A stretch of DNA of 64,000 nt, from assembly GCA_031272775.1 (NCBI GenBank), contig JAISTB010000007.1, positions 1 through 64,000 of the forward strand. The letters are read 5' to 3'. A program made the position numbers and the translations under genes. The DNA is from Fusobacteriaceae bacterium (GTDB lineage: Bacteria > Fusobacteriota > Fusobacteriia > Fusobacteriales > Fusobacteriaceae). A model generated the notes under the pieces. That model ran no database searches. It was not told the DNA's origin and was given only the letters and a program-made list of their open reading frames with translations. Positions 1 through 64,000 of this stretch are shown piece after piece. The stretch's first letter is position 1; the number at the start of each line of letters is the position of its first letter.

Positions 1-2
1 AG

Positions 3-2600
3 ACGAAGCGAATCGAGGCCGGAAACAAGGTTGATCTTACCGCGGGAACGGACATAGCGGGCGTGTTGATTACAGCGGGAACCGACGCGATTCTCGCGGC
101 GGGGAACGATATCGCCAGCGATAGTATCACAGCGGACAATGATGCGGCTCTGACTGCTGACGGCGATATTGAGAGCACGACAGTTACTGCCGGTAATGAC
201 GCAACGCTTACTGCGAAGAATGATATCACTTCCGAAAAAGTCGAAGCTACAAAAAAAGTAACACTTGACGGAACGAATATCGTCAGCAAAACAATCAAAG
301 CCGGAACGGATGCGATTCTTCTTGCAAAGAATGATATCACCAGCGATAGCATTACAGCGACCAACAATGCGGCTCTGATAGCGGACAACGATATCAAGAG
401 CACGACAGTTACTGCCGGTAATGACGCAACGCTTACTGCGAAGAATGATATCACTTCCGACAAAGTCGAAGCTACAAAAAAAGTAACACTTGATGGAACG
501 AATATCAACAGCAAGACAATCAAAGCCGGAACGGATGCGATTCTTACCGCAAAGAACGATATTACAAGCGCGACAATCACAGCGGACAACAATGCTGTTC
601 TGACAGCAGACGGCGATATCAAGAGTACCACAATTACGTCCGGCAACGACGCGACGCTTACCGCAAAGAATGATATTACTTCCGACAAAATCGAAGCTAC
701 CAAAAAAGTAACATTAGATGGAACGAATATCAACAGCAAGACAATCAAAGCCGGAACGGACGCAGTCCTTACCGCAAAGAACGACATCACAAGCACAACA
801 ATCACAGCGACCAACAATGCAGTTCTGACAGCAGACGGCGATATCACAAGCACAACAATTACTGCCGGTAATGACGCAACGCTTACTGCGAAGAACGATA
901 TCACTTCCGACAAAGTTGAAGCTACGAAAAAAGTAACACTTGACGGAACGAAAATCGACAGTAAAACTATTAAAGCTGGAACAGATGCAATTCTAACTGC
1001 GAAAAACGACATTATTTCTGACATGATTACGGCTACGAAAAAAGTAACACTTGATGGAACGAATATCGACAGCAAAACAATCAAAGCAGGAACGGACGCG
1101 AATCTCACCGCAAAGAATGATATCACCGGCGGCAATATCACAGCAGCCCAAGACTCCAATTTGAAGGCCGCTCACGATATTACCGTAAATGCCGTCACAA
1201 CAGGCCGAGACGCCAACCTGACAGCGAAAAACAATGTGACCGGAAATCTCTTCGACTCAGGCAGAGATGTCAACATCACCGCGGGAGAGGACCTCAGCGC
1301 CAAGGATATCGAGGCTGTACGCGACATCAACCTTTCCGCGAAAAACATCCGGATCGGAAGCGCCAAGGCTGGAAAAGACGTAAATGTTGCCGCTCGGAAC
1401 AATATTGCCTCCGATACCGTCACAACAGGCAACAACGTAACCTTGACAGCACAAAACAATATTACATCAGAAGCGATCAGTGCAGGCCATGACGCAACTC
1501 TGACTGCGCAGCACGATATCAATGCAAACACAACCGGCGCGGGAAACGACGCGACCTTGACAGCCCGCAATACGCTGACAGCCGGCAACGTAACCGCCGG
1601 GAACGACGCGGAACTCTCGACACAAACGGGCGCCCTGAGCGCAAATACCGTTACGGCAGGAAATGAAGCTGTTGTTACGACCAATAACGGCGACATCAAC
1701 CTCAATACCTTGACGGCGCAAAACAACGCCCACATCGAGAGCAAAACCTCCGGCGCCATTACGAGCAAAGGAACCCTGACTTCGGCCAAGGAATCCCTGG
1801 TTGTCATATCCAACAAAGGCGACATTGACCTGCGGGATATTTACGGCCACAAAGCGGTACAAGTCACCGCCAGAGACGGAAACGTCGTGATCGGAACCGT
1901 GAACGGCGAGACGATCATCGTCAGCACCCTGAATCCCGACAAAAAAACCGACATCGACAACATCATTGCCGGGAAAAACGTGATCATCACCAGCGACGAC
2001 ATCTCAGCCGATGACCTCAAACAGCGGCCGGGCTACGACAACGCCCTTGTTTTCACCCCGAGAAACCCCGATCCGACGAAACCCATCAGCAATTTCGAAT
2101 TGGGCGTCACGATGGTAAATCCCTTCATTGTGGATGAACTGTGGGCGAAAAACGCGCGGATCACCATGAACGGAATCCGTCTGGAGCTGCCGAAACTCAG
2201 GATCACCGATACGGGATACTTCAGCAACAGCATGACAACCGTTACGGTCCATGGCGCCGACAAAGCGCCGGATGATTCCGACATCAACCTCTGGAATGAC
2301 GCCAAAGACAACAACAGATGGGTTATGCTGTTGTTCCGGGAAGGAAAAAACAAAATTTATACGGACGCTGTCCTCCTGCGAAACATGGACTTCTATCACA
2401 CCTATGCCCAGCGCTTCAGCGCGATTGATCTCATGTTCAAGGGATTGAATGATTTCTATGACGGGCAGAAAATCCGGATGGAAACGCTGATTCCAAGAGG
2501 GTATCAGAATTTCTACCAAAAACCCGAAGGAATTGAAGTCAAGATTGATTGGGACGAGTGGGAGAAAAACCTGCAGACCATGATCAAGGCGGGCGATTGA
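3..2600 (+). CDS. Filamentous adhesin / two-partner-secretion-type exoprotein, C-terminal part (5' end outside window)
   Basis: The reading frame is open from the first bases, so the N-terminus, with any signal peptide and secretion domain, lies upstream; a GTG at 63 is internal. Residues up to about 380 are built of four 18-19-residue turns (such as AGTDAILTAKNDITS and ATKKVTLDGTNI) that together repeat every 75 residues; more degenerate 18-19-residue turns continue to about residue 600. This is the pattern of a right-handed beta-helix like the 19-residue R1 repeats of filamentous haemagglutinin, rich in N, D, T and A. The last 250 residues are non-repetitive, with Trp and aromatic residues, and may be a C-terminal cap or release domain. 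No outer-membrane beta-barrel is visible, so secretion by a separate TpsB partner is more likely than autotransport. By analogy it is exported to the surface and used for adhesion; the LktA-like adhesins of Fusobacteria are the nearest comparison I can make. Function is inferred, not shown. Confidence 0.7.
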   Translation, partial: TKRIEAGNKVDLTAGTDIAGVLITAGTDAILAAGNDIASDSITADNDAALTADGDIESTTVTAGNDATLTAKNDITSEKVEATKKVTLDGTNIVSKTIKAGTDAILLAKNDITSDSITATNNAALIADNDIKSTTVTAGNDATLTAKNDITSDKVEATKKVTLDGTNINSKTIKAGTDAILTAKNDITSATITADNNAVLTADGDIKSTTITSGNDATLTAKNDITSDKIEATKKVTLDGTNINSKTIKAGTDAVLTAKNDITSTTITATNNAVLTADGDITSTTITAGNDATLTAKNDITSDKVEATKKVTLDGTKIDSKTIKAGTDAILTAKNDIISDMITATKKVTLDGTNIDSKTIKAGTDANLTAKNDITGGNITAAQDSNLKAAHDITVNAVTTGRDANLTAKNNVTGNLFDSGRDVNITAGEDLSAKDIEAVRDINLSAKNIRIGSAKAGKDVNVAARNNIASDTVTTGNNVTLTAQNNITSEAISAGHDATLTAQHDINANTTGAGNDATLTARNTLTAGNVTAGNDAELSTQTGALSANTVTAGNEAVVTTNNGDINLNTLTAQNNAHIESKTSGAITSKGTLTSAKESLVVISNKGDIDLRDIYGHKAVQVTARDGNVVIGTVNGETIIVSTLNPDKKTDIDNIIAGKNVIITSDDISADDLKQRPGYDNALVFTPRNPDPTKPISNFELGVTMVNPFIVDELWAKNARITMNGIRLELPKLRITDTGYFSNSMTTVTVHGADKAPDDSDINLWNDAKDNNRWVMLLFREGKNKIYTDAVLLRNMDFYHTYAQRFSAIDLMFKGLNDFYDGQKIRMETLIPRGYQNFYQKPEGIEVKIDWDEWEKNLQTMIKAGD
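63..1130 (+). repeat. 225-bp in-frame tandem repeats in the adhesin gene
   Basis: The segment encoding EATKKVTLDGT recurs at 241, 466, 691 and 916, exactly 225 bp (75 codons) apart, with a fifth, shorter-spaced copy 111 bp later near 1027. Each unit comprises four beta-helix turns of 19, 19, 19 and 18 residues. DNA identity between units is very high, so unequal recombination could change the copy number without breaking the frame. Confidence 0.9.
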
Positions 2601-2614
2601 TCGAAGGGGCAATC

Positions 2615-2644
2615 AAAAAACCGGCGCTAACGCGCCGGTTTTTT
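2615..2644. terminator. Bidirectional rho-independent terminator
   Basis: A perfect 7-bp stem CCGGCGC/GCGCCGG with a TAAC loop, preceded by six A and followed by six T. It lies 15 bp after the adhesin stop and 18 bp after (on the minus strand) the GntR regulator stop, so it can serve both convergent genes. Confidence 0.9.
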
Positions 2645-2661
2645 CTGTTACCCCCTCCCCC

Positions 2662-3357
2662 TCACTTCTCCGCCAGCATATCGTTGAGTCCCCGAGTCAA
2701 GTGATAGCGCATGGCAAGTTCGGCCCCTTCAGCGTCGCCGGCAGCGATAAAATCCGCGATCAGTCGGTGATAAATCAGCGCGTTTTCGTAGGAACGCTTG
2801 GATCCCCCGATGTGCGTGGACGTCAGGATCGTATCTTTTACGGCCGCCAGAAGGGAGGGAATCGTAAGTTTGATGACGTCGTTATGGGTCGCCGCGGCGA
2901 CGGCCCTGTGAAAGGCCTGATCTTCCGCGATAATGGTCTTTTGCTCCCGGATCAGGTGCTCGAGCCGTTTGGCGGAATCGAGAATCGCCTTTTTTTCCTC
3001 TTTTGTGCCATTCAAGACGGCCAGCTTTACGCTGGACGGTTCCAGAATGATCCGAAATTCAAACCAGTGTGTGATGAGTTTTTTCTTGTCCTCAAGGTAC
3101 TTGAGGCCGAAAAGGTCGTCCTTTTTCTTGGGCGAAGACGTCACGAATGTGCCGCTGCCCCGTTTGATCGTGAGGATCCCCTCTACGGCGAGGATCTTGA
3201 TGGCCTCCCGGAGGCTCGCGCGACTGACGCCCAAAAGCGCCGAAAGTTCGTTTTCATTGGGCAGTTTTTCGTTCAGTTGATATTTTTTTTCCCGGAAGAT
3301 CATATCGGTGAGCCTGCCCGCGATCACCTGCGATATGGGAATAAATTCTTCTTTCAT
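2662..3357 (-). CDS. GntR-family (FadR/FCD subfamily) transcriptional regulator
   Basis: A 231-residue repressor-type regulator. The N-terminal 75 residues are a GntR winged helix (LPNENELSALLGVSRASLREAIKIL, then the wing RGSGTFV); the remainder is an all-helical FCD ligand-binding domain (FRIILEPSSVKLA, EDQAFHRAVAAATHN, HRLIADFIAAGD), which in the family binds small organic acids through a metal held by Asp/His residues. I chose the ATG at 3357 because GGGAG lies 7 bp upstream; the longer frame to 3426 would run through the promoter. It is divergent from the ilvD-TRAP operon, with shared operator-like sites between them, so it very probably controls that operon and itself in response to the imported acid. 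Confidence 0.9.
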   Translation of the reverse strand: MKEEFIPISQVIAGRLTDMIFREKKYQLNEKLPNENELSALLGVSRASLREAIKILAVEGILTIKRGSGTFVTSSPKKKDDLFGLKYLEDKKKLITHWFEFRIILEPSSVKLAVLNGTKEEKKAILDSAKRLEHLIREQKTIIAEDQAFHRAVAAATHNDVIKLTIPSLLAAVKDTILTSTHIGGSKRSYENALIYHRLIADFIAAGDAEGAELAMRYHLTRGLNDMLAEK

Positions 3358-3397
3358 GGCTTTCTCCCGATCTGATGGGTTTTTTGCTGTCAGACAA

Positions 3398-3426
3398 ATT
3401 CTATCAAAATTAATTTTTTTTGTCAA
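3398..3426 (-). promoter_or_regulatory. Promoter of the GntR regulator
   Basis: On the minus strand a perfect -35 TTGACA (plus 3421-3426) is followed after exactly 17 bp by -10 TAGAAT (plus 3398-3403), 41 bp before the chosen start codon. Confidence 0.8.
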
Positions 3427-3433
3427 GTCAAAC

Positions 3434-3462
3434 TTGACATTATGGCAAAATTATGCTATATT
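3434..3462 (+). promoter_or_regulatory. Promoter of the ilvD-TRAP operon
   Basis: -35 TTGACA at 3434-3439, 17-bp spacer, -10 TATATT at 3457-3462. The -35 overlaps the palindrome shared with the divergent regulator promoter. Confidence 0.85.
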
Positions 3463-3519
3463 CTAAAATCATACCTTGTCAGACCAATCTGACTGTCTGT
3501 GATAAGGAGGAATATTGAC

Positions 3520-5184
3520 ATGAGAAGCGATGAAATGAAAACGGGATCGAAAAAGATTCCGCACCGGTCGCTGTTCAAGGCCCTCGGACTGACCGACGAG
3601 GAGATTAAACGCCCCATGATCGGCGTCGTCTCGTCTTTCAACGAGATCATCCCCGGTCACATGTACCTGAACGTCATCGCCGACGCGGTGAAAGACGGGA
3701 TCCGGATCGCGGGCGGCACGCCTTTTGTCTTTCCGGCCATCGGCGTCTGCGACGGGATCGCCATGGGACACGACGGGATGCATTATTCCCTGATCAGCCG
3801 CGAACATATCGCCGATTCGGTGGAAATCATGGCCATGGCCCATCCCTTTGACGCGCTGGTGTTTATCCCCAACTGCGACAAGATCGTGCCGGGCATGCTA
3901 ATGGCGGCCTTGCGGCTCAACATCCCCAGCATCTTTGTGAGCGGCGGACCCATGCTTCCCGGGAAACTCAAGGGCGGGAAAAAAGTCACGCTCTCCAACG
4001 CCTTCGAACTCGTGGGGGCCGTCGGGAAAGCGGGCGTGACGGAAGAAATCGTCAAGGATGTGGAAGACAACGCCTGTCCCGGTTGCGGCTCCTGCGCGGG
4101 AATGTACACGGCCAATTCCATGAACTGCATGACGGAAGTCATCGGCATGGGACTCCCCGGAAACGGGACAATTCCCGCCGTTTACGCGGGCAGAACGCGG
4201 CTTGCCAAAGAAGCGGGCATGAAAATCATGGAACTTTTGGAAAAGGACATCCGGCCCCTCGATATCGTGACGGAAAAATCCATCCTGAACGCGCTCCACG
4301 CGGATATGGCGCTGGGTTGTTCGACAAACACGATCCTTCATCTGCCGGCCATCGCCCACAGTGCGGGCATTGCGGTGGATTTTGAGGAAATCGACCGGAT
4401 CAGCAAGGAAACGCCCCATCTGGTGAAACTGAGCCCCGCGGGAGAGGATTGTCTCGTGGATCTGGAAGAGGCCGGCGGGATTCCCGCGGTACTGAAAACC
4501 CTCGCGGGTTACGGTCTCATTGACGAAAGCGCCCTGACCTGCACCGGAAAGACCGTCGGGGAAAATATCGCCCGAGCCAAAGTCTGGAATCCCGAGGTCA
4601 TCCGATCCAAAGAGACGGCTTACTCGCCCGACGGCGGACTGGCCATCCTCTGGGGAAATATCGCGCCCGACGGCGCCGTCGTCAAAAAAGGGGCCGTACT
4701 CCCGGAAATGCTCGTCCACGAGGGACCCGCCAAAGTCTTTGACAGCGAGGAAGAGAGTATCGACGCCATTTTGCAGGATAAGATTGTCCCCGGAGACGTC
4801 ATCGTGATCCGCTACGAAGGGCCCAAGGGCGGCCCCGGCATGCGGGAGATGCTCGCCCCCACGGCGGCTCTGACAGGAAAAGGCCTCGACAACAGCGTCG
4901 CCCTGATTACGGACGGGAGATTTTCCGGCGCGTCCAAGGGGGCGGCCATCGGTCACATTTCCCCCGAAGCCGCGGCCGGAGGCGTGATCGGCGTCATTAA
5001 GAACGGGGATAGGATTTTCATCGATATTCCCCGAAATAAACTTGAACTCAAGATTTCCGGAGAAGAGCTGAACACCCGCCTGGCCGGATTCCATCCGGTC
5101 CTGAAGGACCTCCCGGCGGGATACCTGAAACGCTACCGGGATCTCGTCACCAGCGCCAATACCGGCGCGATTTTCAAAGAATAG
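3520..5184 (+). CDS. ilvD: IlvD/Edd-family dehydratase (dihydroxy-acid or sugar-acid dehydratase)
   Basis: 554 residues, the normal length for the family. Visible motifs are [11 protein letters not shown] (cluster Cys near residue 118), [19 protein letters not shown] (near 186), GCSTNT, and [17 protein letters not shown] in the C-terminal barrel. The N-terminal Cys found in [2Fe-2S] members is replaced by SFNE, as in the [4Fe-4S] E. coli type. The ATG at 3520 has AAGGAGG 10 bp upstream; a start at 3499 is disfavoured. Sequence alone says dihydroxy-acid dehydratase (valine/isoleucine synthesis), but the gene is the first of an operon with a TRAP transporter, is controlled by its own GntR regulator, and has no other ilv gene nearby. 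Dehydration of an imported aldonic acid to a 2-keto-3-deoxy acid is therefore a serious alternative. Confidence 0.85.
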
Positions 5185-5252
5185 AAAAATATATAAACTT
5201 AATACACATTAACCCATAACGACAAAAACAATTGAATCAGGAGGAGAAAAAA

Positions 5253-6224
5253 ATGAAGAAAAGAACAGCATTGGCAGTATTCATCATGATGATGGTCGTA
5301 AGCGCGACCGTATGGGCAAAGACCGTTTTCAAATTCGGCACCACCGTCAACGAGCAGGACAGCTTCCAGATCGCCGCCGTAAAATTCAAAGAACTCGTCG
5401 AGGACCGGACAAAGGGCGCCTACGGCATTGAAATCTATCCCAACGCCTCATTGGGCGACGAGAGGACCATGCTCGAAAGTATGCAGATGGGAACGCTGGA
5501 TATGGGCATCATCACCAGCGGCCCCTTCGTGAATTTTGTGCCGGAAATGGGCGCTCTGGATCTCCCCTTCCTTTTCCCCTCAAACGAGGCGGTCTACAAA
5601 GTACTGGACGGCCCCGTGGGCAAAGAGTTGCTGGACAAATTTGAAGCCGTGAACCTCAAGGGTTTGGCCTACGCCGAAAGGGGCTTCCGAAATCTGACGA
5701 ACAGCGTGCGGCCCGTAAAAAGCGCCAAGGATATCGCGGGACTCAAAGTTCGCGTAATGCAAAATGAAGTCTATATCTCCACGTTTAAATCCATGGACGT
5801 AAACGCCGTCCCCATGGCCTGGACCGAAGCCCTGACCGCCTTGCAGCAGCATACGATAGACGGGCAGGAAAATCCGGTCAACGTCATCCATTCCCACAAA
5901 TTATGGGAATCCCAGAAATATCTGACCATGACGCGCCACGCCTACGCCGCTGCCATCATCACCATGAGCCTTAAAAAATTCAAGTCGCTTCCGCCCGACG
6001 TGCAGAAAATTTTCGTCGACGCGGCTCAGGAAGCCGCCGTATATGAGCGCAAATGGACCGCCGACAACGAGGAAGCCCAGCTGGCCGACATCGTTAAAAA
6101 CGGCATGGAAGTCGTTATGGATCCCGACAACGAATCTTTCAAAAAGGCCGTCGCGCCCACCTATGAAAAATACGGAAAACAGTACAAAGAATTGATCGAC
6201 AAAATCGAGGCGGCAGCAAAATAA
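5253..6224 (+). CDS. dctP: TRAP transporter solute-binding protein (DctP family)
   Basis: 323 residues with a clear signal peptide (MKKRT, hydrophobic core, cleavage after VWA near 22), so periplasmic. Family features include GTLDMGIITSGP, LDLPFLFP, the conserved arginine segment LKVRVMQNEVY in the position that normally binds the substrate carboxylate, and ALTALQQHTIDGQENP. The start at 5253 follows AGGAGGAG; the TTG at 5232 is too early. It delivers an organic acid to the DctQM permease encoded next. Substrate is not readable from sequence, but the adjoining dehydratase suggests a sugar acid. Confidence 0.92.
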   Translation: MKKRTALAVFIMMMVVSATVWAKTVFKFGTTVNEQDSFQIAAVKFKELVEDRTKGAYGIEIYPNASLGDERTMLESMQMGTLDMGIITSGPFVNFVPEMGALDLPFLFPSNEAVYKVLDGPVGKELLDKFEAVNLKGLAYAERGFRNLTNSVRPVKSAKDIAGLKVRVMQNEVYISTFKSMDVNAVPMAWTEALTALQQHTIDGQENPVNVIHSHKLWESQKYLTMTRHAYAAAIITMSLKKFKSLPPDVQKIFVDAAQEAAVYERKWTADNEEAQLADIVKNGMEVVMDPDNESFKKAVAPTYEKYGKQYKELIDKIEAAAK

Positions 6225-6250
6225 ACAACCGTCAGGGAGGGGAAAAGCCT

Positions 6251-6742
6251 GTGCTTATTTCCGCAATTGAAAAAATCAGTGACAGGATCAACAAAATCTC
6301 CGTCGCCCTCTGTGTTTTTCTGCTGGGGGCGCTGACCGTGGTGACCTTCGCGCAGATCGTATGCCGGGTCTTCTTTACGGCGCTCTCCTGGAGCGAGGAA
6401 GCGGCGCGGTATCTGCTCGTCTGGGCGACCATGCTGGGCGCCGGTTGCGTGTACAAGGCGGGGAGCCACATTTCCGTGACCGTCGCGCAGGATCTCCTGC
6501 CGCCCGTCCTGAAGAAATACGCGAAGCTCCTCGTCCAGCTCCTCTGTATGCTGGTCTTCGCCGTCATCGTCGTTTACGGGGCCCGCTATGTGAAGCTTCT
6601 GGGCAGACAAAAATCCTCGGCCTTCAATATGCCCATCAAATACATGTACGCCTCGATTCCCATGGGCGGCGCGATCATGTTTATCCACGCTTTCGTGGAC
6701 TTTTGGGGGCTTTTGAGCCGCCGGGGAGGTGAGGGCAAATGA
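6251..6742 (+). CDS. dctQ: TRAP transporter small permease (DctQ family)
   Basis: 163 residues with four hydrophobic segments and the family motif WSEEAARYLLVWATMLGAG (near residues 45-63). GTG start at 6251 behind AGGGAGGGG. It forms the small membrane subunit of the ion-coupled transporter. Its last codon overlaps the dctM start by the ATGA arrangement, so the two are translationally coupled. Confidence 0.9.
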   Translation: MLISAIEKISDRINKISVALCVFLLGALTVVTFAQIVCRVFFTALSWSEEAARYLLVWATMLGAGCVYKAGSHISVTVAQDLLPPVLKKYAKLLVQLLCMLVFAVIVVYGARYVKLLGRQKSSAFNMPIKYMYASIPMGGAIMFIHAFVDFWGLLSRRGGEGK

Positions 6743-8001
6743 GTTGGCTCCTCTTCGGAACCTTCGCGGTCTGTCTCGCGCTGGGGGTGCCCATCGCCTT
6801 TTCCATCGCCCTTGCGGCCATCGCCGTCCTCGTCCGGGGCGACGTCGAGCTGCTCGTCGTGATCCAGCGAATGTTTGCCTCGACGGATTCATTCCCCCTG
6901 ACCGCCGTCCCCTTTTTTATCTTCGCCGGGGATCTTTTGGCCAGAGGGGAAATCAGCAAGCGTCTCGTAGGCTTTTCAGAATCCTTTTTGGGGGGAATCA
7001 AAGGTGGCCTTTCGATTGTATCGGTCTTCGCCTCGATGTTTTTCGCGGCCATCTCCGGCTCCGGAGCGGCAACTACGGCCGCCGTGGGGGCGACCTTGAT
7101 TCCCGAGCTTGAAAAAAGAGGGTATCGGGCCGATTCTTCGGCCGCGTTGATCGCGGCGGCGGGAACGATCGGCGTCGTGATTCCGCCTTCGGTCCCCATG
7201 GTCCTCTACGCGGTTGTGGCGGATCAGAGCGTGACGGCCCTTTTCCGGAACGGGTTTCTGCCGGGGATCGCCATGGGCGGCATCCTGATCGCCCTTTCCC
7301 TGATCCAGGCCTATAAGTACAACTACGCCGCCGGCGTCAAATTCTCGTTAAACAATGTGCTTACAACGTTTTACCGGTCGATCTGGGGGCTCATCATGCC
7401 GCTGATCATCCTGGGCGGCATCTTCTCCGGCTACTTCACGCCTTCGGAAGCGGCCGCCGTGGCCGTTGTCTACGCCCTGCTGGTCTCGTTTTTCGTCTAC
7501 CGGGACATGAATTTCAAGCTCTTGTATCAGATCATGGCGGGAAGCGCCAAAACCTCGGCCATCATCATGACCATCATCGCCTGCAGCGGCGTGTTCGGCT
7601 GGGTTCTGGCCAACTGGAAAATCACGGAACAGATCGCTCAGATGGTCCTTTCCTTTTCGGACAACAAATACGTGATCATGTTTCTGATCGCGGTCACTGT
7701 CCTGATCGCGGGCGTTTTTATGGAGACGTCCTCGGCGGTTATTCTGCTGACGCCGGTATTTCTGCCTTTGATGCGCTCACTCAACGTCAATCTCGTCCAT
7801 TTCGGGATCCTCTTTACGGTGGGGATCGCCATCGGCATGATCACGCCGCCGGTTGCCATCAACCTCTATGTGGCCTCCAGCATTACGGGCATGCCCATAG
7901 AGAAAATCTCCAAAGCCGTCGTGATCTATCTTTTGGGCCTGATCGGGGTGTTTTTCCTCGTGGTCTACTTGCCGCTGGCCTTTCCGGGACTGATTTTTTA
8001 G
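6739..8001 (+). CDS. dctM: TRAP transporter large permease (DctM family)
   Basis: 420 residues, about twelve membrane segments. Typical DctM motifs are VPFFIFAGDLLARG, the pore-region ISGSGAATTAAVG near 113, TIGVVIPPSVPMVLYA, and GMITPPVAINLYVASSI. It carries the solute in exchange for co-transported sodium or protons. Last gene of the operon; the terminator follows after 22 bp. Confidence 0.93.
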   Translation: MSWLLFGTFAVCLALGVPIAFSIALAAIAVLVRGDVELLVVIQRMFASTDSFPLTAVPFFIFAGDLLARGEISKRLVGFSESFLGGIKGGLSIVSVFASMFFAAISGSGAATTAAVGATLIPELEKRGYRADSSAALIAAAGTIGVVIPPSVPMVLYAVVADQSVTALFRNGFLPGIAMGGILIALSLIQAYKYNYAAGVKFSLNNVLTTFYRSIWGLIMPLIILGGIFSGYFTPSEAAAVAVVYALLVSFFVYRDMNFKLLYQIMAGSAKTSAIIMTIIACSGVFGWVLANWKITEQIAQMVLSFSDNKYVIMFLIAVTVLIAGVFMETSSAVILLTPVFLPLMRSLNVNLVHFGILFTVGIAIGMITPPVAINLYVASSITGMPIEKISKAVVIYLLGLIGVFFLVVYLPLAFPGLIF

Positions 8002-8023
8002 GGAAAATCGGGCGTCAGGGATC

Positions 8024-8055
8024 AAAAAAACCGGCGCGAACCCGCGCCGGTTTTT
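8024..8055. terminator. Bidirectional rho-independent terminator
   Basis: Perfect 8-bp stem CCGGCGCG/CGCGCCGG, loop AACC, flanked by seven A on the left and five T on the right. It separates the convergent dctM and uxaA genes and closely resembles the terminator at 2615-2644. Confidence 0.9.
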
Positions 8056-8078
8056 GTTGCGCCTTGTGATCACGCGGC

Positions 8079-9569
8079 TTATAGTGTGACGCCGCTTTTG
8101 AAAATCGCGATTTCCCGGAAATTGTTCTTTTCATTGCAGACCCGCTCTCCGTTGACGACGCCCACGATGTAGTCAATAAACTCCCGCGTGAGATCCTCCA
8201 TGGTCAGATCTTCGGTAACAAGCCTGCCCGCGTCAAAATCGATCCAGGCCGGTTTTTTCTCATAGAGTTGGGTATTCGTGGAAATTTTGACCGTGGGCCC
8301 GTAGCCGCCGTAGGGATTGCCGAGGCCCGTCGTAAAGAGTACCAACTGGCAGCCCGCGGCAAGCAGCGCCGTTGTCGCCACCAGATCGTTTCCGGGGGCG
8401 CTCAGGAGATTAAGGCCTTTCGTTTTCAGCGTTTCCCCGTAGCGCAGGACGTCCGCCACAGGCGATCCGCCCGATTTCTGCGTGCACCCCAGGGATTTGT
8501 CCTCAAGACTGGTAATCCCGCCTCTTTTGTTGCCCGGAGAAGGATTTTCGTAGATTTCCTGGCCGTTTTTGAGAAAAAACTCTTTGAAATTATTGATCAG
8601 CAGTACGCATTTTTCAAAGGTCGCCCGGTCTTTGCAGCGCTCCATCAAAAGGGTCTCCGCCCCAAACATTTCCGGGACTTCCGTCAGGACCGTGGTCCCC
8701 CCCTGTGAGATCACATAATCGGAAAAGAGACCCAGCATGGGATTTGCCGTAATGCCCGAAAATCCGTCGGATCCGCCGCACTCAAGGCCGAAGCTGATCT
8801 CTGCGATGGACGCTTTTTCCCTTTTGTCGTTTTTCATTTCCGCATAAAGCTCCAGCAGCAGATTTTTTCCCGCGGCGATCTCATCGCCCGCTTCCTGGGC
8901 CACCAGGAATTTCACACGTTTTGGATCATAATCCCCAAGGGTTTTGACAAACTCAGCCATCTGGTTGTTCTCGCAGCCGAGCCCCAGCACCAGGACCCCG
9001 CCCGCGTTGGGGTGCTTTACGGTATCCTGGAGGATCGTCCTTGTGTTGGCGTGGTCTTCCCCCAGCTGAGAGCAGCCGTAATTGTGGGTCAGGACATTGA
9101 CCCCGTCTATGGACAAGGGCCCCGCCTCCCGCAAAAACGCCTCCATAATCCGCTGTCCGATGGCGTTGACGCAGCCCACCGTGGGAATGATCCAGAGTTC
9201 GTTACGGATGCCCGCGCCGCCGTTTTTCCTGCGGTAAATATTGACCTCCCGCGGCGCGTCGGTAAAAAGATGTTCCGCGAATTTCGGCCTGTATTCGTAG
9301 GTTTGCGTGTCTTTAAGATTGGTTTTCACGTTGTGGGTATGGACCCAGCCGCCTTTGACAATAGCGGTTGTGGCGTGCCCGATGGGAAAGCCGTATTTGA
9401 TTACCTGCCGTCCCTCGGCGATATCCCGCAAAGCGATTTTATGCCTTCGGGGAATATCTTCGGTCAGCGTCAGCGTTTCGTTTCCGAAGGAGATCCGTTC
9501 CCCCGCTTTGAAATCCCGCAGGGCGATGATCACATTATCCGTCGGATGGAGTTGAATCAGTTCTTTCAT
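8079..9569 (-). CDS. uxaA: Altronate dehydratase (UxaA family)
   Basis: 496 residues, matching E. coli UxaA (495). The first 95 residues are the SAF-type domain (LHPTDNVIIALRDFKAGE, ending GGWVHTHN); the larger C-terminal catalytic domain has RKNGGAGIRNELWIIPTVGC, THNYGCSQLGEDH, LGCENNQ, SFGLECGGSDGFSG and TTGLGNPYG, with the cysteines and histidines expected for its iron-dependent mechanism. The reaction is D-altronate to 2-keto-3-deoxy-D-gluconate (KDG) plus water, in the cytoplasm. A galactarate dehydratase (GarD) is the related alternative, but the adjoining uxaB supports altronate. Last gene of a three-gene leftward operon. Confidence 0.92.
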   Translation of the reverse strand: MKELIQLHPTDNVIIALRDFKAGERISFGNETLTLTEDIPRRHKIALRDIAEGRQVIKYGFPIGHATTAIVKGGWVHTHNVKTNLKDTQTYEYRPKFAEHLFTDAPREVNIYRRKNGGAGIRNELWIIPTVGCVNAIGQRIMEAFLREAGPLSIDGVNVLTHNYGCSQLGEDHANTRTILQDTVKHPNAGGVLVLGLGCENNQMAEFVKTLGDYDPKRVKFLVAQEAGDEIAAGKNLLLELYAEMKNDKREKASIAEISFGLECGGSDGFSGITANPMLGLFSDYVISQGGTTVLTEVPEMFGAETLLMERCKDRATFEKCVLLINNFKEFFLKNGQEIYENPSPGNKRGGITSLEDKSLGCTQKSGGSPVADVLRYGETLKTKGLNLLSAPGNDLVATTALLAAGCQLVLFTTGLGNPYGGYGPTVKISTNTQLYEKKPAWIDFDAGRLVTEDLTMEDLTREFIDYIVGVVNGERVCNEKNNFREIAIFKSGVTL

Positions 9570-9594
9570 GGCAATATTCCTCCCGGCGGGAACC

Positions 9595-11028
9595 TCAGAT
9601 TTCCCGCAGCGCCTGTTTCACGCCCTCCGTATCTATTTTTCCGAGATATCCGGCCACGGCTTCCGTAAAGCCCGGGATCGTATTCAAGTCCAGTTCCCAG
9701 TGCTCTTTGAGGCCCAGGACGGTTTCCGCGATCTTGCGATAGTCCTTCGTTTTCCAGAGCTCTCCGTAGAGGTCCAGAAATACCTTATCGTCCTTCAAGG
9801 GAATCGGATCCCCGTTTTCCCGGACGCCTTTATAGAAGCGAATCAGGGCCGCCAGCGCGAAGGCCAGCCTTTTGGGGACTTTTCCGGTCCGTTTTTGCGT
9901 CTCCAGCACCTGGGGCAGGATCCTTGTCTTGTATTTGGACATGGAATTGAGGGAAATGTCGATCAGCATATGCTTGATATAGGGATTCCGGAAGCGCCTT
10001 ACGACGTCTTCCTTGAAGCCGTTGAGCTCCCCCTTGTCCATATCGATGGCGGGGATGATCTCGTCGTTGACGGCGGCAAGGACAAATTCACGGATCTCAT
10101 CATTTTCCATGGCCTCCCGCACCGTATCGATGCCGTAGAGATAGGCGACCGGCACCATGGCCGTGTGGGATCCGTTCAAAATCCCCACTTTTCTTAGTTT
10201 ATAGGGCTTCAGATCGTCGACGATGACGATATTGAGCGAAACCTTGTCCAGACGCAGTTCCTTCGTCAGGATGTCCTTGGGTCCCTGGATCACGTAGAGG
10301 TAAAAATACTCCGAGGTCGTCATAAAGGCGTCGTGATAGCCCAGCTCCTTTTCGAGCTCGTCTTTTTCCGCCCGGGGATAGCCGGTCACGATGCGGTCCA
10401 CCAGAGTCGAGCACAAGATATTGGCCTCTTCGAGCCATTTTTTGAATTCGTCGCCCAATTTCCAGAGATCGGCGTAGAGGAGGACGATCCTTTTGAGCTC
10501 GACGCCGTTGTAGTCGATGAGCTCGCAGGGGAGCAGGATGAAGCCCTTGTCCTTTGCGCCCGCGAAGGCCTTGAAGCGCTCGTGCAAAAGACGCGTCAAT
10601 TTGGCGGGATAGGTGGCGGGCGGCGCGTCGTCATACTTGTCCTTGTCGCTCCAGGCGATTCCCGCCTCCGTCGTATTGGAGAAGATAAAGCGGAAATCCG
10701 GATTATGCGCCAGTTTCAGGTATTCGTCGTATTGCTTGTAAACGGGGATCTCACGGTTGACCGAGGAGATGATCCGGTAGTCTTTGACCGCTTCCCCCGC
10801 CTCGTTGATGCCGCGGACAATGGATGTGTAAAGCCCGTCCTGGGTGTCGAGCAGCGGCTGGGGCGTATCGATCGGTCGCACGACGACGACGCCCGCGTTC
10901 AGACCCGCTTTTTTGTTGAGGATATCGATTTGCCAGTCAATGAAGCTCCGCAGGAAATTCCCCTCCCCGAATTGGATGATCTTTTCCGGGTACTTGGGCA
11001 GATTCAGTTTTTCGCGGTTCAGTTCCAT
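9595..11028 (-). CDS. uxaB: Tagaturonate reductase / altronate oxidoreductase
   Basis: 477 residues of the long-chain mannitol-dehydrogenase family. It has the N-terminal nucleotide-binding segment [62 protein letters not shown], and [18 protein letters not shown] with the family lysine and histidine. It reduces D-tagaturonate to D-altronate with NADH. I chose ATG at 11028 because GGAGGG precedes it by 8 bp. It lies 25 bp upstream of uxaA and feeds it. Confidence 0.9.
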
Positions 11029-11065
11029 GGTGTTCCCTCCTTTTATCAAATGGACATTCAGATCG

Positions 11066-12085
11066 TCAGTCGGAAAATTTGATCAAGATCTTGAACTTGC
11101 TGCCGTCGTTGTGGACAAGGGTATCGAAGGCCTTTATGCTGTCTTCCACGGGAAATACGTCGCTGATGATCGGATCAATCACGACCTTTCCCGAAGACAC
11201 GAGATCAATCAGTTCCTCAAAGTCCTTTTTCAGGGAATTGCGCGAGCCGTAGACATTGAGCTCTTTTTTGAGGAGGATAGAATGATTGAACGTCACTTCC
11301 TTCTTGCCGTTGCCGATAAGGATAATGTCGGCCCCGGTGGCCGCCTGTTCGATGCAGTTGAGAAATGTGGCGCCCTGACCCACGGCCTCGACGCAGACAT
11401 CAAAGCCGTTGCCGCCGGTAATGGCCTTCGCCCGCTCCGTGAGATCTTCCCTCGAGACGTCGATGGTCCCGTCGATTCCGAATTTGAGCGCGTTTTCAAG
11501 ACGCTTCGCGAAGACGTCGGCAATATGGACCTCGGCCCCCTTGAGTTTTGCCGAAATGGCGGCGAAGACGCCGATGGCCCCCGCCCCGATCACCAGCGCC
11601 TTGTGTCCGGGCTTCACACGGCCGCGGCTCAGCGCGTGGTAGCCGATGGAGAAGGGCTCGATCAGCGCCAGCGTCCTGGGGGAAAGCCCCTTTCCGGGGT
11701 AAATGCGCTCAATGGGCATGGCCACGTACTCGCAAAAGGATCCGTCCCGTTGTACGCCCATGGTTTCGTTGGTCACGCAGGCGTTGAGGATCCCCCGCCG
11801 ACAGGCGTAGCAGCTCCCGCAGTTGAAATAGGGGTTGGCCGTCACGATGTCGCCAACGCGCAGCCCCCTGTCGTTTTCCCCGATTTCCGCGATTTCCGCC
11901 GAAAACTCGTGTCCGGGAATCCGCGGATAGGTCGTAAAGGGTTGGTTTCCCGTAAACGTCGCGAGATCGGAGCCGCAAATCCCGCAATATTTTATTTTGA
12001 GCAAGGCCTCGCCCGCTTTGGGGACCGGCTTCGGCAGCTCCCTCAGTTCTATTTTGCCCGGTTCTTCAATATAGACTACTTTCAT
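11066..12085 (-). CDS. Zinc-dependent medium-chain dehydrogenase, probable L-galactonate 5-dehydrogenase type
   Basis: 339 residues. The catalytic-zinc site CGICGSD (near 35-41) and GHE (near 62), the structural-zinc cysteines [15 protein letters not shown] (near 90-104) and the Rossmann motif GAGAIG (near 165) are all present, so the enzyme should be a functional NAD(P)-dependent sugar or sugar-acid dehydrogenase. The segment [15 protein letters not shown] resembles, from memory, E. coli LgoD (YjjN), which oxidises L-galactonate to D-tagaturonate. That product is exactly the substrate of UxaB, encoded next, so the operon reads as a complete L-galactonate to KDG route. L-gulonate or sorbitol dehydrogenase cannot be excluded. 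The ATG at 12085 follows GGGAGG. Confidence 0.8.
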
Positions 12086-12133
12086 TTTTTTCCTCCCGGC
12101 ATTAAAAATATACACAAAGCTCACATATGTATA

Positions 12134-12162
12134 AATATAGCAGATAAACCGGAGAAAAGCAA
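12134..12162 (-). promoter_or_regulatory. Promoter of the dehydrogenase-uxaB-uxaA operon
   Basis: On the minus strand -35 TTGCTT (plus 12157-12162), 17-bp spacer, -10 TATATT (plus 12134-12139), 49 bp before the start codon. Confidence 0.55.
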
Positions 12163-12277
12163 CAGCTTTCTGAAGAAATTTTCTTCGCCGCGCACAAAGA
12201 GCCCTTTGATGGTATTCTGATAATTTATGATAGAATTCAGACCGTTTTGTTCGAAAAAAGTTTTTTTGGATTGGATA

Positions 12278-12306
12278 TTGACTATTTACACTTTCTGTGG
12301 TATGCT
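12278..12306 (+). promoter_or_regulatory. Promoter of the second TRAP operon
   Basis: -35 TTGACT at 12278-12283, 17-bp spacer, -10 TATGCT at 12301-12306. The transcript would have an untranslated leader of about 90 nt before the dctP start at 12404. The divergent interval 12086-12403 (318 bp) holds this promoter, the leftward promoter and the operator-like repeats, and no gene that I can see. Confidence 0.6.
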
Positions 12307-12337
12307 GATATTAGGTATATTTATTGTGTGATATCAG
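12305..12337. promoter_or_regulatory. Operator-like inverted repeat at the second TRAP promoter
   Basis: CTGATAT at 12305-12311 and its complement ATATCAG at 12331-12337, 19 bp apart, so the left arm overlaps the -10 box. A further CTGATA occurs near 12217 between the divergent promoters. The likely ligand is the GntR regulator encoded at the end of this operon, but this is inference. Confidence 0.45.
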
Positions 12338-12403
12338 TATTTTTATAAAAATCATAAAAATACGGAAAAACGAATGAGAAAAAATTGAAAAAGGAGGCTA
12401 CAC

Positions 12404-13390
12404 ATGAAAAAAATCGTTTTATTGTTGATGCTGGCGGCAACGTTTCTTTCCTTCGGACTGTACGGGGCGGACAAGACCGTAACGATTCAGATCGGTTACG
12501 AGAATAACCCGGGAGAACCCTTTGACGAAGCCTGCCGCGAATGGAAGCGGCTGATCGAGGAAAAAAGCAAAGGCTCCATCAAAGTGGAACTGTTCCCCTC
12601 GAGCCAGTTGGGATCGAAAAATGACCTGATCGACCAGATGCTGGCCGGTGACTCGGTGATCACCCTGGCTGACGGCGCGTTCTACGCCGATCGCGGCGTC
12701 GTGGACATGGGGATTACGTTCGGGCCCTATTTCTTCGAGACTTGGGACGAAGCCTGGAAACTCGTCAAGAGCGACTGGTGGAAGAGCCAGGAAAAGCTGC
12801 TGGAAGACAAGGGACTGAAACTCATCGGCTGCAACTGGATTTACGGAGACAGACATACGCTGACGAAAAAGCCCATCCGCGGCGTGGATGATTTTAAAGG
12901 GCAGAAAATCCGCGTTCCCAACAACCTGATCCAGGTAAAGGGCATGGAAGTTATGGGCGCGACGCCTACGCCGATGCCTCTGGGCGAAGTGTACACGGCG
13001 CTGCAGCAGGGGACCATCGACGGGCTTGAAAATCCGCTGCCGGTACTCTACAACGGAAAATTCCACGAAGTGGCGAAATATTTAACGCTGGACGGCCACG
13101 TCAAGAATTTTACGACCCTGCTCTGCGGTACGGCTTTCTTCAATTCCCTGTCGGCCGAACAGCAAAAAGTCCTCGTGGAGACCTGCGAGGAAGCGGGCGT
13201 TTACAACAACAAACTCCAGGAGAATCTCGCCGCCGAGACCATCGCCAAATTCAAGGCCGAAGGCGTCGAAATCATCGAAGTGGACGTGCCGAAATTCCAG
13301 GAAAAGGCGAAAGCTTTCTATGAACTGCCCGATTTTACGTCCAAATGGTCCAAGGGCCTCTACGAGACAACGAAAAAAGCGATGAAATAA
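12404..13390 (+). CDS. dctP: TRAP transporter solute-binding protein (DctP family), second system
   Basis: 328 residues with a signal peptide of about 20 residues (MKKIVLLLMLAATFLSFGLYG). Family features are the SSQLGSKNDLIDQML segment, the ligand-arginine region GQKIRVPNNLIQVKGMEVMGATPTPM, and EVYTALQQGTIDGLENP. An AAAAAGGAGG ribosome site precedes the ATG. It is divergent from the L-galactonate/altronate operon, so a hexonate or hexuronate is the probable cargo. Confidence 0.92.
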   Translation: MKKIVLLLMLAATFLSFGLYGADKTVTIQIGYENNPGEPFDEACREWKRLIEEKSKGSIKVELFPSSQLGSKNDLIDQMLAGDSVITLADGAFYADRGVVDMGITFGPYFFETWDEAWKLVKSDWWKSQEKLLEDKGLKLIGCNWIYGDRHTLTKKPIRGVDDFKGQKIRVPNNLIQVKGMEVMGATPTPMPLGEVYTALQQGTIDGLENPLPVLYNGKFHEVAKYLTLDGHVKNFTTLLCGTAFFNSLSAEQQKVLVETCEEAGVYNNKLQENLAAETIAKFKAEGVEIIEVDVPKFQEKAKAFYELPDFTSKWSKGLYETTKKAMK

Positions 13391-13431
13391 ATCTGCCGCC
13401 ATGCGGGTAAACCGCCGGGAAGGAGGGCGAG

Positions 13432-13902
13432 TTGGAAAAAAACGCATTTGAGAAAATTCTGAATATTGATCTGATTATCGCGGGAATCGCCATGCTTGTG
13501 CTGATTTTCGTAACCTTCGCGGCGGTTATCCTGCGCTATTGCGTGAGAAAACCCCTGATCTGGGGCGAGGAGATGCAGCTCTTCTGCTTCGTCTGGGCGG
13601 CGCTTTTCGGCTCGGGAGCGGTCTTCCGGAACGGCGGGCATGTGGCCATCGACATTCTGGTGGACCTTTTCCCGCCCAAAATACAAAAAATCGTGGAATC
13701 CGTCGTCTATGTGATCGTCGTGGGCATTCTCGCCTTTCTGTTCTGGCAGTCGTTCCTGCTGACAAAGCAAATGTACACCACAAACCGCGTCACGAACATC
13801 CTCAGAATTCCTTACTGGATCGTCTACGGGGCCATGCCCGCCGGTTGCTTATTGATGATACTGAATCACGGTATCGCCGTCTACCGGAAACTCAAGGGGT
13901 GA
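13432..13902 (+). CDS. dctQ: TRAP transporter small permease (DctQ family), second system
   Basis: 156 residues, four membrane helices, with the family segment WGEEMQLFCFVWAALFGSG (near 43-61) followed by FRNGGHVAID. TTG start at 13432 behind AAGGAGGG. Works with the DctM subunit encoded 6 bp downstream. Confidence 0.9.
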   Translation: MEKNAFEKILNIDLIIAGIAMLVLIFVTFAAVILRYCVRKPLIWGEEMQLFCFVWAALFGSGAVFRNGGHVAIDILVDLFPPKIQKIVESVVYVIVVGILAFLFWQSFLLTKQMYTTNRVTNILRIPYWIVYGAMPAGCLLMILNHGIAVYRKLKG

Positions 13903-13908
13903 GAAAAT

Positions 13909-15195
13909 ATGCCTGTTGTCGCTATTGCGGCCATTGTCATGGTCGTGTTCCTTTTCATGAAATTTCCCGTATTCGCTGCGGTCTTGGCGGGGTCTCTGAC
14001 GTATTTCGCGCTGACGCCCGGGATCGCCACGCGGATCTTTGCCCAGCGGGTCGTGACCGGCATGGAGTCCATTCCGCTTCTGGCCATTCCCTTCTTTGTC
14101 TGCGCCGGGGTCTTTATGAATTATTCCGGCGTCACGAAAAGGGTCATGGATTTTTGCGAAGTCTTGATGGCCCGGGTGCCCGGAGGGCTTGCCCAGGTCA
14201 ATGTGCTGCTTTCCACGCTGATGGGAGGACTCTCGGGGTCCAATCTCGCCGACGCCGCCATGGAAGCGAAGATGCTTGTGCCCGAGATGGAGCGGAAGGG
14301 CTTCTCCAAGGAATTTTCCTCGGTGGTAACGGCCGTTTCCGCCATGATTACGCCCTTGATCCCGCCGGGGATCGCCATGATCATCTACGGCTCCATCGCC
14401 AATGTATCGATCGGTAAGCTCTTTATCGCGGGAATCGGACCGGGACTTCTGCTCTGTATTTCCATGATGCTGCTCTGCGGCGTGATTTCCACAAAGCGGG
14501 GATACACGTCCTCCACGAAAGAGGGGCGCGTAACCGCCCGGGAATTCCTCAGGGCCTTCGTGCACGCGATTCCGCCTCTTTTGCTGCCGGTCATCATTAT
14601 CGGCGGCATCCGTCTCGGGATTTTCACCCCCACGGAAGCGGGCGCGGTGGCCATCGTCTATTCGCTGATCCTGGGCTTCGCCTACAGGGAAATGAAATTC
14701 AAAGATCTTTTGCAGGGCCTGAAGGAAACGATCCTCACGACCTCTTCGATTATGATGATCGTGGGGGCCGCCTCGTCCTTCGCCTGGATCCTGACCCGGG
14801 AGCAGATCCCCCAGAAGGTGACGAGCTTCATCATCGGTTCCATCTCCAACAAATACGTGTTTCTGATGATCGTCAACTTCCTTCTGCTCTTTATCGGCAT
14901 GTTTATCGAGGGAAACGCCGCCATGATCGTGCTGGTGCCGATCCTGGCCCCCGTGGCCAGGGCTTACGGTATTGACGACATCCAATTCGCCATGACCTTT
15001 ATTTTCAATATGGCCATCGGTTGCGTGACGCCGCCCATGGGGACGCTGATCTTCGTGACCTGCGGCATTACGGGTTGCAAGATCAAGGACTTCGTCAAAG
15101 AGAGCGTACCCTTTTATTTCCTCCTGTTCGGCTGTCTGTTGCTGTTGACCTTTGTGCCGCTTTTTTCCATAGGCATCGTGAATCTAATCTTTTAA
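13909..15195 (+). CDS. dctM: TRAP transporter large permease (DctM family), second system
   Basis: 428 residues, about twelve membrane segments. Motifs include IPLLAIPFFVCAGVFMN, GGLSGSNLADAAMEAKM near 105, MITPLIPPGIAMIIYGS and IGCVTPPMGTLIFVTCGI. Its sequence differs clearly from the first DctM (6739-8001), so the two systems are separate families, not a recent duplication. Confidence 0.93.
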   Translation: MPVVAIAAIVMVVFLFMKFPVFAAVLAGSLTYFALTPGIATRIFAQRVVTGMESIPLLAIPFFVCAGVFMNYSGVTKRVMDFCEVLMARVPGGLAQVNVLLSTLMGGLSGSNLADAAMEAKMLVPEMERKGFSKEFSSVVTAVSAMITPLIPPGIAMIIYGSIANVSIGKLFIAGIGPGLLLCISMMLLCGVISTKRGYTSSTKEGRVTAREFLRAFVHAIPPLLLPVIIIGGIRLGIFTPTEAGAVAIVYSLILGFAYREMKFKDLLQGLKETILTTSSIMMIVGAASSFAWILTREQIPQKVTSFIIGSISNKYVFLMIVNFLLLFIGMFIEGNAAMIVLVPILAPVARAYGIDDIQFAMTFIFNMAIGCVTPPMGTLIFVTCGITGCKIKDFVKESVPFYFLLFGCLLLLTFVPLFSIGIVNLIF

Positions 15196-15215
15196 GGGCC
15201 CCTTGAAAAAAAGCA

Positions 15216-15244
15216 TTGACATTTGACAGGATTTCGCCTATGAT
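15216..15244 (+). promoter_or_regulatory. Promoter of the second GntR regulator
   Basis: Perfect -35 TTGACA at 15216-15221, 17-bp spacer, -10 TATGAT at 15239-15244, 40 bp before the chosen GTG start. It lets the regulator be made independently of the TRAP operon. Confidence 0.75.
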
Positions 15245-15284
15245 GGGAAGGGAAAACAAAAAAGAACGGAAAACGGAGAACCAC

Positions 15285-15920
15285 GTGAAAAAAAATATCG
15301 TTTATACGGGCGTCAAGGAAAAAATCATCAGCGGGGAATATCCCCCCGGCGGCAGCATCAGCGAAAAGGACGTGATCGCGGACTTCAACGTCAGCCGTAC
15401 GCCGATTCGGGAGGCCCTGAGCCTTCTGGAACAGGAGGGCTGGATCCGGCCCGTGCCGAGAAAGGGTTATGCCGTAACCGACATCACCTTTGAGGAAATC
15501 AAGGATCTCTTTCAGATCCGTTACGAATTGGAACCGGTCTTTTTGAACGTCGCTTTCAACTTCTTCGAACGGGAAAAGCTTGAGCGCCTGCGGGAGCGCA
15601 TCCTGAGCCTTATCGAAGCGCAGGATATCGGCGCTCTGGCCGAGGTCGACCGGGAGTTTCACCTCTATCTGATCAAGTCCACCTACAACCGCTTCGCGAT
15701 CAAGATCATGGACAGCATCAACGACCACATCAACCGGACCCGCTACCTGACGTTCCGGGACCGGGACGAAACGCTCAATTCCGCGGCGGAGCACATCAAG
15801 ATCATCAACGCCATTTTGGACGGGGACAAGCAGCGGGCCCTGGAGACCCTGAAGGCACATATTGACAGAAGTCAGCTGTTTTTTATCCGGCATTTCAACT
15901 TTAAACGTCAGGATTTATGA
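15285..15920 (+). CDS. GntR-family (FCD subfamily) transcriptional regulator
   Basis: 211 residues. The N-terminal winged helix is visible (GEYPPGGSISEKDVIADFNVSRTPIREALSLLEQEGW, RKGYAVTD), followed by an FCD domain (LFQIRYELEPVF, EVDREFHLYLIKST, HIKIINAILDGD). I chose the GTG at 15285, which has CGGAGAA just upstream, because an in-frame TTG at 15216 is itself the -35 box of a strong promoter. By position it should control the second TRAP operon and the divergent uxa operon. It is not closely similar to the first GntR regulator (2662-3357). Confidence 0.85.
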   Translation: MKKNIVYTGVKEKIISGEYPPGGSISEKDVIADFNVSRTPIREALSLLEQEGWIRPVPRKGYAVTDITFEEIKDLFQIRYELEPVFLNVAFNFFEREKLERLRERILSLIEAQDIGALAEVDREFHLYLIKSTYNRFAIKIMDSINDHINRTRYLTFRDRDETLNSAAEHIKIINAILDGDKQRALETLKAHIDRSQLFFIRHFNFKRQDL

Positions 15921-15930
15921 AGAAAAGAGA

Positions 15931-15966
15931 ATACTCTGTGGCGCAGTCGCGACAGGGTATTTTTTT
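15931..15966 (+). terminator. Rho-independent terminator after the second GntR gene
   Basis: A 9-bp stem ATACTCTGT/ACAGGGTAT with one G-U pair, inner loop of 12 nt, followed by TTTTTT at 15961-15966. Confidence 0.85.
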
Positions 15967-15989
15967 CTCCCGGAAATGAAAGAAAATTA

Positions 15990-16018
15990 TTGTTTATTTC
16001 CGATATTTGTGATAAAAT
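15990..16018 (+). promoter_or_regulatory. Promoter of the rnf operon
   Basis: -35 TTGTTT at 15990-15995, 17-bp spacer, -10 TAAAAT at 16013-16018, in the AT-rich gap 41 bp before rnfC. Confidence 0.6.
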
Positions 16019-16058
16019 TGTGGAGTGTTAAACTTTAATAATATGGAGGAGAGTACAT

Positions 16059-17381
16059 ATGAGTTTTTTCGGTTTCAAAGGCGGCGTTCATCCGCACGAT
16101 AACAAAGCCCAGACGAAAGATGAACTGACAGTACTCCTGACTGCGCCAAAAATGGTATATATCCCGTTGGTTCAATCCAACCCGGCTATTCCGGTTAAAC
16201 CACTGGTCAAACCGGGCGATAGTGTACTGAAAGGCCAGAAAATCGGAGATGCGGACGGCATGATGACCGTTCCCGTTCACTCATCCGTCAGCGGCACTGT
16301 GAAAAAGATCGAAGACCGTCCTTATCCCGTAATGGGGGCCGTGGTGCCCACCGTCTGCATCGAAAACGACGGACAGGACGCCTGGGCGGAGCTGTCAAAG
16401 GTCGAAGACTGGGAAAAGGCCACGAAAGAGGAATTGCTCGCGGTTATCCGGGAAAAGGGCATCGTCGGCATAGGCGGCGCGACGTTTCCGACCCATGTCA
16501 AGCTGAACCCGCCCAAAGACGTGACCGTGGACACGCTGCTGCTGAACGGCGCCGAATGTGAGCCCTATCTCAACGCCGACAACAGACTGATGCTGGATGA
16601 TCCCAGGTCCATTATCGAAGGGATCAAAATCATCAAAAAGATCCTCGGCGTCAATACCGCCATTGTCGGTATAGAAGAGAACAAACCCCGCGCCATCGCG
16701 GCCATGAAAGCGGCGGCGGAAGGGACCGGCATCGAGATCCAGCCCCTGAAGACCAGATACCCCCAGGGCGGCGAAAAACAATTGATCAAGTCCATTCTGA
16801 ACCGCGAAGTCCCCTCGGGCAAGCTCCCGTCGGCGGTAGGCGCGGTCGTGCAGAATACCGGAACGGCGGCGGCCATTTACCAGGCTGTCGTAAACGGCGT
16901 TCCGCTGATCGAGCGGGTCGTGACCGTAGCCGGAAAAGCGGTGAAGCACCCCAAAAATGTAAAAGTTCCCGTAGGGACACTGTTTTCGGAAATATTGGAT
17001 TTCTGTGAAGTCGACAGAGATCGTCTCTATAAATTGGTTTTGGGCGGCCCCATGATGGGTCTCGCGCAATTCTCGGAAGATACGCCGGTGATCAAAGGGA
17101 CATCGGGGCTTTTGGCGTTGACGAAAGAGGAGACAAACGCCTATGAGACGCGGCCCTGCATTTCCTGCGGCAAATGTATCGAAGCCTGCCCCATGAGCCT
17201 GCAGCCTCTGCGTTTTGTGCAGCTGACGCTCAAAGGGCAGTACAAGGAACTGGGACCGGCAAATCTCCTCGACTGTATCGAATGCGGGTCCTGCGCGTAC
17301 GCCTGCCCGGCCAACCGGCCGCTGGTGGAGTCAATCAAACTCGGTAAAACAAAATTAAGAGAAATCATGGCGAAGAAATAG
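16059..17381 (+). CDS. rnfC: Rnf complex subunit C, iron-sulphur / NADH-binding
   Basis: 440 residues. The N-terminal half has the barrel-sandwich and nucleotide-binding regions (HPHDNKAQTKD; GIVGIGGATFPTHVKL; LLNGAECEPYLNADNRLML, the flavin/NADH-site motif of the NuoF-like fold). The C-terminal part binds two [4Fe-4S] clusters: CISCGKCIEACP near 368 and CIECGSCAYACP near 407. It is the NADH-facing subunit of ferredoxin:NAD+ oxidoreductase. Start supported by GGAGGAG. The Cys-rich C-terminal extension seen in proteobacterial RnfC is absent. Confidence 0.95.
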   Translation: MSFFGFKGGVHPHDNKAQTKDELTVLLTAPKMVYIPLVQSNPAIPVKPLVKPGDSVLKGQKIGDADGMMTVPVHSSVSGTVKKIEDRPYPVMGAVVPTVCIENDGQDAWAELSKVEDWEKATKEELLAVIREKGIVGIGGATFPTHVKLNPPKDVTVDTLLLNGAECEPYLNADNRLMLDDPRSIIEGIKIIKKILGVNTAIVGIEENKPRAIAAMKAAAEGTGIEIQPLKTRYPQGGEKQLIKSILNREVPSGKLPSAVGAVVQNTGTAAAIYQAVVNGVPLIERVVTVAGKAVKHPKNVKVPVGTLFSEILDFCEVDRDRLYKLVLGGPMMGLAQFSEDTPVIKGTSGLLALTKEETNAYETRPCISCGKCIEACPMSLQPLRFVQLTLKGQYKELGPANLLDCIECGSCAYACPANRPLVESIKLGKTKLREIMAKK

Positions 17382-17395
17382 GAGGGGACAATAAT

Positions 17396-18385
17396 TTGGC
17401 TACTTTGTTAAACATGGGGCCTTCGCCCCATATCAGAACTTCAGAAACAGTGGAAAGCGTGATGTATGACGTGATCATCGCGTTGCTTCCGGCGCTTTTC
17501 GTGGCCGTATACATATTCGGCATACGCGCCCTAGTCCTCGTCGTCATCTCCGTGCTCGCCTGTATGGGAACGGAATATGTCTGCGCGAGAATCATGGGCC
17601 AGAAACCGACGATCCTGGATGGCAGCGCCATCATTACCGGCATCCTGCTCGCTTACGTCCTGCCGGTTACGATTTCCATCCCGACGGTGATCGCCGGGGC
17701 CATCGTCGCCATAGGCCTGGGCAAAATGGCCTTCGGCGGACTCGGCAGCAACTTCTTCAATCCGGCTTTGATCGGCAGAGCCTTTATCCAGGCGTCCTGG
17801 GCTTCGGCCATTACCAACTTCAGCGGCATAAGCCGCGCCGCGGGCACATTCCGCTACGACGTGATGATGGCTGACGGTATGGCGGGCCCCACGGTCCTGA
17901 CCGCGATGAAATCGGGACAGTCTCTCGGCGCCGCCATCATCAAAAACGGCAATCCTTATCTTCAGGCCTTCCTCGGGAAAATGGGCGGCTGTCTCGGCGA
18001 AGTTTCCGTTCTCGCGATTTTGGCGGGCGGACTTTACCTGATCTGGCGCAAACAAATTGACTGGAAAGTGCCCGTGATCACCATCGGAACCGTATTTGTC
18101 CTGACGTGGATCATGGGGGCCAATCCCCTGCTGCATATCCTCTCGGGCGGGCTTTTCCTGGGCGCGTTCTTTATGGCGACGGACATGGTCACCAGACCCG
18201 TGACGAGCCTCGGCAGGATCATTTACGCCGTTATGCTGGGCGGGCTCATCGCCTTGATCCGGATCAAGGGCGGCTATCCCGAAGGCACATGCTACGCGAT
18301 CCTCATCATGAACGGCATTTCGCCGCTGATCGAAAAATATACCGGTCCCAAAAAATTCGGGGAGGTGAAGGCAAGTGGAAAATAA
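17396..18385 (+). CDS. rnfD: Rnf complex subunit D, membrane flavoprotein
   Basis: 329 residues with about nine to ten membrane helices, starting MGPSPHIRTSETVESVMYDV, the standard opening of RnfD/NqrB. The segment GPTVLTAMKSG near residue 165 probably carries the threonine to which FMN is covalently linked, although the usual SGAT context is altered. TTG start at 17396 behind AGGAGGGG. A core ion-pump subunit. Confidence 0.93.
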   Translation: MATLLNMGPSPHIRTSETVESVMYDVIIALLPALFVAVYIFGIRALVLVVISVLACMGTEYVCARIMGQKPTILDGSAIITGILLAYVLPVTISIPTVIAGAIVAIGLGKMAFGGLGSNFFNPALIGRAFIQASWASAITNFSGISRAAGTFRYDVMMADGMAGPTVLTAMKSGQSLGAAIIKNGNPYLQAFLGKMGGCLGEVSVLAILAGGLYLIWRKQIDWKVPVITIGTVFVLTWIMGANPLLHILSGGLFLGAFFMATDMVTRPVTSLGRIIYAVMLGGLIALIRIKGGYPEGTCYAILIMNGISPLIEKYTGPKKFGEVKASGK

Positions 18386-18914
18386 ATTCGTACGCTACGG
18401 GGTAGTGCTTCTGGTCATCGCCGCCGCCTGTGCGGGTTCCCTTGCGGTGGTCAACAGATTTACGCGGGAGGTCATTAAGCAAAACGACCTGATCGTGCAG
18501 AATGAGGCGCGCCAGAAAGCCATGCTGACGGCGACGGCCTTCAAGCCCGATGAGACGAAGAAAGTCAGTGACGCCGACGGCGAACTGGAATTTATCCCCG
18601 CCTTTGAAGGAGATAAGCAAATCGGTTACGTGACGACCGTGACGTCCAAGGGCTATAACGGCGATATCGTCTTTATGCTGGGCGTCGGTATGGACGGCAA
18701 AGTCACGGGACTTTCCGTCGTATCCAATTCCGAAACGCCGGGTCTCGGCGCGAGGGTATCGGAAGGCCCCTGGCAGGATCACTGGAAAGGGGTGGACGCT
18801 TCCTATACGTTCAAAAAGACGACGGACGCCTTCGCGGGGGCTACAATTTCCCCCACCGCCGTATATAACGGGATCATCCGCGCCCTGACACTTTTCAATA
18901 AAGAGGTGAAATAA
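18375..18914 (+). CDS. rnfG: Rnf complex subunit G, FMN-carrying membrane-anchored subunit
   Basis: 179 residues, one N-terminal membrane anchor (residues 8-28), the rest extracytoplasmic. The FMN attachment motif appears as AGATISPTAV near 155, with the conserved threonine intact. GTG start with GGAGGTGAAG just upstream; it overlaps rnfD by 11 bp. Confidence 0.93.
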   Translation: MENKFVRYGVVLLVIAAACAGSLAVVNRFTREVIKQNDLIVQNEARQKAMLTATAFKPDETKKVSDADGELEFIPAFEGDKQIGYVTTVTSKGYNGDIVFMLGVGMDGKVTGLSVVSNSETPGLGARVSEGPWQDHWKGVDASYTFKKTTDAFAGATISPTAVYNGIIRALTLFNKEVK

Positions 18915-18915
18915 T

Positions 18916-19560
18916 ATGGCTGAAATTGACGCTGTAGTCGTAAATAAACCCAGTCCCATCCGGCATCTGCTGAACGGGATCATCGTCGGAAACCCGACCT
19001 TTGTGCTGGTCCTGGGGATCTGCCCGACCCTTGCGGTGACAAACGCCGCCATCAACGGATTTTCCATGGGTATGGCCGTAATTTTCGTACTGGCCTTCTC
19101 CAATCTGTTTATCTCCATGTTCCGGAAATTCATCCCGGACCAGATCCGGATTCCGGCCTTTATCATGATCATCGCTTCGCTGGTAACGATCGTGGACCTT
19201 GTCATGAAGGCCTATTTCCCGCCGCTGTATAAGGCCCTGGGTATCTTTATCCCGCTGATCGTCGTAAATTGTATTATTCTCGCGAGAGCCGAAGGCTTCG
19301 CCTACACGAATACCGTCGTGGATTCCATTTGCGACGGGATCGGGACCGGCATCGGCTTTACGCTGGCCGTGACGGTTATGGGCGCCTTCCGGGAATTTCT
19401 GGGAAACGGCACCATCTTCGGTCTCGGAGGGGATGTTATCCGGAGTTTCTATAACCCCGCCCTTGTGATGGTTATGGCCCCCGGCGGATTTCTGACGTTC
19501 GGACTGGCCCTCGCGATCAAGTCTTGGCTTGAAACGAGGAAAAAGGAGGGAGGAGAATAA
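18916..19560 (+). CDS. rnfE: Rnf complex subunit E, membrane protein
   Basis: 214 residues, six membrane helices, homologous to NqrD. Contains VLGICPTLAVTNA with the conserved membrane cysteine, and FIPLIVVNCIILARAEGFA. With RnfA it forms the paired inverted subunits that hold an intramembrane iron-sulphur centre. Starts 1 bp after rnfG stops. Confidence 0.94.
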   Translation: MAEIDAVVVNKPSPIRHLLNGIIVGNPTFVLVLGICPTLAVTNAAINGFSMGMAVIFVLAFSNLFISMFRKFIPDQIRIPAFIMIIASLVTIVDLVMKAYFPPLYKALGIFIPLIVVNCIILARAEGFAYTNTVVDSICDGIGTGIGFTLAVTVMGAFREFLGNGTIFGLGGDVIRSFYNPALVMVMAPGGFLTFGLALAIKSWLETRKKEGGE

Positions 19561-19563
19561 ACC

Positions 19564-20148
19564 ATGAGCAATATGAGTATATTCGGAATTATTGTGACCG
19601 CCATGATCGTGCAGAACATCATCTTCGCCAAATTCATCGGCTGCTGCCCTTTCTTCGGCGTATCCAAAACCCTTGATTCCGCCATCGGCATGTCCCTTGC
19701 GGTAATCTTTGTTATCGTCATGTCTTCGGCCCTCACCTGGCTCGGGTATTACTACCTGCTCGTTCCCTTCCACATCGAGTATCTGCGGACCATTCTCTTT
19801 ATTCTGGTCATCGCCGGTTTCGTGCAGTTCGTGGAAATGGCCATCGCGAAGTTCTCGCCGGGACTCTACAAGGCCCTCGGGATCTTCCTGCCGCTGATCA
19901 CGACAAACTGCGCGGTATTGGCCGCGACGATCATCAATATCGATGAGAACCTGAGTTTCATCAAGTCCTGCGTCAACGGCTTCGCCATCGCCATGGGCTT
20001 CGGGATCGCAATCCTGATCCTTGCGGGGATCCGGGAAAAATTGGAATTTTCGCCTATTCCCAAGCATTTCCAGGGCCTGCCGATTTCGTTTATGTGCGCG
20101 ACCTGTCTCGCTCTGGCGTTTATGGGATTCAGCGGAATGCAAATCTAA
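19564..20148 (+). CDS. rnfA: Rnf complex subunit A, membrane protein
   Basis: 194 residues, six membrane helices, homologous to NqrE. Contains FAKFIGCCPFFGVSK and FLPLITTNCAVLAA, the counterpart of the RnfE cysteine motif. It partners RnfE in the membrane core. Confidence 0.94.
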   Translation: MSNMSIFGIIVTAMIVQNIIFAKFIGCCPFFGVSKTLDSAIGMSLAVIFVIVMSSALTWLGYYYLLVPFHIEYLRTILFILVIAGFVQFVEMAIAKFSPGLYKALGIFLPLITTNCAVLAATIINIDENLSFIKSCVNGFAIAMGFGIAILILAGIREKLEFSPIPKHFQGLPISFMCATCLALAFMGFSGMQI

Positions 20149-20166
20149 TTATTGGAGGGAAGGAAT

Positions 20167-21051
20167 ATGAACGAAATATTATCTCCTGTATTCATCCTCG
20201 GTGGATCGGGATTATTCATCGGCTTGTTTCTGGCCTACGCCGCGAAGAAATTTGAAGTCCAGAAAGACCCGCGGATCGACCAGATCGTAGGGGTTCTGCC
20301 GGGCGCCAACTGCGGAAGCTGCGGTTTCCCCGGCTGCTCGGGCTACGCGGCGGCCATCGTGGAAGAGGGCGCGCCCCTCAATTCCTGTACGCCGGGAGGC
20401 GCGGCGGCGGCCGGAAAGATCGGCGAAATCATGGGCGCGACAGTGGATGTCTCGGGCCCCAAAATGACCGCCAGAGTCCTCTGTCAGGGCCATAAGGTGG
20501 AGAAAAAATATGCCTTTACGGGCACGATCAATACCTGCGCCGACGTGGCGCAGTACGCGGGCGGCGACAAATCCTGCCGCTTCGCCTGCCTCGGTTACGG
20601 AGACTGCGCGGCCGTCTGCCCCGCCGACGCCATCCACGTGATTGACGGCATCGCCCTTGTGGACGAGACAAAGTGTATCTCCTGCGGGCTCTGCGTCAAA
20701 GCCTGTCCCAAGGCTGTCATCGCCCTGACCGCCGCCGACAAGAAAGTCACGGTGACCTGCTCGTCCAAGGATCCGGGCGCCGTCGCGAGAAAGGCCTGCC
20801 CCACCGCCTGCATCGGCTGCGGCATCTGCGCGAAAATTTGTCCGAAACAGGCCATAACCGTTGAGAACAACCTCGCGAAAATCGATCCGGAAAAGTGTGT
20901 GAACTGCGGCATCTGCGTCAACGGGAAACCGGCTGTGGGCGAAAACCCCGCCGTCAAAGGCTGCCCCACGGGCGCGATTGTCAACAATTTCAAACGCCCG
21001 GTAAAAGCCGCGGCGGCCCCCGCGCAAAACGCAAGCGCGCCGGTGGTATAA
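20167..21051 (+). CDS. rnfB: Rnf complex subunit B, polyferredoxin
   Basis: 294 residues: an N-terminal membrane helix (residues 5-22), the RnfB-specific cluster GANCGSCGFPGCSGYA ending in a further Cys near 74, then ferredoxin motifs CLGYGDCAAVCP, CISCGLCVKACP, CIGCGICAKICP and CVNCGIC followed by GCPTGAI. That is room for more clusters than the minimal one-plus-two RnfB, as in clostridial and fusobacterial forms. The ATG at 20167 has GGAGGGAAGG upstream. It accepts electrons from reduced ferredoxin and closes the rnfCDGEAB operon. Confidence 0.94.
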   Translation: MNEILSPVFILGGSGLFIGLFLAYAAKKFEVQKDPRIDQIVGVLPGANCGSCGFPGCSGYAAAIVEEGAPLNSCTPGGAAAAGKIGEIMGATVDVSGPKMTARVLCQGHKVEKKYAFTGTINTCADVAQYAGGDKSCRFACLGYGDCAAVCPADAIHVIDGIALVDETKCISCGLCVKACPKAVIALTAADKKVTVTCSSKDPGAVARKACPTACIGCGICAKICPKQAITVENNLAKIDPEKCVNCGICVNGKPAVGENPAVKGCPTGAIVNNFKRPVKAAAAPAQNASAPVV

Positions 21052-21066
21052 AAATATCTACAACTT

Positions 21067-21089
21067 GGGGTAAGGCCCGGCCTTACCCC
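21067..21089 (+). terminator. Strong hairpin after rnfB
   Basis: A perfect 10-bp stem GGGGTAAGGC/GCCTTACCCC with a 3-nt loop. There is no long T tract, so it may only attenuate or protect the 3' end of the rnf transcript, letting some read-through reach trxB. Confidence 0.6.
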
Positions 21090-21139
21090 TCTGTCATCCT
21101 TACCCAAATTTTGAGCAGAAGCGATTGGAGGAATGTCCT

Positions 21140-22063
21140 GTGGACAAACTGTATGATTTGGTCATTATCGGATCGGGCCCGGCGGGGATGGCCGCCGCCA
21201 TCTACGCGGAACGGGCGCTTTTGAAAACTGTCGTATTGGAAAAGACCGGCGTCAGCGGCGGGCAGATCATCAATTCCCTTGAGCTCGACAACTATCCGGG
21301 CCTGCCGGGGATTTCGGGCTATGAATGGGGCGTGAACGTCCGGGCCCACGCCGAAAAAACGGGCGCGCGCTTTGTGACTGACGAAGTCACGGAAATCCTT
21401 GACCTCGGAGAGCGGAAAGAAGTGGTCGGGAAAAAGGAGCGCTACCTCACGAAAGCGGTCTTTGTGGCGACGGGCGCCAACGCCCGCCTGTTAGGCGTCC
21501 CCGGGGAGCGGGAGCTGACCGGAAAAGGCGTCTCCTATTGCGCGACCTGTGACGGCGCTTTTTTCAAAAATCAGACCGTGGCCGTCGTGGGCGGCGGCGA
21601 TATCGCCCTCGATGACGCCCTCTACCTCGCCCGGATCTGCAAAAAAGTCTGGCTCATTCACCGGCGGGACGCCCTGCGCGGCGTGCGAATTCTTCAGGAA
21701 AAAGTTTTCAACACGCCCAATATCGAAATCCTCTGGGACAGCACGGTCTCCCGCGTCAACGGGACCGACGAAGTGACGTCCATTGACATCCGCAACGTAA
21801 AAACAGCGGAAACGACCACGCTAAGCGTCCAGGGACTCTTTTTAGCGGTCGGTATGATCCCCAATACCGACGGGATCGCGGGGCTTCCGGCGCTCGACGC
21901 CGCGGGCTATATCCAGGCCGGCGAGGACTGCGTGACGGAAATCCCGGGGATTTTCGCGGGGGGAGACGTCCGCGTCAAAAAACTGCGGCAGGTGTCCACG
22001 GCCGTGGCCGACGGGGCTAACGCCGTCACTTCGGTCAGCGAATACCTGCTGACCTTGTCATAA
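21140..22063 (+). CDS. trxB: Thioredoxin reductase (NAD(P)H, FAD)
   Basis: 307 residues, normal TrxB length. FAD motif GSGPAGMAAAIYAERA (near 12), redox-active CATCDG near 137, the second dinucleotide motif GGGDIALDDALYLA near 155, and the FAD-closing GIFAGGDVR near 278. The GTG at 21140 is preceded at 8 bp by GGAGG. It reduces thioredoxin or a related partner in the cytoplasm; no thioredoxin gene is adjacent. Some members of this family take electrons from ferredoxin, which would suit a position beside rnf, but nothing in the sequence decides this. Confidence 0.92.
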   Translation: MDKLYDLVIIGSGPAGMAAAIYAERALLKTVVLEKTGVSGGQIINSLELDNYPGLPGISGYEWGVNVRAHAEKTGARFVTDEVTEILDLGERKEVVGKKERYLTKAVFVATGANARLLGVPGERELTGKGVSYCATCDGAFFKNQTVAVVGGGDIALDDALYLARICKKVWLIHRRDALRGVRILQEKVFNTPNIEILWDSTVSRVNGTDEVTSIDIRNVKTAETTTLSVQGLFLAVGMIPNTDGIAGLPALDAAGYIQAGEDCVTEIPGIFAGGDVRVKKLRQVSTAVADGANAVTSVSEYLLTLS

Positions 22064-22178
22064 AGCGCTCATTTCCATGAAAACACCGGAGAAAAGCCGG
22101 ATGTTCTTGATTTCATCGACATATCCCGAAAAAATCGTGCAAATTTCACAAAAAATCATGTACTTTTTATGAAATTTA

Positions 22179-22187
22179 TGCTATAAT
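22179..22187 (+). promoter_or_regulatory. Extended -10 promoter of the L,D-transpeptidase gene
   Basis: TGCTATAAT at 22179-22187, a perfect extended -10; the -35 position (TGTACT, 22159-22164) is poor. The 161-bp gap after trxB otherwise holds AT-rich sequence. Confidence 0.65.
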
Positions 22188-22224
22188 AGAGCATATATCT
22201 CATTCGGGGGGAAACGTTTTTGTT

Positions 22225-23814
22225 ATGGAAAGCATTGTCCGGGATCGGGATGGCGCGCTGTGGGAAGGGATTTCCGCAGAGACATCCGAAGCGCTGTTTG
22301 GCCGCACGACCGAGACCGCTCTGAAAAGGGGCGGCGGGTTTGCCGTGGCCAAATTTTTCCTTTTTGTCCTCATGCTCTGCGGGACTGGCTTCCTGACGAA
22401 ATTTTACGCGCTCCACGACGCCGGACGTTTCGTGGAAGGAACCACGATTAACGGCATTGACTGCGGAAATCTGACCTACGCGCAAGTGGACGCGGTCCTG
22501 AAACAACAACATGCAGATTATCGTCTGGCGCTCCGCTTCCGGGACGGGAACGAAACGACGCTTGTCGGCGCCGAGTTCGGCTACGCCTATGAGACCGGGG
22601 AACTGGCCCGCAGGATCCAGGAAGCCCAGACGCCGAAGCATTACGCCATCGGCCTCTTGAGCAGATATCCGGTCGCGAAATATTTGCGCAAACCGGAAAA
22701 CCTGAAACGCTATGAAGACTTGACCGCCATGCTCAAGCAGGAGGTCTCGGGGGAGATTGTCTACGACAAAGATCTGCTCCGGGAAAAGCTTGCCGCCCTG
22801 GTGGATGAAACGCAGCAAGGCCGGGCGACGGCCCCGCGGGACGCCTATCTTGACTATATCGACGGGGAATTTACCGTCGTAAAAGAAACGGCGGGGAATC
22901 TCATTGACCGGGAAAAAGTCCTCGACTATGTCCTCCAAAAAATGGAGCAGGGGGAAACGGCCGTCGATCTGGACGCGCCCGGCATTTATGCCGAAGCCGC
23001 CGTCAAAAGCGACGATCCGGAGCTGACGTCCCAAAGGGATACGCTCAACGACCTCGCCCGGGTCAACATCACCTATGAATTGCCCAACGATGAAAAACGG
23101 GTCCTCGACGGGACCATCGTCAAAAATTGGCTGAGCCGGGACAATGACGGCAATCTCTATGTATCGGAGCATGAGATCACGGAATACATCAGCGAATATG
23201 TCGATGAACTCGCCAAAGAACTCGATACCGTAGGCGTAGACAGGCCCTTTATCTCGACGCTTCAGGGGGAAATCCAGGTCGGCGGCGGGACCTATGGCCG
23301 GAAGCTCGACAAAAAGGCCGAAATCAGACAACTCAGAGAGGAAATCCTCGCCAAAGTAAACATTACCCGGGAACCCAATTACCTGATCAAAGAATTTTCC
23401 GACGAAAACTCGGGTTTGGGCCGGACCTATATCGAGATCGACCTGACGAACCAGAAGCTCTGGTATTATGTCGACGGGGAGCTCTTCCTCGACACGCCGC
23501 TTGTAAGCGGGACGGCCGTCGACAAGAAGCGCAAGACGCCGGGCGGGATCTACACGCTGGTCTACAAGGAAAGAAACCGCGTGCTGCGGGGAGAACGCCG
23601 GGAAGACGGCACTTACGAATATGAATCGCCCGTCAGCTACTGGATGCCCTTCAACGGGGGAATCGGCCTGCACGACGCCACCTGGCGCGGCCGCTTCGGC
23701 GGCAGGATCTATCTGACCAACGGATCCCACGGCTGTATCAACCTGCCCGCGAAAAAGGCCGAGGCCATTTACGGAATCATCGACAAAAATGTACCGATCG
23801 TGGTATTTTATTAA
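22225..23814 (+). CDS. L,D-transpeptidase (YkuD) with peptidoglycan-binding domains
   Basis: 529 residues. A cytoplasmic tail of about 40 residues, a membrane anchor near 42-60, then extracytoplasmic PG-binding-4-type regions (GTTINGIDCGNLTYAQVDAVL and a second, more diverged unit) and a C-terminal YkuD domain from about 395. The catalytic signature is SHGCINLP near 505, with the upstream histidine in GIGLHDA. The family makes 3-3 peptidoglycan cross-links or anchors proteins to peptidoglycan. A run of G at 22206-22211 is the only ribosome-site candidate and is rather far (13 bp). Single-gene unit with its own promoter and terminator. Confidence 0.9.
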   Translation: MESIVRDRDGALWEGISAETSEALFGRTTETALKRGGGFAVAKFFLFVLMLCGTGFLTKFYALHDAGRFVEGTTINGIDCGNLTYAQVDAVLKQQHADYRLALRFRDGNETTLVGAEFGYAYETGELARRIQEAQTPKHYAIGLLSRYPVAKYLRKPENLKRYEDLTAMLKQEVSGEIVYDKDLLREKLAALVDETQQGRATAPRDAYLDYIDGEFTVVKETAGNLIDREKVLDYVLQKMEQGETAVDLDAPGIYAEAAVKSDDPELTSQRDTLNDLARVNITYELPNDEKRVLDGTIVKNWLSRDNDGNLYVSEHEITEYISEYVDELAKELDTVGVDRPFISTLQGEIQVGGGTYGRKLDKKAEIRQLREEILAKVNITREPNYLIKEFSDENSGLGRTYIEIDLTNQKLWYYVDGELFLDTPLVSGTAVDKKRKTPGGIYTLVYKERNRVLRGERREDGTYEYESPVSYWMPFNGGIGLHDATWRGRFGGRIYLTNGSHGCINLPAKKAEAIYGIIDKNVPIVVFY

Positions 23815-23818
23815 AAAA

Positions 23819-23850
23819 CGGACCCACAGTCACAGGGTCCGCTTTTTTTT
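23819..23850 (+). terminator. Rho-independent terminator of the L,D-transpeptidase gene
   Basis: Perfect 7-bp stem CGGACCC/GGGTCCG, 9-nt loop, followed by C and eight T. Most of it lies inside the left copy of the 75-bp direct repeat. Confidence 0.9.
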
Positions 23851-23895
23851 GTTGATTTTGAGTGAATTAAATTTTTTTGTTCCTTTACCTTTGCC
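23821..23895 (+). repeat. Left 75-bp direct repeat (DR-L) bounding the restriction island
   Basis: From GACCCACAGTCACAGG to CTTTACCTTTGCC, this segment is repeated at 31940-32013 in the same orientation. The only difference is one T in the T tract (eight here, seven there). Sequence on either side of the two copies is unrelated. Confidence 0.95.
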
Positions 23896-23905
23896 TTTTT
23901 TGTTA

Positions 23906-26563
23906 TCAATCAATAAGATTCGTTTGATACATAGATCTGCTCGTCTCCAATATCTTTGTTTTCATAATATCGCTGCCCGCATACATCTTATACTCGACTC
24001 CGCTTGCTACTGCCATCTCACTGGCGGCTGCCGCTTTTGCCTTGACAAGGTCGTCGTCAATCATATTGTCGCCTTTAACCTCGATAAGCTGATAAGAGCC
24101 GTCTGTCATCTCGGCAAGGAAGTCCGGATAGTATTGGCGAATTCGCCTTGATTCAGGGTCATAATATTGAATCGACAGATCGCCTTGATTGCTTGTGAAC
24201 ATCCCTGTAAAGTAGACCCGCTTCACTTTCTCTCCATTCGTTACATATTGAAGGAAGCACTCCTTTTCAGGTTTTGAGTCAAAACAGTAAGTATCAGCGT
24301 GGAAGCTCCGAGCGACTTCTTCCGGCGTAAATTGAGGATCTGCCTTCGTTACGACCAGTTCAGGCTTGCCGGAGAACTCGTAGTAGCCGCCCTCTTTTGG
24401 CTCTTTGAGGAGGATGAGTTCGCGGTCTTCTGACTTGACCTCGCTTTTGACCTCAAACAAGGTATGAAAAATCCGGGGGATAATCACGTCGTCGAGTATT
24501 TCATTATACTTGTTAACGGCTTCTAAGACGGCTGTTTCACCGTCTCTGGATTCCCTTATAATTCGAGCCGCGAGGATTGGCGAGATGTTCAGATAGCGGG
24601 AAATCTCTCCGGCAAGAGAAAAGGCGCTGTAGCGCATCCGCTCTTTCAGGTGGTCAATATTCGTCTCCTTGATGCTCATGTCGTGGGAGATGGAGTCTTT
24701 CTCATACATTATCGAGGCGTACTTTGAAAAATCCGCGCCTTCAATCGCAAAGTCAACCGGGGCATTGTAGCCTTTTTCGACAAGACTGTATTCCCGCCAA
24801 ATGCGTTTCAGTTTTATCGTTCTTGGCGGCGGAAGAACCATGACCTTGTAACGCCGGGATTTGTCGGCGCTTGATTTCGTCATATCCTTGATGTCCATAT
24901 TGAAGTTTTTATTCAGTTCGGCATCGAGGATATCGTAGTTCTCTTTTGAGAGAAAGACTGTGGCGGTTAGCTGTTCGGTCGTTATTTTCCGCAAGCAGCG
25001 CATAGTCGCTTGGAGGACGAAAATCTTGGACTGCGGGCTGCGGAACATCGCCACGCCGAAAAGCGATCGGCAGTTCCATCCTTCGCGCCCCTTGCCGACA
25101 AGGATGAGGATCTGTTTCTGGCTGCCGAGAGTCCCCGGCACATCAAGGTCGTTGAAGTTGCGGATGTCTTCGTTCTTTGTAATCTTCTCATCCCCGACAT
25201 TGACCAGAATCTTGTCGGTCGGAACGCCGATGTCTGCAAGGATACGTTCCACGAGCGGACGGACTTCCTCGTCGGCTTCTTTTATTGTTGTGGCGAAGAT
25301 GGCCAGCTTCGGAGGCAATCCCTCGAAAGTCTGCCCACCGTAGGTTTCCCAAAACGTCGTAACAACAGAGCGGAGAAACTCTCTACTCTTTACGTTCTCA
25401 TAAGCTTTCAGGTCGGCGTCTTTCAGGAAGCCATTCTGAATGGATTCCCGCAAGCCGTAGGCGTAGACTACCTCCGGCAGCAGTTGTTTGTTTACATAGG
25501 GCGTGCCTGTGTAGTTGTAGCAAGCGACAATGGACGTGCTTTCCGCAAGCATGTTGATTGTGTCGCGGAGGCTCGTTTTTTGACCATTCGTAGCGCGAAT
25601 CTGCTTCTCCAAGTCTGCGCCGAAAAGGTGATGCGCTTCATCGACATATACGCCGAGTTGATTAAGGCGGCATAGTTTTTTGAAGCGTTGATTATCCATC
25701 AGCGAGGAATCATCCTGCACGTCCTCGTCGTCTTCATCGGCGCCGTAAACGGAAAACAAAAGAGAGCTTTGTTTGAAGAGTTTTTCAGCAGGTTTGTCAG
25801 CTTTCCGCTTCTTTTTGACGATAATCTTCTGTGTGTTTGAAATGATGATGTTGAAATCGGAATCGTCTTGTGTAAGATGCGTCGTCCCGCTCTCATCAAG
25901 GAAATGAAACTTGATGTTGGCGTCCAGCGCCTTGGCGTATTCATTCGGTACAACAAGCGTTTTATCAAAAGTGATAATCTCACGAAGTGACTGGAGCACG
26001 GTCTTGTCGGGCGCAAAGACGAGCGCATTATGGCAGAATCGCTTATCCTTTGGATATTTATTCGCCAAAAGGAACTCATAGAAAATGCAAGTCGCCATTA
26101 GGATGGTCTTCCCGAGTCCCATCGTCAGCGCGTAGATATAGTTCGGATACTCCTCTTTGTACTTCTTCATCTGCTTGAAGAGAATATCAGTCTGTTCCGC
26201 TACAGCATCGGGCAAATAAACCTGCTTTCCGTCAGCCGTTATTCGAACCGGCAACGCCATCTGTCCGTCTCTGCGAATAGAATAATAAGACGCGTTTGAG
26301 AATCGATCCCGCTTATTACGCCAATCATCGAAGATTTGAAACATTTGCGCATTATCTAAAAACTCCTTGATAAAGACATAGAGCTCCAAGGCCTCGAATT
26401 GCGGCCGACGCAAAAAAGCGGTTGGATTTTCGTCACAGTCGTTGTAGGCGAGGAACTTCCGGGTCAGGTCGTTATAGCGTGAGCGAATCTTGCGGCGGTT
26501 TGCCTTGTAGTACATCAGCAATTGCTCATAGAAAGCGAAATTGTCGGTCGTCTCGAAAGCCAT
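23906..26563 (-). CDS. SF2 helicase-nuclease, type III restriction (Res)-like subunit
   Basis: 885 residues. An N-terminal region of about 140 residues precedes the helicase: Walker A TMGLGKT near 147-153, DEAH at 308-311, TGT at 352-354, and a second RecA domain with LVGKGREGWNCRS and QATMRCLRK. An acidic insert (ADEDDEDVQDD, near 275-285) sits between the Walker motifs. The C-terminus carries a PD-(D/E)XK nuclease: Pro-Asp at 813-814 and Glu-Val-Lys at 828-830, followed by KAKAAAASEMA. This is the domain order of type III Res subunits, which translocate or switch on ATP and cut DNA when paired with Mod. ATG at 26563 overlaps the mod stop codon by one base (TGATG), so the two are translationally coupled. 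Assignment as Res is firm in kind; the exact subtype is unknown. Confidence 0.82.
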   Translation of the reverse strand: MAFETTDNFAFYEQLLMYYKANRRKIRSRYNDLTRKFLAYNDCDENPTAFLRRPQFEALELYVFIKEFLDNAQMFQIFDDWRNKRDRFSNASYYSIRRDGQMALPVRITADGKQVYLPDAVAEQTDILFKQMKKYKEEYPNYIYALTMGLGKTILMATCIFYEFLLANKYPKDKRFCHNALVFAPDKTVLQSLREIITFDKTLVVPNEYAKALDANIKFHFLDESGTTHLTQDDSDFNIIISNTQKIIVKKKRKADKPAEKLFKQSSLLFSVYGADEDDEDVQDDSSLMDNQRFKKLCRLNQLGVYVDEAHHLFGADLEKQIRATNGQKTSLRDTINMLAESTSIVACYNYTGTPYVNKQLLPEVVYAYGLRESIQNGFLKDADLKAYENVKSREFLRSVVTTFWETYGGQTFEGLPPKLAIFATTIKEADEEVRPLVERILADIGVPTDKILVNVGDEKITKNEDIRNFNDLDVPGTLGSQKQILILVGKGREGWNCRSLFGVAMFRSPQSKIFVLQATMRCLRKITTEQLTATVFLSKENYDILDAELNKNFNMDIKDMTKSSADKSRRYKVMVLPPPRTIKLKRIWREYSLVEKGYNAPVDFAIEGADFSKYASIMYEKDSISHDMSIKETNIDHLKERMRYSAFSLAGEISRYLNISPILAARIIRESRDGETAVLEAVNKYNEILDDVIIPRIFHTLFEVKSEVKSEDRELILLKEPKEGGYYEFSGKPELVVTKADPQFTPEEVARSFHADTYCFDSKPEKECFLQYVTNGEKVKRVYFTGMFTSNQGDLSIQYYDPESRRIRQYYPDFLAEMTDGSYQLIEVKGDNMIDDDLVKAKAAAASEMAVASGVEYKMYAGSDIMKTKILETSRSMYQTNLID

Positions 26564-28434
26564 CACCACTTCACCTCCACTTCCAGAGATTCGGAAAGCA
26601 AATCCGTGATCTTGACCTTGACTGTCCCCGCTTCCTTCGGAATACCGTAAACGCCGTTCACGATTTCTTTCTTCCCCGGAATGTCCATCACGGACGGTTG
26701 CATGACGCCATCATAGTTCCAGTCAATCATGATGGATTCCACAAGCTGTCGCCAATCCTCGACATACTCTTTTTGGAGCGAGAGCTTCTGCATGAGGTTG
26801 AGCGGATAGAACGCCCTGATGACTAGGCGGTCGCCCTCAATGGCGATGTCAGCCTCGGCCTCTCGCTTGAGTTGGAGGTCGGCCTTGTCGCGCAAGATGT
26901 CCACAATCTGAATATCCAGTTTATATCCGGCCACCTCGCTTTCAGAAAAGGCAATCTGCAAATCCGGTTCATGTCCCATGCAAACGATGGTGATTCTCTC
27001 CACCGGCTCGTCCGGGGCCTCGCTTTTTCGCTTTTCGTACAATTTAAACGGCAGATTCGCAATCAGTTCTTCCGAGTCCGCTTTCGTGGCGATGCGATTG
27101 ACAGGCATGATCTTAACCATCCGTCCATCCAGTTCTCCATCCCAGATTTCCGTTTGCGGGAAAGGTTGAATGCCTAGAGCTTCTATCAGTAGATCACGGG
27201 CTTCTATCGGATTACGGAAGAATTCATAATTATTGACATTGTAGACTTCGAATCCGGTATAGAGCGCGGAATCGTCTGATTCATCGGTTTCTGCATCGTC
27301 AGTTCTGAATTTGTCAGGATCTTCTGCAACCATAAAACCTCTCGAAGGCGGAACTTCATATATGTCCGCTCCTTTCTTGCGGCTTTCAGTGAGTGTTGGC
27401 AGCGTAGCATCTACCACAACAGATGTAAGTTCAGCGGCAAGGGAAATAAGCCGCTTCGTCGTGGTTTGGATAGCGCCGAGGTTGATGTCCGCGCCGATAA
27501 ACCTGCGCCCCAGCTTCATAGCGACAGCTTGCGTCGTGCCGCTGCCCATAAAGCAGTCAAACACAAGGTCGCCGGGGTTAGATGATGCTTTAATTATTCG
27601 TTCAATCAATGCTTCCGGTTTTTGGGTGGGATAATCTACTGACTCTGCATAAGTCTTATTCACAATAGGAAAATTCCAATAATCAGGACAAAGTTTTCCA
27701 TTTTGCTTCATATACGTTTTTGTTACCCTGCCATCAGCCAATGTGTTCTCTTTATATCTCCCATTTTCATCTTCTTTATTAAACCTCTTGAGTGTTGTTT
27801 CTGCGAAAGGTACAAACGCTCCGTTAAATATATAGCTATTCGTTTTCTTGTAAAAAAATATCACATCGTGTTTTCTGCCGAAACACTTTGAACTGTCCGT
27901 ACCGCCAGTATAACACCAAATAATTTCATTGAGAAAATTGTCAATACCAAACACTTCATCACAAATACATCGTAAATATCCACTTTTGTGCCAATCACAA
28001 TGCAAATAAATACTCCCTTTGTCCGACAGTAACTCGCGCATAAGGATAAACCGTTCGTACATGAACTGGAGATACTCATCATTTGTCCAGATATCACCAT
28101 ACTGCTTTTCTTCAAATGCGTTTACATCACTCATCGCCTTAACGCCACGAAGCGTAATAGTTTTTTTATACTCCGCCTTGGAGTCGAACGGCGGGTCGAT
28201 ATAGATAAGGTCTACCTTACCGCGAAACTCCTTCATGAGGTGGCTCATCACTTGGAGGTTGTCGCCCCAGAAGATTTTGTTAATCCACCCGTCCTGCTCC
28301 TCGCCGTAGCGTTCGCGGAGCTGCGCGGGAAAATACTGCGTAGAGCGGTAGGGGCGCTTGCCTGTCCACCGCAGTTCGGGGAAGCCCTTAATCGTTGGGC
28401 GCTCCGGGAATTCAAAGGTCATTTGCTCATTCAT
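26563..28434 (-). CDS. DNA adenine methyltransferase, beta class (type III Mod-like)
   Basis: 623 residues. The catalytic motif DPPF (residues 80-83) comes before the SAM-binding motif FMGSGT (295-300), with YPTQKPEALIERI (motif X) at 268-280; this order defines beta-class N6-adenine or N4-cytosine methylases such as type III Mod. The target-recognition region should lie between, at about residues 140-270. A long C-terminal part (about 330-623) has no motif I recognise and may contact Res. The stretch 27601-28020, matching the recognition region, has only about 35% G+C by my count, against about 54% in the 240 bp encoding the following segment. ATG preceded by GAGGAGAGGATA. Second gene of the operon. 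Confidence 0.85.
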   Translation of the reverse strand: MNEQMTFEFPERPTIKGFPELRWTGKRPYRSTQYFPAQLRERYGEEQDGWINKIFWGDNLQVMSHLMKEFRGKVDLIYIDPPFDSKAEYKKTITLRGVKAMSDVNAFEEKQYGDIWTNDEYLQFMYERFILMRELLSDKGSIYLHCDWHKSGYLRCICDEVFGIDNFLNEIIWCYTGGTDSSKCFGRKHDVIFFYKKTNSYIFNGAFVPFAETTLKRFNKEDENGRYKENTLADGRVTKTYMKQNGKLCPDYWNFPIVNKTYAESVDYPTQKPEALIERIIKASSNPGDLVFDCFMGSGTTQAVAMKLGRRFIGADINLGAIQTTTKRLISLAAELTSVVVDATLPTLTESRKKGADIYEVPPSRGFMVAEDPDKFRTDDAETDESDDSALYTGFEVYNVNNYEFFRNPIEARDLLIEALGIQPFPQTEIWDGELDGRMVKIMPVNRIATKADSEELIANLPFKLYEKRKSEAPDEPVERITIVCMGHEPDLQIAFSESEVAGYKLDIQIVDILRDKADLQLKREAEADIAIEGDRLVIRAFYPLNLMQKLSLQKEYVEDWRQLVESIMIDWNYDGVMQPSVMDIPGKKEIVNGVYGIPKEAGTVKVKITDLLSESLEVEVKW

Positions 28435-28463
28435 AAATTTATCCTCTCCTCGAACAAAATTAT

Positions 28464-31325
28464 TTACTGGTTTCCACAGTAGAAGCGGAAGTCGCAGGCG
28501 CCGCAGGTCTTCGCGGAGGAAGCCTTCTGTGTATACTCTTTCCGCAGTATCTTATGAACCGTATCGTCAAACGCGGCAATAGTGGCGTCGATTGCCGTCT
28601 TTTGATACGGATAGATAATCGTCGGCATTCCGCCCTCTTCGCCCGTGTAGTAGAGGTTCATCCTGCTCACCTTCTGCCCTGTCCGTTCCTCCACAAGGTG
28701 GGCGTAGACTTGAAGCTGGCGGCGGTAGTGTTCGAGCCGCTCGGCGTCCTTGAAGATGTCGGGCTTCTTCTCTGACTTGAAGTCCACGAGTTCGACCGTG
28801 TCGCCCTCGCCCTTTATGAGGTCAATCTTACCTTCGATGATGTAGTCGGGCTTCACGAGTGAAACATCGACCTCCGCTTGCTGGATAAGACCCCACGACC
28901 CCGCCTGCCGCTCGGCATAGCGCAGAACCTGCTTCAAGGCGGCATTACGCTGCGGTTCAGCGAGGTAAGTCCGCTCGCTCTTCGTCAGCGAGGTATAATT
29001 TGAGTCAAACCACCCGATAATGTTGTCCGACTGGATGAGGTGTTCCTCGTGCCGGAGCGCGGCACGGTGGATGTCCTCAATCGTTTGGTGTACGAGCATA
29101 CCAAATAACATAGCATTCACACGGACTGGTGCAAATTCCAGCTCCTTGTAGAACTTGTACTGGAGCGAACAGGTCTCGTAAACGGTGATGTGCGACGTGA
29201 ACGAGAACGTGTCTTTGAGGTTCACATCCTTCACGTCCTTGAAGTCAAACTCGACAAGGTCGAGAGCGTCTGCGTCGGGCAGTTCCTCGTAGACCTCTCG
29301 GAAGTACATCGACGGGGTGCGCTTATCCTCGTTGCAAGTCAGAACAAGCAAGTCCTGCGCCCGCGAGAACGCTGTATAATAGAGTCTCCAAAAATCAAAA
29401 TATTTCGTTTGGTCATACGGCTCAAACGCAGGACGCTTGTAGTATTTATCTTCCACGACCTCGATGAGGTCTTTATATGCCTTGCGCGGGATATTGCCGA
29501 GGGAGTCCACGAAGACAATCGGGAACTCCATCCCCTTCGATTGGTGAATCGTCAGGAACGAAACACAGCCACTCGGCGCGTATTCGGCGTCGTCTTCATA
29601 CTCGGAGATGCCGCCGTCAAAGAGCAACCGCAGATAGAGGTTGAAGAACCGTTCCGTGTTGGTATCTATCCACTTGGCGTTAAAGATATCAACGCGGTGC
29701 AAATACTCGAACTTATTCACGACTTGCGTGAAGAGCGCTATGTTTCGTGCAGGCCGCATATCTATCAAGCCGCCTCGCATATCCGTCCCGAGAATAGTGG
29801 CAAATGGAGCAAACTCAAACATCTGGTAAATCAGTCCGGAGTACGCATAATCCGTATTCTCTTTCAATCTGGCATGAAGCTTTCCGCGACGGCGTATCCA
29901 GTTTCTGAAGTCTGCGGCTTCGGCCGTTTCGAGATAAGTGTTTGCCGCAATTACACAACCACGGTAGTATTCATAGTGCTCGGGTTGGAGAAACTTGAAC
30001 GTCTCATCTTCAAGCCCCATCACATATTTCGGGAACACCAACATGAGGCAACCAATCATCAATCGAATCTCCTCGCGTTGGAAGAACATATCCGAGCGCG
30101 GCGAATAGACGTTGACCCCATTCTCTTCCAAGTATTGGGCGAGTTTCGCGACCCGCTTGTGCTTTACGGAGTTGAAGAGAAACGCTATCTGGTTATAGTC
30201 GACCAGTTTCCCTGAACCCATCAGGTCGTGTATGAAGCCGAGAATCTTCTCGCACCACTCGTCCATGTCTTCGCAGCTCGCCAATTTTACGACCGCCGGA
30301 CTTTTCAGGGTTGACTTGGCGTGAGGCTCAATGGTCTTATCGTAACGGAACTTGTTCCATCTGAACCGAAAACGTGCGCCGTCCGTCGTCGCCATCCACC
30401 CGTTGTAGAAATCAATGATGTCACTGTTTGAACGGTAGTTCACCACGAGCGGGATAATCTTGCACTCGCCCTCGGCAAACTTCGCCGGAAACTCAAGGAT
30501 ATTACGGATAGTCGCGCCACGGAATCGGTAGAGACCTTGGTCGTCGTCTCCCACGACACAGATGTTCTTATGATTGCCTCCAAGCAGGAAAACAATCTGC
30601 TCTTGGATATAGTTCGTATCTTGGTACTCGTCTATCATGATGTACCGAATCTTGTTCTGGATTTCGGCGAGGATGGACGGGTTGTTCTTCAGAAGCCAGT
30701 ATGCCTCCGTCTGAATGGCGGAGAAATCCATCAGATTATTTTCCGATAGAACTTTCTGATAGATTTCAAGCACACTCCCCAGTGCTGCAATTTGAGGATT
30801 CGGATCGGCTTTTAAGTCAGTTGGATCGACCAACTCCTCCGTGAGGTTGTTTACGAATTCACAGATATCTCCCGCTTGCCGCCAAGCGCCGCTATTCGTA
30901 AGGATAGAGTCGATATCAGGGATGTTACGAAATTTATGGATATTCTGGAAGACTGTGTAAGACTGGTCAAATTGATCGAGCATCCGATAGTTCTTCCTCA
31001 GACGTGTATATTCAAGGTGCTCTTTAATAATCCGCAGACAAAGCGAATGAAACGTGCCGATATACATCTCGTTGATATTGGCGACGATGCCACGGACGGA
31101 GAGTTCGTTCGTGATTCGGGTCACGAGTTCCTTGGCGGCTTTCTCGGTAAAGGTTGCCATAAGGATTTGCTCCGGCTTGACTCCGCGCTCCTGAATCAGA
31201 TAGATGGCGCGTTGCACAAGGGTATAGGTCTTCCCTGTGCCGGGTCCGGCGGTTATAAGAACGGGTCCGTCTGCAGACTCGATTGCGATCCGCTGCCCCT
31301 CATTGGCGTTGCCGAAGTTGAACAT
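28464..31325 (-). CDS. UvrD/PcrA-type helicase fused to a RecB/Cas4-like Fe-S nuclease
   Basis: 953 residues. SF1A helicase motifs: AGPGTGKT at 26-33, MATFTEKAAKEL, DEYQDTN at 232-238, DDQGLYRFRGA, IHQSKGMEFP and YTAFSRAQDLLVL. The C-terminal third is a RecB-family nuclease with His746 (LVHQTIE), Asp835 (GKIDLI), Asp848 and Lys850 (VDFKSEKK). Four cysteines (719, 941, 944, 950; the last three as CGACDFRFYC) match the iron-sulphur staple of AddB and Cas4. Such proteins unwind and degrade DNA ends. I chose ATG 31325, which follows AAAGGAGT at 8 bp. First gene of the operon, 29 bp before the methyltransferase, so it belongs to the restriction system and not to general repair. Confidence 0.85.
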   Translation of the reverse strand: MFNFGNANEGQRIAIESADGPVLITAGPGTGKTYTLVQRAIYLIQERGVKPEQILMATFTEKAAKELVTRITNELSVRGIVANINEMYIGTFHSLCLRIIKEHLEYTRLRKNYRMLDQFDQSYTVFQNIHKFRNIPDIDSILTNSGAWRQAGDICEFVNNLTEELVDPTDLKADPNPQIAALGSVLEIYQKVLSENNLMDFSAIQTEAYWLLKNNPSILAEIQNKIRYIMIDEYQDTNYIQEQIVFLLGGNHKNICVVGDDDQGLYRFRGATIRNILEFPAKFAEGECKIIPLVVNYRSNSDIIDFYNGWMATTDGARFRFRWNKFRYDKTIEPHAKSTLKSPAVVKLASCEDMDEWCEKILGFIHDLMGSGKLVDYNQIAFLFNSVKHKRVAKLAQYLEENGVNVYSPRSDMFFQREEIRLMIGCLMLVFPKYVMGLEDETFKFLQPEHYEYYRGCVIAANTYLETAEAADFRNWIRRRGKLHARLKENTDYAYSGLIYQMFEFAPFATILGTDMRGGLIDMRPARNIALFTQVVNKFEYLHRVDIFNAKWIDTNTERFFNLYLRLLFDGGISEYEDDAEYAPSGCVSFLTIHQSKGMEFPIVFVDSLGNIPRKAYKDLIEVVEDKYYKRPAFEPYDQTKYFDFWRLYYTAFSRAQDLLVLTCNEDKRTPSMYFREVYEELPDADALDLVEFDFKDVKDVNLKDTFSFTSHITVYETCSLQYKFYKELEFAPVRVNAMLFGMLVHQTIEDIHRAALRHEEHLIQSDNIIGWFDSNYTSLTKSERTYLAEPQRNAALKQVLRYAERQAGSWGLIQQAEVDVSLVKPDYIIEGKIDLIKGEGDTVELVDFKSEKKPDIFKDAERLEHYRRQLQVYAHLVEERTGQKVSRMNLYYTGEEGGMPTIIYPYQKTAIDATIAAFDDTVHKILRKEYTQKASSAKTCGACDFRFYCGNQ

Positions 31326-31378
31326 ATGATTGACTCCTTTGTTGGCGATTTGCATTCTAGAAGGATTCTTCTTTTGTC

Positions 31379-31397
31379 AATTATGGGAAATAATGTT
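31379..31397 (-). repeat. Operator-like 19-bp site, promoter-proximal copy
   Basis: Plus-strand sequence AATTATGGGAAATAATGTT, the exact reverse complement of 31534-31552. It contains the near-palindrome ATTAT-N5-ATAAT. It lies just downstream of the expected transcription start of the helicase-methylase-nuclease operon. Confidence 0.75.
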
Positions 31398-31415
31398 CAT
31401 CACCATATTGATACG

Positions 31416-31444
31416 ATTATACCATGTTTAAGCCGTTTTGTAAA
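31416..31444 (-). promoter_or_regulatory. Promoter of the restriction-island operon
   Basis: On the minus strand -35 TTTACA (plus 31439-31444), 17-bp spacer, -10 TATAAT (plus 31416-31421) with an extended TGG in front. The leader before the helicase start is about 85 nt. Confidence 0.8.
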
Positions 31445-31533
31445 TATTCGCAGGCTTAAAAAACGTATTTTTTTAATGCGCTAAATTTTCAATTTATCCT
31501 TGATTCAGGCCATTTTTGGAACAACTTCAACTC

Positions 31534-31552
31534 AACATTATTTCCCATAATT
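31534..31552 (+). repeat. Operator-like 19-bp site, distal copy
   Basis: AACATTATTTCCCATAATT, inverted relative to the copy at 31379-31397 and about 130 bp upstream of the operon start, so the two sites bracket the promoter. Either a looping operator pair or the ends of a small 174-bp inverted-repeat element. Confidence 0.75.
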
Positions 31553-31800
31553 ATCAATCGTCTGCATCCCGCTAACAATGGGGATTTTTATTTGTATAGC
31601 CAGATTTACAGGCCACAAATTGTCCACAGTAGAATCCCGCAAAAGCCGCTTTTTATAGCGCTTTGCCTTGGCGCCGAAAATTATGTTGAAATAAAGGCCA
31701 CAGACAGCCCGCGGGATTTGTTTTCCGGCAATAGAACCTGATATTTGGCGGGTGCGACATCTCCATTCGGGAGGTAAGTGCGGAAAAAGGCCGTGAAAAC

Positions 31801-31833
31801 AAAAATCTGCGCCGATTTCGCGCAGATTTTTTT
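31801..31833. terminator. Terminator-like hairpin in the island's non-coding end
   Basis: A 12-bp stem, AAAAATCTGCGC/GCGCAGATTTTT, with a 7-nt loop and a T tract to 31833. It can act in both directions, yet no gene immediately upstream on either strand needs it. Confidence 0.7.
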
Positions 31834-31860
31834 GAAGAAAAGAAAAATTCCTTGGTGTCT

Positions 31861-31896
31861 CCCCTTCGCAAGGGGCGATGTCGGGCTCGCCCGACA
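31861..31896. repeat. Pair of REP-like palindromes
   Basis: CCCCTT-CGC-AAGGGG at 31861-31875 followed by TGTCGGG-CTCG-CCCGACA at 31879-31896 and then AGAGAGGT. The arrangement resembles dispersed intergenic palindromes of Firmicutes and relatives that I know by pattern; only one copy is in this window. Confidence 0.55.
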
Positions 31897-31939
31897 GAGA
31901 GGTCAAAGGCAGGCGAGACGAGCAGTCGTCAAATATAGT

Positions 31940-32013
31940 GACCCACAGTCACAGGGTCCGCTTTTTTTGTTGATTTTGAGTGAATTAAATTTTTTTGTTC
32001 CTTTACCTTTGCC
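31940..32013 (+). repeat. Right 74-bp direct repeat (DR-R) bounding the restriction island
   Basis: Copy of 23821-23895 lacking one T. The outer base pairs of the terminator stem are not retained here (GTGACCC instead of CGGACCC on the left arm), as expected if this copy was made by a recombination that began inside the stem. The HipA-like gene's -10 box starts 8 bp beyond it. Confidence 0.95.
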
Positions 32014-32017
32014 GATA

Positions 32018-32026
32018 TGATATAAT
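32018..32026 (+). promoter_or_regulatory. Extended -10 promoter of the HipA-like gene
   Basis: TGATATAAT at 32018-32026, a perfect extended -10 immediately outside the right direct repeat. No good -35 at 17 bp; a TTGTTC lies at 31995-32000 inside the repeat, 20 bp away. Confidence 0.6.
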
Positions 32027-32058
32027 TGTACCATAAATCCTGTGTGGAGAGACAGAAA

Positions 32059-33207
32059 ATGGCCGAATATCCCGTTTTTACCTTAATGCATAAGAACATC
32101 CCGACAGTCGATCTGGAAATTGATTCCAACGGCTTTATTTATCATATTCTCAAAATCCATGACGAAAAGCATCTCCCTCCCGGTATTTCCACTGCCAAAA
32201 ATACCCCTGACCGCGATTCTTTGAACGAATGGCTGCGCAGTCGCTCCATTCCCGCGAGCAGAATGGGCATACAGGAAGTTCTGGAAAAACTGTCGGTCAA
32301 AACGCCGGAACAATTGATCACAAAATGTTTCGGATTGAGTCTCTCCGACCAATACTGGCTCTCTCCGAAAGGATCCGGCTTGAAATGGGAAAACATCAAT
32401 TTTTTTACGAATCCCTTTTCGACAGATGTGGGGAATATCCTGTTCGGACAGGATCCCCGCGGGGATCGGCAGATTGATTTGCTTTCGCCGGACAACACGT
32501 CGGACGGCTGGCTGCAAAAAAAATGGATTATTCAGGAAGGCAGGCGCTGCCTGATCAAGGGCGGGAGCGCCTATTTCAAGCAGGAACCCTATAACGAGGT
32601 GATCGCCGGTGAAATCATGAAGCGCCTCGGCATCCCCCACGTCGAATACCGGCTGATTCAAGATCAAGGCGTTCCATTTTGCGTCTGCGATAATTTCGTC
32701 ACTGCGGAAACGGAATTGATTCCAGCCGCCCGGGTTAAAGATCTCTTCAAACGAAACAACAGCGATTCGCGCTTAACGCATTTCCTGAAATGCTGCGATA
32801 TTTTGGGCATTCCGGATGTGGCGTCGTCCCTTGATCAAATGCTGGCGCTGGATTTTCTCATTTCAAATGAAGACCGCCATTTCCACAATTTCGGATTCCT
32901 CCGAAAGGCCGAAACCCTCGAATGGATAGGCATGGCGCCGATCTATGACAGCGGAACGTCCCTCTGGCTGAACGCCGAACGGGTCGGGCAATCCGTACAA
33001 TGTAAGCCTTTCAGAAAAACCCATGATGAGCAAATCGCTCTTGTCAAGGATTTCAGCCGGTTTGATCCCGAACGGCTCTCCGATATTGAAGAAGTGATCT
33101 TGTCGACGTTCTCCTCTTCGAGGACGATTCCGGCGGAACGCCAAAAGGATATTGTCGCCGCCGTCAAGGTTCGGATTTTGCGCTTGGAGAAGATGGCGGG
33201 ACGGTGA
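32059..33207 (+). CDS. HipA-like serine/threonine kinase, orphan
   Basis: 382 residues. Kinase features of the HipA family: ATP-lysine in LIKGG (Lys167), NEDRHFHNFG (residues 270-279) holding the catalytic Asp272, and IYDSGT with the metal-binding Asp297. The first 150 residues are not a typical HipA N-terminal domain and I do not recognise them. No HipB-type DNA-binding antitoxin is encoded on either side, which is unusual for a HipA toxin; it may act with a distant partner or not be a toxin. ATG at 32059 preceded by TGGAGAG. The last 44 bp overlap, tail to tail, the end of the DUF1537 kinase gene on the other strand. Confidence 0.75.
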   Translation: MAEYPVFTLMHKNIPTVDLEIDSNGFIYHILKIHDEKHLPPGISTAKNTPDRDSLNEWLRSRSIPASRMGIQEVLEKLSVKTPEQLITKCFGLSLSDQYWLSPKGSGLKWENINFFTNPFSTDVGNILFGQDPRGDRQIDLLSPDNTSDGWLQKKWIIQEGRRCLIKGGSAYFKQEPYNEVIAGEIMKRLGIPHVEYRLIQDQGVPFCVCDNFVTAETELIPAARVKDLFKRNNSDSRLTHFLKCCDILGIPDVASSLDQMLALDFLISNEDRHFHNFGFLRKAETLEWIGMAPIYDSGTSLWLNAERVGQSVQCKPFRKTHDEQIALVKDFSRFDPERLSDIEEVILSTFSSSRTIPAERQKDIVAAVKVRILRLEKMAGR

Positions 33208-34471
33208 GATACCGCGTAATCCCGTCGATCACATCCACATCCCCGAATCCGCCGGCCTTGGTGACGATAACCGGCGAAAGGGCCGGATCTCGGCCTGTGG
33301 TTTTGGCGATCACGACGCCCGGGGCGATTTCTTCCAGCGGGAAGATCCCGTCGCAGCCCAATTTTTCGATGATCCCGATCAGCGTATCGCCGCCAAAGAC
33401 AACTAAATTTTTGATTTTTGAACTCTTGAGGATCTCTTTTACCAGAAGACCGACCCGGTCCGCGATCCGCAGGCCCAGCTGTTTCGATTCGATCCCCTTT
33501 TCCCGGGCGTAGGTCTCCGTTTTTGCCAATTCCCCGTAATCTCTCAGCGTCCGCACAAGCATCTTTCCCTTTTTGCCGACTTCCGCGGCAATTTTTTTCG
33601 CAAGAGCGGTAAATTCAGGCGTTTCCGGGAAATCCGGATCGAGGATCTCCCGGGATTTCAGCGTGTAGCTCGAAAATCCATGATCCTCCGCGTAGTTTGC
33701 CTGATCGACGGAAATCTGGTTTACGCTGCCGCAGAGAAACAGAAAGCGCCGATCCTCCAAGACGAGGGCTTTTTCTTTTTCAGTAGCAGGCGGAATCCAT
33801 TCCGAAAGCACTTCGGCAAACCCCGCGCAACCTGCCGTATGGCGCAATTTCCCCCGCTCTCCCAAACATTTTCCGATTTCCGCCAGATCGGCGTCGGTTT
33901 CCCCGTCGCAAACGCGGATTGTCCCCGACTCATGAGGCGGCAAATCCTGTCCGGGATCCTCTCCTTTTTCGCAAAGAACTACCGCGCAGGGGCTCTGGGC
34001 CGCCAGGATTTTTATGACCTCACTTTCGCGCACGGGATTGAGGGGATCCCTGGCGAAGACCGTCTCCGCCAGGGGGACGCCGTTGACGTAATGGATGCCT
34101 TTTACGGTAGTTCTGCCGCTCTTGGGCAGAGCCGGTACAAAGATCACTTCAGCCGTCCCAAGCCCTTCAAGAAAGCCCGTCACCTCTGCGCCAACATTGC
34201 CGCGCAGGGTGGAGTCGGTCTTTTTGTAAAAAAAGCAGCCGGGTATATTCCGGAAACGCGCGGTCAGGGCGCGGACTTTCTCCCGGGCCGCCTCAGGCCT
34301 GTCGTGGCGGCTTTCCGTATCGACAACGAGAACCCCGGTCCCCGCCGGGACCGACTCCGGGCCGATGCTTTGATCGGCCGTCACCAGCGTCGGGACGCCC
34401 TTTTTTGAAAATTGGACCCCCGTATCGAGGGCCCCGGTAAAATCATCGGCGATAATGAGGAGCTTCAGCAT
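33164..34471 (-). CDS. Four-carbon acid-sugar kinase (DUF1537; D-threonate/erythronate kinase)
   Basis: 435 residues, full length. The N-terminal domain begins LKLLIIADDFTGALDTGVQFSKKG and contains FYKKTDSTLRGNVGAE (substrate side); the C-terminal nucleotide-binding domain has VVFGGDTL near 385 and KAGGFGD near 415. The family phosphorylates four-carbon aldonic acids at O4. It overlaps pdxA2 by 7 bp (ATGCTGA), so both are made together; this pair is the known D-threonate module (DtnK-PdxA2), with D-erythronate or L-threonate as alternatives. ATG 34471 has AAAGGAA upstream. Its 3' end is overlapped by the convergent HipA-like gene, and no terminator is visible between them. Confidence 0.88.
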   Translation of the reverse strand: MLKLLIIADDFTGALDTGVQFSKKGVPTLVTADQSIGPESVPAGTGVLVVDTESRHDRPEAAREKVRALTARFRNIPGCFFYKKTDSTLRGNVGAEVTGFLEGLGTAEVIFVPALPKSGRTTVKGIHYVNGVPLAETVFARDPLNPVRESEVIKILAAQSPCAVVLCEKGEDPGQDLPPHESGTIRVCDGETDADLAEIGKCLGERGKLRHTAGCAGFAEVLSEWIPPATEKEKALVLEDRRFLFLCGSVNQISVDQANYAEDHGFSSYTLKSREILDPDFPETPEFTALAKKIAAEVGKKGKMLVRTLRDYGELAKTETYAREKGIESKQLGLRIADRVGLLVKEILKSSKIKNLVVFGGDTLIGIIEKLGCDGIFPLEEIAPGVVIAKTTGRDPALSPVIVTKAGGFGDVDVIDGITRYLTVPPSSPSAKSEP

Positions 34472-35541
34472 GTCAATCCATTCCTTTTGCCGCATTTTCC
34501 CCTACTCTTTTTTTGCCGCTCCACCGCAAGCCGGATCGCGTAATCCACAGCGCTTTTCAGGCTTAACGCGTTGGCGGTTCCCTTCCCCGCCTGATCGAAG
34601 GCCGTTCCGTGATCGACCGATACGCGAATGATGGGTAGCCCCAACGTGATATTGACCCCCTGCACCGCTTCCCATTGCGCTTTTTCCTTGTTGTAGACAA
34701 ACCCGACCAGTTTCAAGGGGATGTGCCCCTGATCGTGGTACATGGCAACCACGATGTCGTACCATCCGCCTCTGGCCTTGGAAAATACCGAATCAGGCGG
34801 GATCGGACCTTCGGCATTGATCCCTTCCGCTTTCGCGAGGGCAATGGCGGGGATGATCTCCGTCAGTTCTTCCGTTCCGAACAATCCGTTTTCTCCGCTG
34901 TGGGGGTTGAGACCGGCGACACCGATCTTTGGCGTCTGGATTCCGAGATCCCGGCAGGCGGCGTCCGCCAGTCGAATGACTTCGAGGACGCGGTCTTTTT
35001 TGACCCTGTCGCAGGCTTCCCGCAAAGATACGTGGGTGCTGATGTGTATGACTCGCAGATTTTCACAGGCAAGCATCATCGCGTATTTTTTTGTTCCGGT
35101 GAGCTCGGCGTAAATTTCCGTGTGCCCCGCGTAATGATGGCCTGCCAGATTCATGGCTTCTTTGTTCAGCGCGTTTGTTACGGTGGCGTCCACTTCCCCC
35201 GACAGGGCAAGCTCGATTGCGCGTTTTACATATTGGAATGCGGCGTTTCCCGCTATCGGAGACACTTTTCCGGGAATGAGTTTCTCCCCGTCCACCAGGC
35301 GCAAATCCAAAATATCCACTGTTCCGTATTGGAAAAGCGCTTCCGAAACCTGCGCGATCGGATGAATGATCAACAGCCTCTCCCGCAGAATTTCCCCGGT
35401 TTTTTCCAAAACGGAGGCGTCTCCGATCAAAAGCGGCCGACACCGTCCGTACAGGCTTTTTTCCCCGAAGACTTTCAGGGATATTTCCGGTCCTATGCTT
35501 GCCGGATCTCCCATCGTAATTCCGACGATTGGCTGATACAC
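34465..35541 (-). CDS. pdxA2: PdxA-family 4-phosphoerythronate/threonate dehydrogenase (PdxA2)
   Basis: 358 residues, somewhat longer than E. coli PdxA (329). Signature GITMGDPASIGPEI at the start; metal-ligand histidines in HISTHVSL, NPHSGENG and MYHDQGHIPLK; VSVDHGTAFDQAGKGTAN near the end. It oxidises and decarboxylates a 4-phospho-aldonate, giving dihydroxyacetone phosphate when the substrate is D-threonate 4-phosphate. Coupling to the DUF1537 kinase argues for this catabolic role and against pyridoxal phosphate synthesis. GTG start at 35541 behind GGGAGG. Confidence 0.88.
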   Translation of the reverse strand: MYQPIVGITMGDPASIGPEISLKVFGEKSLYGRCRPLLIGDASVLEKTGEILRERLLIIHPIAQVSEALFQYGTVDILDLRLVDGEKLIPGKVSPIAGNAAFQYVKRAIELALSGEVDATVTNALNKEAMNLAGHHYAGHTEIYAELTGTKKYAMMLACENLRVIHISTHVSLREACDRVKKDRVLEVIRLADAACRDLGIQTPKIGVAGLNPHSGENGLFGTEELTEIIPAIALAKAEGINAEGPIPPDSVFSKARGGWYDIVVAMYHDQGHIPLKLVGFVYNKEKAQWEAVQGVNITLGLPIIRVSVDHGTAFDQAGKGTANALSLKSAVDYAIRLAVERQKKSRGKCGKRNGLTC

Positions 35542-35602
35542 GTTACCTCCCTGAATGCTGTCATGTGATCACCTTCGTTTCCATGATTTTTCTCTCATCA
35601 CA

Positions 35603-35631
35603 ATCCTACCTTTTTTTTCGGAGAATTTCAA
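35603..35631 (-). promoter_or_regulatory. Promoter of the pdxA2-DUF1537 operon
   Basis: On the minus strand -35 TTGAAA (plus 35626-35631), 17-bp spacer, -10 TAGGAT (plus 35603-35608), 62 bp before the GTG start. Confidence 0.55.
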
Positions 35632-35644
35632 GCAAAATTTTTCC

Positions 35645-35692
35645 CATAAAAAAACTGTTATAGAATGAGGGCTGTCATCCTATAACAGTTTT
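35645..35692 (-). terminator. Rho-independent terminator of the HU gene
   Basis: 13-bp stem AAAACTGTTATAG/CTATAACAGTTTT with a 16-nt loop. On the minus strand it ends in a run of seven T, 12 bp after the HU stop codon. Confidence 0.9.
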
Positions 35693-35703
35693 GGCTTGCT
35701 TTC

Positions 35704-35985
35704 TTATTTCTTGTTAACGAGAACGCCCAGGTCCTTTCCGGCGGTGAATTTCACAGCCTTTTTGGCGGGAACTTTCATCTCTTTCCCGGTCTGGGGATTC
35801 CGGCAGGTCCTCGCGGCCCGTTCCACTACTTTGAATTTACCGAAGCCGAGAAAAGAAACTTCATCGCCTTTGGCCAGCGCCTTTTCTACTGTTGCTACGA
35901 AAGCAACCGCTTTTCTTTCCGCTTCCGCTTTTGTTGAAAAATCTCCTTCGGCAAAATAAAGATCAACAAACTCTTTCTTCGTCAT
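35704..35985 (-). CDS. hup: HU/IHF-family DNA-binding protein
   Basis: 93 residues, standard HU length. The N-terminal helices (MTKKEFVDLYFAEGDFSTKAEAERKAVAFVATVEKAL) are followed by VSFLGFGKFKVVERAARTCRNPQTGKEM, the beta arm whose RNPQTG segment inserts into the minor groove, and a Lys-rich end. ATG at 35985 follows AAGGAGG. Monocistronic, with its own promoter and terminator. Nucleoid architectural protein. Confidence 0.95.
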   Translation of the reverse strand: MTKKEFVDLYFAEGDFSTKAEAERKAVAFVATVEKALAKGDEVSFLGFGKFKVVERAARTCRNPQTGKEMKVPAKKAVKFTAGKDLGVLVNKK

Positions 35986-36109
35986 GATTGATTTCCTCCT
36001 TAAAATAAAAGTTTCGTCAAGATATGGATGGTTGTCCGTCTTCCGGCGGCAGAGCACAAATTATTTCCGGTACCAGCGCGTAACCATACAACATTAAACA
36101 TCTTTCATT

Positions 36110-36137
36110 ATTATACCATATTTTACGATCTTTTCAA
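36110..36137 (-). promoter_or_regulatory. Promoter of the HU gene
   Basis: On the minus strand -35 TTGAAA (plus 36132-36137), 16-bp spacer, -10 TATAAT (plus 36110-36115) extended by TGG. The leader of about 120 nt includes a possible hairpin region, no clear riboswitch. Confidence 0.75.
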
Positions 36138-36175
36138 GCCCCCAACGCCAATTTTTTGCGTTTTTTTTCACTTTC

Positions 36176-39100
36176 TCAAAAAAGAGACTTTTGATTCGAT
36201 TCGCTCAAGTTGCCAATACACCCCAATTTCCGGAGTTTGTCGAGGATCGTGCCCGACAGCTGCGTCCTTTTTCTGAGGTCCTCGTAGGATAAAAATTCTT
36301 CCTTGCAGCGCTCCTCGACGATCTTTGTGGCGGCCGATTCGCCGAGACCGTTCAGAGCGATCAGGGGGAATCTGATTTTTCCTTCCTCAGGCACGAATTT
36401 TTTCGCGTCGGACTTGAAGAGGTCTATGGGGAGGAAGGAGAAGCCGCGGGCGTTCATTTCCACAATGACTTCGCAAACCGTGAGCGTGGCCTTTTTCTTG
36501 GCGTCAAGGTTGCTTTCCCTGCGCAGGGCCTTGATTTGCTCTTTGACGGCCCCCACGTCCCGCATCAGCTCATAGTTGAAATCTTCGGCCTTTCTTGAGA
36601 AATACGCCGCGTAAAAGGCCAGGGGATAATGGACCTTGAAATAGGCGATCCGCATGGCCATCATGACGTAGGCCACCGCGTGCCCCTTGGGAAACATGTA
36701 CTTGATCTTGCGGCAGGATTCGATATACCAGTCGGGGACGTTTTTGGCGCGCATTTCCGCCGAATGTTTCTCCCATTTGGCCGGATCTTTGGAAGGCTTT
36801 CCCTTCCGGACGAATTCCATGATGTCAAAGGCCTGTTGCTTCGATATGCCGCAGTCGATCAGGTAGTTCATGATGTCGTCCCGGACCGTGATGATCTCTG
36901 AAAGGGTGGCGGTCCCGTTCTTGACGAGCTCCTGGGCGTTGTTGAGCCAGACGTCCGTCCCGTGGGACAGACCCGCGATCCGGACCAGTTCCGTAAAGGT
37001 CCGGGGCTTTGTGTCCTTGAGGATCTTGATGACGAAATCCGTGCCGAATTCCGGTATCCCGTAAGTCCCGATATCGGATCCGATGTCGTCGCCTTTGACC
37101 CCCAAGGGTTCCGTACCCCGGAAAATCTTCAGGGTCTCGGGATCCGTCAGCGGGATCTCATAGACGTCGACGCCCGTGTATTCCTGCAGGAGCTTGATCG
37201 TCGTGGGATCATCGTGACCGAGGATGTCAAGCTTGACGAGCTGGTCCTCCATTTCGTGGTAGTCAAAATGGGTCGTGACGGAATCGCTGGTCTGGTCGTT
37301 GGCCGGTTTTTGGACCGGGCAGAACTCGTAGATGCTCACGTCGTTGGGCAGCACGATCATGCCGCCGGGATGCTGGCCCGTGGTCTTTTTCGCCCCTTCG
37401 ATGAGCTTCGCGAGCCGTTCGATATGGGCGCGCTCGATGGGGATGTTGTTTTCCTCATAATATTTTTTGATGTAGCCGTAGGCGTTTTTCGCGGCCAGGG
37501 TGGAGATGGTTCCCGCCTTGAACACGTTTTCCCGTCCGAAGAGCGTCTCGCAGTAGCGGTGGATCTCGCTCTGGTATTCGCCCGAGAAATTGAGGTCGAT
37601 ATCGGGGGTCTTTTCGCCGTCAAAGCCCATGAAGACTTCGAAAGGAATCGTAAATCCGTCTCTCCGGAGCGGTTTTCCGCATTTGGGGCAGATCTTCTCG
37701 GGCATATCGACGCCGCAGCCCGCTTTATCGGTAAATTCCGAATATTTGCAGTCGGGATTGTCGCAGATGTAGTGGGGGTACAGGGCGTTTACCTCGGTAA
37801 TGCCCATCATATAGGCCACGAGACTCGAGCCCACGGATCCCCGGGAACCGACCAGATAGCCGTTGTCAAGGGATTTTTTCACTAGTTTCTGGGCCGAGAG
37901 ATAGAGCACGGCGAAGTCATTATTGATGATGGCGTCGAGCTCTTTTTTGAGCCGTTCGGAAACGACCTCGGGCAGAGGATCCCCGTAAATCCGGTGCGCC
38001 TTTTCATAGGTCATCTCTTTGATGATTTTTTCGGCGTTTTCGATTTTCGGCGGGAAAAAATCCTCGGGAATCGGGCGCACGTCCTCGATTAAACCGGCGA
38101 TCCGGTTTGTGTTGGCGACGACGATCTCCCGGGCGGTTTCCTCGCCGAGCCAGGAAAATTCGGCAAGCAACTCGTCGGTCGTCCGGAACCAGAATTTGTT
38201 GTCCGTCATATAGGATTCGGGCTTGTAGGCCGTCCCGCCGCCGTAGACGAGAACGCTTCTGAGGATGGCGTCGGACTCGTTGAGATAGTGAACGTCGGAG
38301 GAAGCGGTCACCGGAATTTCGTGCTCTCTGGCGAGGCGGTAAAACCAGCGGTCCATGTCCATGACGTCCGTGAGATCTTTCATGACGCCGCTTCCGCTGT
38401 CGTCGACCAGTTCTGCGTAGGCTCCCATGGGGAGAAATTCGATGTAATCATAGAAGCTGACGCTTTCGGCGGCCTTTTCAAAGTCATAGTGCAGATAATG
38501 GGCGGTCAGTTCTCCGTAATTGAGATTGTGAGCCGTCAGCGCCGAACCCACGAGGAGGCCCTCCCGTTTTTCCTGCAAAAGGGTTTTGGGGATTTTGGGC
38601 TTTCTGTTGCCGTAATAGTCCGTGTGGGCCAGCGAAATCAGCTCATAGAGGTTCCGGAGGCCGGTTTTATTTTTGACAAGCAGGACGCAGTTGTAGCATT
38701 CGGCGTTCTTGATGTTCTTCGGAAAGGCCCCGTCGAAGTCCAGGAGATTTTTTACGCCCTTTTCCCGGTATTTTTCCAGGAAGATCGTGAACATCAGCGA
38801 CGTGGCCTGGGCGTCGTCCACGGCCCTGTGGTGATTTTCCAGCGAAAGGCCCAGGAGCTTGTTGAGGGGACCCAGTCCGTAGGATTTGAGGCCCGGATAG
38901 ATGGCCTTGGCTAACGTCAACGTATCCATGACCGAGGGCCGGAAATCGATCCCGAGGATCTTTTTGGCGTCCCGGGTAATAAAGCCCATGTCAAAGGGCG
39001 CGTTGTGGGCGACCATGGTGGCGTCCCCGGCAAATTCCAGAAAGGCCGGCAGCACTTCGTCGATCGCGGGTTCATTGGCGACCATTTGATCCGTTATGCC

Positions 39101-40573
39101 CGTGAGTTCCTGGATCTTTGGCGGAATGGGGCGTCCCGGGTTTACAAAGCGGGAAAAGCGATCGACAATCCGGGTACCTTTGAGCTTTACGGCGCCGATT
39201 TCGATAATGGGGTTTTCGTGCTCATTGAGCCCGCAGGTCTCCAGGTCGAAGACGACGAAGGTTTCTTCTTCAAAGTCGATGTCTTTGGGATTCCGGATGA
39301 TGTTTTCCCCGTCGTTGACAAGCGAAATCTCGCAGCCCAGAATGAGCTTGAAGTCTTTTCCCTTTTCCTTCGCCGCTTTATATGCCCGGGGAAAGGCGTG
39401 AACGACTGCGTAATCGGTAATGGCAATGGCTTTATGCCCGTATTCGGCCGCTCGTTGGATCAATTCCCCCGCGTCGCAAACACCTACCATTTCGCTCATT
39501 TTTGTGTGGGTGTGCAGCTCCACCATTTTTTCCGGCGCTGTATCGGTCTTCTTTTCTTCGCCCAACGTGAGGGGATTGATGGAGGAAGCCCAAAATTCAG
39601 GCTCCTTGTCGGGGCTATTGTCGTTGATTTTTTTCGTTCCGCTGAGTTTCACGTATTTCATGGCGGCAAAATCCGTATCCAGATTGGGGGACAGCCAGAA
39701 TTTGGCCATCATGGAATTTTTTTCGTCGGTAATGCCGATGGTGGCGATCATGCGCCCGGTTCGCGTTTCCCGGGTCTCATAGTGGAAGACCTTCCCCTGG
39801 ACGACAATGCCTTCGTCGCCTGGATCGAGGGCGTAATATTCGTCGATGGGGATCACGGAACCCTTGATCTCCGCCTGGAGCCGTTTTCCCTTTCCGCCGT
39901 CGTTGGTTTTCCAAAAGGGGGCGCTTTTTCCCTGAGCGGGAGCGGCGCCGAAGGATACGCTTTTTTCCTTTTTCTTCGGCATATCGCCGATATTGACGAT
40001 ATTGCTTTTTTCCGCTTCCTCCTCCAGCTCCTTGAGCTTGGCGTCGGAAAGATCCACGATTTCGCTGACTTCCTTGGAAAAATCCCCCAAGTCAAGGCAG
40101 ACCTCGATCTCCGGGACGCCAAAATTTCTGATGATCTCTTCCAGCTTCGACTGGATGCGCATCTCCTTCAGCGTCTTGATCGCGAGCTCGTTGTTCAGCT
40201 GCAAATGCACGGTAAATTTTTCCCCGGACTGCTCCGTGGAAATCCGGTAGAAATATAAAAAAGTCCTCGAGGTCGCGTTTTTGTTCTTGAGCCGTTTGAT
40301 GGCCCTTTCAACGATATCCTTGATGTCCCCGGGCGTAAAATTCCCTTCCCGGTACCGGATCTTGAAATCGATTTCGAGGTCTTGCCATTTTTTCCGGACC
40401 TTGTCGTAGATCAGCTCCACTTCGTTTAAAAATTTGGGCGAGACGACGTCGCAGACGAGATCCATCCGTTTGTTTTTTTCATAAAAAATGATTTTATCCA
40501 CATAGACATTCCGGATCCCCATCTGGCTGAACAGGTTCTCCTGCGGAATGATTACTCTCTGAAATTCGCTCAT
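36176..40573 (-). CDS. polC: DNA polymerase III alpha subunit, PolC type
   Basis: 1465 residues, the normal PolC size. Order: N-terminal region, OB fold (about 250-370), split PHP domain (VELHTHTKMSEMVG at about 375; DYIEFLPMGAYAEL later), an inserted DEDDh proofreading exonuclease (FVVFDLETCGLNEHENPIIEIG, VAHNAPFDMGF, HRAVDDAQAT), then the polymerase with GSRGSVGSSLVAYMMGI, the zinc-type cysteines CDNPDCKYSEF...CPKCGKPL, and the catalytic acidic FMGFDGEKTPDIDLNFSG. The exonuclease nested in PHP distinguishes PolC from DnaE and points to Firmicutes, Fusobacteria or Thermotogae. ATG at 40573 follows GGGAGG. Last gene of the khpA-rimM-trmD-SPOUT-polC operon. Confidence 0.97.
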   Translation of the reverse strand: MSEFQRVIIPQENLFSQMGIRNVYVDKIIFYEKNKRMDLVCDVVSPKFLNEVELIYDKVRKKWQDLEIDFKIRYREGNFTPGDIKDIVERAIKRLKNKNATSRTFLYFYRISTEQSGEKFTVHLQLNNELAIKTLKEMRIQSKLEEIIRNFGVPEIEVCLDLGDFSKEVSEIVDLSDAKLKELEEEAEKSNIVNIGDMPKKKEKSVSFGAAPAQGKSAPFWKTNDGGKGKRLQAEIKGSVIPIDEYYALDPGDEGIVVQGKVFHYETRETRTGRMIATIGITDEKNSMMAKFWLSPNLDTDFAAMKYVKLSGTKKINDNSPDKEPEFWASSINPLTLGEEKKTDTAPEKMVELHTHTKMSEMVGVCDAGELIQRAAEYGHKAIAITDYAVVHAFPRAYKAAKEKGKDFKLILGCEISLVNDGENIIRNPKDIDFEEETFVVFDLETCGLNEHENPIIEIGAVKLKGTRIVDRFSRFVNPGRPIPPKIQELTGITDQMVANEPAIDEVLPAFLEFAGDATMVAHNAPFDMGFITRDAKKILGIDFRPSVMDTLTLAKAIYPGLKSYGLGPLNKLLGLSLENHHRAVDDAQATSLMFTIFLEKYREKGVKNLLDFDGAFPKNIKNAECYNCVLLVKNKTGLRNLYELISLAHTDYYGNRKPKIPKTLLQEKREGLLVGSALTAHNLNYGELTAHYLHYDFEKAAESVSFYDYIEFLPMGAYAELVDDSGSGVMKDLTDVMDMDRWFYRLAREHEIPVTASSDVHYLNESDAILRSVLVYGGGTAYKPESYMTDNKFWFRTTDELLAEFSWLGEETAREIVVANTNRIAGLIEDVRPIPEDFFPPKIENAEKIIKEMTYEKAHRIYGDPLPEVVSERLKKELDAIINNDFAVLYLSAQKLVKKSLDNGYLVGSRGSVGSSLVAYMMGITEVNALYPHYICDNPDCKYSEFTDKAGCGVDMPEKICPKCGKPLRRDGFTIPFEVFMGFDGEKTPDIDLNFSGEYQSEIHRYCETLFGRENVFKAGTISTLAAKNAYGYIKKYYEENNIPIERAHIERLAKLIEGAKKTTGQHPGGMIVLPNDVSIYEFCPVQKPANDQTSDSVTTHFDYHEMEDQLVKLDILGHDDPTTIKLLQEYTGVDVYEIPLTDPETLKIFRGTEPLGVKGDDIGSDIGTYGIPEFGTDFVIKILKDTKPRTFTELVRIAGLSHGTDVWLNNAQELVKNGTATLSEIITVRDDIMNYLIDCGISKQQAFDIMEFVRKGKPSKDPAKWEKHSAEMRAKNVPDWYIESCRKIKYMFPKGHAVAYVMMAMRIAYFKVHYPLAFYAAYFSRKAEDFNYELMRDVGAVKEQIKALRRESNLDAKKKATLTVCEVIVEMNARGFSFLPIDLFKSDAKKFVPEEGKIRFPLIALNGLGESAATKIVEERCKEEFLSYEDLRKRTQLSGTILDKLRKLGCIGNLSESNQKSLF

Positions 40574-40592
40574 GTTTCCTCCCGTTTCTTTT

Positions 40593-41156
40593 CTACGCTT
40601 CTCCCAGCAGTCTGTCCAGGATAATGGCCGCAGCCGCCCGGACCGACAAATGATTGTACTCCGACTTGCCCCGGATGGGCTCAAGGATCACGTCCGCCAT
40701 GTCCATGACGGCGTCCGTCAGGCCCCAGCCGGTTCCGAAGAGAATGAGATAGGGCCTTTCGTCATTCCTGATGGCTTTCGCCAGCGCCTCATAACTCGTG
40801 GATCCCGTGAAGGTCCGGGCCGAGGTCGTCACGATCACGGGGGCCGCCCCGTTTTCCGTCGTGATCCGGTGAATGAGCTTCTCGATGCTGCCGGTAACCC
40901 TGGTGATCCCGAAGGCTTCCCCCCGGTTTTTGTTGTAGTTGCCGCCGGCGCCCTCCCGCCAATAGGAGATGATCCGCTCCGTCAGGACTTTTTGCGCATC
41001 GGCGGGAATGATCAGATGGTATTCCCTGACGCCGTAAGTCCGGCATGTCCGCGAGATGTCGTGGATGTCGAAGTTGGTAACCGAAGTGCAGACTTCCTCG
41101 TGCTTTCGGTTGTAGACCGGATAATGGACGAGGGCCACATAAAGATTATTTCGCAT
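40593..41156 (-). CDS. SPOUT-family RNA methyltransferase (COG4752 type)
   Basis: 187 residues. Begins NLYVALVHYPVYNRKHEEVCTSVTN and has the C-terminal knot region LILFGTGWGLTDAVMDMADVILEPI followed by SEYNHLSVRAAAAIILDRLLG, as in the SPOUT protein adjoining trmD in Thermotoga. It should methylate RNA with SAM; the target is unknown. It overlaps the end of trmD by 11 bp, so the pair is coupled. Confidence 0.85.
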   Translation of the reverse strand: MRNNLYVALVHYPVYNRKHEEVCTSVTNFDIHDISRTCRTYGVREYHLIIPADAQKVLTERIISYWREGAGGNYNKNRGEAFGITRVTGSIEKLIHRITTENGAAPVIVTTSARTFTGSTSYEALAKAIRNDERPYLILFGTGWGLTDAVMDMADVILEPIRGKSEYNHLSVRAAAAIILDRLLGEA

Positions 41157-41913
41157 CGCTTTCGTCCTCCGTCCGCTTGCTTTCCGCGTCAGCTTTTTCC
41201 CGCTCTTCCCTCAGGATTTCCTCATAGAGTTTTTTTTCGAGCTCGGAAAATGTCCGCCGCAAAATGAGGTCGGGCCTCTTTTTCCGGGTTCGCCGCAGGC
41301 TCTCTTTCAGACGCCACCACTCGATATTCTTGTGGTGGCCGGAAATCAACACTTCCGGAACGACCTGGCCCTCATATTCGCAGGGCCTGGTATACTGCGG
41401 AAAATCCAGGAGCCCGTCATAAAAAGAGTCCCGCTCATAGGATTCTTTCTTGATGACGCCGTCCACCAGCCTTGTCACGGCGTCCATAATAACCATGGCC
41501 GGAAGTTCCCCTCCGGTCAGGACGTAATCGCCTATGGAAATCTCCAGGGGCCGGGTCCGCTCGAGAACCCTCTCGTCGATGCCCTCATAATGACCCGCGA
41601 TAATGGTGATTTCCTCTTCTTTCGCCAGTTCTCCCGCCAGTTTCTGCGTGAACGTCACGCCCTGGGGGCTCGTATAAATCAATTTTCCCGACAAGGTCGC
41701 CAGCGCCCGCAAGAGGGGCTCCGGCTTCATGACCATGCCGCCCCCTCCGCCAAAGGGGACGTCGTCGGCCTGTCTGTGCTTGTCCCAGGCAAAATCCCGG
41801 ATGTTGATCACCCGGATATCGATGAGCTTTTGCTCCATGGCCCGACCGATGATGCTTTCGCGCCGGAATTCCTCAAAAAGGCCCGGGAAAAGCGTCAATA
41901 CATTAAATCTCAT
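41146..41913 (-). CDS. trmD: tRNA (guanine-37-N1)-methyltransferase
   Basis: 255 residues. Starts MRFNVLTLFPGLFEEF; has HRQADDVPFGGGGGMVMKPEPL, the knot and SAM loop IGDYVLTGGELPAMVIMDAVTRLV, and SGHHKNIEWWRLKESLRRTRKKRPDLI. It makes m1G37 in tRNAs that read CNN and GG-containing codons, preventing frameshifts. The C-terminus has about 25 extra charged residues. Overlaps rimM by 11 bp. Confidence 0.97.
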   Translation of the reverse strand: MRFNVLTLFPGLFEEFRRESIIGRAMEQKLIDIRVINIRDFAWDKHRQADDVPFGGGGGMVMKPEPLLRALATLSGKLIYTSPQGVTFTQKLAGELAKEEEITIIAGHYEGIDERVLERTRPLEISIGDYVLTGGELPAMVIMDAVTRLVDGVIKKESYERDSFYDGLLDFPQYTRPCEYEGQVVPEVLISGHHKNIEWWRLKESLRRTRKKRPDLILRRTFSELEKKLYEEILREEREKADAESKRTEDESDAK

Positions 41914-42448
41914 GTTCTTTCCGCTGCCGTTTCTTCCGGTTTTTTTCTTCGATCATGCCCTCAAGGATCGTCACGCGCAGCGTGTTCTTCTCCCTGTCCA
42001 CCTTCCGGATGAAGTGGTCGATGGCGGGTACCATGATCTCGTGGTTTTCGTCTTCGATCACGAGGATCGTATACGTGGGCGCGGCGAAAAAATCCGCCAC
42101 CACCCCTAATTTTTCGTCGGTTTCGTCGTCTATGGCCTCCATATGGAGGTAGTTGTCCGGCCGTTCTTCCTCTGTTCCGGGCGCCAGTTCCTTCCGAACT
42201 TTGATGATGCCGTTCCGGAGAGAATCCGCCCCGTCACGGGTCGAGATGTTCTCAAAGTCCATGATCCATTTGTCCGGCGCTGTCTGTTTCAAAAACCGTA
42301 CCGTCAGGACGATTTCGTCGCTTTTGTATTTTTTCACGACGACCTTCTCTCCGATCAGGAAGGAAATGTCGTCCAATGTGCTGATGACTTTGACGGTACC
42401 CCGCAAATTGTGACTGGCCCATATCTTTCCAACTTCTATCAAGTCCAT
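41903..42448 (-). CDS. rimM: Ribosome maturation factor RimM
   Basis: 181 residues: an N-terminal beta-barrel (EVGKIWASHNLRGTVKVISTLDD, a variant of the usual GxHGxxG motif) and a PRC-barrel from about 95 (DNYLHMEAIDDETDEKLGVVADFF, MVPAIDHFIRKVD). It assists 16S processing and 30S assembly with S19. 4 bp after khpA; standard order before trmD. Confidence 0.93.
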   Translation of the reverse strand: MDLIEVGKIWASHNLRGTVKVISTLDDISFLIGEKVVVKKYKSDEIVLTVRFLKQTAPDKWIMDFENISTRDGADSLRNGIIKVRKELAPGTEEERPDNYLHMEAIDDETDEKLGVVADFFAAPTYTILVIEDENHEIMVPAIDHFIRKVDREKNTLRVTILEGMIEEKNRKKRQRKEHEI

Positions 42449-42452
42449 GATC

Positions 42453-42692
42453 TCAGTCGATGAATTCCACGTTGATGTTGAGCTTGTCTTTGATCCCTGC
42501 CGCCTGCATCACTCCCCTGATGGTATTGGCGGTCAGGCCGTTCTTCCCGATGATTTTTCCCATTTCCCCCCTGGCGACGTTTACGCGAAATGTGACATTG
42601 TCATCGACAGCGTCGTATTCGATCTTGACCTGATCTTTTTTCTCGACGAGCTCTTTGATAATGTAGGCGAGCAAATCTTCCAGTCTTTCCAT
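42453..42692 (-). CDS. khpA: KH-domain RNA-binding protein KhpA
   Basis: 79 residues, one KH domain with the RNA-binding loop GKIIGKNG (near 50). Start behind GAAGGAGG. KhpA binds RNA with KhpB in cell-division control and small-RNA regulation in Gram-positives and Fusobacteria. Here it is the first gene of the operon; the rpsP gene that often precedes it is missing. Confidence 0.92.
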   Translation of the reverse strand: MERLEDLLAYIIKELVEKKDQVKIEYDAVDDNVTFRVNVARGEMGKIIGKNGLTANTIRGVMQAAGIKDKLNINVEFID

Positions 42693-42730
42693 CGATCCTC
42701 CTTCATAGTAGTTTTCCTGTTGTCCCTTCC

Positions 42731-42759
42731 ATTATAAAGGTTTTCAGGAAAATGTTCAA
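42731..42759 (-). promoter_or_regulatory. Promoter of the khpA-rimM-trmD-polC operon
   Basis: On the minus strand -35 TTGAAC (plus 42754-42759), 17-bp spacer, -10 TATAAT (plus 42731-42736), 38 bp before the khpA start. Confidence 0.85.
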
Positions 42760-42841
42760 GGGAAAATTCAAAAAACAGAGCCGCCTTTTCACGCGCGCCG
42801 ATTTTATGGGAGCGTCTTTGTTTGTTGATTTTAATTCATAG

Positions 42842-42870
42842 TTGAAATTAGTATAGTTTTGTTCTATAAT
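42842..42870 (+). promoter_or_regulatory. Upstream promoter of tctCBA with palindromic operator
   Basis: -35 TTGAAA at 42842-42847, 17-bp spacer, -10 TATAAT at 42865-42870. The -10 sits in the middle of the perfect palindrome GTTCTA-TAA-TAGAAC (42861-42875), a good place for a repressor. The regulator is not in the neighbourhood. Confidence 0.75.
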
Positions 42871-42920
42871 AGAACGTTTGTCACATTTCCCGTTCCGGCG
42901 AAAGATTTTCGCGTCTCCCC

Positions 42921-42949
42921 TTGACTTTTTCCCCTTTTCATTGTAATAT
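42921..42949 (+). promoter_or_regulatory. Downstream promoter of tctCBA
   Basis: -35 TTGACT at 42921-42926, 17-bp spacer, -10 TAATAT at 42944-42949, 48 bp before the tctC start. With the upstream promoter and the leftward khpA promoter it accounts for the 305-bp gap 42693-42997; I see no gene there. Confidence 0.65.
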
Positions 42950-42997
42950 CGTAGAAATCCATAAAAAAACATCAAGATAACCGGAGTGTGAAATTAT

Positions 42998-43942
42998 ATG
43001 AGAAAAGTATTGATTTCTGTGCTTGCAACGCTGGCTTTGGCGGCTACCATCGTATCTGCCGGAGAATGGAAACCCAAGGAAAACGTGACGGTTGTCGTGG
43101 CCTATAAGGCCGGAACCGGAACAGACAGTACCGCCCGTGTACTGACTTCCCACGCGGAAAAATATGTGGGAAAGACCCTCGTGATCGACAATCTCGAGGG
43201 GGGCGCGGGCTCCATCGGCTGGACGCGGATCGCCAAATCCAAACCCGACGGCTATACGATCGGATTTCTCAACCTGCCCAATTTCAATTCTTCCATCACG
43301 GAAAAATTAGGCGCTTACACGATCGACAGCTTCATCCCCATCTGCAACCACGTGACGGAAACCTCAGTCGTTTTGGTCGACGCCAAGTCCAAATTCAACA
43401 CGATCCAGGAACTGATCGAATTCGCCAAAGCGAATCCCGGCAAACTGAAGGCCTCCACAAACGGAAAGAAGGCCTCCAACCATATCGGCGCGCAAATGCT
43501 GGCCGTGACTGCGGGCTTCAAGTATGTGGACATCCCCTACGGCGGCACCGCCGACCAGTTGCTGGCCCTCCGGCAGCAGGAAGTGGAGTTTTCCGTGGCC
43601 AAAGTGGCCGACTTCGCGGCCTTCAAGTCCGAAGTCAAGGTCCTTGGCGTCTTTGACGCGAAGCGGCTCCCCGAATACCCGGACGCCCCCACCATCGGCG
43701 AATTGGGCTATTACGACAAATGGCTCGGTTCCTCCCGCTGTATCGTGGCTCCCGCGGGAACGCCCAAGGAAATCATTGATTTTTACGCGGAAGCCTTCCG
43801 GAAGACCATGGAGGATCCCGACTACTTGAAAGCGGCCAAAGCCGCCGGCATTGAGACAAACTACCTCAACCCCGAGCAGACCGGCGAGATCATCAAACAA
43901 CAGCAGGCCTTCGCGGAAAGTCTCGAAGATATCTGGAAGTAA
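42998..43942 (+). CDS. tctC: Tripartite tricarboxylate transporter substrate-binding protein (TctC/Bug family)
   Basis: 314 residues with a signal peptide (MRKVLISVLATLALAATIVSA). Family segments: VTVVVAYKAGTGTDSTAR, the ligand loop EGGAGSIGWTRIAKSKPDGYTIGF, HIGAQMLAVTAGFKYVDIPYGGTADQL, and PDAPTIGELGY. Periplasmic receptor for a carboxylate, not necessarily citrate. It uses a different fold from the two TRAP receptors in this window. Confidence 0.93.
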   Translation: MRKVLISVLATLALAATIVSAGEWKPKENVTVVVAYKAGTGTDSTARVLTSHAEKYVGKTLVIDNLEGGAGSIGWTRIAKSKPDGYTIGFLNLPNFNSSITEKLGAYTIDSFIPICNHVTETSVVLVDAKSKFNTIQELIEFAKANPGKLKASTNGKKASNHIGAQMLAVTAGFKYVDIPYGGTADQLLALRQQEVEFSVAKVADFAAFKSEVKVLGVFDAKRLPEYPDAPTIGELGYYDKWLGSSRCIVAPAGTPKEIIDFYAEAFRKTMEDPDYLKAAKAAGIETNYLNPEQTGEIIKQQQAFAESLEDIWK

Positions 43943-43981
43943 GCGTTCCTGCCCTTCCAAAGTAAACAGGAGGCATTGCTT

Positions 43982-44428
43982 ATGAAAAAAACGGATATCG
44001 GCGTCGTCGCCTTCATGTACGCCGTCTGCGCGCTGTTTTTCGCGCTGACGCTGGGCCTGAAGAAAGAGGCGCAGACCTACCCGCTCTTTATTCTTTTGAT
44101 GCTTTTTTTGCTGACGACCGGCTATGTGGTCAAAATGTTGATAGACGCAAAGAAAAAAGGCGTCTCCTCAGGCCTGGCCGAAGTCTTTGAGGGATTTTTG
44201 CCCGGGCAGTTCATCCCGCTTCTCGTGATGATCGTCCTCTATCTGATCCTCATTTATGTCGTCGGCTTTTATATCGCCACCGTGGCCTTTGTCACCGTGA
44301 GTCTGATCTTTCTGAAAATCAAACGCTGGCAGATCCTCTTAACCAACGCCGCGCTGATCTGTCTCATTTATTGTTCGTTTACCCTGTTTTTGGGCGTACA
44401 TCTGCCCGCGGGGATGCTTTTCGGGTAA
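43982..44428 (+). CDS. tctB: Tripartite tricarboxylate transporter small membrane subunit (TctB family)
   Basis: 148 residues, four membrane helices (near 8-26, 36-55, 78-100 and 108-140). ATG at 43982 behind ACAGGAGG; an in-frame TTG two codons earlier is less likely. TctB proteins diverge strongly, so the call rests on topology and on lying between tctC and tctA. Confidence 0.85.
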   Translation: MKKTDIGVVAFMYAVCALFFALTLGLKKEAQTYPLFILLMLFLLTTGYVVKMLIDAKKKGVSSGLAEVFEGFLPGQFIPLLVMIVLYLILIYVVGFYIATVAFVTVSLIFLKIKRWQILLTNAALICLIYCSFTLFLGVHLPAGMLFG

Positions 44429-44441
44429 AGGAGGTCAACCC

Positions 44442-45995
44442 ATGCTGAATACCTTATCTCTGATGGGAGCGGGCTTCATCAACGCTTTGACCCCCATAAA
44501 CCTTTTGGCCATGGCGGCGGGCACCGCCATCGGCATCGTGATCGGCTGTCTGCCGGGTCTCTCCGCCGCCATGGGCGTGGCGCTTCTGCTGCCGCTCACG
44601 TTCAGTATGAAGCCCGCCACGGGTCTCATCGTACTTGGGGCCATCTATTGCGGCGCGATTTTCGGCGGGTCCATTTCCGCCATCCTGATCCACACGCCGG
44701 GGACGCCGGCTTCGGCCGCAACGGCCATCGAAGGCTATCAGATGACGCTCAAGGGCAAAGCGGGCAAGGCTCTTGCCACTTCCTGCATTTCCTCCTTTTT
44801 CGGAGGGCTGCTCTCCTGCATCAGCCTGTATTTCTTCGCGCCGCCTCTGGCGCAGTTGGCCATGAAATTCAAATCCCCGGAATATTTCTGGTTGTCGCTC
44901 TTCGGGCTCACGATTATCGCCGGGGTATCCACAAAATCCATGCTGAAAGGACTGATGTCGGGAGCTCTGGGGCTCCTTCTCTCGACGATCGGCATGGACC
45001 CTCTCGAAGGGGTGCAGCGCTTCATGTTCGGCCAGTCGTCCCTCTATGAGGGCATCAACACCACCTGCGCCCTGATCGGGCTCTTCTCCATGTCTCAGGC
45101 GCTGATCCTGGCCGAAAAGGCCATCAAGGAGCGCGCCAAAGCGACGGAATTCAGCGACAAGATCACGCTGTCCAAGTCCGAGATGAAGCGGATCACGCCG
45201 ACCATCATCCGCTCGTGGATCATCGGCAACCTGATCGGAATCCTGCCCGGCGCAGGCGCTTCCATCGCCTGCTTCATGGGCTACAACAACGCCCGGCAGT
45301 TCTCCAAGCACAAGGAGGAGTTCGGCAAGGGCTCCATCGAAGGCGTGGCGGGTTCCGAAGCCGCCAATAACGCCGTAACGGGAGGATCGCTCATTCCCAT
45401 GCTGACGCTGGGGATCCCCGGCGAATCGGTGACGGCTGTCCTCATGGGGGGCCTCATCATCCAGGGTCTGCAACCGGGACCCGAGCTTTTTACGCGGCAC
45501 GCGGCCATGACCTATACGTTTTTCGCGGGCTTTGTGCTCGTGCAGTTCTTTATGCTGGGTATCGGCATGCTGGGCTGCCGGGGCTTCGCCAAGATTTCCC
45601 GGCTCTCCGACGCGATTCTGATCCCCAGCGTTTCGGTACTCTGCGTTGTGGGGGCTTACGCGATCCACAAGAACTTTATCGACGTTGTGATCATGATGAT
45701 CTTCGGCGTATTGGGCTATTTCATCCGAAAATTTGACCTCAACCCCGCCGCCATTGTGCTGGCGCTGATCCTGGGGCCCATCGGAGAAAAGGGCCTGCGG
45801 CGTTCGCTGCTCCTTTCGGGCGGCAATCCCGGGATATTGTTCTCGACGCCCCTTTGCTGGATTTTGATTATTTTATGCGTCTTGGGGATCTTCTCCCCGC
45901 TCTTTATGAACAAAGTGGAAAAGACGTCCATTGAAAAAGCCGGCGGCGATATCCCCGACGAAACCGGGGACGATCCGGTCCGGACAGCGGATTAA
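44442..45995 (+). CDS. tctA: Tripartite tricarboxylate transporter large permease (TctA family)
   Basis: 517 residues, about twelve membrane segments. The opening GTAIGIVIGCLPGLSAAMGVALLLPLTF, the GAIYCGAIFGGSISAILIHTPGTPASAATAIEGY region and GNLIGILPGAGASIACFMGYNNAR with VAGSEAANNAV are the diagnostic TctA motifs. Ends tail to tail with the metallophosphoesterase gene, overlapping it by 4 bp, and no terminator separates them. Confidence 0.95.
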   Translation: MLNTLSLMGAGFINALTPINLLAMAAGTAIGIVIGCLPGLSAAMGVALLLPLTFSMKPATGLIVLGAIYCGAIFGGSISAILIHTPGTPASAATAIEGYQMTLKGKAGKALATSCISSFFGGLLSCISLYFFAPPLAQLAMKFKSPEYFWLSLFGLTIIAGVSTKSMLKGLMSGALGLLLSTIGMDPLEGVQRFMFGQSSLYEGINTTCALIGLFSMSQALILAEKAIKERAKATEFSDKITLSKSEMKRITPTIIRSWIIGNLIGILPGAGASIACFMGYNNARQFSKHKEEFGKGSIEGVAGSEAANNAVTGGSLIPMLTLGIPGESVTAVLMGGLIIQGLQPGPELFTRHAAMTYTFFAGFVLVQFFMLGIGMLGCRGFAKISRLSDAILIPSVSVLCVVGAYAIHKNFIDVVIMMIFGVLGYFIRKFDLNPAAIVLALILGPIGEKGLRRSLLLSGGNPGILFSTPLCWILIILCVLGIFSPLFMNKVEKTSIEKAGGDIPDETGDDPVRTAD

Positions 45996-47131
45996 GGCGC
46001 GGGGCGGAATTTCAATCGGATCCGCACGATTTCCGGCCGGTTTCCGATCCGCACGGGCGGGCCCCAGGTCCCGACCCCGTTTGTCACGTAAAAATGCGTA
46101 TTTCCGATTTTTTTATAGCCCCAGGCGACTTCATAAAGGGCTTTCACGATATGATTGACGGGCCAGAACTGCCCGTAGTGGGTATGGCCGGAAAATTGGA
46201 CGTCAACGCCCGCCGCGGCCGTCTCCCCCAGCTCATAGGGCTGATGGTCCAGGACGATGACCGGGAGGTTCTCCGTGACCCCCGCCATAAGCTCCGCGAT
46301 CCCTTTTCGTGAAAACCCCCGCCTCGGGGCCGAACGATCTTCCCGTCCGATCACGTAAAAAGCGTCGGCGATTTTTGTGATGTCGTCGCGCAGCATATTT
46401 ACCTTGTGCGCGCGAAGATAGTCGACGGTCTTTTGCACGCCCCCGAAAAACTCATGATTTCCCGTGCAGGCATAGACGCCGTAAAGGGCCTTGATCCGTT
46501 TGAATTCCTCCCCCATGTCCTCCCGGATCACAGGCTCGGCGCCGCGGTCCGCCACGTCGCCGGGAATAAGCACCACATCGGGATGCAATTCGTTGATCTT
46601 ATCGACGATCTTTCCGAGACGCGCCCGCCCGATGAGGATCCCCAGATGCAGGTCCGACAGCAGGACAATATCCAGTTTCGTAAGCCCGCCGGCCGCCTTG
46701 TCCACGGTAAATTCCAGCTCCCGGATACGCGGAATACGGGAATTGATGTGCCCGCCGAGGACCGCTATCCCCACAATTCCCGAAACCATCAGCGCCGTCA
46801 GGTGTTTTGCCCGGAGCGGGTTCCGGCTTAGGGCCGCGGGGAAAAAGGGGCGGATGTGGTTCGCGAGGCGCAAGGAGTCAATAAAAAGCGCCGCCAGAAA
46901 AAAATAGATCAGCGCCACGATCCAGAACGAGCCGACCCAGGCGAGAACCGTCCCGGTGAAGGGCGGAAATCGCGTTTCCACATAGCGGCCCAGGAAAAAA
47001 GAGAGGGCGGCAATCCAGTACAAAACAACGTAGAGGGCCCGTAACAACGGGCCCCCCGGAAGGACTTGCCACCCCCGGATAAAGACATAAATATTCATCA
47101 AGAGCAATATGACCACTGGCAGAATAAACAA
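45992..47131 (-). CDS. Membrane-anchored metallophosphoesterase (YkuE-like)
   Basis: 379 residues. About four hydrophobic segments in the first 140 residues anchor a calcineurin-type phosphoesterase with all metal motifs: LSDLHLG, GDVADRG, GNHEFFGG, LDHQP and FSGHTHYGQFWP. Members act on lipid or nucleotide phosphates (UDP-diacylglucosamine hydrolases are relatives), but the substrate here is unknown. TTG start at 47131 with GGAGG at 9 bp. Last gene of the long leftward operon, 14 bp after pckA. Confidence 0.85.
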   Translation of the reverse strand: MFILPVVILLLMNIYVFIRGWQVLPGGPLLRALYVVLYWIAALSFFLGRYVETRFPPFTGTVLAWVGSFWIVALIYFFLAALFIDSLRLANHIRPFFPAALSRNPLRAKHLTALMVSGIVGIAVLGGHINSRIPRIRELEFTVDKAAGGLTKLDIVLLSDLHLGILIGRARLGKIVDKINELHPDVVLIPGDVADRGAEPVIREDMGEEFKRIKALYGVYACTGNHEFFGGVQKTVDYLRAHKVNMLRDDITKIADAFYVIGREDRSAPRRGFSRKGIAELMAGVTENLPVIVLDHQPYELGETAAAGVDVQFSGHTHYGQFWPVNHIVKALYEVAWGYKKIGNTHFYVTNGVGTWGPPVRIGNRPEIVRIRLKFRPAP

Positions 47132-47145
47132 AGAGGCAAACCTCC

Positions 47146-48798
47146 TTAGAACCGTTTCAAAATCCCCTCAATGGCCGCTCTGGCTTCCGCCGGCAGCGCG
47201 TCTCTGCCCCCCTTGAAGGTTTCGAGAGAATTGAGATAGTCGACCCGGCTCTGGAACTGACCTTTCAAAACCTTCAGATAGTCGGCGCTGGAAAAATCGG
47301 GAACGAAACCCTCGATATCCATGGTCTCGATCTCGGTTATGGGACCCAGGGCCTTGAATGCCGCCGTTTCATCGACAATTTTTTCGATGATGTCTATGGT
47401 CGTTTCCTTGGGGATCTTCTTTTCGAGGAAATGTCCCGTATTGAGGATATAGCAGGCGACTCCCCTTACCTCAAAGAGATACTTGAATTTCTTGTAGTCC
47501 TCGCCTAAAGGATACGTCCGGAAAGGATTGGCGTAGGGCTCGAAGACCAGCGCGTTGGGATCGACCCCCTCGGCCAGCTTTTCGGCTGTCGTCCGTTTCG
47601 TCGCGAGACAGGCCCCCATGACCGAGGCCAGCGTCGGATCCGTCAGTTTTACCACCGGCGGCAGCGAAGGGTCTTTCATGAGCCATACGATGGAATTAAT
47701 CGGTTCTTCCATTTTGTCGACGCGGTTGGCGGCCCAGAGTTTGGACTTGATGGCCCGGCCGTTGCCGTTTCTTATATCCTCGGTCACAATGACTTTCTTG
47801 CCTTCCATATCCTGCGTCACGCCCACATTCTGCACCGTAATCAAAAACTTGTTGTCGGGAGAGGTCAGCGGATAATCTTGGGTCTTGTCGAAATACGTGG
47901 GTTCCATGGCCACGGTGGAGCCGTTTTCGGAGGAAATGATATAGGCGTCGTCATGAAGCACGGTCACATCGTATTTACCGCCGTGTTTGGCGTGGGTCAG
48001 CGTGGATTTTCCGGAGCCAGACAGCCCGAATACGCCCAATACGTGGGCTTTTTTGTCTTTGCGCACGATGCGCTTCAGGCCGCCGTGACAGGAGGCGTAG
48101 CCGTTGCGGTTGGCGATGCTCCAGGCCAGCGTCAGCGTTCCTTTCTTGTGTTCGCCGAAATAGCGCATGCCCAAAAGACAAGCGCAGTTGTGTTCGGGAT
48201 CGAAGTAGGCCAGGCCGTTGGGGAATTTCGGATGCACGTAATCGGGTACGGACACGATGTAGATGTCCGGCTCGTCGCCTATGGGTTTGGATTTCCCGTA
48301 CATCTCGTCGTAGAAGGGCGTGATGTACTGGAAATTCAGCAGCCAGTTGTAGAGCGTGTTTTCAAAATTTTCCGGAACCAGCAGATTCGCCCGCAGGATA
48401 AAATCGGGATCAAGGCCGATATAGGCCTGGGTGTGGTACATTTTTTTAAATCTGGTCAAATAGACGGCCTCTCTCAAGACTTTGCAGATTTCCCCCTCGT
48501 CGACGCCCTTTTCGCCCAAAATTACTCGTGCTCCCGCGAAACGACCGACAGTCTCCCCGTCGTTGAACAAAAGGATTTTGGCGTCGGCGGGAAGTCCGAT
48601 GGATTCCGGCTTATAGACCGGCATATCCGTCTCAATGGTCCCTACCGCAGCCTTTGCCATCTCGTATGCCTTTCCGATGTCGTTCATTTTCACCACGTTG
48701 TTTCCGTAAAACGCGGTCTCAATTGTGGTACGGGACATGGAAAACGCCCGTTTTCCCTGAGTTACATCCGCTCTTTGAAACTTCGCAATTGTTGACAT
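47146..48798 (-). CDS. pckA: Phosphoenolpyruvate carboxykinase (ATP)
   Basis: 550 residues, ATP-type length. Kinase loop GLSGSGKSTLTH near 263, metal and catalytic segment VLHDDAYIIS, and the preceding AWSIANRNGYASCHGGLKRIV. It interconverts oxaloacetate plus ATP with PEP, CO2 and ADP; in anaerobes it often runs towards oxaloacetate to feed succinate and gain ATP. ATG 48798 behind GAGGAGGCG. 21 bp after the pseudouridine synthase gene. Confidence 0.93.
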   Translation of the reverse strand: MSTIAKFQRADVTQGKRAFSMSRTTIETAFYGNNVVKMNDIGKAYEMAKAAVGTIETDMPVYKPESIGLPADAKILLFNDGETVGRFAGARVILGEKGVDEGEICKVLREAVYLTRFKKMYHTQAYIGLDPDFILRANLLVPENFENTLYNWLLNFQYITPFYDEMYGKSKPIGDEPDIYIVSVPDYVHPKFPNGLAYFDPEHNCACLLGMRYFGEHKKGTLTLAWSIANRNGYASCHGGLKRIVRKDKKAHVLGVFGLSGSGKSTLTHAKHGGKYDVTVLHDDAYIISSENGSTVAMEPTYFDKTQDYPLTSPDNKFLITVQNVGVTQDMEGKKVIVTEDIRNGNGRAIKSKLWAANRVDKMEEPINSIVWLMKDPSLPPVVKLTDPTLASVMGACLATKRTTAEKLAEGVDPNALVFEPYANPFRTYPLGEDYKKFKYLFEVRGVACYILNTGHFLEKKIPKETTIDIIEKIVDETAAFKALGPITEIETMDIEGFVPDFSSADYLKVLKGQFQSRVDYLNSLETFKGGRDALPAEARAAIEGILKRF

Positions 48799-48819
48799 AT
48801 AACGCCTCCTCATAGAAAT

Positions 48820-49737
48820 TTATTTTTTATTCCTCTCGTTCCCCATCCGCTTGATGAACCGCTCCGGCGCAGGCAATTCCAGCTCCAGATTGTATCGGGG
48901 AATTTTCAGATAACAGGAAAACAAATACAGCGTCTCCCCCTTTTCCTTTTCTCCGTATTTTCCGTCTCCCACGACAGGGTTCCCCCTTGCCGCCAGTTGC
49001 ACCCGCAATTGATGGGTCCGTCCGCTTTCGAGCTCTCCCGCCAGGAGCGTCAGGCCCTTTCTTTTGCGTAAGACCCGAAAATGGCTGACGGCTTCCCTGG
49101 CGCCGGGTTCCGCTCCGGGCAGGACCACGACCCGCTCCTCTTCTTTTCTGAGCCAGTTCCTGAGCGTAAAATGCCGCTCGGCGATCTCCCCGTGGACCAG
49201 GATGTAATAGCGCTTCGTGATGTCCCGTCGGCGAATATCCTGAGAGAGGGCCCTTGTGACCGTAAGCTTTTTCGAGCCCAGGACGAGGCCCGAGGTGCTT
49301 TTGTCGATGCGGTTGACAAAATTGAACTCGGGATTTTCCGTATAGCTCTTGATCAGCTCGGAAAGGCCTACTTCATGACCGCTACCCTTGTGCATCACGA
49401 CTCCCGGCGCTTTATTGTAGACGAGGATGTCGTCATTTTCAAAGACGATCCCGCTTTGGATTTCGGCCCAGCTCATGACCCCGCGCGGAAGTTCTTTCTC
49501 CGCCGGCGGTTTTTTTTCACTTCCTTCGGCCTTGTTTCCGATCGCGCCTGTAAAATCGGCGCTGACCTGATCCCCTCTGCGCAGATGATAGTTTTCTTTG
49601 GCCTTTTTTCCGTTCACCCGGGCAAGACCCTTCCGGATCCCTCTAAAAATGGCGTCCAGAGGCGTATCCGGAAAATGGTTGCGCAAAAACCGGTCAAAGC
49701 GCGCGTTTTCATACTTTTCGTCGATCGTGAATTCCAT
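48820..49737 (-). CDS. RluA-family pseudouridine synthase (RluC/RluD-like)
   Basis: 305 residues. N-terminal S4-type RNA-binding domain (ARFDRFLRNHFPDTPLDAIFRGIRKGLARVNGKKAKENYHLRRGD), then the catalytic motif NRIDKSTSGLVLGSKK with the active-site Asp in RIDKSTSG (near 143), and ESGRTHQLRVQLAARGNPVVGD. Modifies uridines in 23S rRNA or tRNA. The S4 domain and length favour RluC/RluD; the exact target is not readable. Confidence 0.9.
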   Translation of the reverse strand: MEFTIDEKYENARFDRFLRNHFPDTPLDAIFRGIRKGLARVNGKKAKENYHLRRGDQVSADFTGAIGNKAEGSEKKPPAEKELPRGVMSWAEIQSGIVFENDDILVYNKAPGVVMHKGSGHEVGLSELIKSYTENPEFNFVNRIDKSTSGLVLGSKKLTVTRALSQDIRRRDITKRYYILVHGEIAERHFTLRNWLRKEEERVVVLPGAEPGAREAVSHFRVLRKRKGLTLLAGELESGRTHQLRVQLAARGNPVVGDGKYGEKEKGETLYLFSCYLKIPRYNLELELPAPERFIKRMGNERNKK

Positions 49738-49738
49738 T

Positions 49739-50842
49739 CTATTCCCCGCGATAAATCTTGACGCTCTGGACGATCCCCAGCATCATAAAGGAAAAAAGCA
49801 GAGAACTTCCGCCATAGCTCATAAAGAGCAAAGGCAGGCCCGTAACAGGCATGACGCCCATGATCATGCCGATATTGACCGCCACGTGGAAAAAGAAAAT
49901 CGAGGCGATGCCATAGCAGACGAGTTTGCCGTAGGGATCTTCCGTCGTATCCGCGACTTGCAGGATCTGAAAAATCAGGATCAGGTAGAGCGCCAGGAGA
50001 ATGAGTCCGCCCACGAGACCCCGTTCTTCAAGGAAAACGGAACCGATAAAGTCCGTATGGGATTCGGGCAAAAAACGGAGTTTGCTCTGGGTGTTGTTCA
50101 TGAAGCCCTTGCCGTAGACGCCGCCGGAACCGATGGCGATCATGGACTGGATCACGTTCCAGCCGCTGTCGCTGATGTTGCTTTCGGGATTCAAAAATGT
50201 CAGGATCCGCTCCCGCTGGTAGTCCTTGAGGACGAAAAGATAGACGAGCGGGACGGAAACCACGGCCCCCGCCACCATCAGGGCGATCATTTTCCAGTCG
50301 ATGCCGTGGATAAAGACGAGGACGACGTAGATCACAATGAGCACCAGGGAAGTCCCCAGATCCGGCTGCCGGAGGATCAAAAGAAAGACCGGCAGGATAT
50401 GCAGGCCCGCCAGGAAAAGGCTCTTGACGCCGTCAAAGCGTTCCCGGTAATTCCTCACGAGAAATTCCGAAAACGTCAGGATGATAAAAAGCTTCGCGAA
50501 TTCCGAAGGCTGCACCGTAAAAGGTCCCAAGGCGACCCAGCGGTAGGCGCCTTTGCGGGAAATCCCGATGACGTAGACCGACATCAGCAAAAGCAGGTTA
50601 AAGCCGTAGATGACCTTATAGTATTTTCCGTATTTTTTATAATCGATCAGCGTAAAGAGAATGTAGGCCCCGACGGAAATCCCCAGCCACAGGGCCTCCC
50701 GCCGGAAAAAAAGCGAAGTCCTCGTGATGGTGGCGCTGTAAATGGTCGCGAGGCTGATGACGCAAATAAAGAGCGCGTTCAACAACAACAGATGGTTCAT
50801 TTTTTTGACCCGTTTAAAGATGTTTTTGCTGTTTCGCAGCAC
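49739..50842 (-). CDS. rodA: Rod-shape peptidoglycan glycosyltransferase RodA
   Basis: 367 residues, about ten membrane helices, SEDS family. FTVQPSEFAKLFIILTFSEFL, GSGGVYGKGFMNNTQSKLRFLPESHTDFIGSVFLEE (the conserved Asp in SHTDFI is catalytic in the family) and PVTGLPLLFMSYGGSSLL are all intact. Length and motifs favour RodA over FtsW. It polymerises lipid II for cell elongation with a class B PBP. GTG start behind GGAGGGAGGG. Confidence 0.92.
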   Translation of the reverse strand: MLRNSKNIFKRVKKMNHLLLLNALFICVISLATIYSATITRTSLFFRREALWLGISVGAYILFTLIDYKKYGKYYKVIYGFNLLLLMSVYVIGISRKGAYRWVALGPFTVQPSEFAKLFIILTFSEFLVRNYRERFDGVKSLFLAGLHILPVFLLILRQPDLGTSLVLIVIYVVLVFIHGIDWKMIALMVAGAVVSVPLVYLFVLKDYQRERILTFLNPESNISDSGWNVIQSMIAIGSGGVYGKGFMNNTQSKLRFLPESHTDFIGSVFLEERGLVGGLILLALYLILIFQILQVADTTEDPYGKLVCYGIASIFFFHVAVNIGMIMGVMPVTGLPLLFMSYGGSSLLFSFMMLGIVQSVKIYRGE

Positions 50843-50854
50843 AGGCCCTCCCTC

Positions 50855-51304
50855 CTATCGCGTGCCCGTATGGCCGAATCCGCCGTCTCCGCGGGCCGTG
50901 GCGTCCAGGGTTTCGACTTCCGTCCAGCGGATTTGCGCCACTTTGTTCAGGACAAGCTGGCCGATCCGCTCCCCGGGTTGGATCACAAAGTCTTCGGCGC
51001 CCAGGTTCGCGACGATGATCCGCACCTCGCCGCGGTAATCGCTGTCTATGGTGCCGGGCGTATTGAGGAGCGTAATCCCGTGTTTGAGCGCCAAACCCGA
51101 ACGGGGCCGCACCTGGACCTCGTAGCCTTCGGGTACCGCAATTCTGAGCCCTGTGGGAATCAGGGCCCTTTCCAGAGATTTGAGCGTCACCGGGGCCGTG
51201 AGATGCGCCCGCACGTCCATGCCGGCGGCCCCTTCCGTTTCATAGCGGGGCAGCTCCGCCCCCTGTTCCCGCGTGATTTCAACTTTGATTTTTTCTTCTT
51301 TCAT
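50855..51304 (-). CDS. dut: Deoxyuridine 5'-triphosphate nucleotidohydrolase
   Basis: 149 residues, trimeric dUTPase type. Five motifs in order: AAGMDVRA, PRSGLALKHGI, NTPGTIDSDYRGEV, QPGERIGQLVL, and the C-terminal P-loop-like RGDGGFGHTG. It hydrolyses dUTP to dUMP. Overlaps the M16 peptidase gene by 4 bp. Confidence 0.97.
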   Translation of the reverse strand: MKEEKIKVEITREQGAELPRYETEGAAGMDVRAHLTAPVTLKSLERALIPTGLRIAVPEGYEVQVRPRSGLALKHGITLLNTPGTIDSDYRGEVRIIVANLGAEDFVIQPGERIGQLVLNKVAQIRWTEVETLDATARGDGGFGHTGTR

Positions 51305-52530
51305 CGGATATCCCCCAAAACCGTCGTGGAATAATACGCTTCGTCAAACATGTATTCGGCCGTGGCCATGACGTCTTTTCGCGTAATGGCCCGGATTTCC
51401 GCCATGACTTCCGCGATGGGGACGACCCGCCCCATGAGCATCCAGGAATTGGCCATGCGCTCCATGCGGTTTTTCGTGTTTTCCAGGCCGAAGATCAGCC
51501 CGCTCATAATCTGATTTTTGCTTTTGGCGAGTTCCGCCGCCGTGACGCCTTTTTCCCTCATGGCCTTGAACTCATCGAGGACGATGCGGGCGACTTTTTT
51601 CCAATCCTTCTTCGTCGTCCCCGCGTAGACCGTAAACAGCCCCCCCTGGGGAAACCAGCTGCCGTAGGCGTAAATGGCGTAAGCGAGCCCCAGATCCTCC
51701 CGCACTTTCTGAAAAAGCCGGGAACTCATGCCGCCGCCCATGGTGTTGCCGATGACGGCCGAAACATACCATTTGTCGTCGATGATCGAAAGGTCCCGGG
51801 TGTTGACGCACAGGTGAATCTGGTTCGTCTTTTTCTTTATTATATTCTCTTTTTTCAAAACTGTAAATCCTTCGCTCACATTTCTTTTTGGCGAAGGGTT
51901 TTTGTACTTGCCGAGCTGCCGCTCCAGGCAGTCCTGGATTTCCGCGAATTCGATCTTCCCGGCAACCGATACCAGCATGTTTTCAGGCGTATAGGTCTCT
52001 TTATGGTATTTCCGGAAGGCCTCCTCCGTAATGCCTTTGAGGCTCGCCTCGGTCCCGATCACGGAGTTGCCGTAGACTCCGGCCAGCGCGAAGCGCGCGT
52101 TTTCATCGTGTATGGTCTCCTCGGGGATGTCCTCGTACATATGGATTTCCTCGATAATGACGTTTCTTTCCTTTTCGAGCTCTTCGGGCGGGAAAATGGA
52201 GCGGGTCAGAATATCGGAGAGAATGTCGATTCCGGTTTTGATCGTCTCCGGCAGCATCTTCACATAATATACAGTTTTGGTCTTGCTTGTGTAGGCGTTG
52301 ATCATGCCCCCTTCCCGGTCGATGGCCTCCGAAATTTCCTTTGCCGTCCGCTTTTTCGTGCCTTTGAACATCATATGCTCAAGATAGTGGGAAACGCCGC
52401 TTTCTTCGGGTTTTTCATAGACGGCGCCCGTCCGGACGAAGACGCCGAGGCAGACGCTTTCAACGCCCGGGATTCTTTCCATCAGAAGGGTAATGCCGTT
52501 TTGGAGTTTTGTCACTTTGAGATTTTTCAT
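51301..52530 (-). CDS. M16-family zinc metallopeptidase (processing-protease type)
   Basis: 409 residues, M16B size. The inverted zinc motif HYLEH (near 49-53, in SHYLEHMMFKGT) and the distal glutamate in ERNVIIEEIHMYEDIPEE complete the active site; the second domain ends with MERMANSWMLMG and KDVMATAEYMF. Homologues next to dut are common in Firmicutes and Fusobacteria; physiological substrate unknown. ATG at 52530 shares one base with the lptG stop (TGATG). Confidence 0.92.
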   Translation of the reverse strand: MKNLKVTKLQNGITLLMERIPGVESVCLGVFVRTGAVYEKPEESGVSHYLEHMMFKGTKKRTAKEISEAIDREGGMINAYTSKTKTVYYVKMLPETIKTGIDILSDILTRSIFPPEELEKERNVIIEEIHMYEDIPEETIHDENARFALAGVYGNSVIGTEASLKGITEEAFRKYHKETYTPENMLVSVAGKIEFAEIQDCLERQLGKYKNPSPKRNVSEGFTVLKKENIIKKKTNQIHLCVNTRDLSIIDDKWYVSAVIGNTMGGGMSSRLFQKVREDLGLAYAIYAYGSWFPQGGLFTVYAGTTKKDWKKVARIVLDEFKAMREKGVTAAELAKSKNQIMSGLIFGLENTKNRMERMANSWMLMGRVVPIAEVMAEIRAITRKDVMATAEYMFDEAYYSTTVLGDIR

Positions 52531-53618
52531 CAATATTCCGCCCTTTTCATAAAATAGACGCCGACCAGCAAAAACAGGATATTGGGGATCCAGCCGGCCA
52601 CAAAGGCGTCAATCATGCCGTTTTTGCTGTAAGATTCGAATATCCCCTGCACAACGTAATAGCCGTAGCCGAAGCAAAGACAGAGCGCGATGCTGATGGC
52701 CGACGTGCTCCTGACATAGCGGCTCCCGAGGGCAAGGCCCAGAAATACGCAGATGAAGCTGCTGAAGGGGAAGGAATAGCGTTTCCCCAGCTCGACCATG
52801 ATCTGCCGCGTATCGCTTCCGGTGGTCTTGGCGGCCTGCACGGCCTTTTTCAGCTGCGCGATGGAAAGCGTCTTCGGATTGACGTCTTCGGTAATGAACA
52901 GATCCGGCTTTTCCGTATATTTTTCATCCCGGAAGATCCCGGCGGGTTCCTCCGCCCGGGCTTCTTCCCCGCGGTAAATTTTGGCTTCCTCCAGTTCCCA
53001 GACGCCGTCCCGGAAATTGTAACTCCCCCGGGGCGCCAGGATAATGCGCTCCCGTTTGTTGAAGTCCTTATTCAAGTCAATAATGACAATATTTTCCCCT
53101 TCGCCGGTGATCCGGTTGATCTTCCCCATATAATAGATATGGCCGCCCTTTTCGCCCCGCACAAAGGCCCGCTCTTTTGTGGTGACGACCTTTTGGAGCC
53201 CGTCTCGGTCGCCGGAGCTCCGCAGGCGGTAATTTTCCCGAATCGCCCCCGGGTAGACCCTGTCATTGATCACGAAAACCCCGACGGAGATCAGGAAGGC
53301 GATCAAAATCGGAAAGAGGACGATCCGCCGGAAGCTGACGCCCGAGGTCTTGAGGGAGATCATCTCAAGGTTGGCGGCCATAGTGCTGATCGTCAAAAGA
53401 GAACCAAGCAAAACCGCGATGGGCGTCACGTCGATTACGATCTTGGGCAGCATGGACACGATGTAGGTAAGGGCTTCCGCCGCCGTAAAGCGCCCTTCGC
53501 TCACATAGCGCATGATCTTGAAAAGCTGGCTGATGATGAAGATCCCGATAAAGGCGACGAGGCTTATGGCGAAGGAGCGGATGAAATTTTTGCTCAAGTA
53601 TTTGTCAATGATTTTCAC
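52530..53618 (-). CDS. lptG: LPS export permease, LptG/LptF family (second paralogue)
   Basis: 362 residues. Three membrane helices in the first 110 residues and three in the last 90, with a periplasmic beta-jellyroll of about 170 residues between (NIVIIDLNKDFNKRERIILAPRGSYNFRDGVWELEEAKIY). With LptF and LptB it extracts lipopolysaccharide from the inner membrane. F and G paralogues are hard to separate by eye; I call this one G from its position after the other. Confidence 0.85.
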   Translation of the reverse strand: MKIIDKYLSKNFIRSFAISLVAFIGIFIISQLFKIMRYVSEGRFTAAEALTYIVSMLPKIVIDVTPIAVLLGSLLTISTMAANLEMISLKTSGVSFRRIVLFPILIAFLISVGVFVINDRVYPGAIRENYRLRSSGDRDGLQKVVTTKERAFVRGEKGGHIYYMGKINRITGEGENIVIIDLNKDFNKRERIILAPRGSYNFRDGVWELEEAKIYRGEEARAEEPAGIFRDEKYTEKPDLFITEDVNPKTLSIAQLKKAVQAAKTTGSDTRQIMVELGKRYSFPFSSFICVFLGLALGSRYVRSTSAISIALCLCFGYGYYVVQGIFESYSKNGMIDAFVAGWIPNILFLLVGVYFMKRAEY

Positions 53619-53622
53619 GGCC

Positions 53623-54693
53623 TCACCTGCTCTTCCTGCGATACATCCCCGCGGTCAGGCCCAGCAGGATAACGTTGGGGAGCCACACGCCCAAAAATGG
53701 CGGGATTTTCCCTTTGTTCGCCAAAACCATGCCCATGTTGAGGATCGCGATATAGACAAACATGATCACAAGGCTGAAGGAAAAGCTGGTCCCGCGCCAG
53801 TTGCGATGATGCCCCACGGAAAGGAGTACGCCCAGAAGCCCCAGCATCAGCGTTGACAGCGGAAGCGCGATCTTTCTGTGGATTTCCACCCGGTAGGGGA
53901 GTTTTGCCGCCCCCTTCAATTGCCGCATCTCTTCGAGAATCATGCGAATGTTCATGGCCTCGATGTCTTTGATCTTGATGGCCATGGAGCCGAAATACGC
54001 GGTCAGCGGAACGCTTTTGTCCCGGAATTCCCCCCGGAGTTTCTCTCTGCCGTCGTCGTCATAGGTGTAAAATTTTGAAGACGTGATGATCATGGAGGAT
54101 TCCTTCCAGTAGGCTTCATTACCGATCAAAACCGTCGGGTATTTGTTTTTCTTTTCATTTTGGAACACGAGCACCCCTTTGGCGGTCCCCGTGGTCTTGT
54201 CCATTCTGTCTATGTAAAGGTTGTATTTTTCCACTTCGTCGATAAAGGTTTTGTCCTGCAGGTTGAACACAGGATTTTCGTAGGCCATTTTGGCCGTCAG
54301 GTACTGGAGTTTTTTGAACGAGCGGGGCACAAGGCTTTCCTGGAGGAAGAAAATAAAGAGGGTCACGACGACCGAGAGCAAAAGTACGGGCTTGAGGATG
54401 GTCCTGAGGTCGACGCCCCCGGCGTACATGGCCGTCACTTCGCTTGTCCGCGTGAATTTTGAAAAAGTCATCATGATCCCCAGAAAAAGCCCCATGGGAA
54501 TCGTCTGGGCCAGGATCGGCGGCAGGTAGAAGGACAGCATCCGCAGGATGTCCAAAAGCGATATGCCTTTGACGATAATGCTTTCCATCATGGTTACGAT
54601 AATTTCGATGATAAAAATAAACGTAAAAAGGGAGATCCCGAATAAAATCGGCATCTTCACCTCTTCCAGGATATATCGGTCGATGATTTTCAT
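53623..54693 (-). CDS. lptF: LPS export permease, LptF/LptG family (first paralogue)
   Basis: 356 residues with the same 3 + 3 helix topology and periplasmic jellyroll as its neighbour, and the same opening KIIDRYILEE. PMGLFLGIMMTFSKFTRTSEVTAMYAGGV near 65-95 is the coupling-helix region that touches LptB. The two paralogues are 4 bp apart and presumably form the LptFG heterodimer. Presence of both shows an LPS-containing outer membrane. Confidence 0.86.
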   Translation of the reverse strand: MKIIDRYILEEVKMPILFGISLFTFIFIIEIIVTMMESIIVKGISLLDILRMLSFYLPPILAQTIPMGLFLGIMMTFSKFTRTSEVTAMYAGGVDLRTILKPVLLLSVVVTLFIFFLQESLVPRSFKKLQYLTAKMAYENPVFNLQDKTFIDEVEKYNLYIDRMDKTTGTAKGVLVFQNEKKNKYPTVLIGNEAYWKESSMIITSSKFYTYDDDGREKLRGEFRDKSVPLTAYFGSMAIKIKDIEAMNIRMILEEMRQLKGAAKLPYRVEIHRKIALPLSTLMLGLLGVLLSVGHHRNWRGTSFSFSLVIMFVYIAILNMGMVLANKGKIPPFLGVWLPNVILLGLTAGMYRRKSR

Positions 54694-54717
54694 TCCTTGC
54701 TCCCTTTACGGAACAAA

Positions 54718-55242
54718 TCACAGCCTGCTCAGTTTGTCCGCCAATTTTTTGTTCCGGATCTCGTTCAATTTTTCGTTGACGATGGCCGGCAGATATTTTT
54801 CGAGGGAAGGGATCGTATCCACAAACATCTGATTCGCCCTGCTGTCTTTCGTGTAAGTCTTGACAACCTCAAAATAGTCGCTCAGGATATTGAGGATCAA
54901 TAAAAATACGGAAACGACGAAAACGCCTTTGAGGACGCCCGCGATGGCGCCCAGGAGCCGGATGACAAAGCCTTTGTCCCCCTCAAAGATCCGCTTCAGA
55001 AACTGGATGATGATCGTAATGCAAAACAGACAGATGAAAAACCCCACGGCGTAAGAGATCACGTCGCCGTTTTTTCCTGTGTCCAGTCCCATTTTTTGCA
55101 CGAATACCGGCGTCAGTTTCTTGCTCAGGAAAAAGCTTGCCACAAATCCGAAGACCGAAAGGAACTCAATGAAGATTCCGTTCCGGAACCCCAGGATCAG
55201 CGCCAATAACAACACGATGACCACGAAAATGTCCAGATACAT
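54718..55242 (-). CDS. CvpA-family membrane protein
   Basis: 174 residues, four membrane helices, with the family opening DIFVVIVLLLALILGFRNGIFIEFLSVFGFVASFFLSKKL. The family is linked to envelope homeostasis and colicin V export, but its molecular role is unknown. The C-terminus is a short soluble tail. Lies between the methyltransferase and lptF genes. Confidence 0.82.
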   Translation of the reverse strand: MYLDIFVVIVLLLALILGFRNGIFIEFLSVFGFVASFFLSKKLTPVFVQKMGLDTGKNGDVISYAVGFFICLFCITIIIQFLKRIFEGDKGFVIRLLGAIAGVLKGVFVVSVFLLILNILSDYFEVVKTYTKDSRANQMFVDTIPSLEKYLPAIVNEKLNEIRNKKLADKLSRL

Positions 55243-55257
55243 TTTTCCTCCTCTATG

Positions 55258-56433
55258 TCAGTTGATTTTCACCCATAATGCTTTTAAATAAAGCGTTTCC
55301 GGAATCTGAAGCAGCCAGGGATGATCCGCGGGCTGGTAATTGACCCCGAGAACCGCGAGGGTCTTCCGGTTTTTGGAACCGGCCATTCTTGTCACCTCCA
55401 GCAAATCCTGCAAGGTGATATAATAGGCGCAACTCATCACGCCCAGGATCCCGTCTTTTTCCAGAAGCTTCAGGGCCTCTCCGCAAAGGGCCAGAAAGAT
55501 GTCCCTCCCTCTGGGGACGTCGGTTTTTTTCTTGACGAGGGCAGGCGGATCCAAGGTTATTATATCATACTTTTCGCTTTTTTGCGAAAGGCTTTGCAAA
55601 AGGCCCAGGGCGTCCCCCTCAAGGGTCCGGAATTCGCCGGTGAATCCGTTCAGCGCGTAATTTTCCCGGGCAAGCTCCAGCGCGTGAGCGTCCTTGTCGA
55701 TGGCGACGACCTTGGCCGCGCCGTCGGCCAGCGCCCTCATGGAAAATCCGCCCGAACTCGAAAACACATCGAGAAATTTTGTCTTTTTGCTAATATGGGG
55801 GCTGATAAAGGCCCGGGAATCCCGCTGATCGAGGAAAAACCCCGTTTTTTGCCCGTTTACGAGATCAATGGCATAGCGGACGCCCCGGTCTTCCATGAGG
55901 ATCCGCGGGGGAATCTCCCCGTAGAGCACGCCTTCGCCGCCCCGTTCCCCTTCTTTGATCCGGATCTCAATATCGCTTTTTTCGTAGATTCCAAGGGGTT
56001 TGAGCGCTTTTTTGACGGCCCTCAGGATGTCTTCCCGGAAGGCCTCGACGCCATGGTTTCTGAATTGGATCGAGACATAGCGGTCGAAATAATCGATGAT
56101 CAGTCCGGGGATTCCGTCCCCTTCGGCGTAAAAGGCCCTGACGCAGTTCGTCTTTGACAAAAGCTCCCGTCGCCTTTCAAAGGCGGCGGCGATTTTTTCC
56201 GTGAACCAGGCCCCGTCGATTTTCCGCTCATCCAGCGTCAAAACCCGGATGACCGCGGCGCTTTCGGGGCTGTAGTAGCCCTTTGCGATAAAGGCCCCTT
56301 CCCGGTCCGTGACCGTGACGATCTCGCCCGGCCCGGGATCCCCCGTGAGCTTTCCGATCTCGTCGGCGTAGATATTCGGATAAAAATTGAGTATCTTTTT
56401 TTCCTTGCCCGGCAAAAGAACCGCGATTCCCAT
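55258..56433 (-). CDS. Class I rRNA methyltransferase, RlmI-like (PUA + SAM domains)
   Basis: 391 residues. N-terminal PUA domain (residues 10-80: HPWI-type region replaced by FYPNIYADEIGKL; then GYYSPESAAVIRVL), a middle domain, and a SAM-methyltransferase domain with KFLDVFSSSGGFSMRALADGA near 215, the acidic VVAIDKDAHALELARENY, and the catalytic-type LDPPALVKKK near 298. RlmI makes m5C1962 in 23S rRNA; the target cannot be assigned for certain. ATG at 56433 lies 1 bp after the alr stop; a GTG at 56442 is possible. Neither has a clear ribosome site. Confidence 0.85.
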   Translation of the reverse strand: MGIAVLLPGKEKKILNFYPNIYADEIGKLTGDPGPGEIVTVTDREGAFIAKGYYSPESAAVIRVLTLDERKIDGAWFTEKIAAAFERRRELLSKTNCVRAFYAEGDGIPGLIIDYFDRYVSIQFRNHGVEAFREDILRAVKKALKPLGIYEKSDIEIRIKEGERGGEGVLYGEIPPRILMEDRGVRYAIDLVNGQKTGFFLDQRDSRAFISPHISKKTKFLDVFSSSGGFSMRALADGAAKVVAIDKDAHALELARENYALNGFTGEFRTLEGDALGLLQSLSQKSEKYDIITLDPPALVKKKTDVPRGRDIFLALCGEALKLLEKDGILGVMSCAYYITLQDLLEVTRMAGSKNRKTLAVLGVNYQPADHPWLLQIPETLYLKALWVKIN

Positions 56434-56434
56434 G

Positions 56435-57541
56435 TCATTCACTGATCCATTTGACGGTCTTGTAGGGTTTTCCCCCCTCGTAGTACACCCGGTAGACCCT
56501 GCGGCCGATGCCGGTCATGATCTCCCAGCTGCACGCGCTGGGGCTCTTGATGTCGCCGATGAGTTCGTCGGTATAGACCGTCGCCTCTTCTCCGACCCCT
56601 ACTTTTTGCGCGATCTCGGGAGGGAGCTTCACCATGGTCATGTCCATGGTGATGTTGCCTACTACCGGACATTTGACGCCCTTGATCAGGATGTCGGTCT
56701 TGTTGGAGAAATCCCGCCGGAGCCCGTCCTCATAGCCTACGGAGATCGTCGCGAACGTATCTCCGGGCTCCACGTAAGCGGTCCGGGAATAGGAGATATA
56801 TGTCCGTTCGCTCACGCTTCTCTTGTAGATCACGCGTCCTTTCATGGCGAATACGCTTTTGAAGCCCGTGATCTTTTCATTGCCCAGCATGCCGTACATG
56901 CAGATCCCGGGCCTGACGGCGTTGCCCTCGATGACCTTGGAATAGCGGACAATGCCGCCGCTGTTGAAAATGTGGCTGTAGCGGACGTCCTTTCCCCGGG
57001 AAAGCTCCCGGAAAAGGGCGATCTGCCTGAGCGTGTGGCTGTGGGCCTCTCTGGTCATGACGTCGGCTGAGCTCAGATGCGAGTAGACGCCGGTGACGTC
57101 CAGCCCCGCCTCAACGCAGTAATCCCAGGCCGTCTGAAACTCCCCTGGCACAAAGCCCACCCGGCCCATGCCCGTATCGACCTTGAGCTGGATCTTGGCC
57201 GGCAGCTTATTTTCCCGGATGAAACGCAGCTCATCCATGGTATTGACGCTGACATGAAAGCCCCGGGCCACGGCCGCTTTGATCTCATCCTCAAACATGG
57301 CCCCGAGGACTAGAATTTCGGCCTTGACCCCGCTTTGGACGAGCTCGAGTCCCTCTTCATAGTTGGCGACCGCGAATACCCGGACGCCGAATTCCGACAA
57401 TTTCCGGACCATTTCCACCGCGCCCAGTCCGTAGCAGTTGGATTTCACAACGGCTATGATTTCGCGCTTTCCGCATAATCCCCTTATTTTATCAAGATTT
57501 GCTTTCAGATGGTCCGCGTCGATTTCAATCCACACCCTCAT
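56435..57541 (-). CDS. alr: Alanine racemase
   Basis: 368 residues. The PLP lysine is in VVKSNCYGLG (near 32-41), a variant of the usual VVKANAYGHG. MRVWIEIDADHLKANL start, VDTGMGRVGF, AVRPGICMYG, and the second active-site tyrosine in ISVGYEDGLRRDFSN are intact. It supplies D-alanine for peptidoglycan. Its position between secF and the methyltransferase gene is only operon membership. Confidence 0.94.
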   Translation of the reverse strand: MRVWIEIDADHLKANLDKIRGLCGKREIIAVVKSNCYGLGAVEMVRKLSEFGVRVFAVANYEEGLELVQSGVKAEILVLGAMFEDEIKAAVARGFHVSVNTMDELRFIRENKLPAKIQLKVDTGMGRVGFVPGEFQTAWDYCVEAGLDVTGVYSHLSSADVMTREAHSHTLRQIALFRELSRGKDVRYSHIFNSGGIVRYSKVIEGNAVRPGICMYGMLGNEKITGFKSVFAMKGRVIYKRSVSERTYISYSRTAYVEPGDTFATISVGYEDGLRRDFSNKTDILIKGVKCPVVGNITMDMTMVKLPPEIAQKVGVGEEATVYTDELIGDIKSPSACSWEIMTGIGRRVYRVYYEGGKPYKTVKWISE

Positions 57542-57579
57542 AGGTTCTCCTTCATATTTAGACGTTACTTTGGACGGCC

Positions 57580-58512
57580 TTATACGAGAATTTTTTCCTC
57601 GGCCTCGTCTTTTTCTTTTTCATCGAATTTTTCCAGGGAATTCTTTCTGCGACCCAAGAGATAAACAATGAGCGGCGCCACGAAAATGGAGCTGTACGCG
57701 CCGCAGGTCACGCCGACCAAAAGGGCCACGATAAAGGTTCGCAGAGAATCTCCGCCGAAGATCAAAAGCGCCACGACCGCGAAAAGCGTCGTCAGCGACG
57801 TGTTGATGGAGCGGCGCAGACACTGGTCCACGCTGTTTTCGATGATTTGCTCGATGGTCAGGCGGCTCCGTCTGCGGCTCGCGAGATTCTCCCGGATCCG
57901 GTCGAAGATAACGATCGTGTCGTTGATGGAATAGCCCACGATGGTCAGGATCGCCGCGATAAAGGGCGTATTGACCTCGTAGCCGAGGATGGACACGAGC
58001 CCCAGAGCCAGGATCACGTCATGCAACAGGGCCACAATGGAGCCTATCGAAAAGATAAATTCAAAGCGGAACGTGATATAGAGTACGATCAGGACGGATC
58101 CGACCGCAAGGGAGATGAGCGCCGCGTATTTGAGCTCTTCCCCGATACTGGCCCCGACTTTTTCGATCTTGTCAATGCTGTAGTTCCCCTGGGATTTGAG
58201 ATTTTCCAAAACCGTTTCCTTTTCGTCCTCGCTGATCTCCTGGGAACGCAAAATGATGATCCTGTCTTCGGATATCTGGGTTTTCCGGCTGTTGGAGCTC
58301 ATCTGGGGAATTTTGTCCCCGAGCTTGTCCAGGGATTCGTTGACGGCGGCCAAAGTCACGGGCTTTTCATAAGTCACCTGGAACAGATTTCCTCCGGAAA
58401 AGTCGATCCCGTAGTTGAGCCCCTTGAAAAATACGGCTGCCAACGCCAAAATCACGCAGACCGTGGGAATCAGCAGATAAATTTTCTTGTGTTCGATCAG
58501 TTTTAATTTCAT
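57580..58512 (-). CDS. secF: Protein translocase subunit SecF
   Basis: 310 residues, six membrane helices and one periplasmic domain. GLNYGIDFSGGNLFQV at the start, then GYSINDTIVIFDRIRENL, and ENSVDQCLRRSINTSLTTLFAVVALLIFGG are the SecF signatures. With SecD it uses the ion gradient to complete export. ATG 58512 behind GAGGAGGCG. Confidence 0.96.
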   Translation of the reverse strand: MKLKLIEHKKIYLLIPTVCVILALAAVFFKGLNYGIDFSGGNLFQVTYEKPVTLAAVNESLDKLGDKIPQMSSNSRKTQISEDRIIILRSQEISEDEKETVLENLKSQGNYSIDKIEKVGASIGEELKYAALISLAVGSVLIVLYITFRFEFIFSIGSIVALLHDVILALGLVSILGYEVNTPFIAAILTIVGYSINDTIVIFDRIRENLASRRRSRLTIEQIIENSVDQCLRRSINTSLTTLFAVVALLIFGGDSLRTFIVALLVGVTCGAYSSIFVAPLIVYLLGRRKNSLEKFDEKEKDEAEEKILV

Positions 58513-58513
58513 G

Positions 58514-59737
58514 TTACGCCTCCTCCTTGACCACGCCGAAGAATTTGATGTCGCGCAGGTTGAAGGTGCGGACAAAGATCAAAAGCAGCACTTTTGTGAT
58601 CGTAATGGCCGTAAACATCGAAGCCAGAACGCCGATGGCGAGCGTTACGGCAAAGCCCTTGATGGGCCCCGTGCCGAAGGTGAAGAGGATTACTGTCGTA
58701 ATCAACGTCGTGATGTTGGAGTCGAAGATCGACACGAAACCCTTGCTGAACCCCGCGTTGATGGCGTTCAGGATGCTGTTTCCGTGGCCCAGTTCCTCCT
58801 TGATCCGCTCAAAAATAATGACGTTGGCGTCGACGGCCATGCCCGCCGAGAGCACGAGTCCCGCGATCCCGGGAAGCGTCAGCGTCGCGTCGATAAAATT
58901 GAGAACGCCGATCGTGATGATCCCGTAGATGGCCAGGGCAAAGTCCGCCACAATACCGGGCAGGCGATAAAAGAACAACATAAAGACGCAGATCAGGATC
59001 ATGGCCAGAATCGAGGCCCGTTTGCTCTGGGCGATGGACTCTTCTCCCAAGGTAGCCCCCACGATTCGCGTCTCGGCCACTTCGGCCTTGATCGGCAAAG
59101 CGCCGGCGTTGAGCAGCGTCGCCATGGCCTTGGCCTCGTCGGGCGTATAGCGGCCGGTGATCTGGCCCCTGCCGCTGGGGATCTCGCTCTGGATCACGGG
59201 CGCGGTCTGCTCCACGCCGTCAAGGGTAATGGCCAGCTGCTTTCCGATGTTTTCTCTCGTGATGACCGCGAATTTTTCGGCCCCTTCCTGGTTCATCTCA
59301 AAGCTGATCACGGGGCGGGCCAGTTCGTCTGTCGTGACGGAAGCAGATTTGAGGGCGCTTCCGGTCAGAAGCGTCTCGCCCAGGGTCCCGTCGTCGTTTT
59401 TCAGTTTAAACTCCAAAAGGGCGGTCTTTCCGATCATTCTGACGGCCTGTTCCGTGTCCTGGATCCCGGGCAGCTCTACGATAATGCGGTTGCTCCCCGC
59501 CAGCTGCACTTCCGATTCCGCGACGCCGATCCCGTTGATCCGGCGGTCGATGACTTCCATGAGCCTGCGCATGGCGTCGGCGTCTATCTTGGTATTTTCA
59601 TCCTCGACGGCCTCCAGTACGACATAGACCCCCCCTTTCAAGTCAAGGCCCTGCTTGATGGGCTTGTGCAGCGCGAGGTAGAGGGCGCCCGCGACCACAA
59701 TGACCACAAACAGCAGTTTAATCCATAGTTTCTTCAT
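58514..59737 (-). CDS. secD: Protein translocase subunit SecD
   Basis: 407 residues, the short form found in Gram-positives and Fusobacteria (E. coli SecD has 615). KQGLDLKGGVYVVLEAV, RIIVELPGIQDTEQA, GRGQITGRYTPDEAKAMATLLNAGALP, and VLSAGMAVDANVIIFERIKEEL are diagnostic. It lies 1 bp upstream of secF, and its start (59737, GGAGGAG) is inside the last 20 bp of ruvX. Confidence 0.96.
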   Translation of the reverse strand: MKKLWIKLLFVVIVVAGALYLALHKPIKQGLDLKGGVYVVLEAVEDENTKIDADAMRRLMEVIDRRINGIGVAESEVQLAGSNRIIVELPGIQDTEQAVRMIGKTALLEFKLKNDDGTLGETLLTGSALKSASVTTDELARPVISFEMNQEGAEKFAVITRENIGKQLAITLDGVEQTAPVIQSEIPSGRGQITGRYTPDEAKAMATLLNAGALPIKAEVAETRIVGATLGEESIAQSKRASILAMILICVFMLFFYRLPGIVADFALAIYGIITIGVLNFIDATLTLPGIAGLVLSAGMAVDANVIIFERIKEELGHGNSILNAINAGFSKGFVSIFDSNITTLITTVILFTFGTGPIKGFAVTLAIGVLASMFTAITITKVLLLIFVRTFNLRDIKFFGVVKEEA

Positions 59738-60185
59738 GTTCTCCTCCAATCCGTAATTTGTTTTTTGTCCGTTCTTGTTCCAGAAAATTTTCCAGGATCA
59801 GGGCCGCCGCCAGCTTGTCAATGCGCTTTCTTTTTTCCGGCGCGCCTTTTTCCATGATTTCGTTCAATATCCTGTCCGCGGCGACGGTCGTATAGCGCTC
59901 GTCGCATTCATAAATCCGGGCTTCCGGCATGGCCTCTTTCAGTTTCGCGAGAAAGGCCCGCACTTTTTCCGCCTGCCTTTTTTCGGTCCCGTCAAGGCTT
60001 TTGGGTATGCCCGCCACGATATCCGCGATCCCTTCCTCAAGGCAGATTTCGCGGATCCGCCCGACGGCTTTTTCCTTCGTCCTGTGGATCACGACAAGGG
60101 GCGTCACCACAATCCCCATAGCGTCGCATTTGGCGACGCCGATCCGAACGTCTCCGATATCGAGACCGAGGTATTTTTTCCCCAC
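59718..60185 (-). CDS. ruvX: RuvX/YqgF, RNase H-fold nuclease for rRNA processing
   Basis: 155 residues. GLDIGDVRIGVAKCD with the catalytic Asp at residue 9, GIPKSLDGTEKRQAEKVRAF, the Glu/Arg in ECDERYTT, and the last acidic position in IDKLAAALILENFLE. YqgF acts in 16S 5'-end maturation and is related to Holliday-junction resolvases. The 15-20 residue C-terminal tail is longer than usual and carries the secD start. Confidence 0.92.
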   Translation of the reverse strand: MGKKYLGLDIGDVRIGVAKCDAMGIVVTPLVVIHRTKEKAVGRIREICLEEGIADIVAGIPKSLDGTEKRQAEKVRAFLAKLKEAMPEARIYECDERYTTVAADRILNEIMEKGAPEKRKRIDKLAAALILENFLEQERTKNKLRIGGEHEETMD

Positions 60186-60189
60186 GGCC

Positions 60190-62799
60190 TCACCCCCGGC
60201 CGAAGGCGTCGTCGATGATCCGGCGGACTTCCCTGAGGGCCTCGGGGATCATCCCGGGATCCTTTGCGCCGGCCTGGGCGAAATCGGGTCTGCCGCCGCC
60301 GTTTCCTCCGGCGGTCTGGGCCGCTTTTTTGACGAGGTCCCCGGCCTTGATCACGCCCGTGAGCCCCTTGGTCACGCCCGCCGCAAACAGCGCTTTGTCG
60401 GTCTTTGACGCGAGGAAGATCACGGCGTTCTCATGCCGGTCTTTGAGATAATCCACGGCGTAGCGCAGTTCCTCAATGGATTTTTCGGGGAAACTGCCGA
60501 TGAAAATTTTCGCTCCGCCCCGGATTCCGGCCTCTTTTTCGAGGTCCTCGATTTCATATTTGAAGAGTTTTGTCTTGAGGTTCAGGATTTCTTTTTCGCC
60601 CGCCCGGATTCTGTCGAGCATCTCGTCAATTTTTTCCCTGACGTTCATGGCGTTTGTCTTCATGGTCTTTTCGATCCGGTCCAAGATCTTTTCTTTGATG
60701 GCCGCGTCATGGTAGGCGTTTAAGCCCGTCAGGGCCTCGATCCTGCGGATCCCCGCCGAAACGCCGCTTTCGCTTTCGATCTTGAAAAAGCCGATCCGGG
60801 CCGTGTTATCGACGTGGGTGCCGCCGCAGAGTTCTTTGGAAAAGTCCCCGGCGCTGACGACCCTCACGACGTCCCCGTATTTATCCTCAAAGAGCGCCTC
60901 CGCGCCTTCTTTCTTCGCTTCTTCCAGCGACATATGCCCCACGTGGACCGGAATCCCCTGGGCGATCTTGATGTTGACCAAAATCTCCACTTCCTCGAGC
61001 TCCCGTTCCGTCAAAGCGTCATAATGATTGAAGTCAAAGCGCAGTTTCTCTTTGTCGGCGTAAAAGCCCGACTGCTGCACATGGTCGCCCAGGATGAGCT
61101 TGAGGGCTTTAAACAACAGATGGGTCGCCGAATGGTTTTTCATCGTGGCAAGGCGTGTCATTTCGTCGACTTCGAGGAAATATTCCGCGCCCGCGACGGG
61201 TTTTCCCTTTTCCACGGCCACCTTGTGCATAAAGATCCCTTTTTGCTTTTGCACATCGAGGACCGTCCCCTCGAAGCCTTCCCCGGTGATCTTGCCGGCG
61301 TCGCAGTGCTGACCGCCCGATTCCGCGTAAAATGGCGTCTGGTCGAAGATCATTTGCACGGCGCCATCCCCGGCGTCCTTGACGTGGAGGAGCCTTCCGG
61401 TGTCCGTCAGCGTCTCATAGCCCGTAAAACGGGACGCGCCGTATTTGTCGTAAAAAGCCTCCAAAAAGGCGTCCTGTCCCTGCTCAAAGACGATTTCTCG
61501 GGCGAGACGCGCCTTTTCGCGCTGTTCTTCCATTTTACGATCGAATTCCTCCCGGGAGACGAGGATGCCCTTTTCCCGGCAGATTTCCTCGGTGAGCTCA
61601 TAGGGAAAACCGTAGGTGTCGTAGAGTTTGAAGACCATTTCCCCTTCCATCTTAACTGCTTTTTCGGCCTTGAGCCGCTCGATTTCCAGCTCGACCAGCG
61701 TGATCCCCTGGTCGAGGGTCCGGGAAAATTTTTCTTCTTCGATCCGGATAATCTTTTTTACATGATCGCGGTTTCCCGGCAGGTCCGGATAGGCGTCCCG
61801 CATGATTTCCACGACCTTGTCGACGATCTTGTACAGGAAAAGCTCCCGCTGCCCCAAAAGCCGACCGTGGCGGACTGCCCGCCGCAGGATCCTTCTCAGG
61901 ATGTAGCCCCGTCCCTCGTTGGCGGGGAGCACCCCGTCGTTGACGAGAAAGGTCACGGCCCGGGCGTGGTCGGTAATGACCTTGAGGGAGAAATTGTCCC
62001 GTTCGCTCCTCCCGTAAGCGCTTCCGGTCAGTCTTGCGGCCTCCTCGAGGATCGGAAACAGCAGGTCCGTCTCAAAATTGTTGGGTTTTTCCTGAACGAC
62101 AGCGGCGATCCGCTCAAGGCCCGCCCCCGTATCGATATTTTTCTTCGGAAGAGGCTCCAAATGGCCGTCTTCGAGGCGGTTGTATTCGGTGAATACAAGA
62201 TTCCAGATCTCGATAAAGCGGCTGTCGCAGTCGGGATCTCCGAGCCGCGAATTTTCCGTGCCGCCGTAGGCCGTCCCCAAGTCCACATAGATCTCGGAGC
62301 AGGGGCCGCAGGAGCCTGTGGGACCCGCCGACCACCAGTTGTCCTCTTCCCCGAAACGCACGATGCGCTCTTTGGGGAAATCGCATTCCCGGATCCAGAT
62401 GTCCTCGGCCTCGTCGTCGGTGGTAAATATGCTGACCCAGAGTCGTTTTCTGTCGATGCCCAGGACTTCGGTCACAAATTCCAGAGACCAGAGGATGGCC
62501 TCTTTTTTGAAATAATCGCCGAAGGAAAAATTCCCCAGCATCTCGAAAAACGTGTGGTGCCGGGCGGTCCGACCGACGTTTTCCAGGTCGTTTGTGCGGA
62601 TGGACTTCTGATAGGTCGTCACCCGCGGATAGGGGGCCTCCTTTTGGCCCAGAAAATAAGGCTTGAAGGGGACCATGCCCGCCACGGTCAGAAGCAGCGT
62701 GGGGTCGTCCGGAATTAAGGACGCGCTCTCAAAGTGCTTGTGTCCGTGCTTTTCGAAAAATTCTATAAATTTGCTCCTGATTTCATTCCCTGTCAGCAA
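60190..62799 (-). CDS. alaS: Alanine-tRNA ligase
   Basis: 869 residues, full length. Class II core (LTGNEIRSKFIEFFEKHGHKHFESASLIP; FFEMLGNFSFGDYFK; TGSCGPCSEIYVD; NIDTGAGLERIAAVVQ), editing domain with HSATHLLF and the second zinc motif CGGTHVDNT, and a C-terminal C-Ala domain (RPDFAQAGAKDPG). It charges tRNA-Ala and clears Ser/Gly mischarging. 4 bp upstream of ruvX, the usual Firmicutes/Fusobacteria order. Confidence 0.97.
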   Translation of the reverse strand: MLTGNEIRSKFIEFFEKHGHKHFESASLIPDDPTLLLTVAGMVPFKPYFLGQKEAPYPRVTTYQKSIRTNDLENVGRTARHHTFFEMLGNFSFGDYFKKEAILWSLEFVTEVLGIDRKRLWVSIFTTDDEAEDIWIRECDFPKERIVRFGEEDNWWSAGPTGSCGPCSEIYVDLGTAYGGTENSRLGDPDCDSRFIEIWNLVFTEYNRLEDGHLEPLPKKNIDTGAGLERIAAVVQEKPNNFETDLLFPILEEAARLTGSAYGRSERDNFSLKVITDHARAVTFLVNDGVLPANEGRGYILRRILRRAVRHGRLLGQRELFLYKIVDKVVEIMRDAYPDLPGNRDHVKKIIRIEEEKFSRTLDQGITLVELEIERLKAEKAVKMEGEMVFKLYDTYGFPYELTEEICREKGILVSREEFDRKMEEQREKARLAREIVFEQGQDAFLEAFYDKYGASRFTGYETLTDTGRLLHVKDAGDGAVQMIFDQTPFYAESGGQHCDAGKITGEGFEGTVLDVQKQKGIFMHKVAVEKGKPVAGAEYFLEVDEMTRLATMKNHSATHLLFKALKLILGDHVQQSGFYADKEKLRFDFNHYDALTERELEEVEILVNIKIAQGIPVHVGHMSLEEAKKEGAEALFEDKYGDVVRVVSAGDFSKELCGGTHVDNTARIGFFKIESESGVSAGIRRIEALTGLNAYHDAAIKEKILDRIEKTMKTNAMNVREKIDEMLDRIRAGEKEILNLKTKLFKYEIEDLEKEAGIRGGAKIFIGSFPEKSIEELRYAVDYLKDRHENAVIFLASKTDKALFAAGVTKGLTGVIKAGDLVKKAAQTAGGNGGGRPDFAQAGAKDPGMIPEALREVRRIIDDAFGRG

Positions 62800-62909
62800 T
62801 TTTCATTTCCTCCTGATCTTTTCTCTTGTTTTTATCTTTGCCTTTTATCGTTTGTTTTTTTTTCTTTTTGTCTTCCCTTTTGTCTCCGTCAATCGCTTTC
62901 TGCCGGGTC

Positions 62910-63635
62910 CTATTCGAGCCGGAAATTGTCGCCGAGATAGGCTTTTCTCGCCCGCTCGTCTCCCGCGATCTCCTGCGAGGTGCCGCTCATAAGGATCTTT
63001 CCCTCGTGCATAATATAGGCCTTTTCGGTGATCGTCAGCGTCTCCCGCACGTTGTGGTCCGTGATCAGAATCCCCAGTCCCTTTCCCTTCAGGTAGCGGA
63101 TGCTCTCTTGGATATCCTCCACCGCGATGGGATCGACCCCCGCGAAGGGTTCGTCCAACAGGATGAAACTCGGATTGTTGGCGATGGTCCGGGCGATTTC
63201 GATCCGCCGTCTTTCCCCGCCCGAGAGGGAATAGCCGTAAGATTTTCTGACTTGCAAGAGTTTGAATTCCTCAAGGAGCCGCTCCATGGTCTCCTTCTGT
63301 TCGGCCTTAGGGAGGCCCTTCATCTCGAGAACCGCCAGGATATTTTCCTCCACGGTCAGGTTCCGGAAGACCGAAGGTTCCTGGGCGAGATAGCCTATGC
63401 CCATATTGGCCCGCCGGTACATCGGCATATCCGTAATTTCCTCGTTGTCGCAGAGGACCCGTCCGGCGTCGGGCCTGATGATGCCGGTAATCATATAAAA
63501 GGTCGTCGTCTTTCCGGCGCCGTTGGGGCCTAAAAGCCCCACGATCTCTCCTTTGTGGACTTCGATATCCACATTGTCCACGACGCGTCTTTTTTTATAG
63601 CTCTTGCAGAGTCCCTGCGCTTCGAGATTTCTCAT
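62910..63635 (-). CDS. lptB: LPS export ABC transporter ATPase LptB
   Basis: 241 residues, the LptB length. Walker [12 protein letters not shown] near 36, signature [17 protein letters not shown] near 138, Walker [14 protein letters not shown], switch His in [10 protein letters not shown]. It powers LptFG. The gap to alaS (62800-62909) is strongly purine-rich on the coding strand and has no gene. Confidence 0.94.
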
Positions 63636-63689
63636 GTTTTTCCCCGTCCCCGCTCTTCAATTAATGCTCTCTTGATCTTTTTTCCTTCT

Positions 63690-63745
63690 CATTTTTTCTT
63701 CTCAGTTCTTTTTTTCTCAGTTCTTTTTTTCTCAGTTCTTTTTCT
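63690..63745 (-). repeat. 15-bp tandem repeat across the lptA stop codon
   Basis: CTCAG recurs at 63701, 63716 and 63731 with the unit CTCAGTTCTTTTTTT. On the coding strand each unit reads GAACTGAGAAAAAAA, so each carries an in-frame TGA; the first one met is the lptA stop. Confidence 0.8.
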
Positions 63746-64000
63746 TCTTGTACTCCATATACACATTGCCCCGGGCTTTGGCCTTGCGTCCGGAAAATTC
63801 GTAGAAAACCCGGTCGGCGGCGACAATCCCTTCCGGCGACTCCAAGCGCGCGTTTCCGATGAGTTCCGCCTCTTTACGTCCGTAATGGAGCGTGGCCCGG
63901 TCTCCCGACCCCGTGGACACGTCCCCGTTTTTCGCGGTGTTTTTCAATTTGACGTCTCCGGTGAGGAGCGCCGTCTCCTGCAAAATATCGGCGTTCAAGA
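63732..64000 (-). CDS. lptA: LptA/OstA-like periplasmic LPS-transport protein, C-terminal fragment
   Basis: Only the last 89 codons are in the window; the frame stays open to the edge. The repeats are of the beta-jellyroll OstA type (LTGDVKLKNTAKNGDVSTGSGDRATLHYGRKEAELIGNARL, VAADRVFYEFSGRKAKARGNVYMEY), a strand pattern in which GDV/GNV turns repeat about every 20-30 residues. Position directly before lptB supports LptA, which bridges LPS across the periplasm. It ends in a run of lysines. Confidence 0.78.
   Translation of the reverse strand, partial: LNADILQETALLTGDVKLKNTAKNGDVSTGSGDRATLHYGRKEAELIGNARLESPEGIVAADRVFYEFSGRKAKARGNVYMEYKKKKN

Follow-up and report, generated by a model that had tools for sequence, protein, structure and literature searches.

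A Type III-like restriction operon with a probably invertible promoter, flanked by direct repeats of a transpeptidase-gene terminator in a Fusobacteriaceae genome

The window analysed here, a 64-kb stretch of contig from a Fusobacteriaceae bacterium, carries a restriction island that we read as a composite. An acquired UvrD-Cas4/Type III-like operon would have joined native regulatory DNA, and the combined unit would have inserted downstream of the L,D-transpeptidase gene ldt, with a 75-bp target duplication that includes the ldt terminator; the promoter segment brought along is probably invertible. We give this reading a probability of about 70%.

The island is bounded by two direct repeats, DR-L (23821–23895, plus strand, 75 bp) and DR-R (31940–32013, plus strand, 74 bp). 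Alignment bears out the original prediction that the two are near-identical (74 of 75 positions match, the single difference being one T in a T-run), and flank comparison bears out that the sequences outside them are unrelated to each other. The pair is the sole dispersed near-identical direct repeat of at least 40 nt in the window, where a 32-nt core of the 75-mer has two matches against none expected from shuffles. Searching the whole 2.09-Mb genome returned DR-L and DR-R only; the 75-mer is hence not dispersed through intergenic regions.

DR-L lies just behind ldt (22225–23814, plus strand; Pfam YkuD 6e-22), the left neighbour of the island. The ldt terminator is an intact hairpin (23819–23841) whose 7-bp stem lies between an A-run and a T-run, a bidirectional arrangement that folds at −14.5 kcal/mol on the plus strand (z −2.85) and −19.1 kcal/mol on the minus strand (z −4.43). 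The earlier assignment of DR-L as the terminator of the transpeptidase gene holds, short of the two outermost pairs of the stem. DR-R starts two pairs inside the stem, keeping 5 bp of it and none of the A-run, and when folded it is scarcely more stable than shuffled sequence. Because the complete stem and both runs are present in DR-L and truncated in DR-R, we take DR-L as the original and DR-R as the copy. The shape of the hairpin fits action on both strands, and in DR-L it is also positioned such that it could end the leftward operon.

Between the repeats are three intact genes, all leftward, in a single operon. The first encodes a UvrD-Cas4-like helicase-nuclease (28464–31325, minus strand; Pfam UvrD and PDDEXK_1), with a Walker A motif, DEYQDTN, nuclease residues D858–K860 and four invariant cysteines; Cas4 is among its matches too. 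Its ORF opens at 31355, the likely start being 31325, after AAAGGAG (31334–31340). The second product is a 623-residue Mod-like methyltransferase (26563–28434, minus strand; Pfam N6_N4_Mtase 2e-54), in which the DPPF motif (IV) precedes FxGSG (motif I), the order of the beta class; Mod structures, EcoP15I Mod included, are among its PDB matches. The third is an 887-residue Res-like protein (23906–26569, minus strand; Pfam ResIII and TnsA-N), combining an SF2 motor (GLGKT, DEAH) with a C-terminal PD-(D/E)XK TnsA-like nuclease. Set against Type III Res, its ResIII Pfam match is just above the cut-off, and PDB searches, a profile search included, found no relative; an AlphaFold model (mean pLDDT 55) was too poor to use. 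The catalytic motifs of all three proteins are invariant among relatives. We class the operon as Type III-like restriction–modification, with restriction and methylation activities predicted from sequence. Judging by the domains, Mod would methylate, Res would cut unmodified invading DNA and the helicase-nuclease would process the ends. One RNA family match in the island fell under its gathering score and was disregarded.

The island had been described as one leftward defence operon plus non-coding DNA, lacking an integrase. This stands for the genes, none of the three encoding an integrase, transposase or recombinase; the non-coding part is not featureless, holding an inverted-repeat promoter (31379–31552) and a multicopy native repeat (31783–31934). 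The right neighbour is a HipA-like/CtkA-like kinase gene (32059–33207, plus strand; Pfam HipA_C 8e-10, PDB CtkA 4e-07), whose ORF opens at 32026 and whose extended −10, TGATATAAT (32018–32026, plus strand), is immediately to the right of DR-R. The duplicated host sequence at both edges supports the view that recombination between the repeats would restore an ldt–terminator–HipA-like gene order.

Several lines of sequence evidence support the operon being an acquired restriction cassette: the restricted occurrence of Res, a gene order kept on plasmids and phages, homology that ends at the operon edges, and codon composition. The Res-like protein is absent, at E 1e-30, from 97 other Fusobacteriota genomes. 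Plasmids of Enterococcus, Phaeobacter, Vibrio, Tunicatimonas, Nitrosomonas and Blastomonas keep this gene order, as does Spirosoma with genes added; operon-bearing plasmids span three phyla, and the operon is also found on phage contigs. Its nearest relatives are phage-borne (72–78% identity in UvrD, 71–73% in Res). Phage copies share 60–78% protein identity, the similarity, that of the DNA too, stopping at the operon edges. GC3 is 0.54–0.66 in the operon genes vs 0.69–0.75 in ldt, rnf, trxB and polC, a lowering not confined to the operon, as hipA, pdxA and DUF1537 are low as well. An Acutalibacteraceae phage (PV036426.1, 14466–22619) has the whole operon plus one further gene, with a product of 247 aa, at the end of its linear record. 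A UvrD-Cas4-like fusion beside Type III Mod and Res was described as a neighbourhood in 2017 (PMC5704561). The same three genes are together here, but the present Res has a TnsA-like nuclease and no detectable PDB relative, and an inverted-repeat promoter precedes the operon.

The original prediction offered, as one of two options, a cassette gained by homologous recombination. Its acquisition is upheld by the missing Res in the 97 genomes; the route is less well served. On this route a relative would have supplied the operon next to a copy of the 75-mer, on a plasmid or a DNA fragment that integrated by crossing over at the 75-mer. The operon is common on plasmids, and RecA-type recombination can use 75 bp of identity. 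Simple homologous recombination is feasible, but the donor must already have carried this host-specific terminator. The island has no plasmid backbone genes, and a search of 2.9 million viral contigs gave no match to the core of the 75-mer. We consider this route unlikely.

Upstream of the operon, a 19-bp perfect inverted repeat has its proximal arm at 31379–31397 (plus strand; ATTAT-GGGAA-ATAAT core) and its distal arm at 31534–31552 (minus strand). The arms are 136 bp apart and enclose the best promoter of the region (31416–31444, minus strand; TTTACA-17-TATAAT with TG, 11/12), which faces the operon (ON). A tyrosine recombinase would invert 31379–31552, and the inverted promoter would point away from the operon (OFF). 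The operon is thus probably phase-variable through an invertible promoter, ON as read here: its defence would be switched on and off, since the inverted repeats around the promoter belong to a family with signs of flipping in this genome. We infer that the restriction promoter flips today. Relatives of the operon elsewhere show no such inverted repeats upstream of uvrD, which suggests that the switch was added in the lineage of the host. A second copy of 31379–31552 (78% identity) precedes an autotransporter gene on contig 16 (C16:61681–61853). The distal flank of the window segment is homologous (z 12.7) to that of the C37 locus (85747–85987); relative to the homologous flank, the promoter points toward it in C37 and away from it in the window and in C5.

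Inverted repeats with arms of at least 15 bp and gaps of 60–400 bp were scanned for in 615 kb (~29% of the genome), part of it picked for homologous repeats or recombinases; the C5 and C37 pairs come from unbiased scanning. Five pairs were found, and all five flank promoter-like sequences. Among randomised sets, 18 of 20 gave no such repeat and two gave one. Three of the five fit ATTAT-N5-ATAAT exactly. The central 5 bp differ among the C7, C16 and C37 pairs and are identical within each, the pattern predicted if the two halves of a recombination site have to correspond. The outer flanks of C5 and C37 are homologous and run the same way (z 13.8), and their inner segments match only when inverted (z 20.4). 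Promoters of opposite orientation are thus seen at paralogous loci beside homologous flanks, which indicates an inversion of the segment at one of the two loci. The C5 promoter (34420–34657; TTGACA-17-TATAAT, 12/12) faces three GTPase-like genes (35286–38261) with septin, dynamin and AIG1-like Pfam matches. At C30 (23623–23877) the contig stops inside the second arm of the promoter segment, which might reflect both orientations in the sample. Outside the repeats, the window, C5, C16, C30 and C37 loci have a TTTGTGGCCTGTA-like motif in one orientation or the other. Two MAGs of congeneric sister species (Md513_bin107 and Pq454_bin26, which we take from their isolate names to be from termite guts) did not show this site type in the ~190 kb sampled per species, which could mean a recent origin of the family or too little sequence sampled.

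The 31379–31552 segment could alternatively be a MITE (a promoter-bearing, small non-autonomous transposon) and not an invertible switch. Its 19-bp terminal inverted repeats and the second copy at 78% identity are what such an element would offer. The window and C16 copies, however, differ at matching positions in both arms, the repeat arrangement is common to five promoters, C5 and C37 are oppositely oriented beside homologous flanks, and no clear target-site duplication is visible by eye. On balance a MITE is improbable, and we retain the invertible promoter.

The genome encodes five tyrosine recombinases above cut-off and one below; no serine recombinase was found in it. Against models of tyrosine-type DNA invertases, C2:25261–26262 scores best of the six, yet under the model cut-offs. 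A wider scheme, which we put forward tentatively and hold to be rather doubtful, is a movable defence cassette with its own switch: one recombinase would flip a native promoter family that drives the restriction system, the autotransporter and possibly the GTPase cluster, which would couple phage defence and surface display in a common bet-hedging scheme.

Type III mod genes usually switch by simple sequence repeats. Like invertons and phase-variable restriction–modification systems, the loci described here have perfect inverted repeats round a promoter and several members of one family per genome. Where restriction–modification systems undergo inversion, it is mostly Type I hsdS genes that are shuffled (PMC5903667), and invertible promoters have been suggested as a possible control of methyltransferases (PMC10333322). 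No description of promoter inversion driving a Type III-like operon was found in the literature searched, weak evidence given the limited coverage. If the present reading is true, a Type III-like defence operon was put under a native inversion switch after its acquisition, and a population could retain a fraction of cells that lack protection yet stay receptive to new DNA. The loci found also define a family of probable inversion sites in a Fusobacteriaceae lineage that is uncultured.

At the right edge of the island lies a REP-like native repeat (31783–31934, plus strand, possibly to 31948), multicopy and present at about ten places in the genome. This lineage-specific repeat has hairpins and occurs in the window and on C4, C5, C10, C16, C30 and C32; one Y1_Tnp (REP-type transposase) ORF is found at C5:99176–99364. 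The 600 bp to the right of the operon is composed of native DNA. The repeat runs to within 5 bp of DR-R, one copy aligning 9 nt into DR-R, which suggests that the inserting unit already ended in this repeat. The right-junction match is short and involves that one copy; it is reached by 0 of 2,000 shuffles and 4 of 2,000 random pieces.

We picture the operon joining the native promoter between inverted repeats and the REP-like repeat, and infer that the promoter was joined before rather than after insertion. The composite would then have inserted downstream of ldt, duplicating 75 bp of target with the terminator, probably through illegitimate recombination or a template switch, with resumption 75 bp behind the departure point. 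The short match between the REP end (in one copy) and the terminator loop may have aided the junction at the right edge.

The same edge bears on the proposal that the 75-mer is a site for an integrase acting in trans, with the two copies as attL and attR of a tyrosine recombinase. Direct repeats do stand at both edges, and the five recombinases above cut-off are encoded elsewhere in the genome. But there is no integrase inside the island, the nearest tyrosine recombinase on the same contig is 84 kb away, serine recombinases are lacking in the genome, the 75-mer has no further copies and DR-R abuts a native repeat; we regard this part of the original prediction as unsupported and highly improbable. 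An assembly artefact that joined two unrelated pieces at the repeat is conceivable in a draft of 41 contigs, but it is extremely improbable with the 75-mer in two copies only, native repeats inside the island tying it to the genome, and sister-MAG contig names (k119) that suggest k-mers >75, if the assembly was done the same way.

Insertion of restriction genes with target duplication has precedents. According to PMC3874152, PMC3031569 and PMC1643837, citing Nobusato et al. 2000 and Furuta et al. 2010, some restriction–modification systems duplicate a target stretch on the order of 100 bp when they insert. Features shared with those accounts are restriction–modification genes, direct repeats of about that length derived from the target (75 bp here, DR-L being the intact ldt terminator), no transposase, and flanks that removal of the insert would restore; the present insert differs in also holding a native promoter and REP-like DNA, and in belonging to Fusobacteriaceae, not Helicobacter. 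The island fits this known kind of insertion. It would add one more case, from a gut lineage that has received little study, to what restriction genes are already known to do; the probable promoter switch is the more important part. In both sister species the HipA-like gene is absent and the neighbours of ldt differ from those in the window, synteny being broken. Elsewhere in the window, positions 69–1522 form an imperfect 225-bp direct repeat array, likely inside a repetitive coding sequence.
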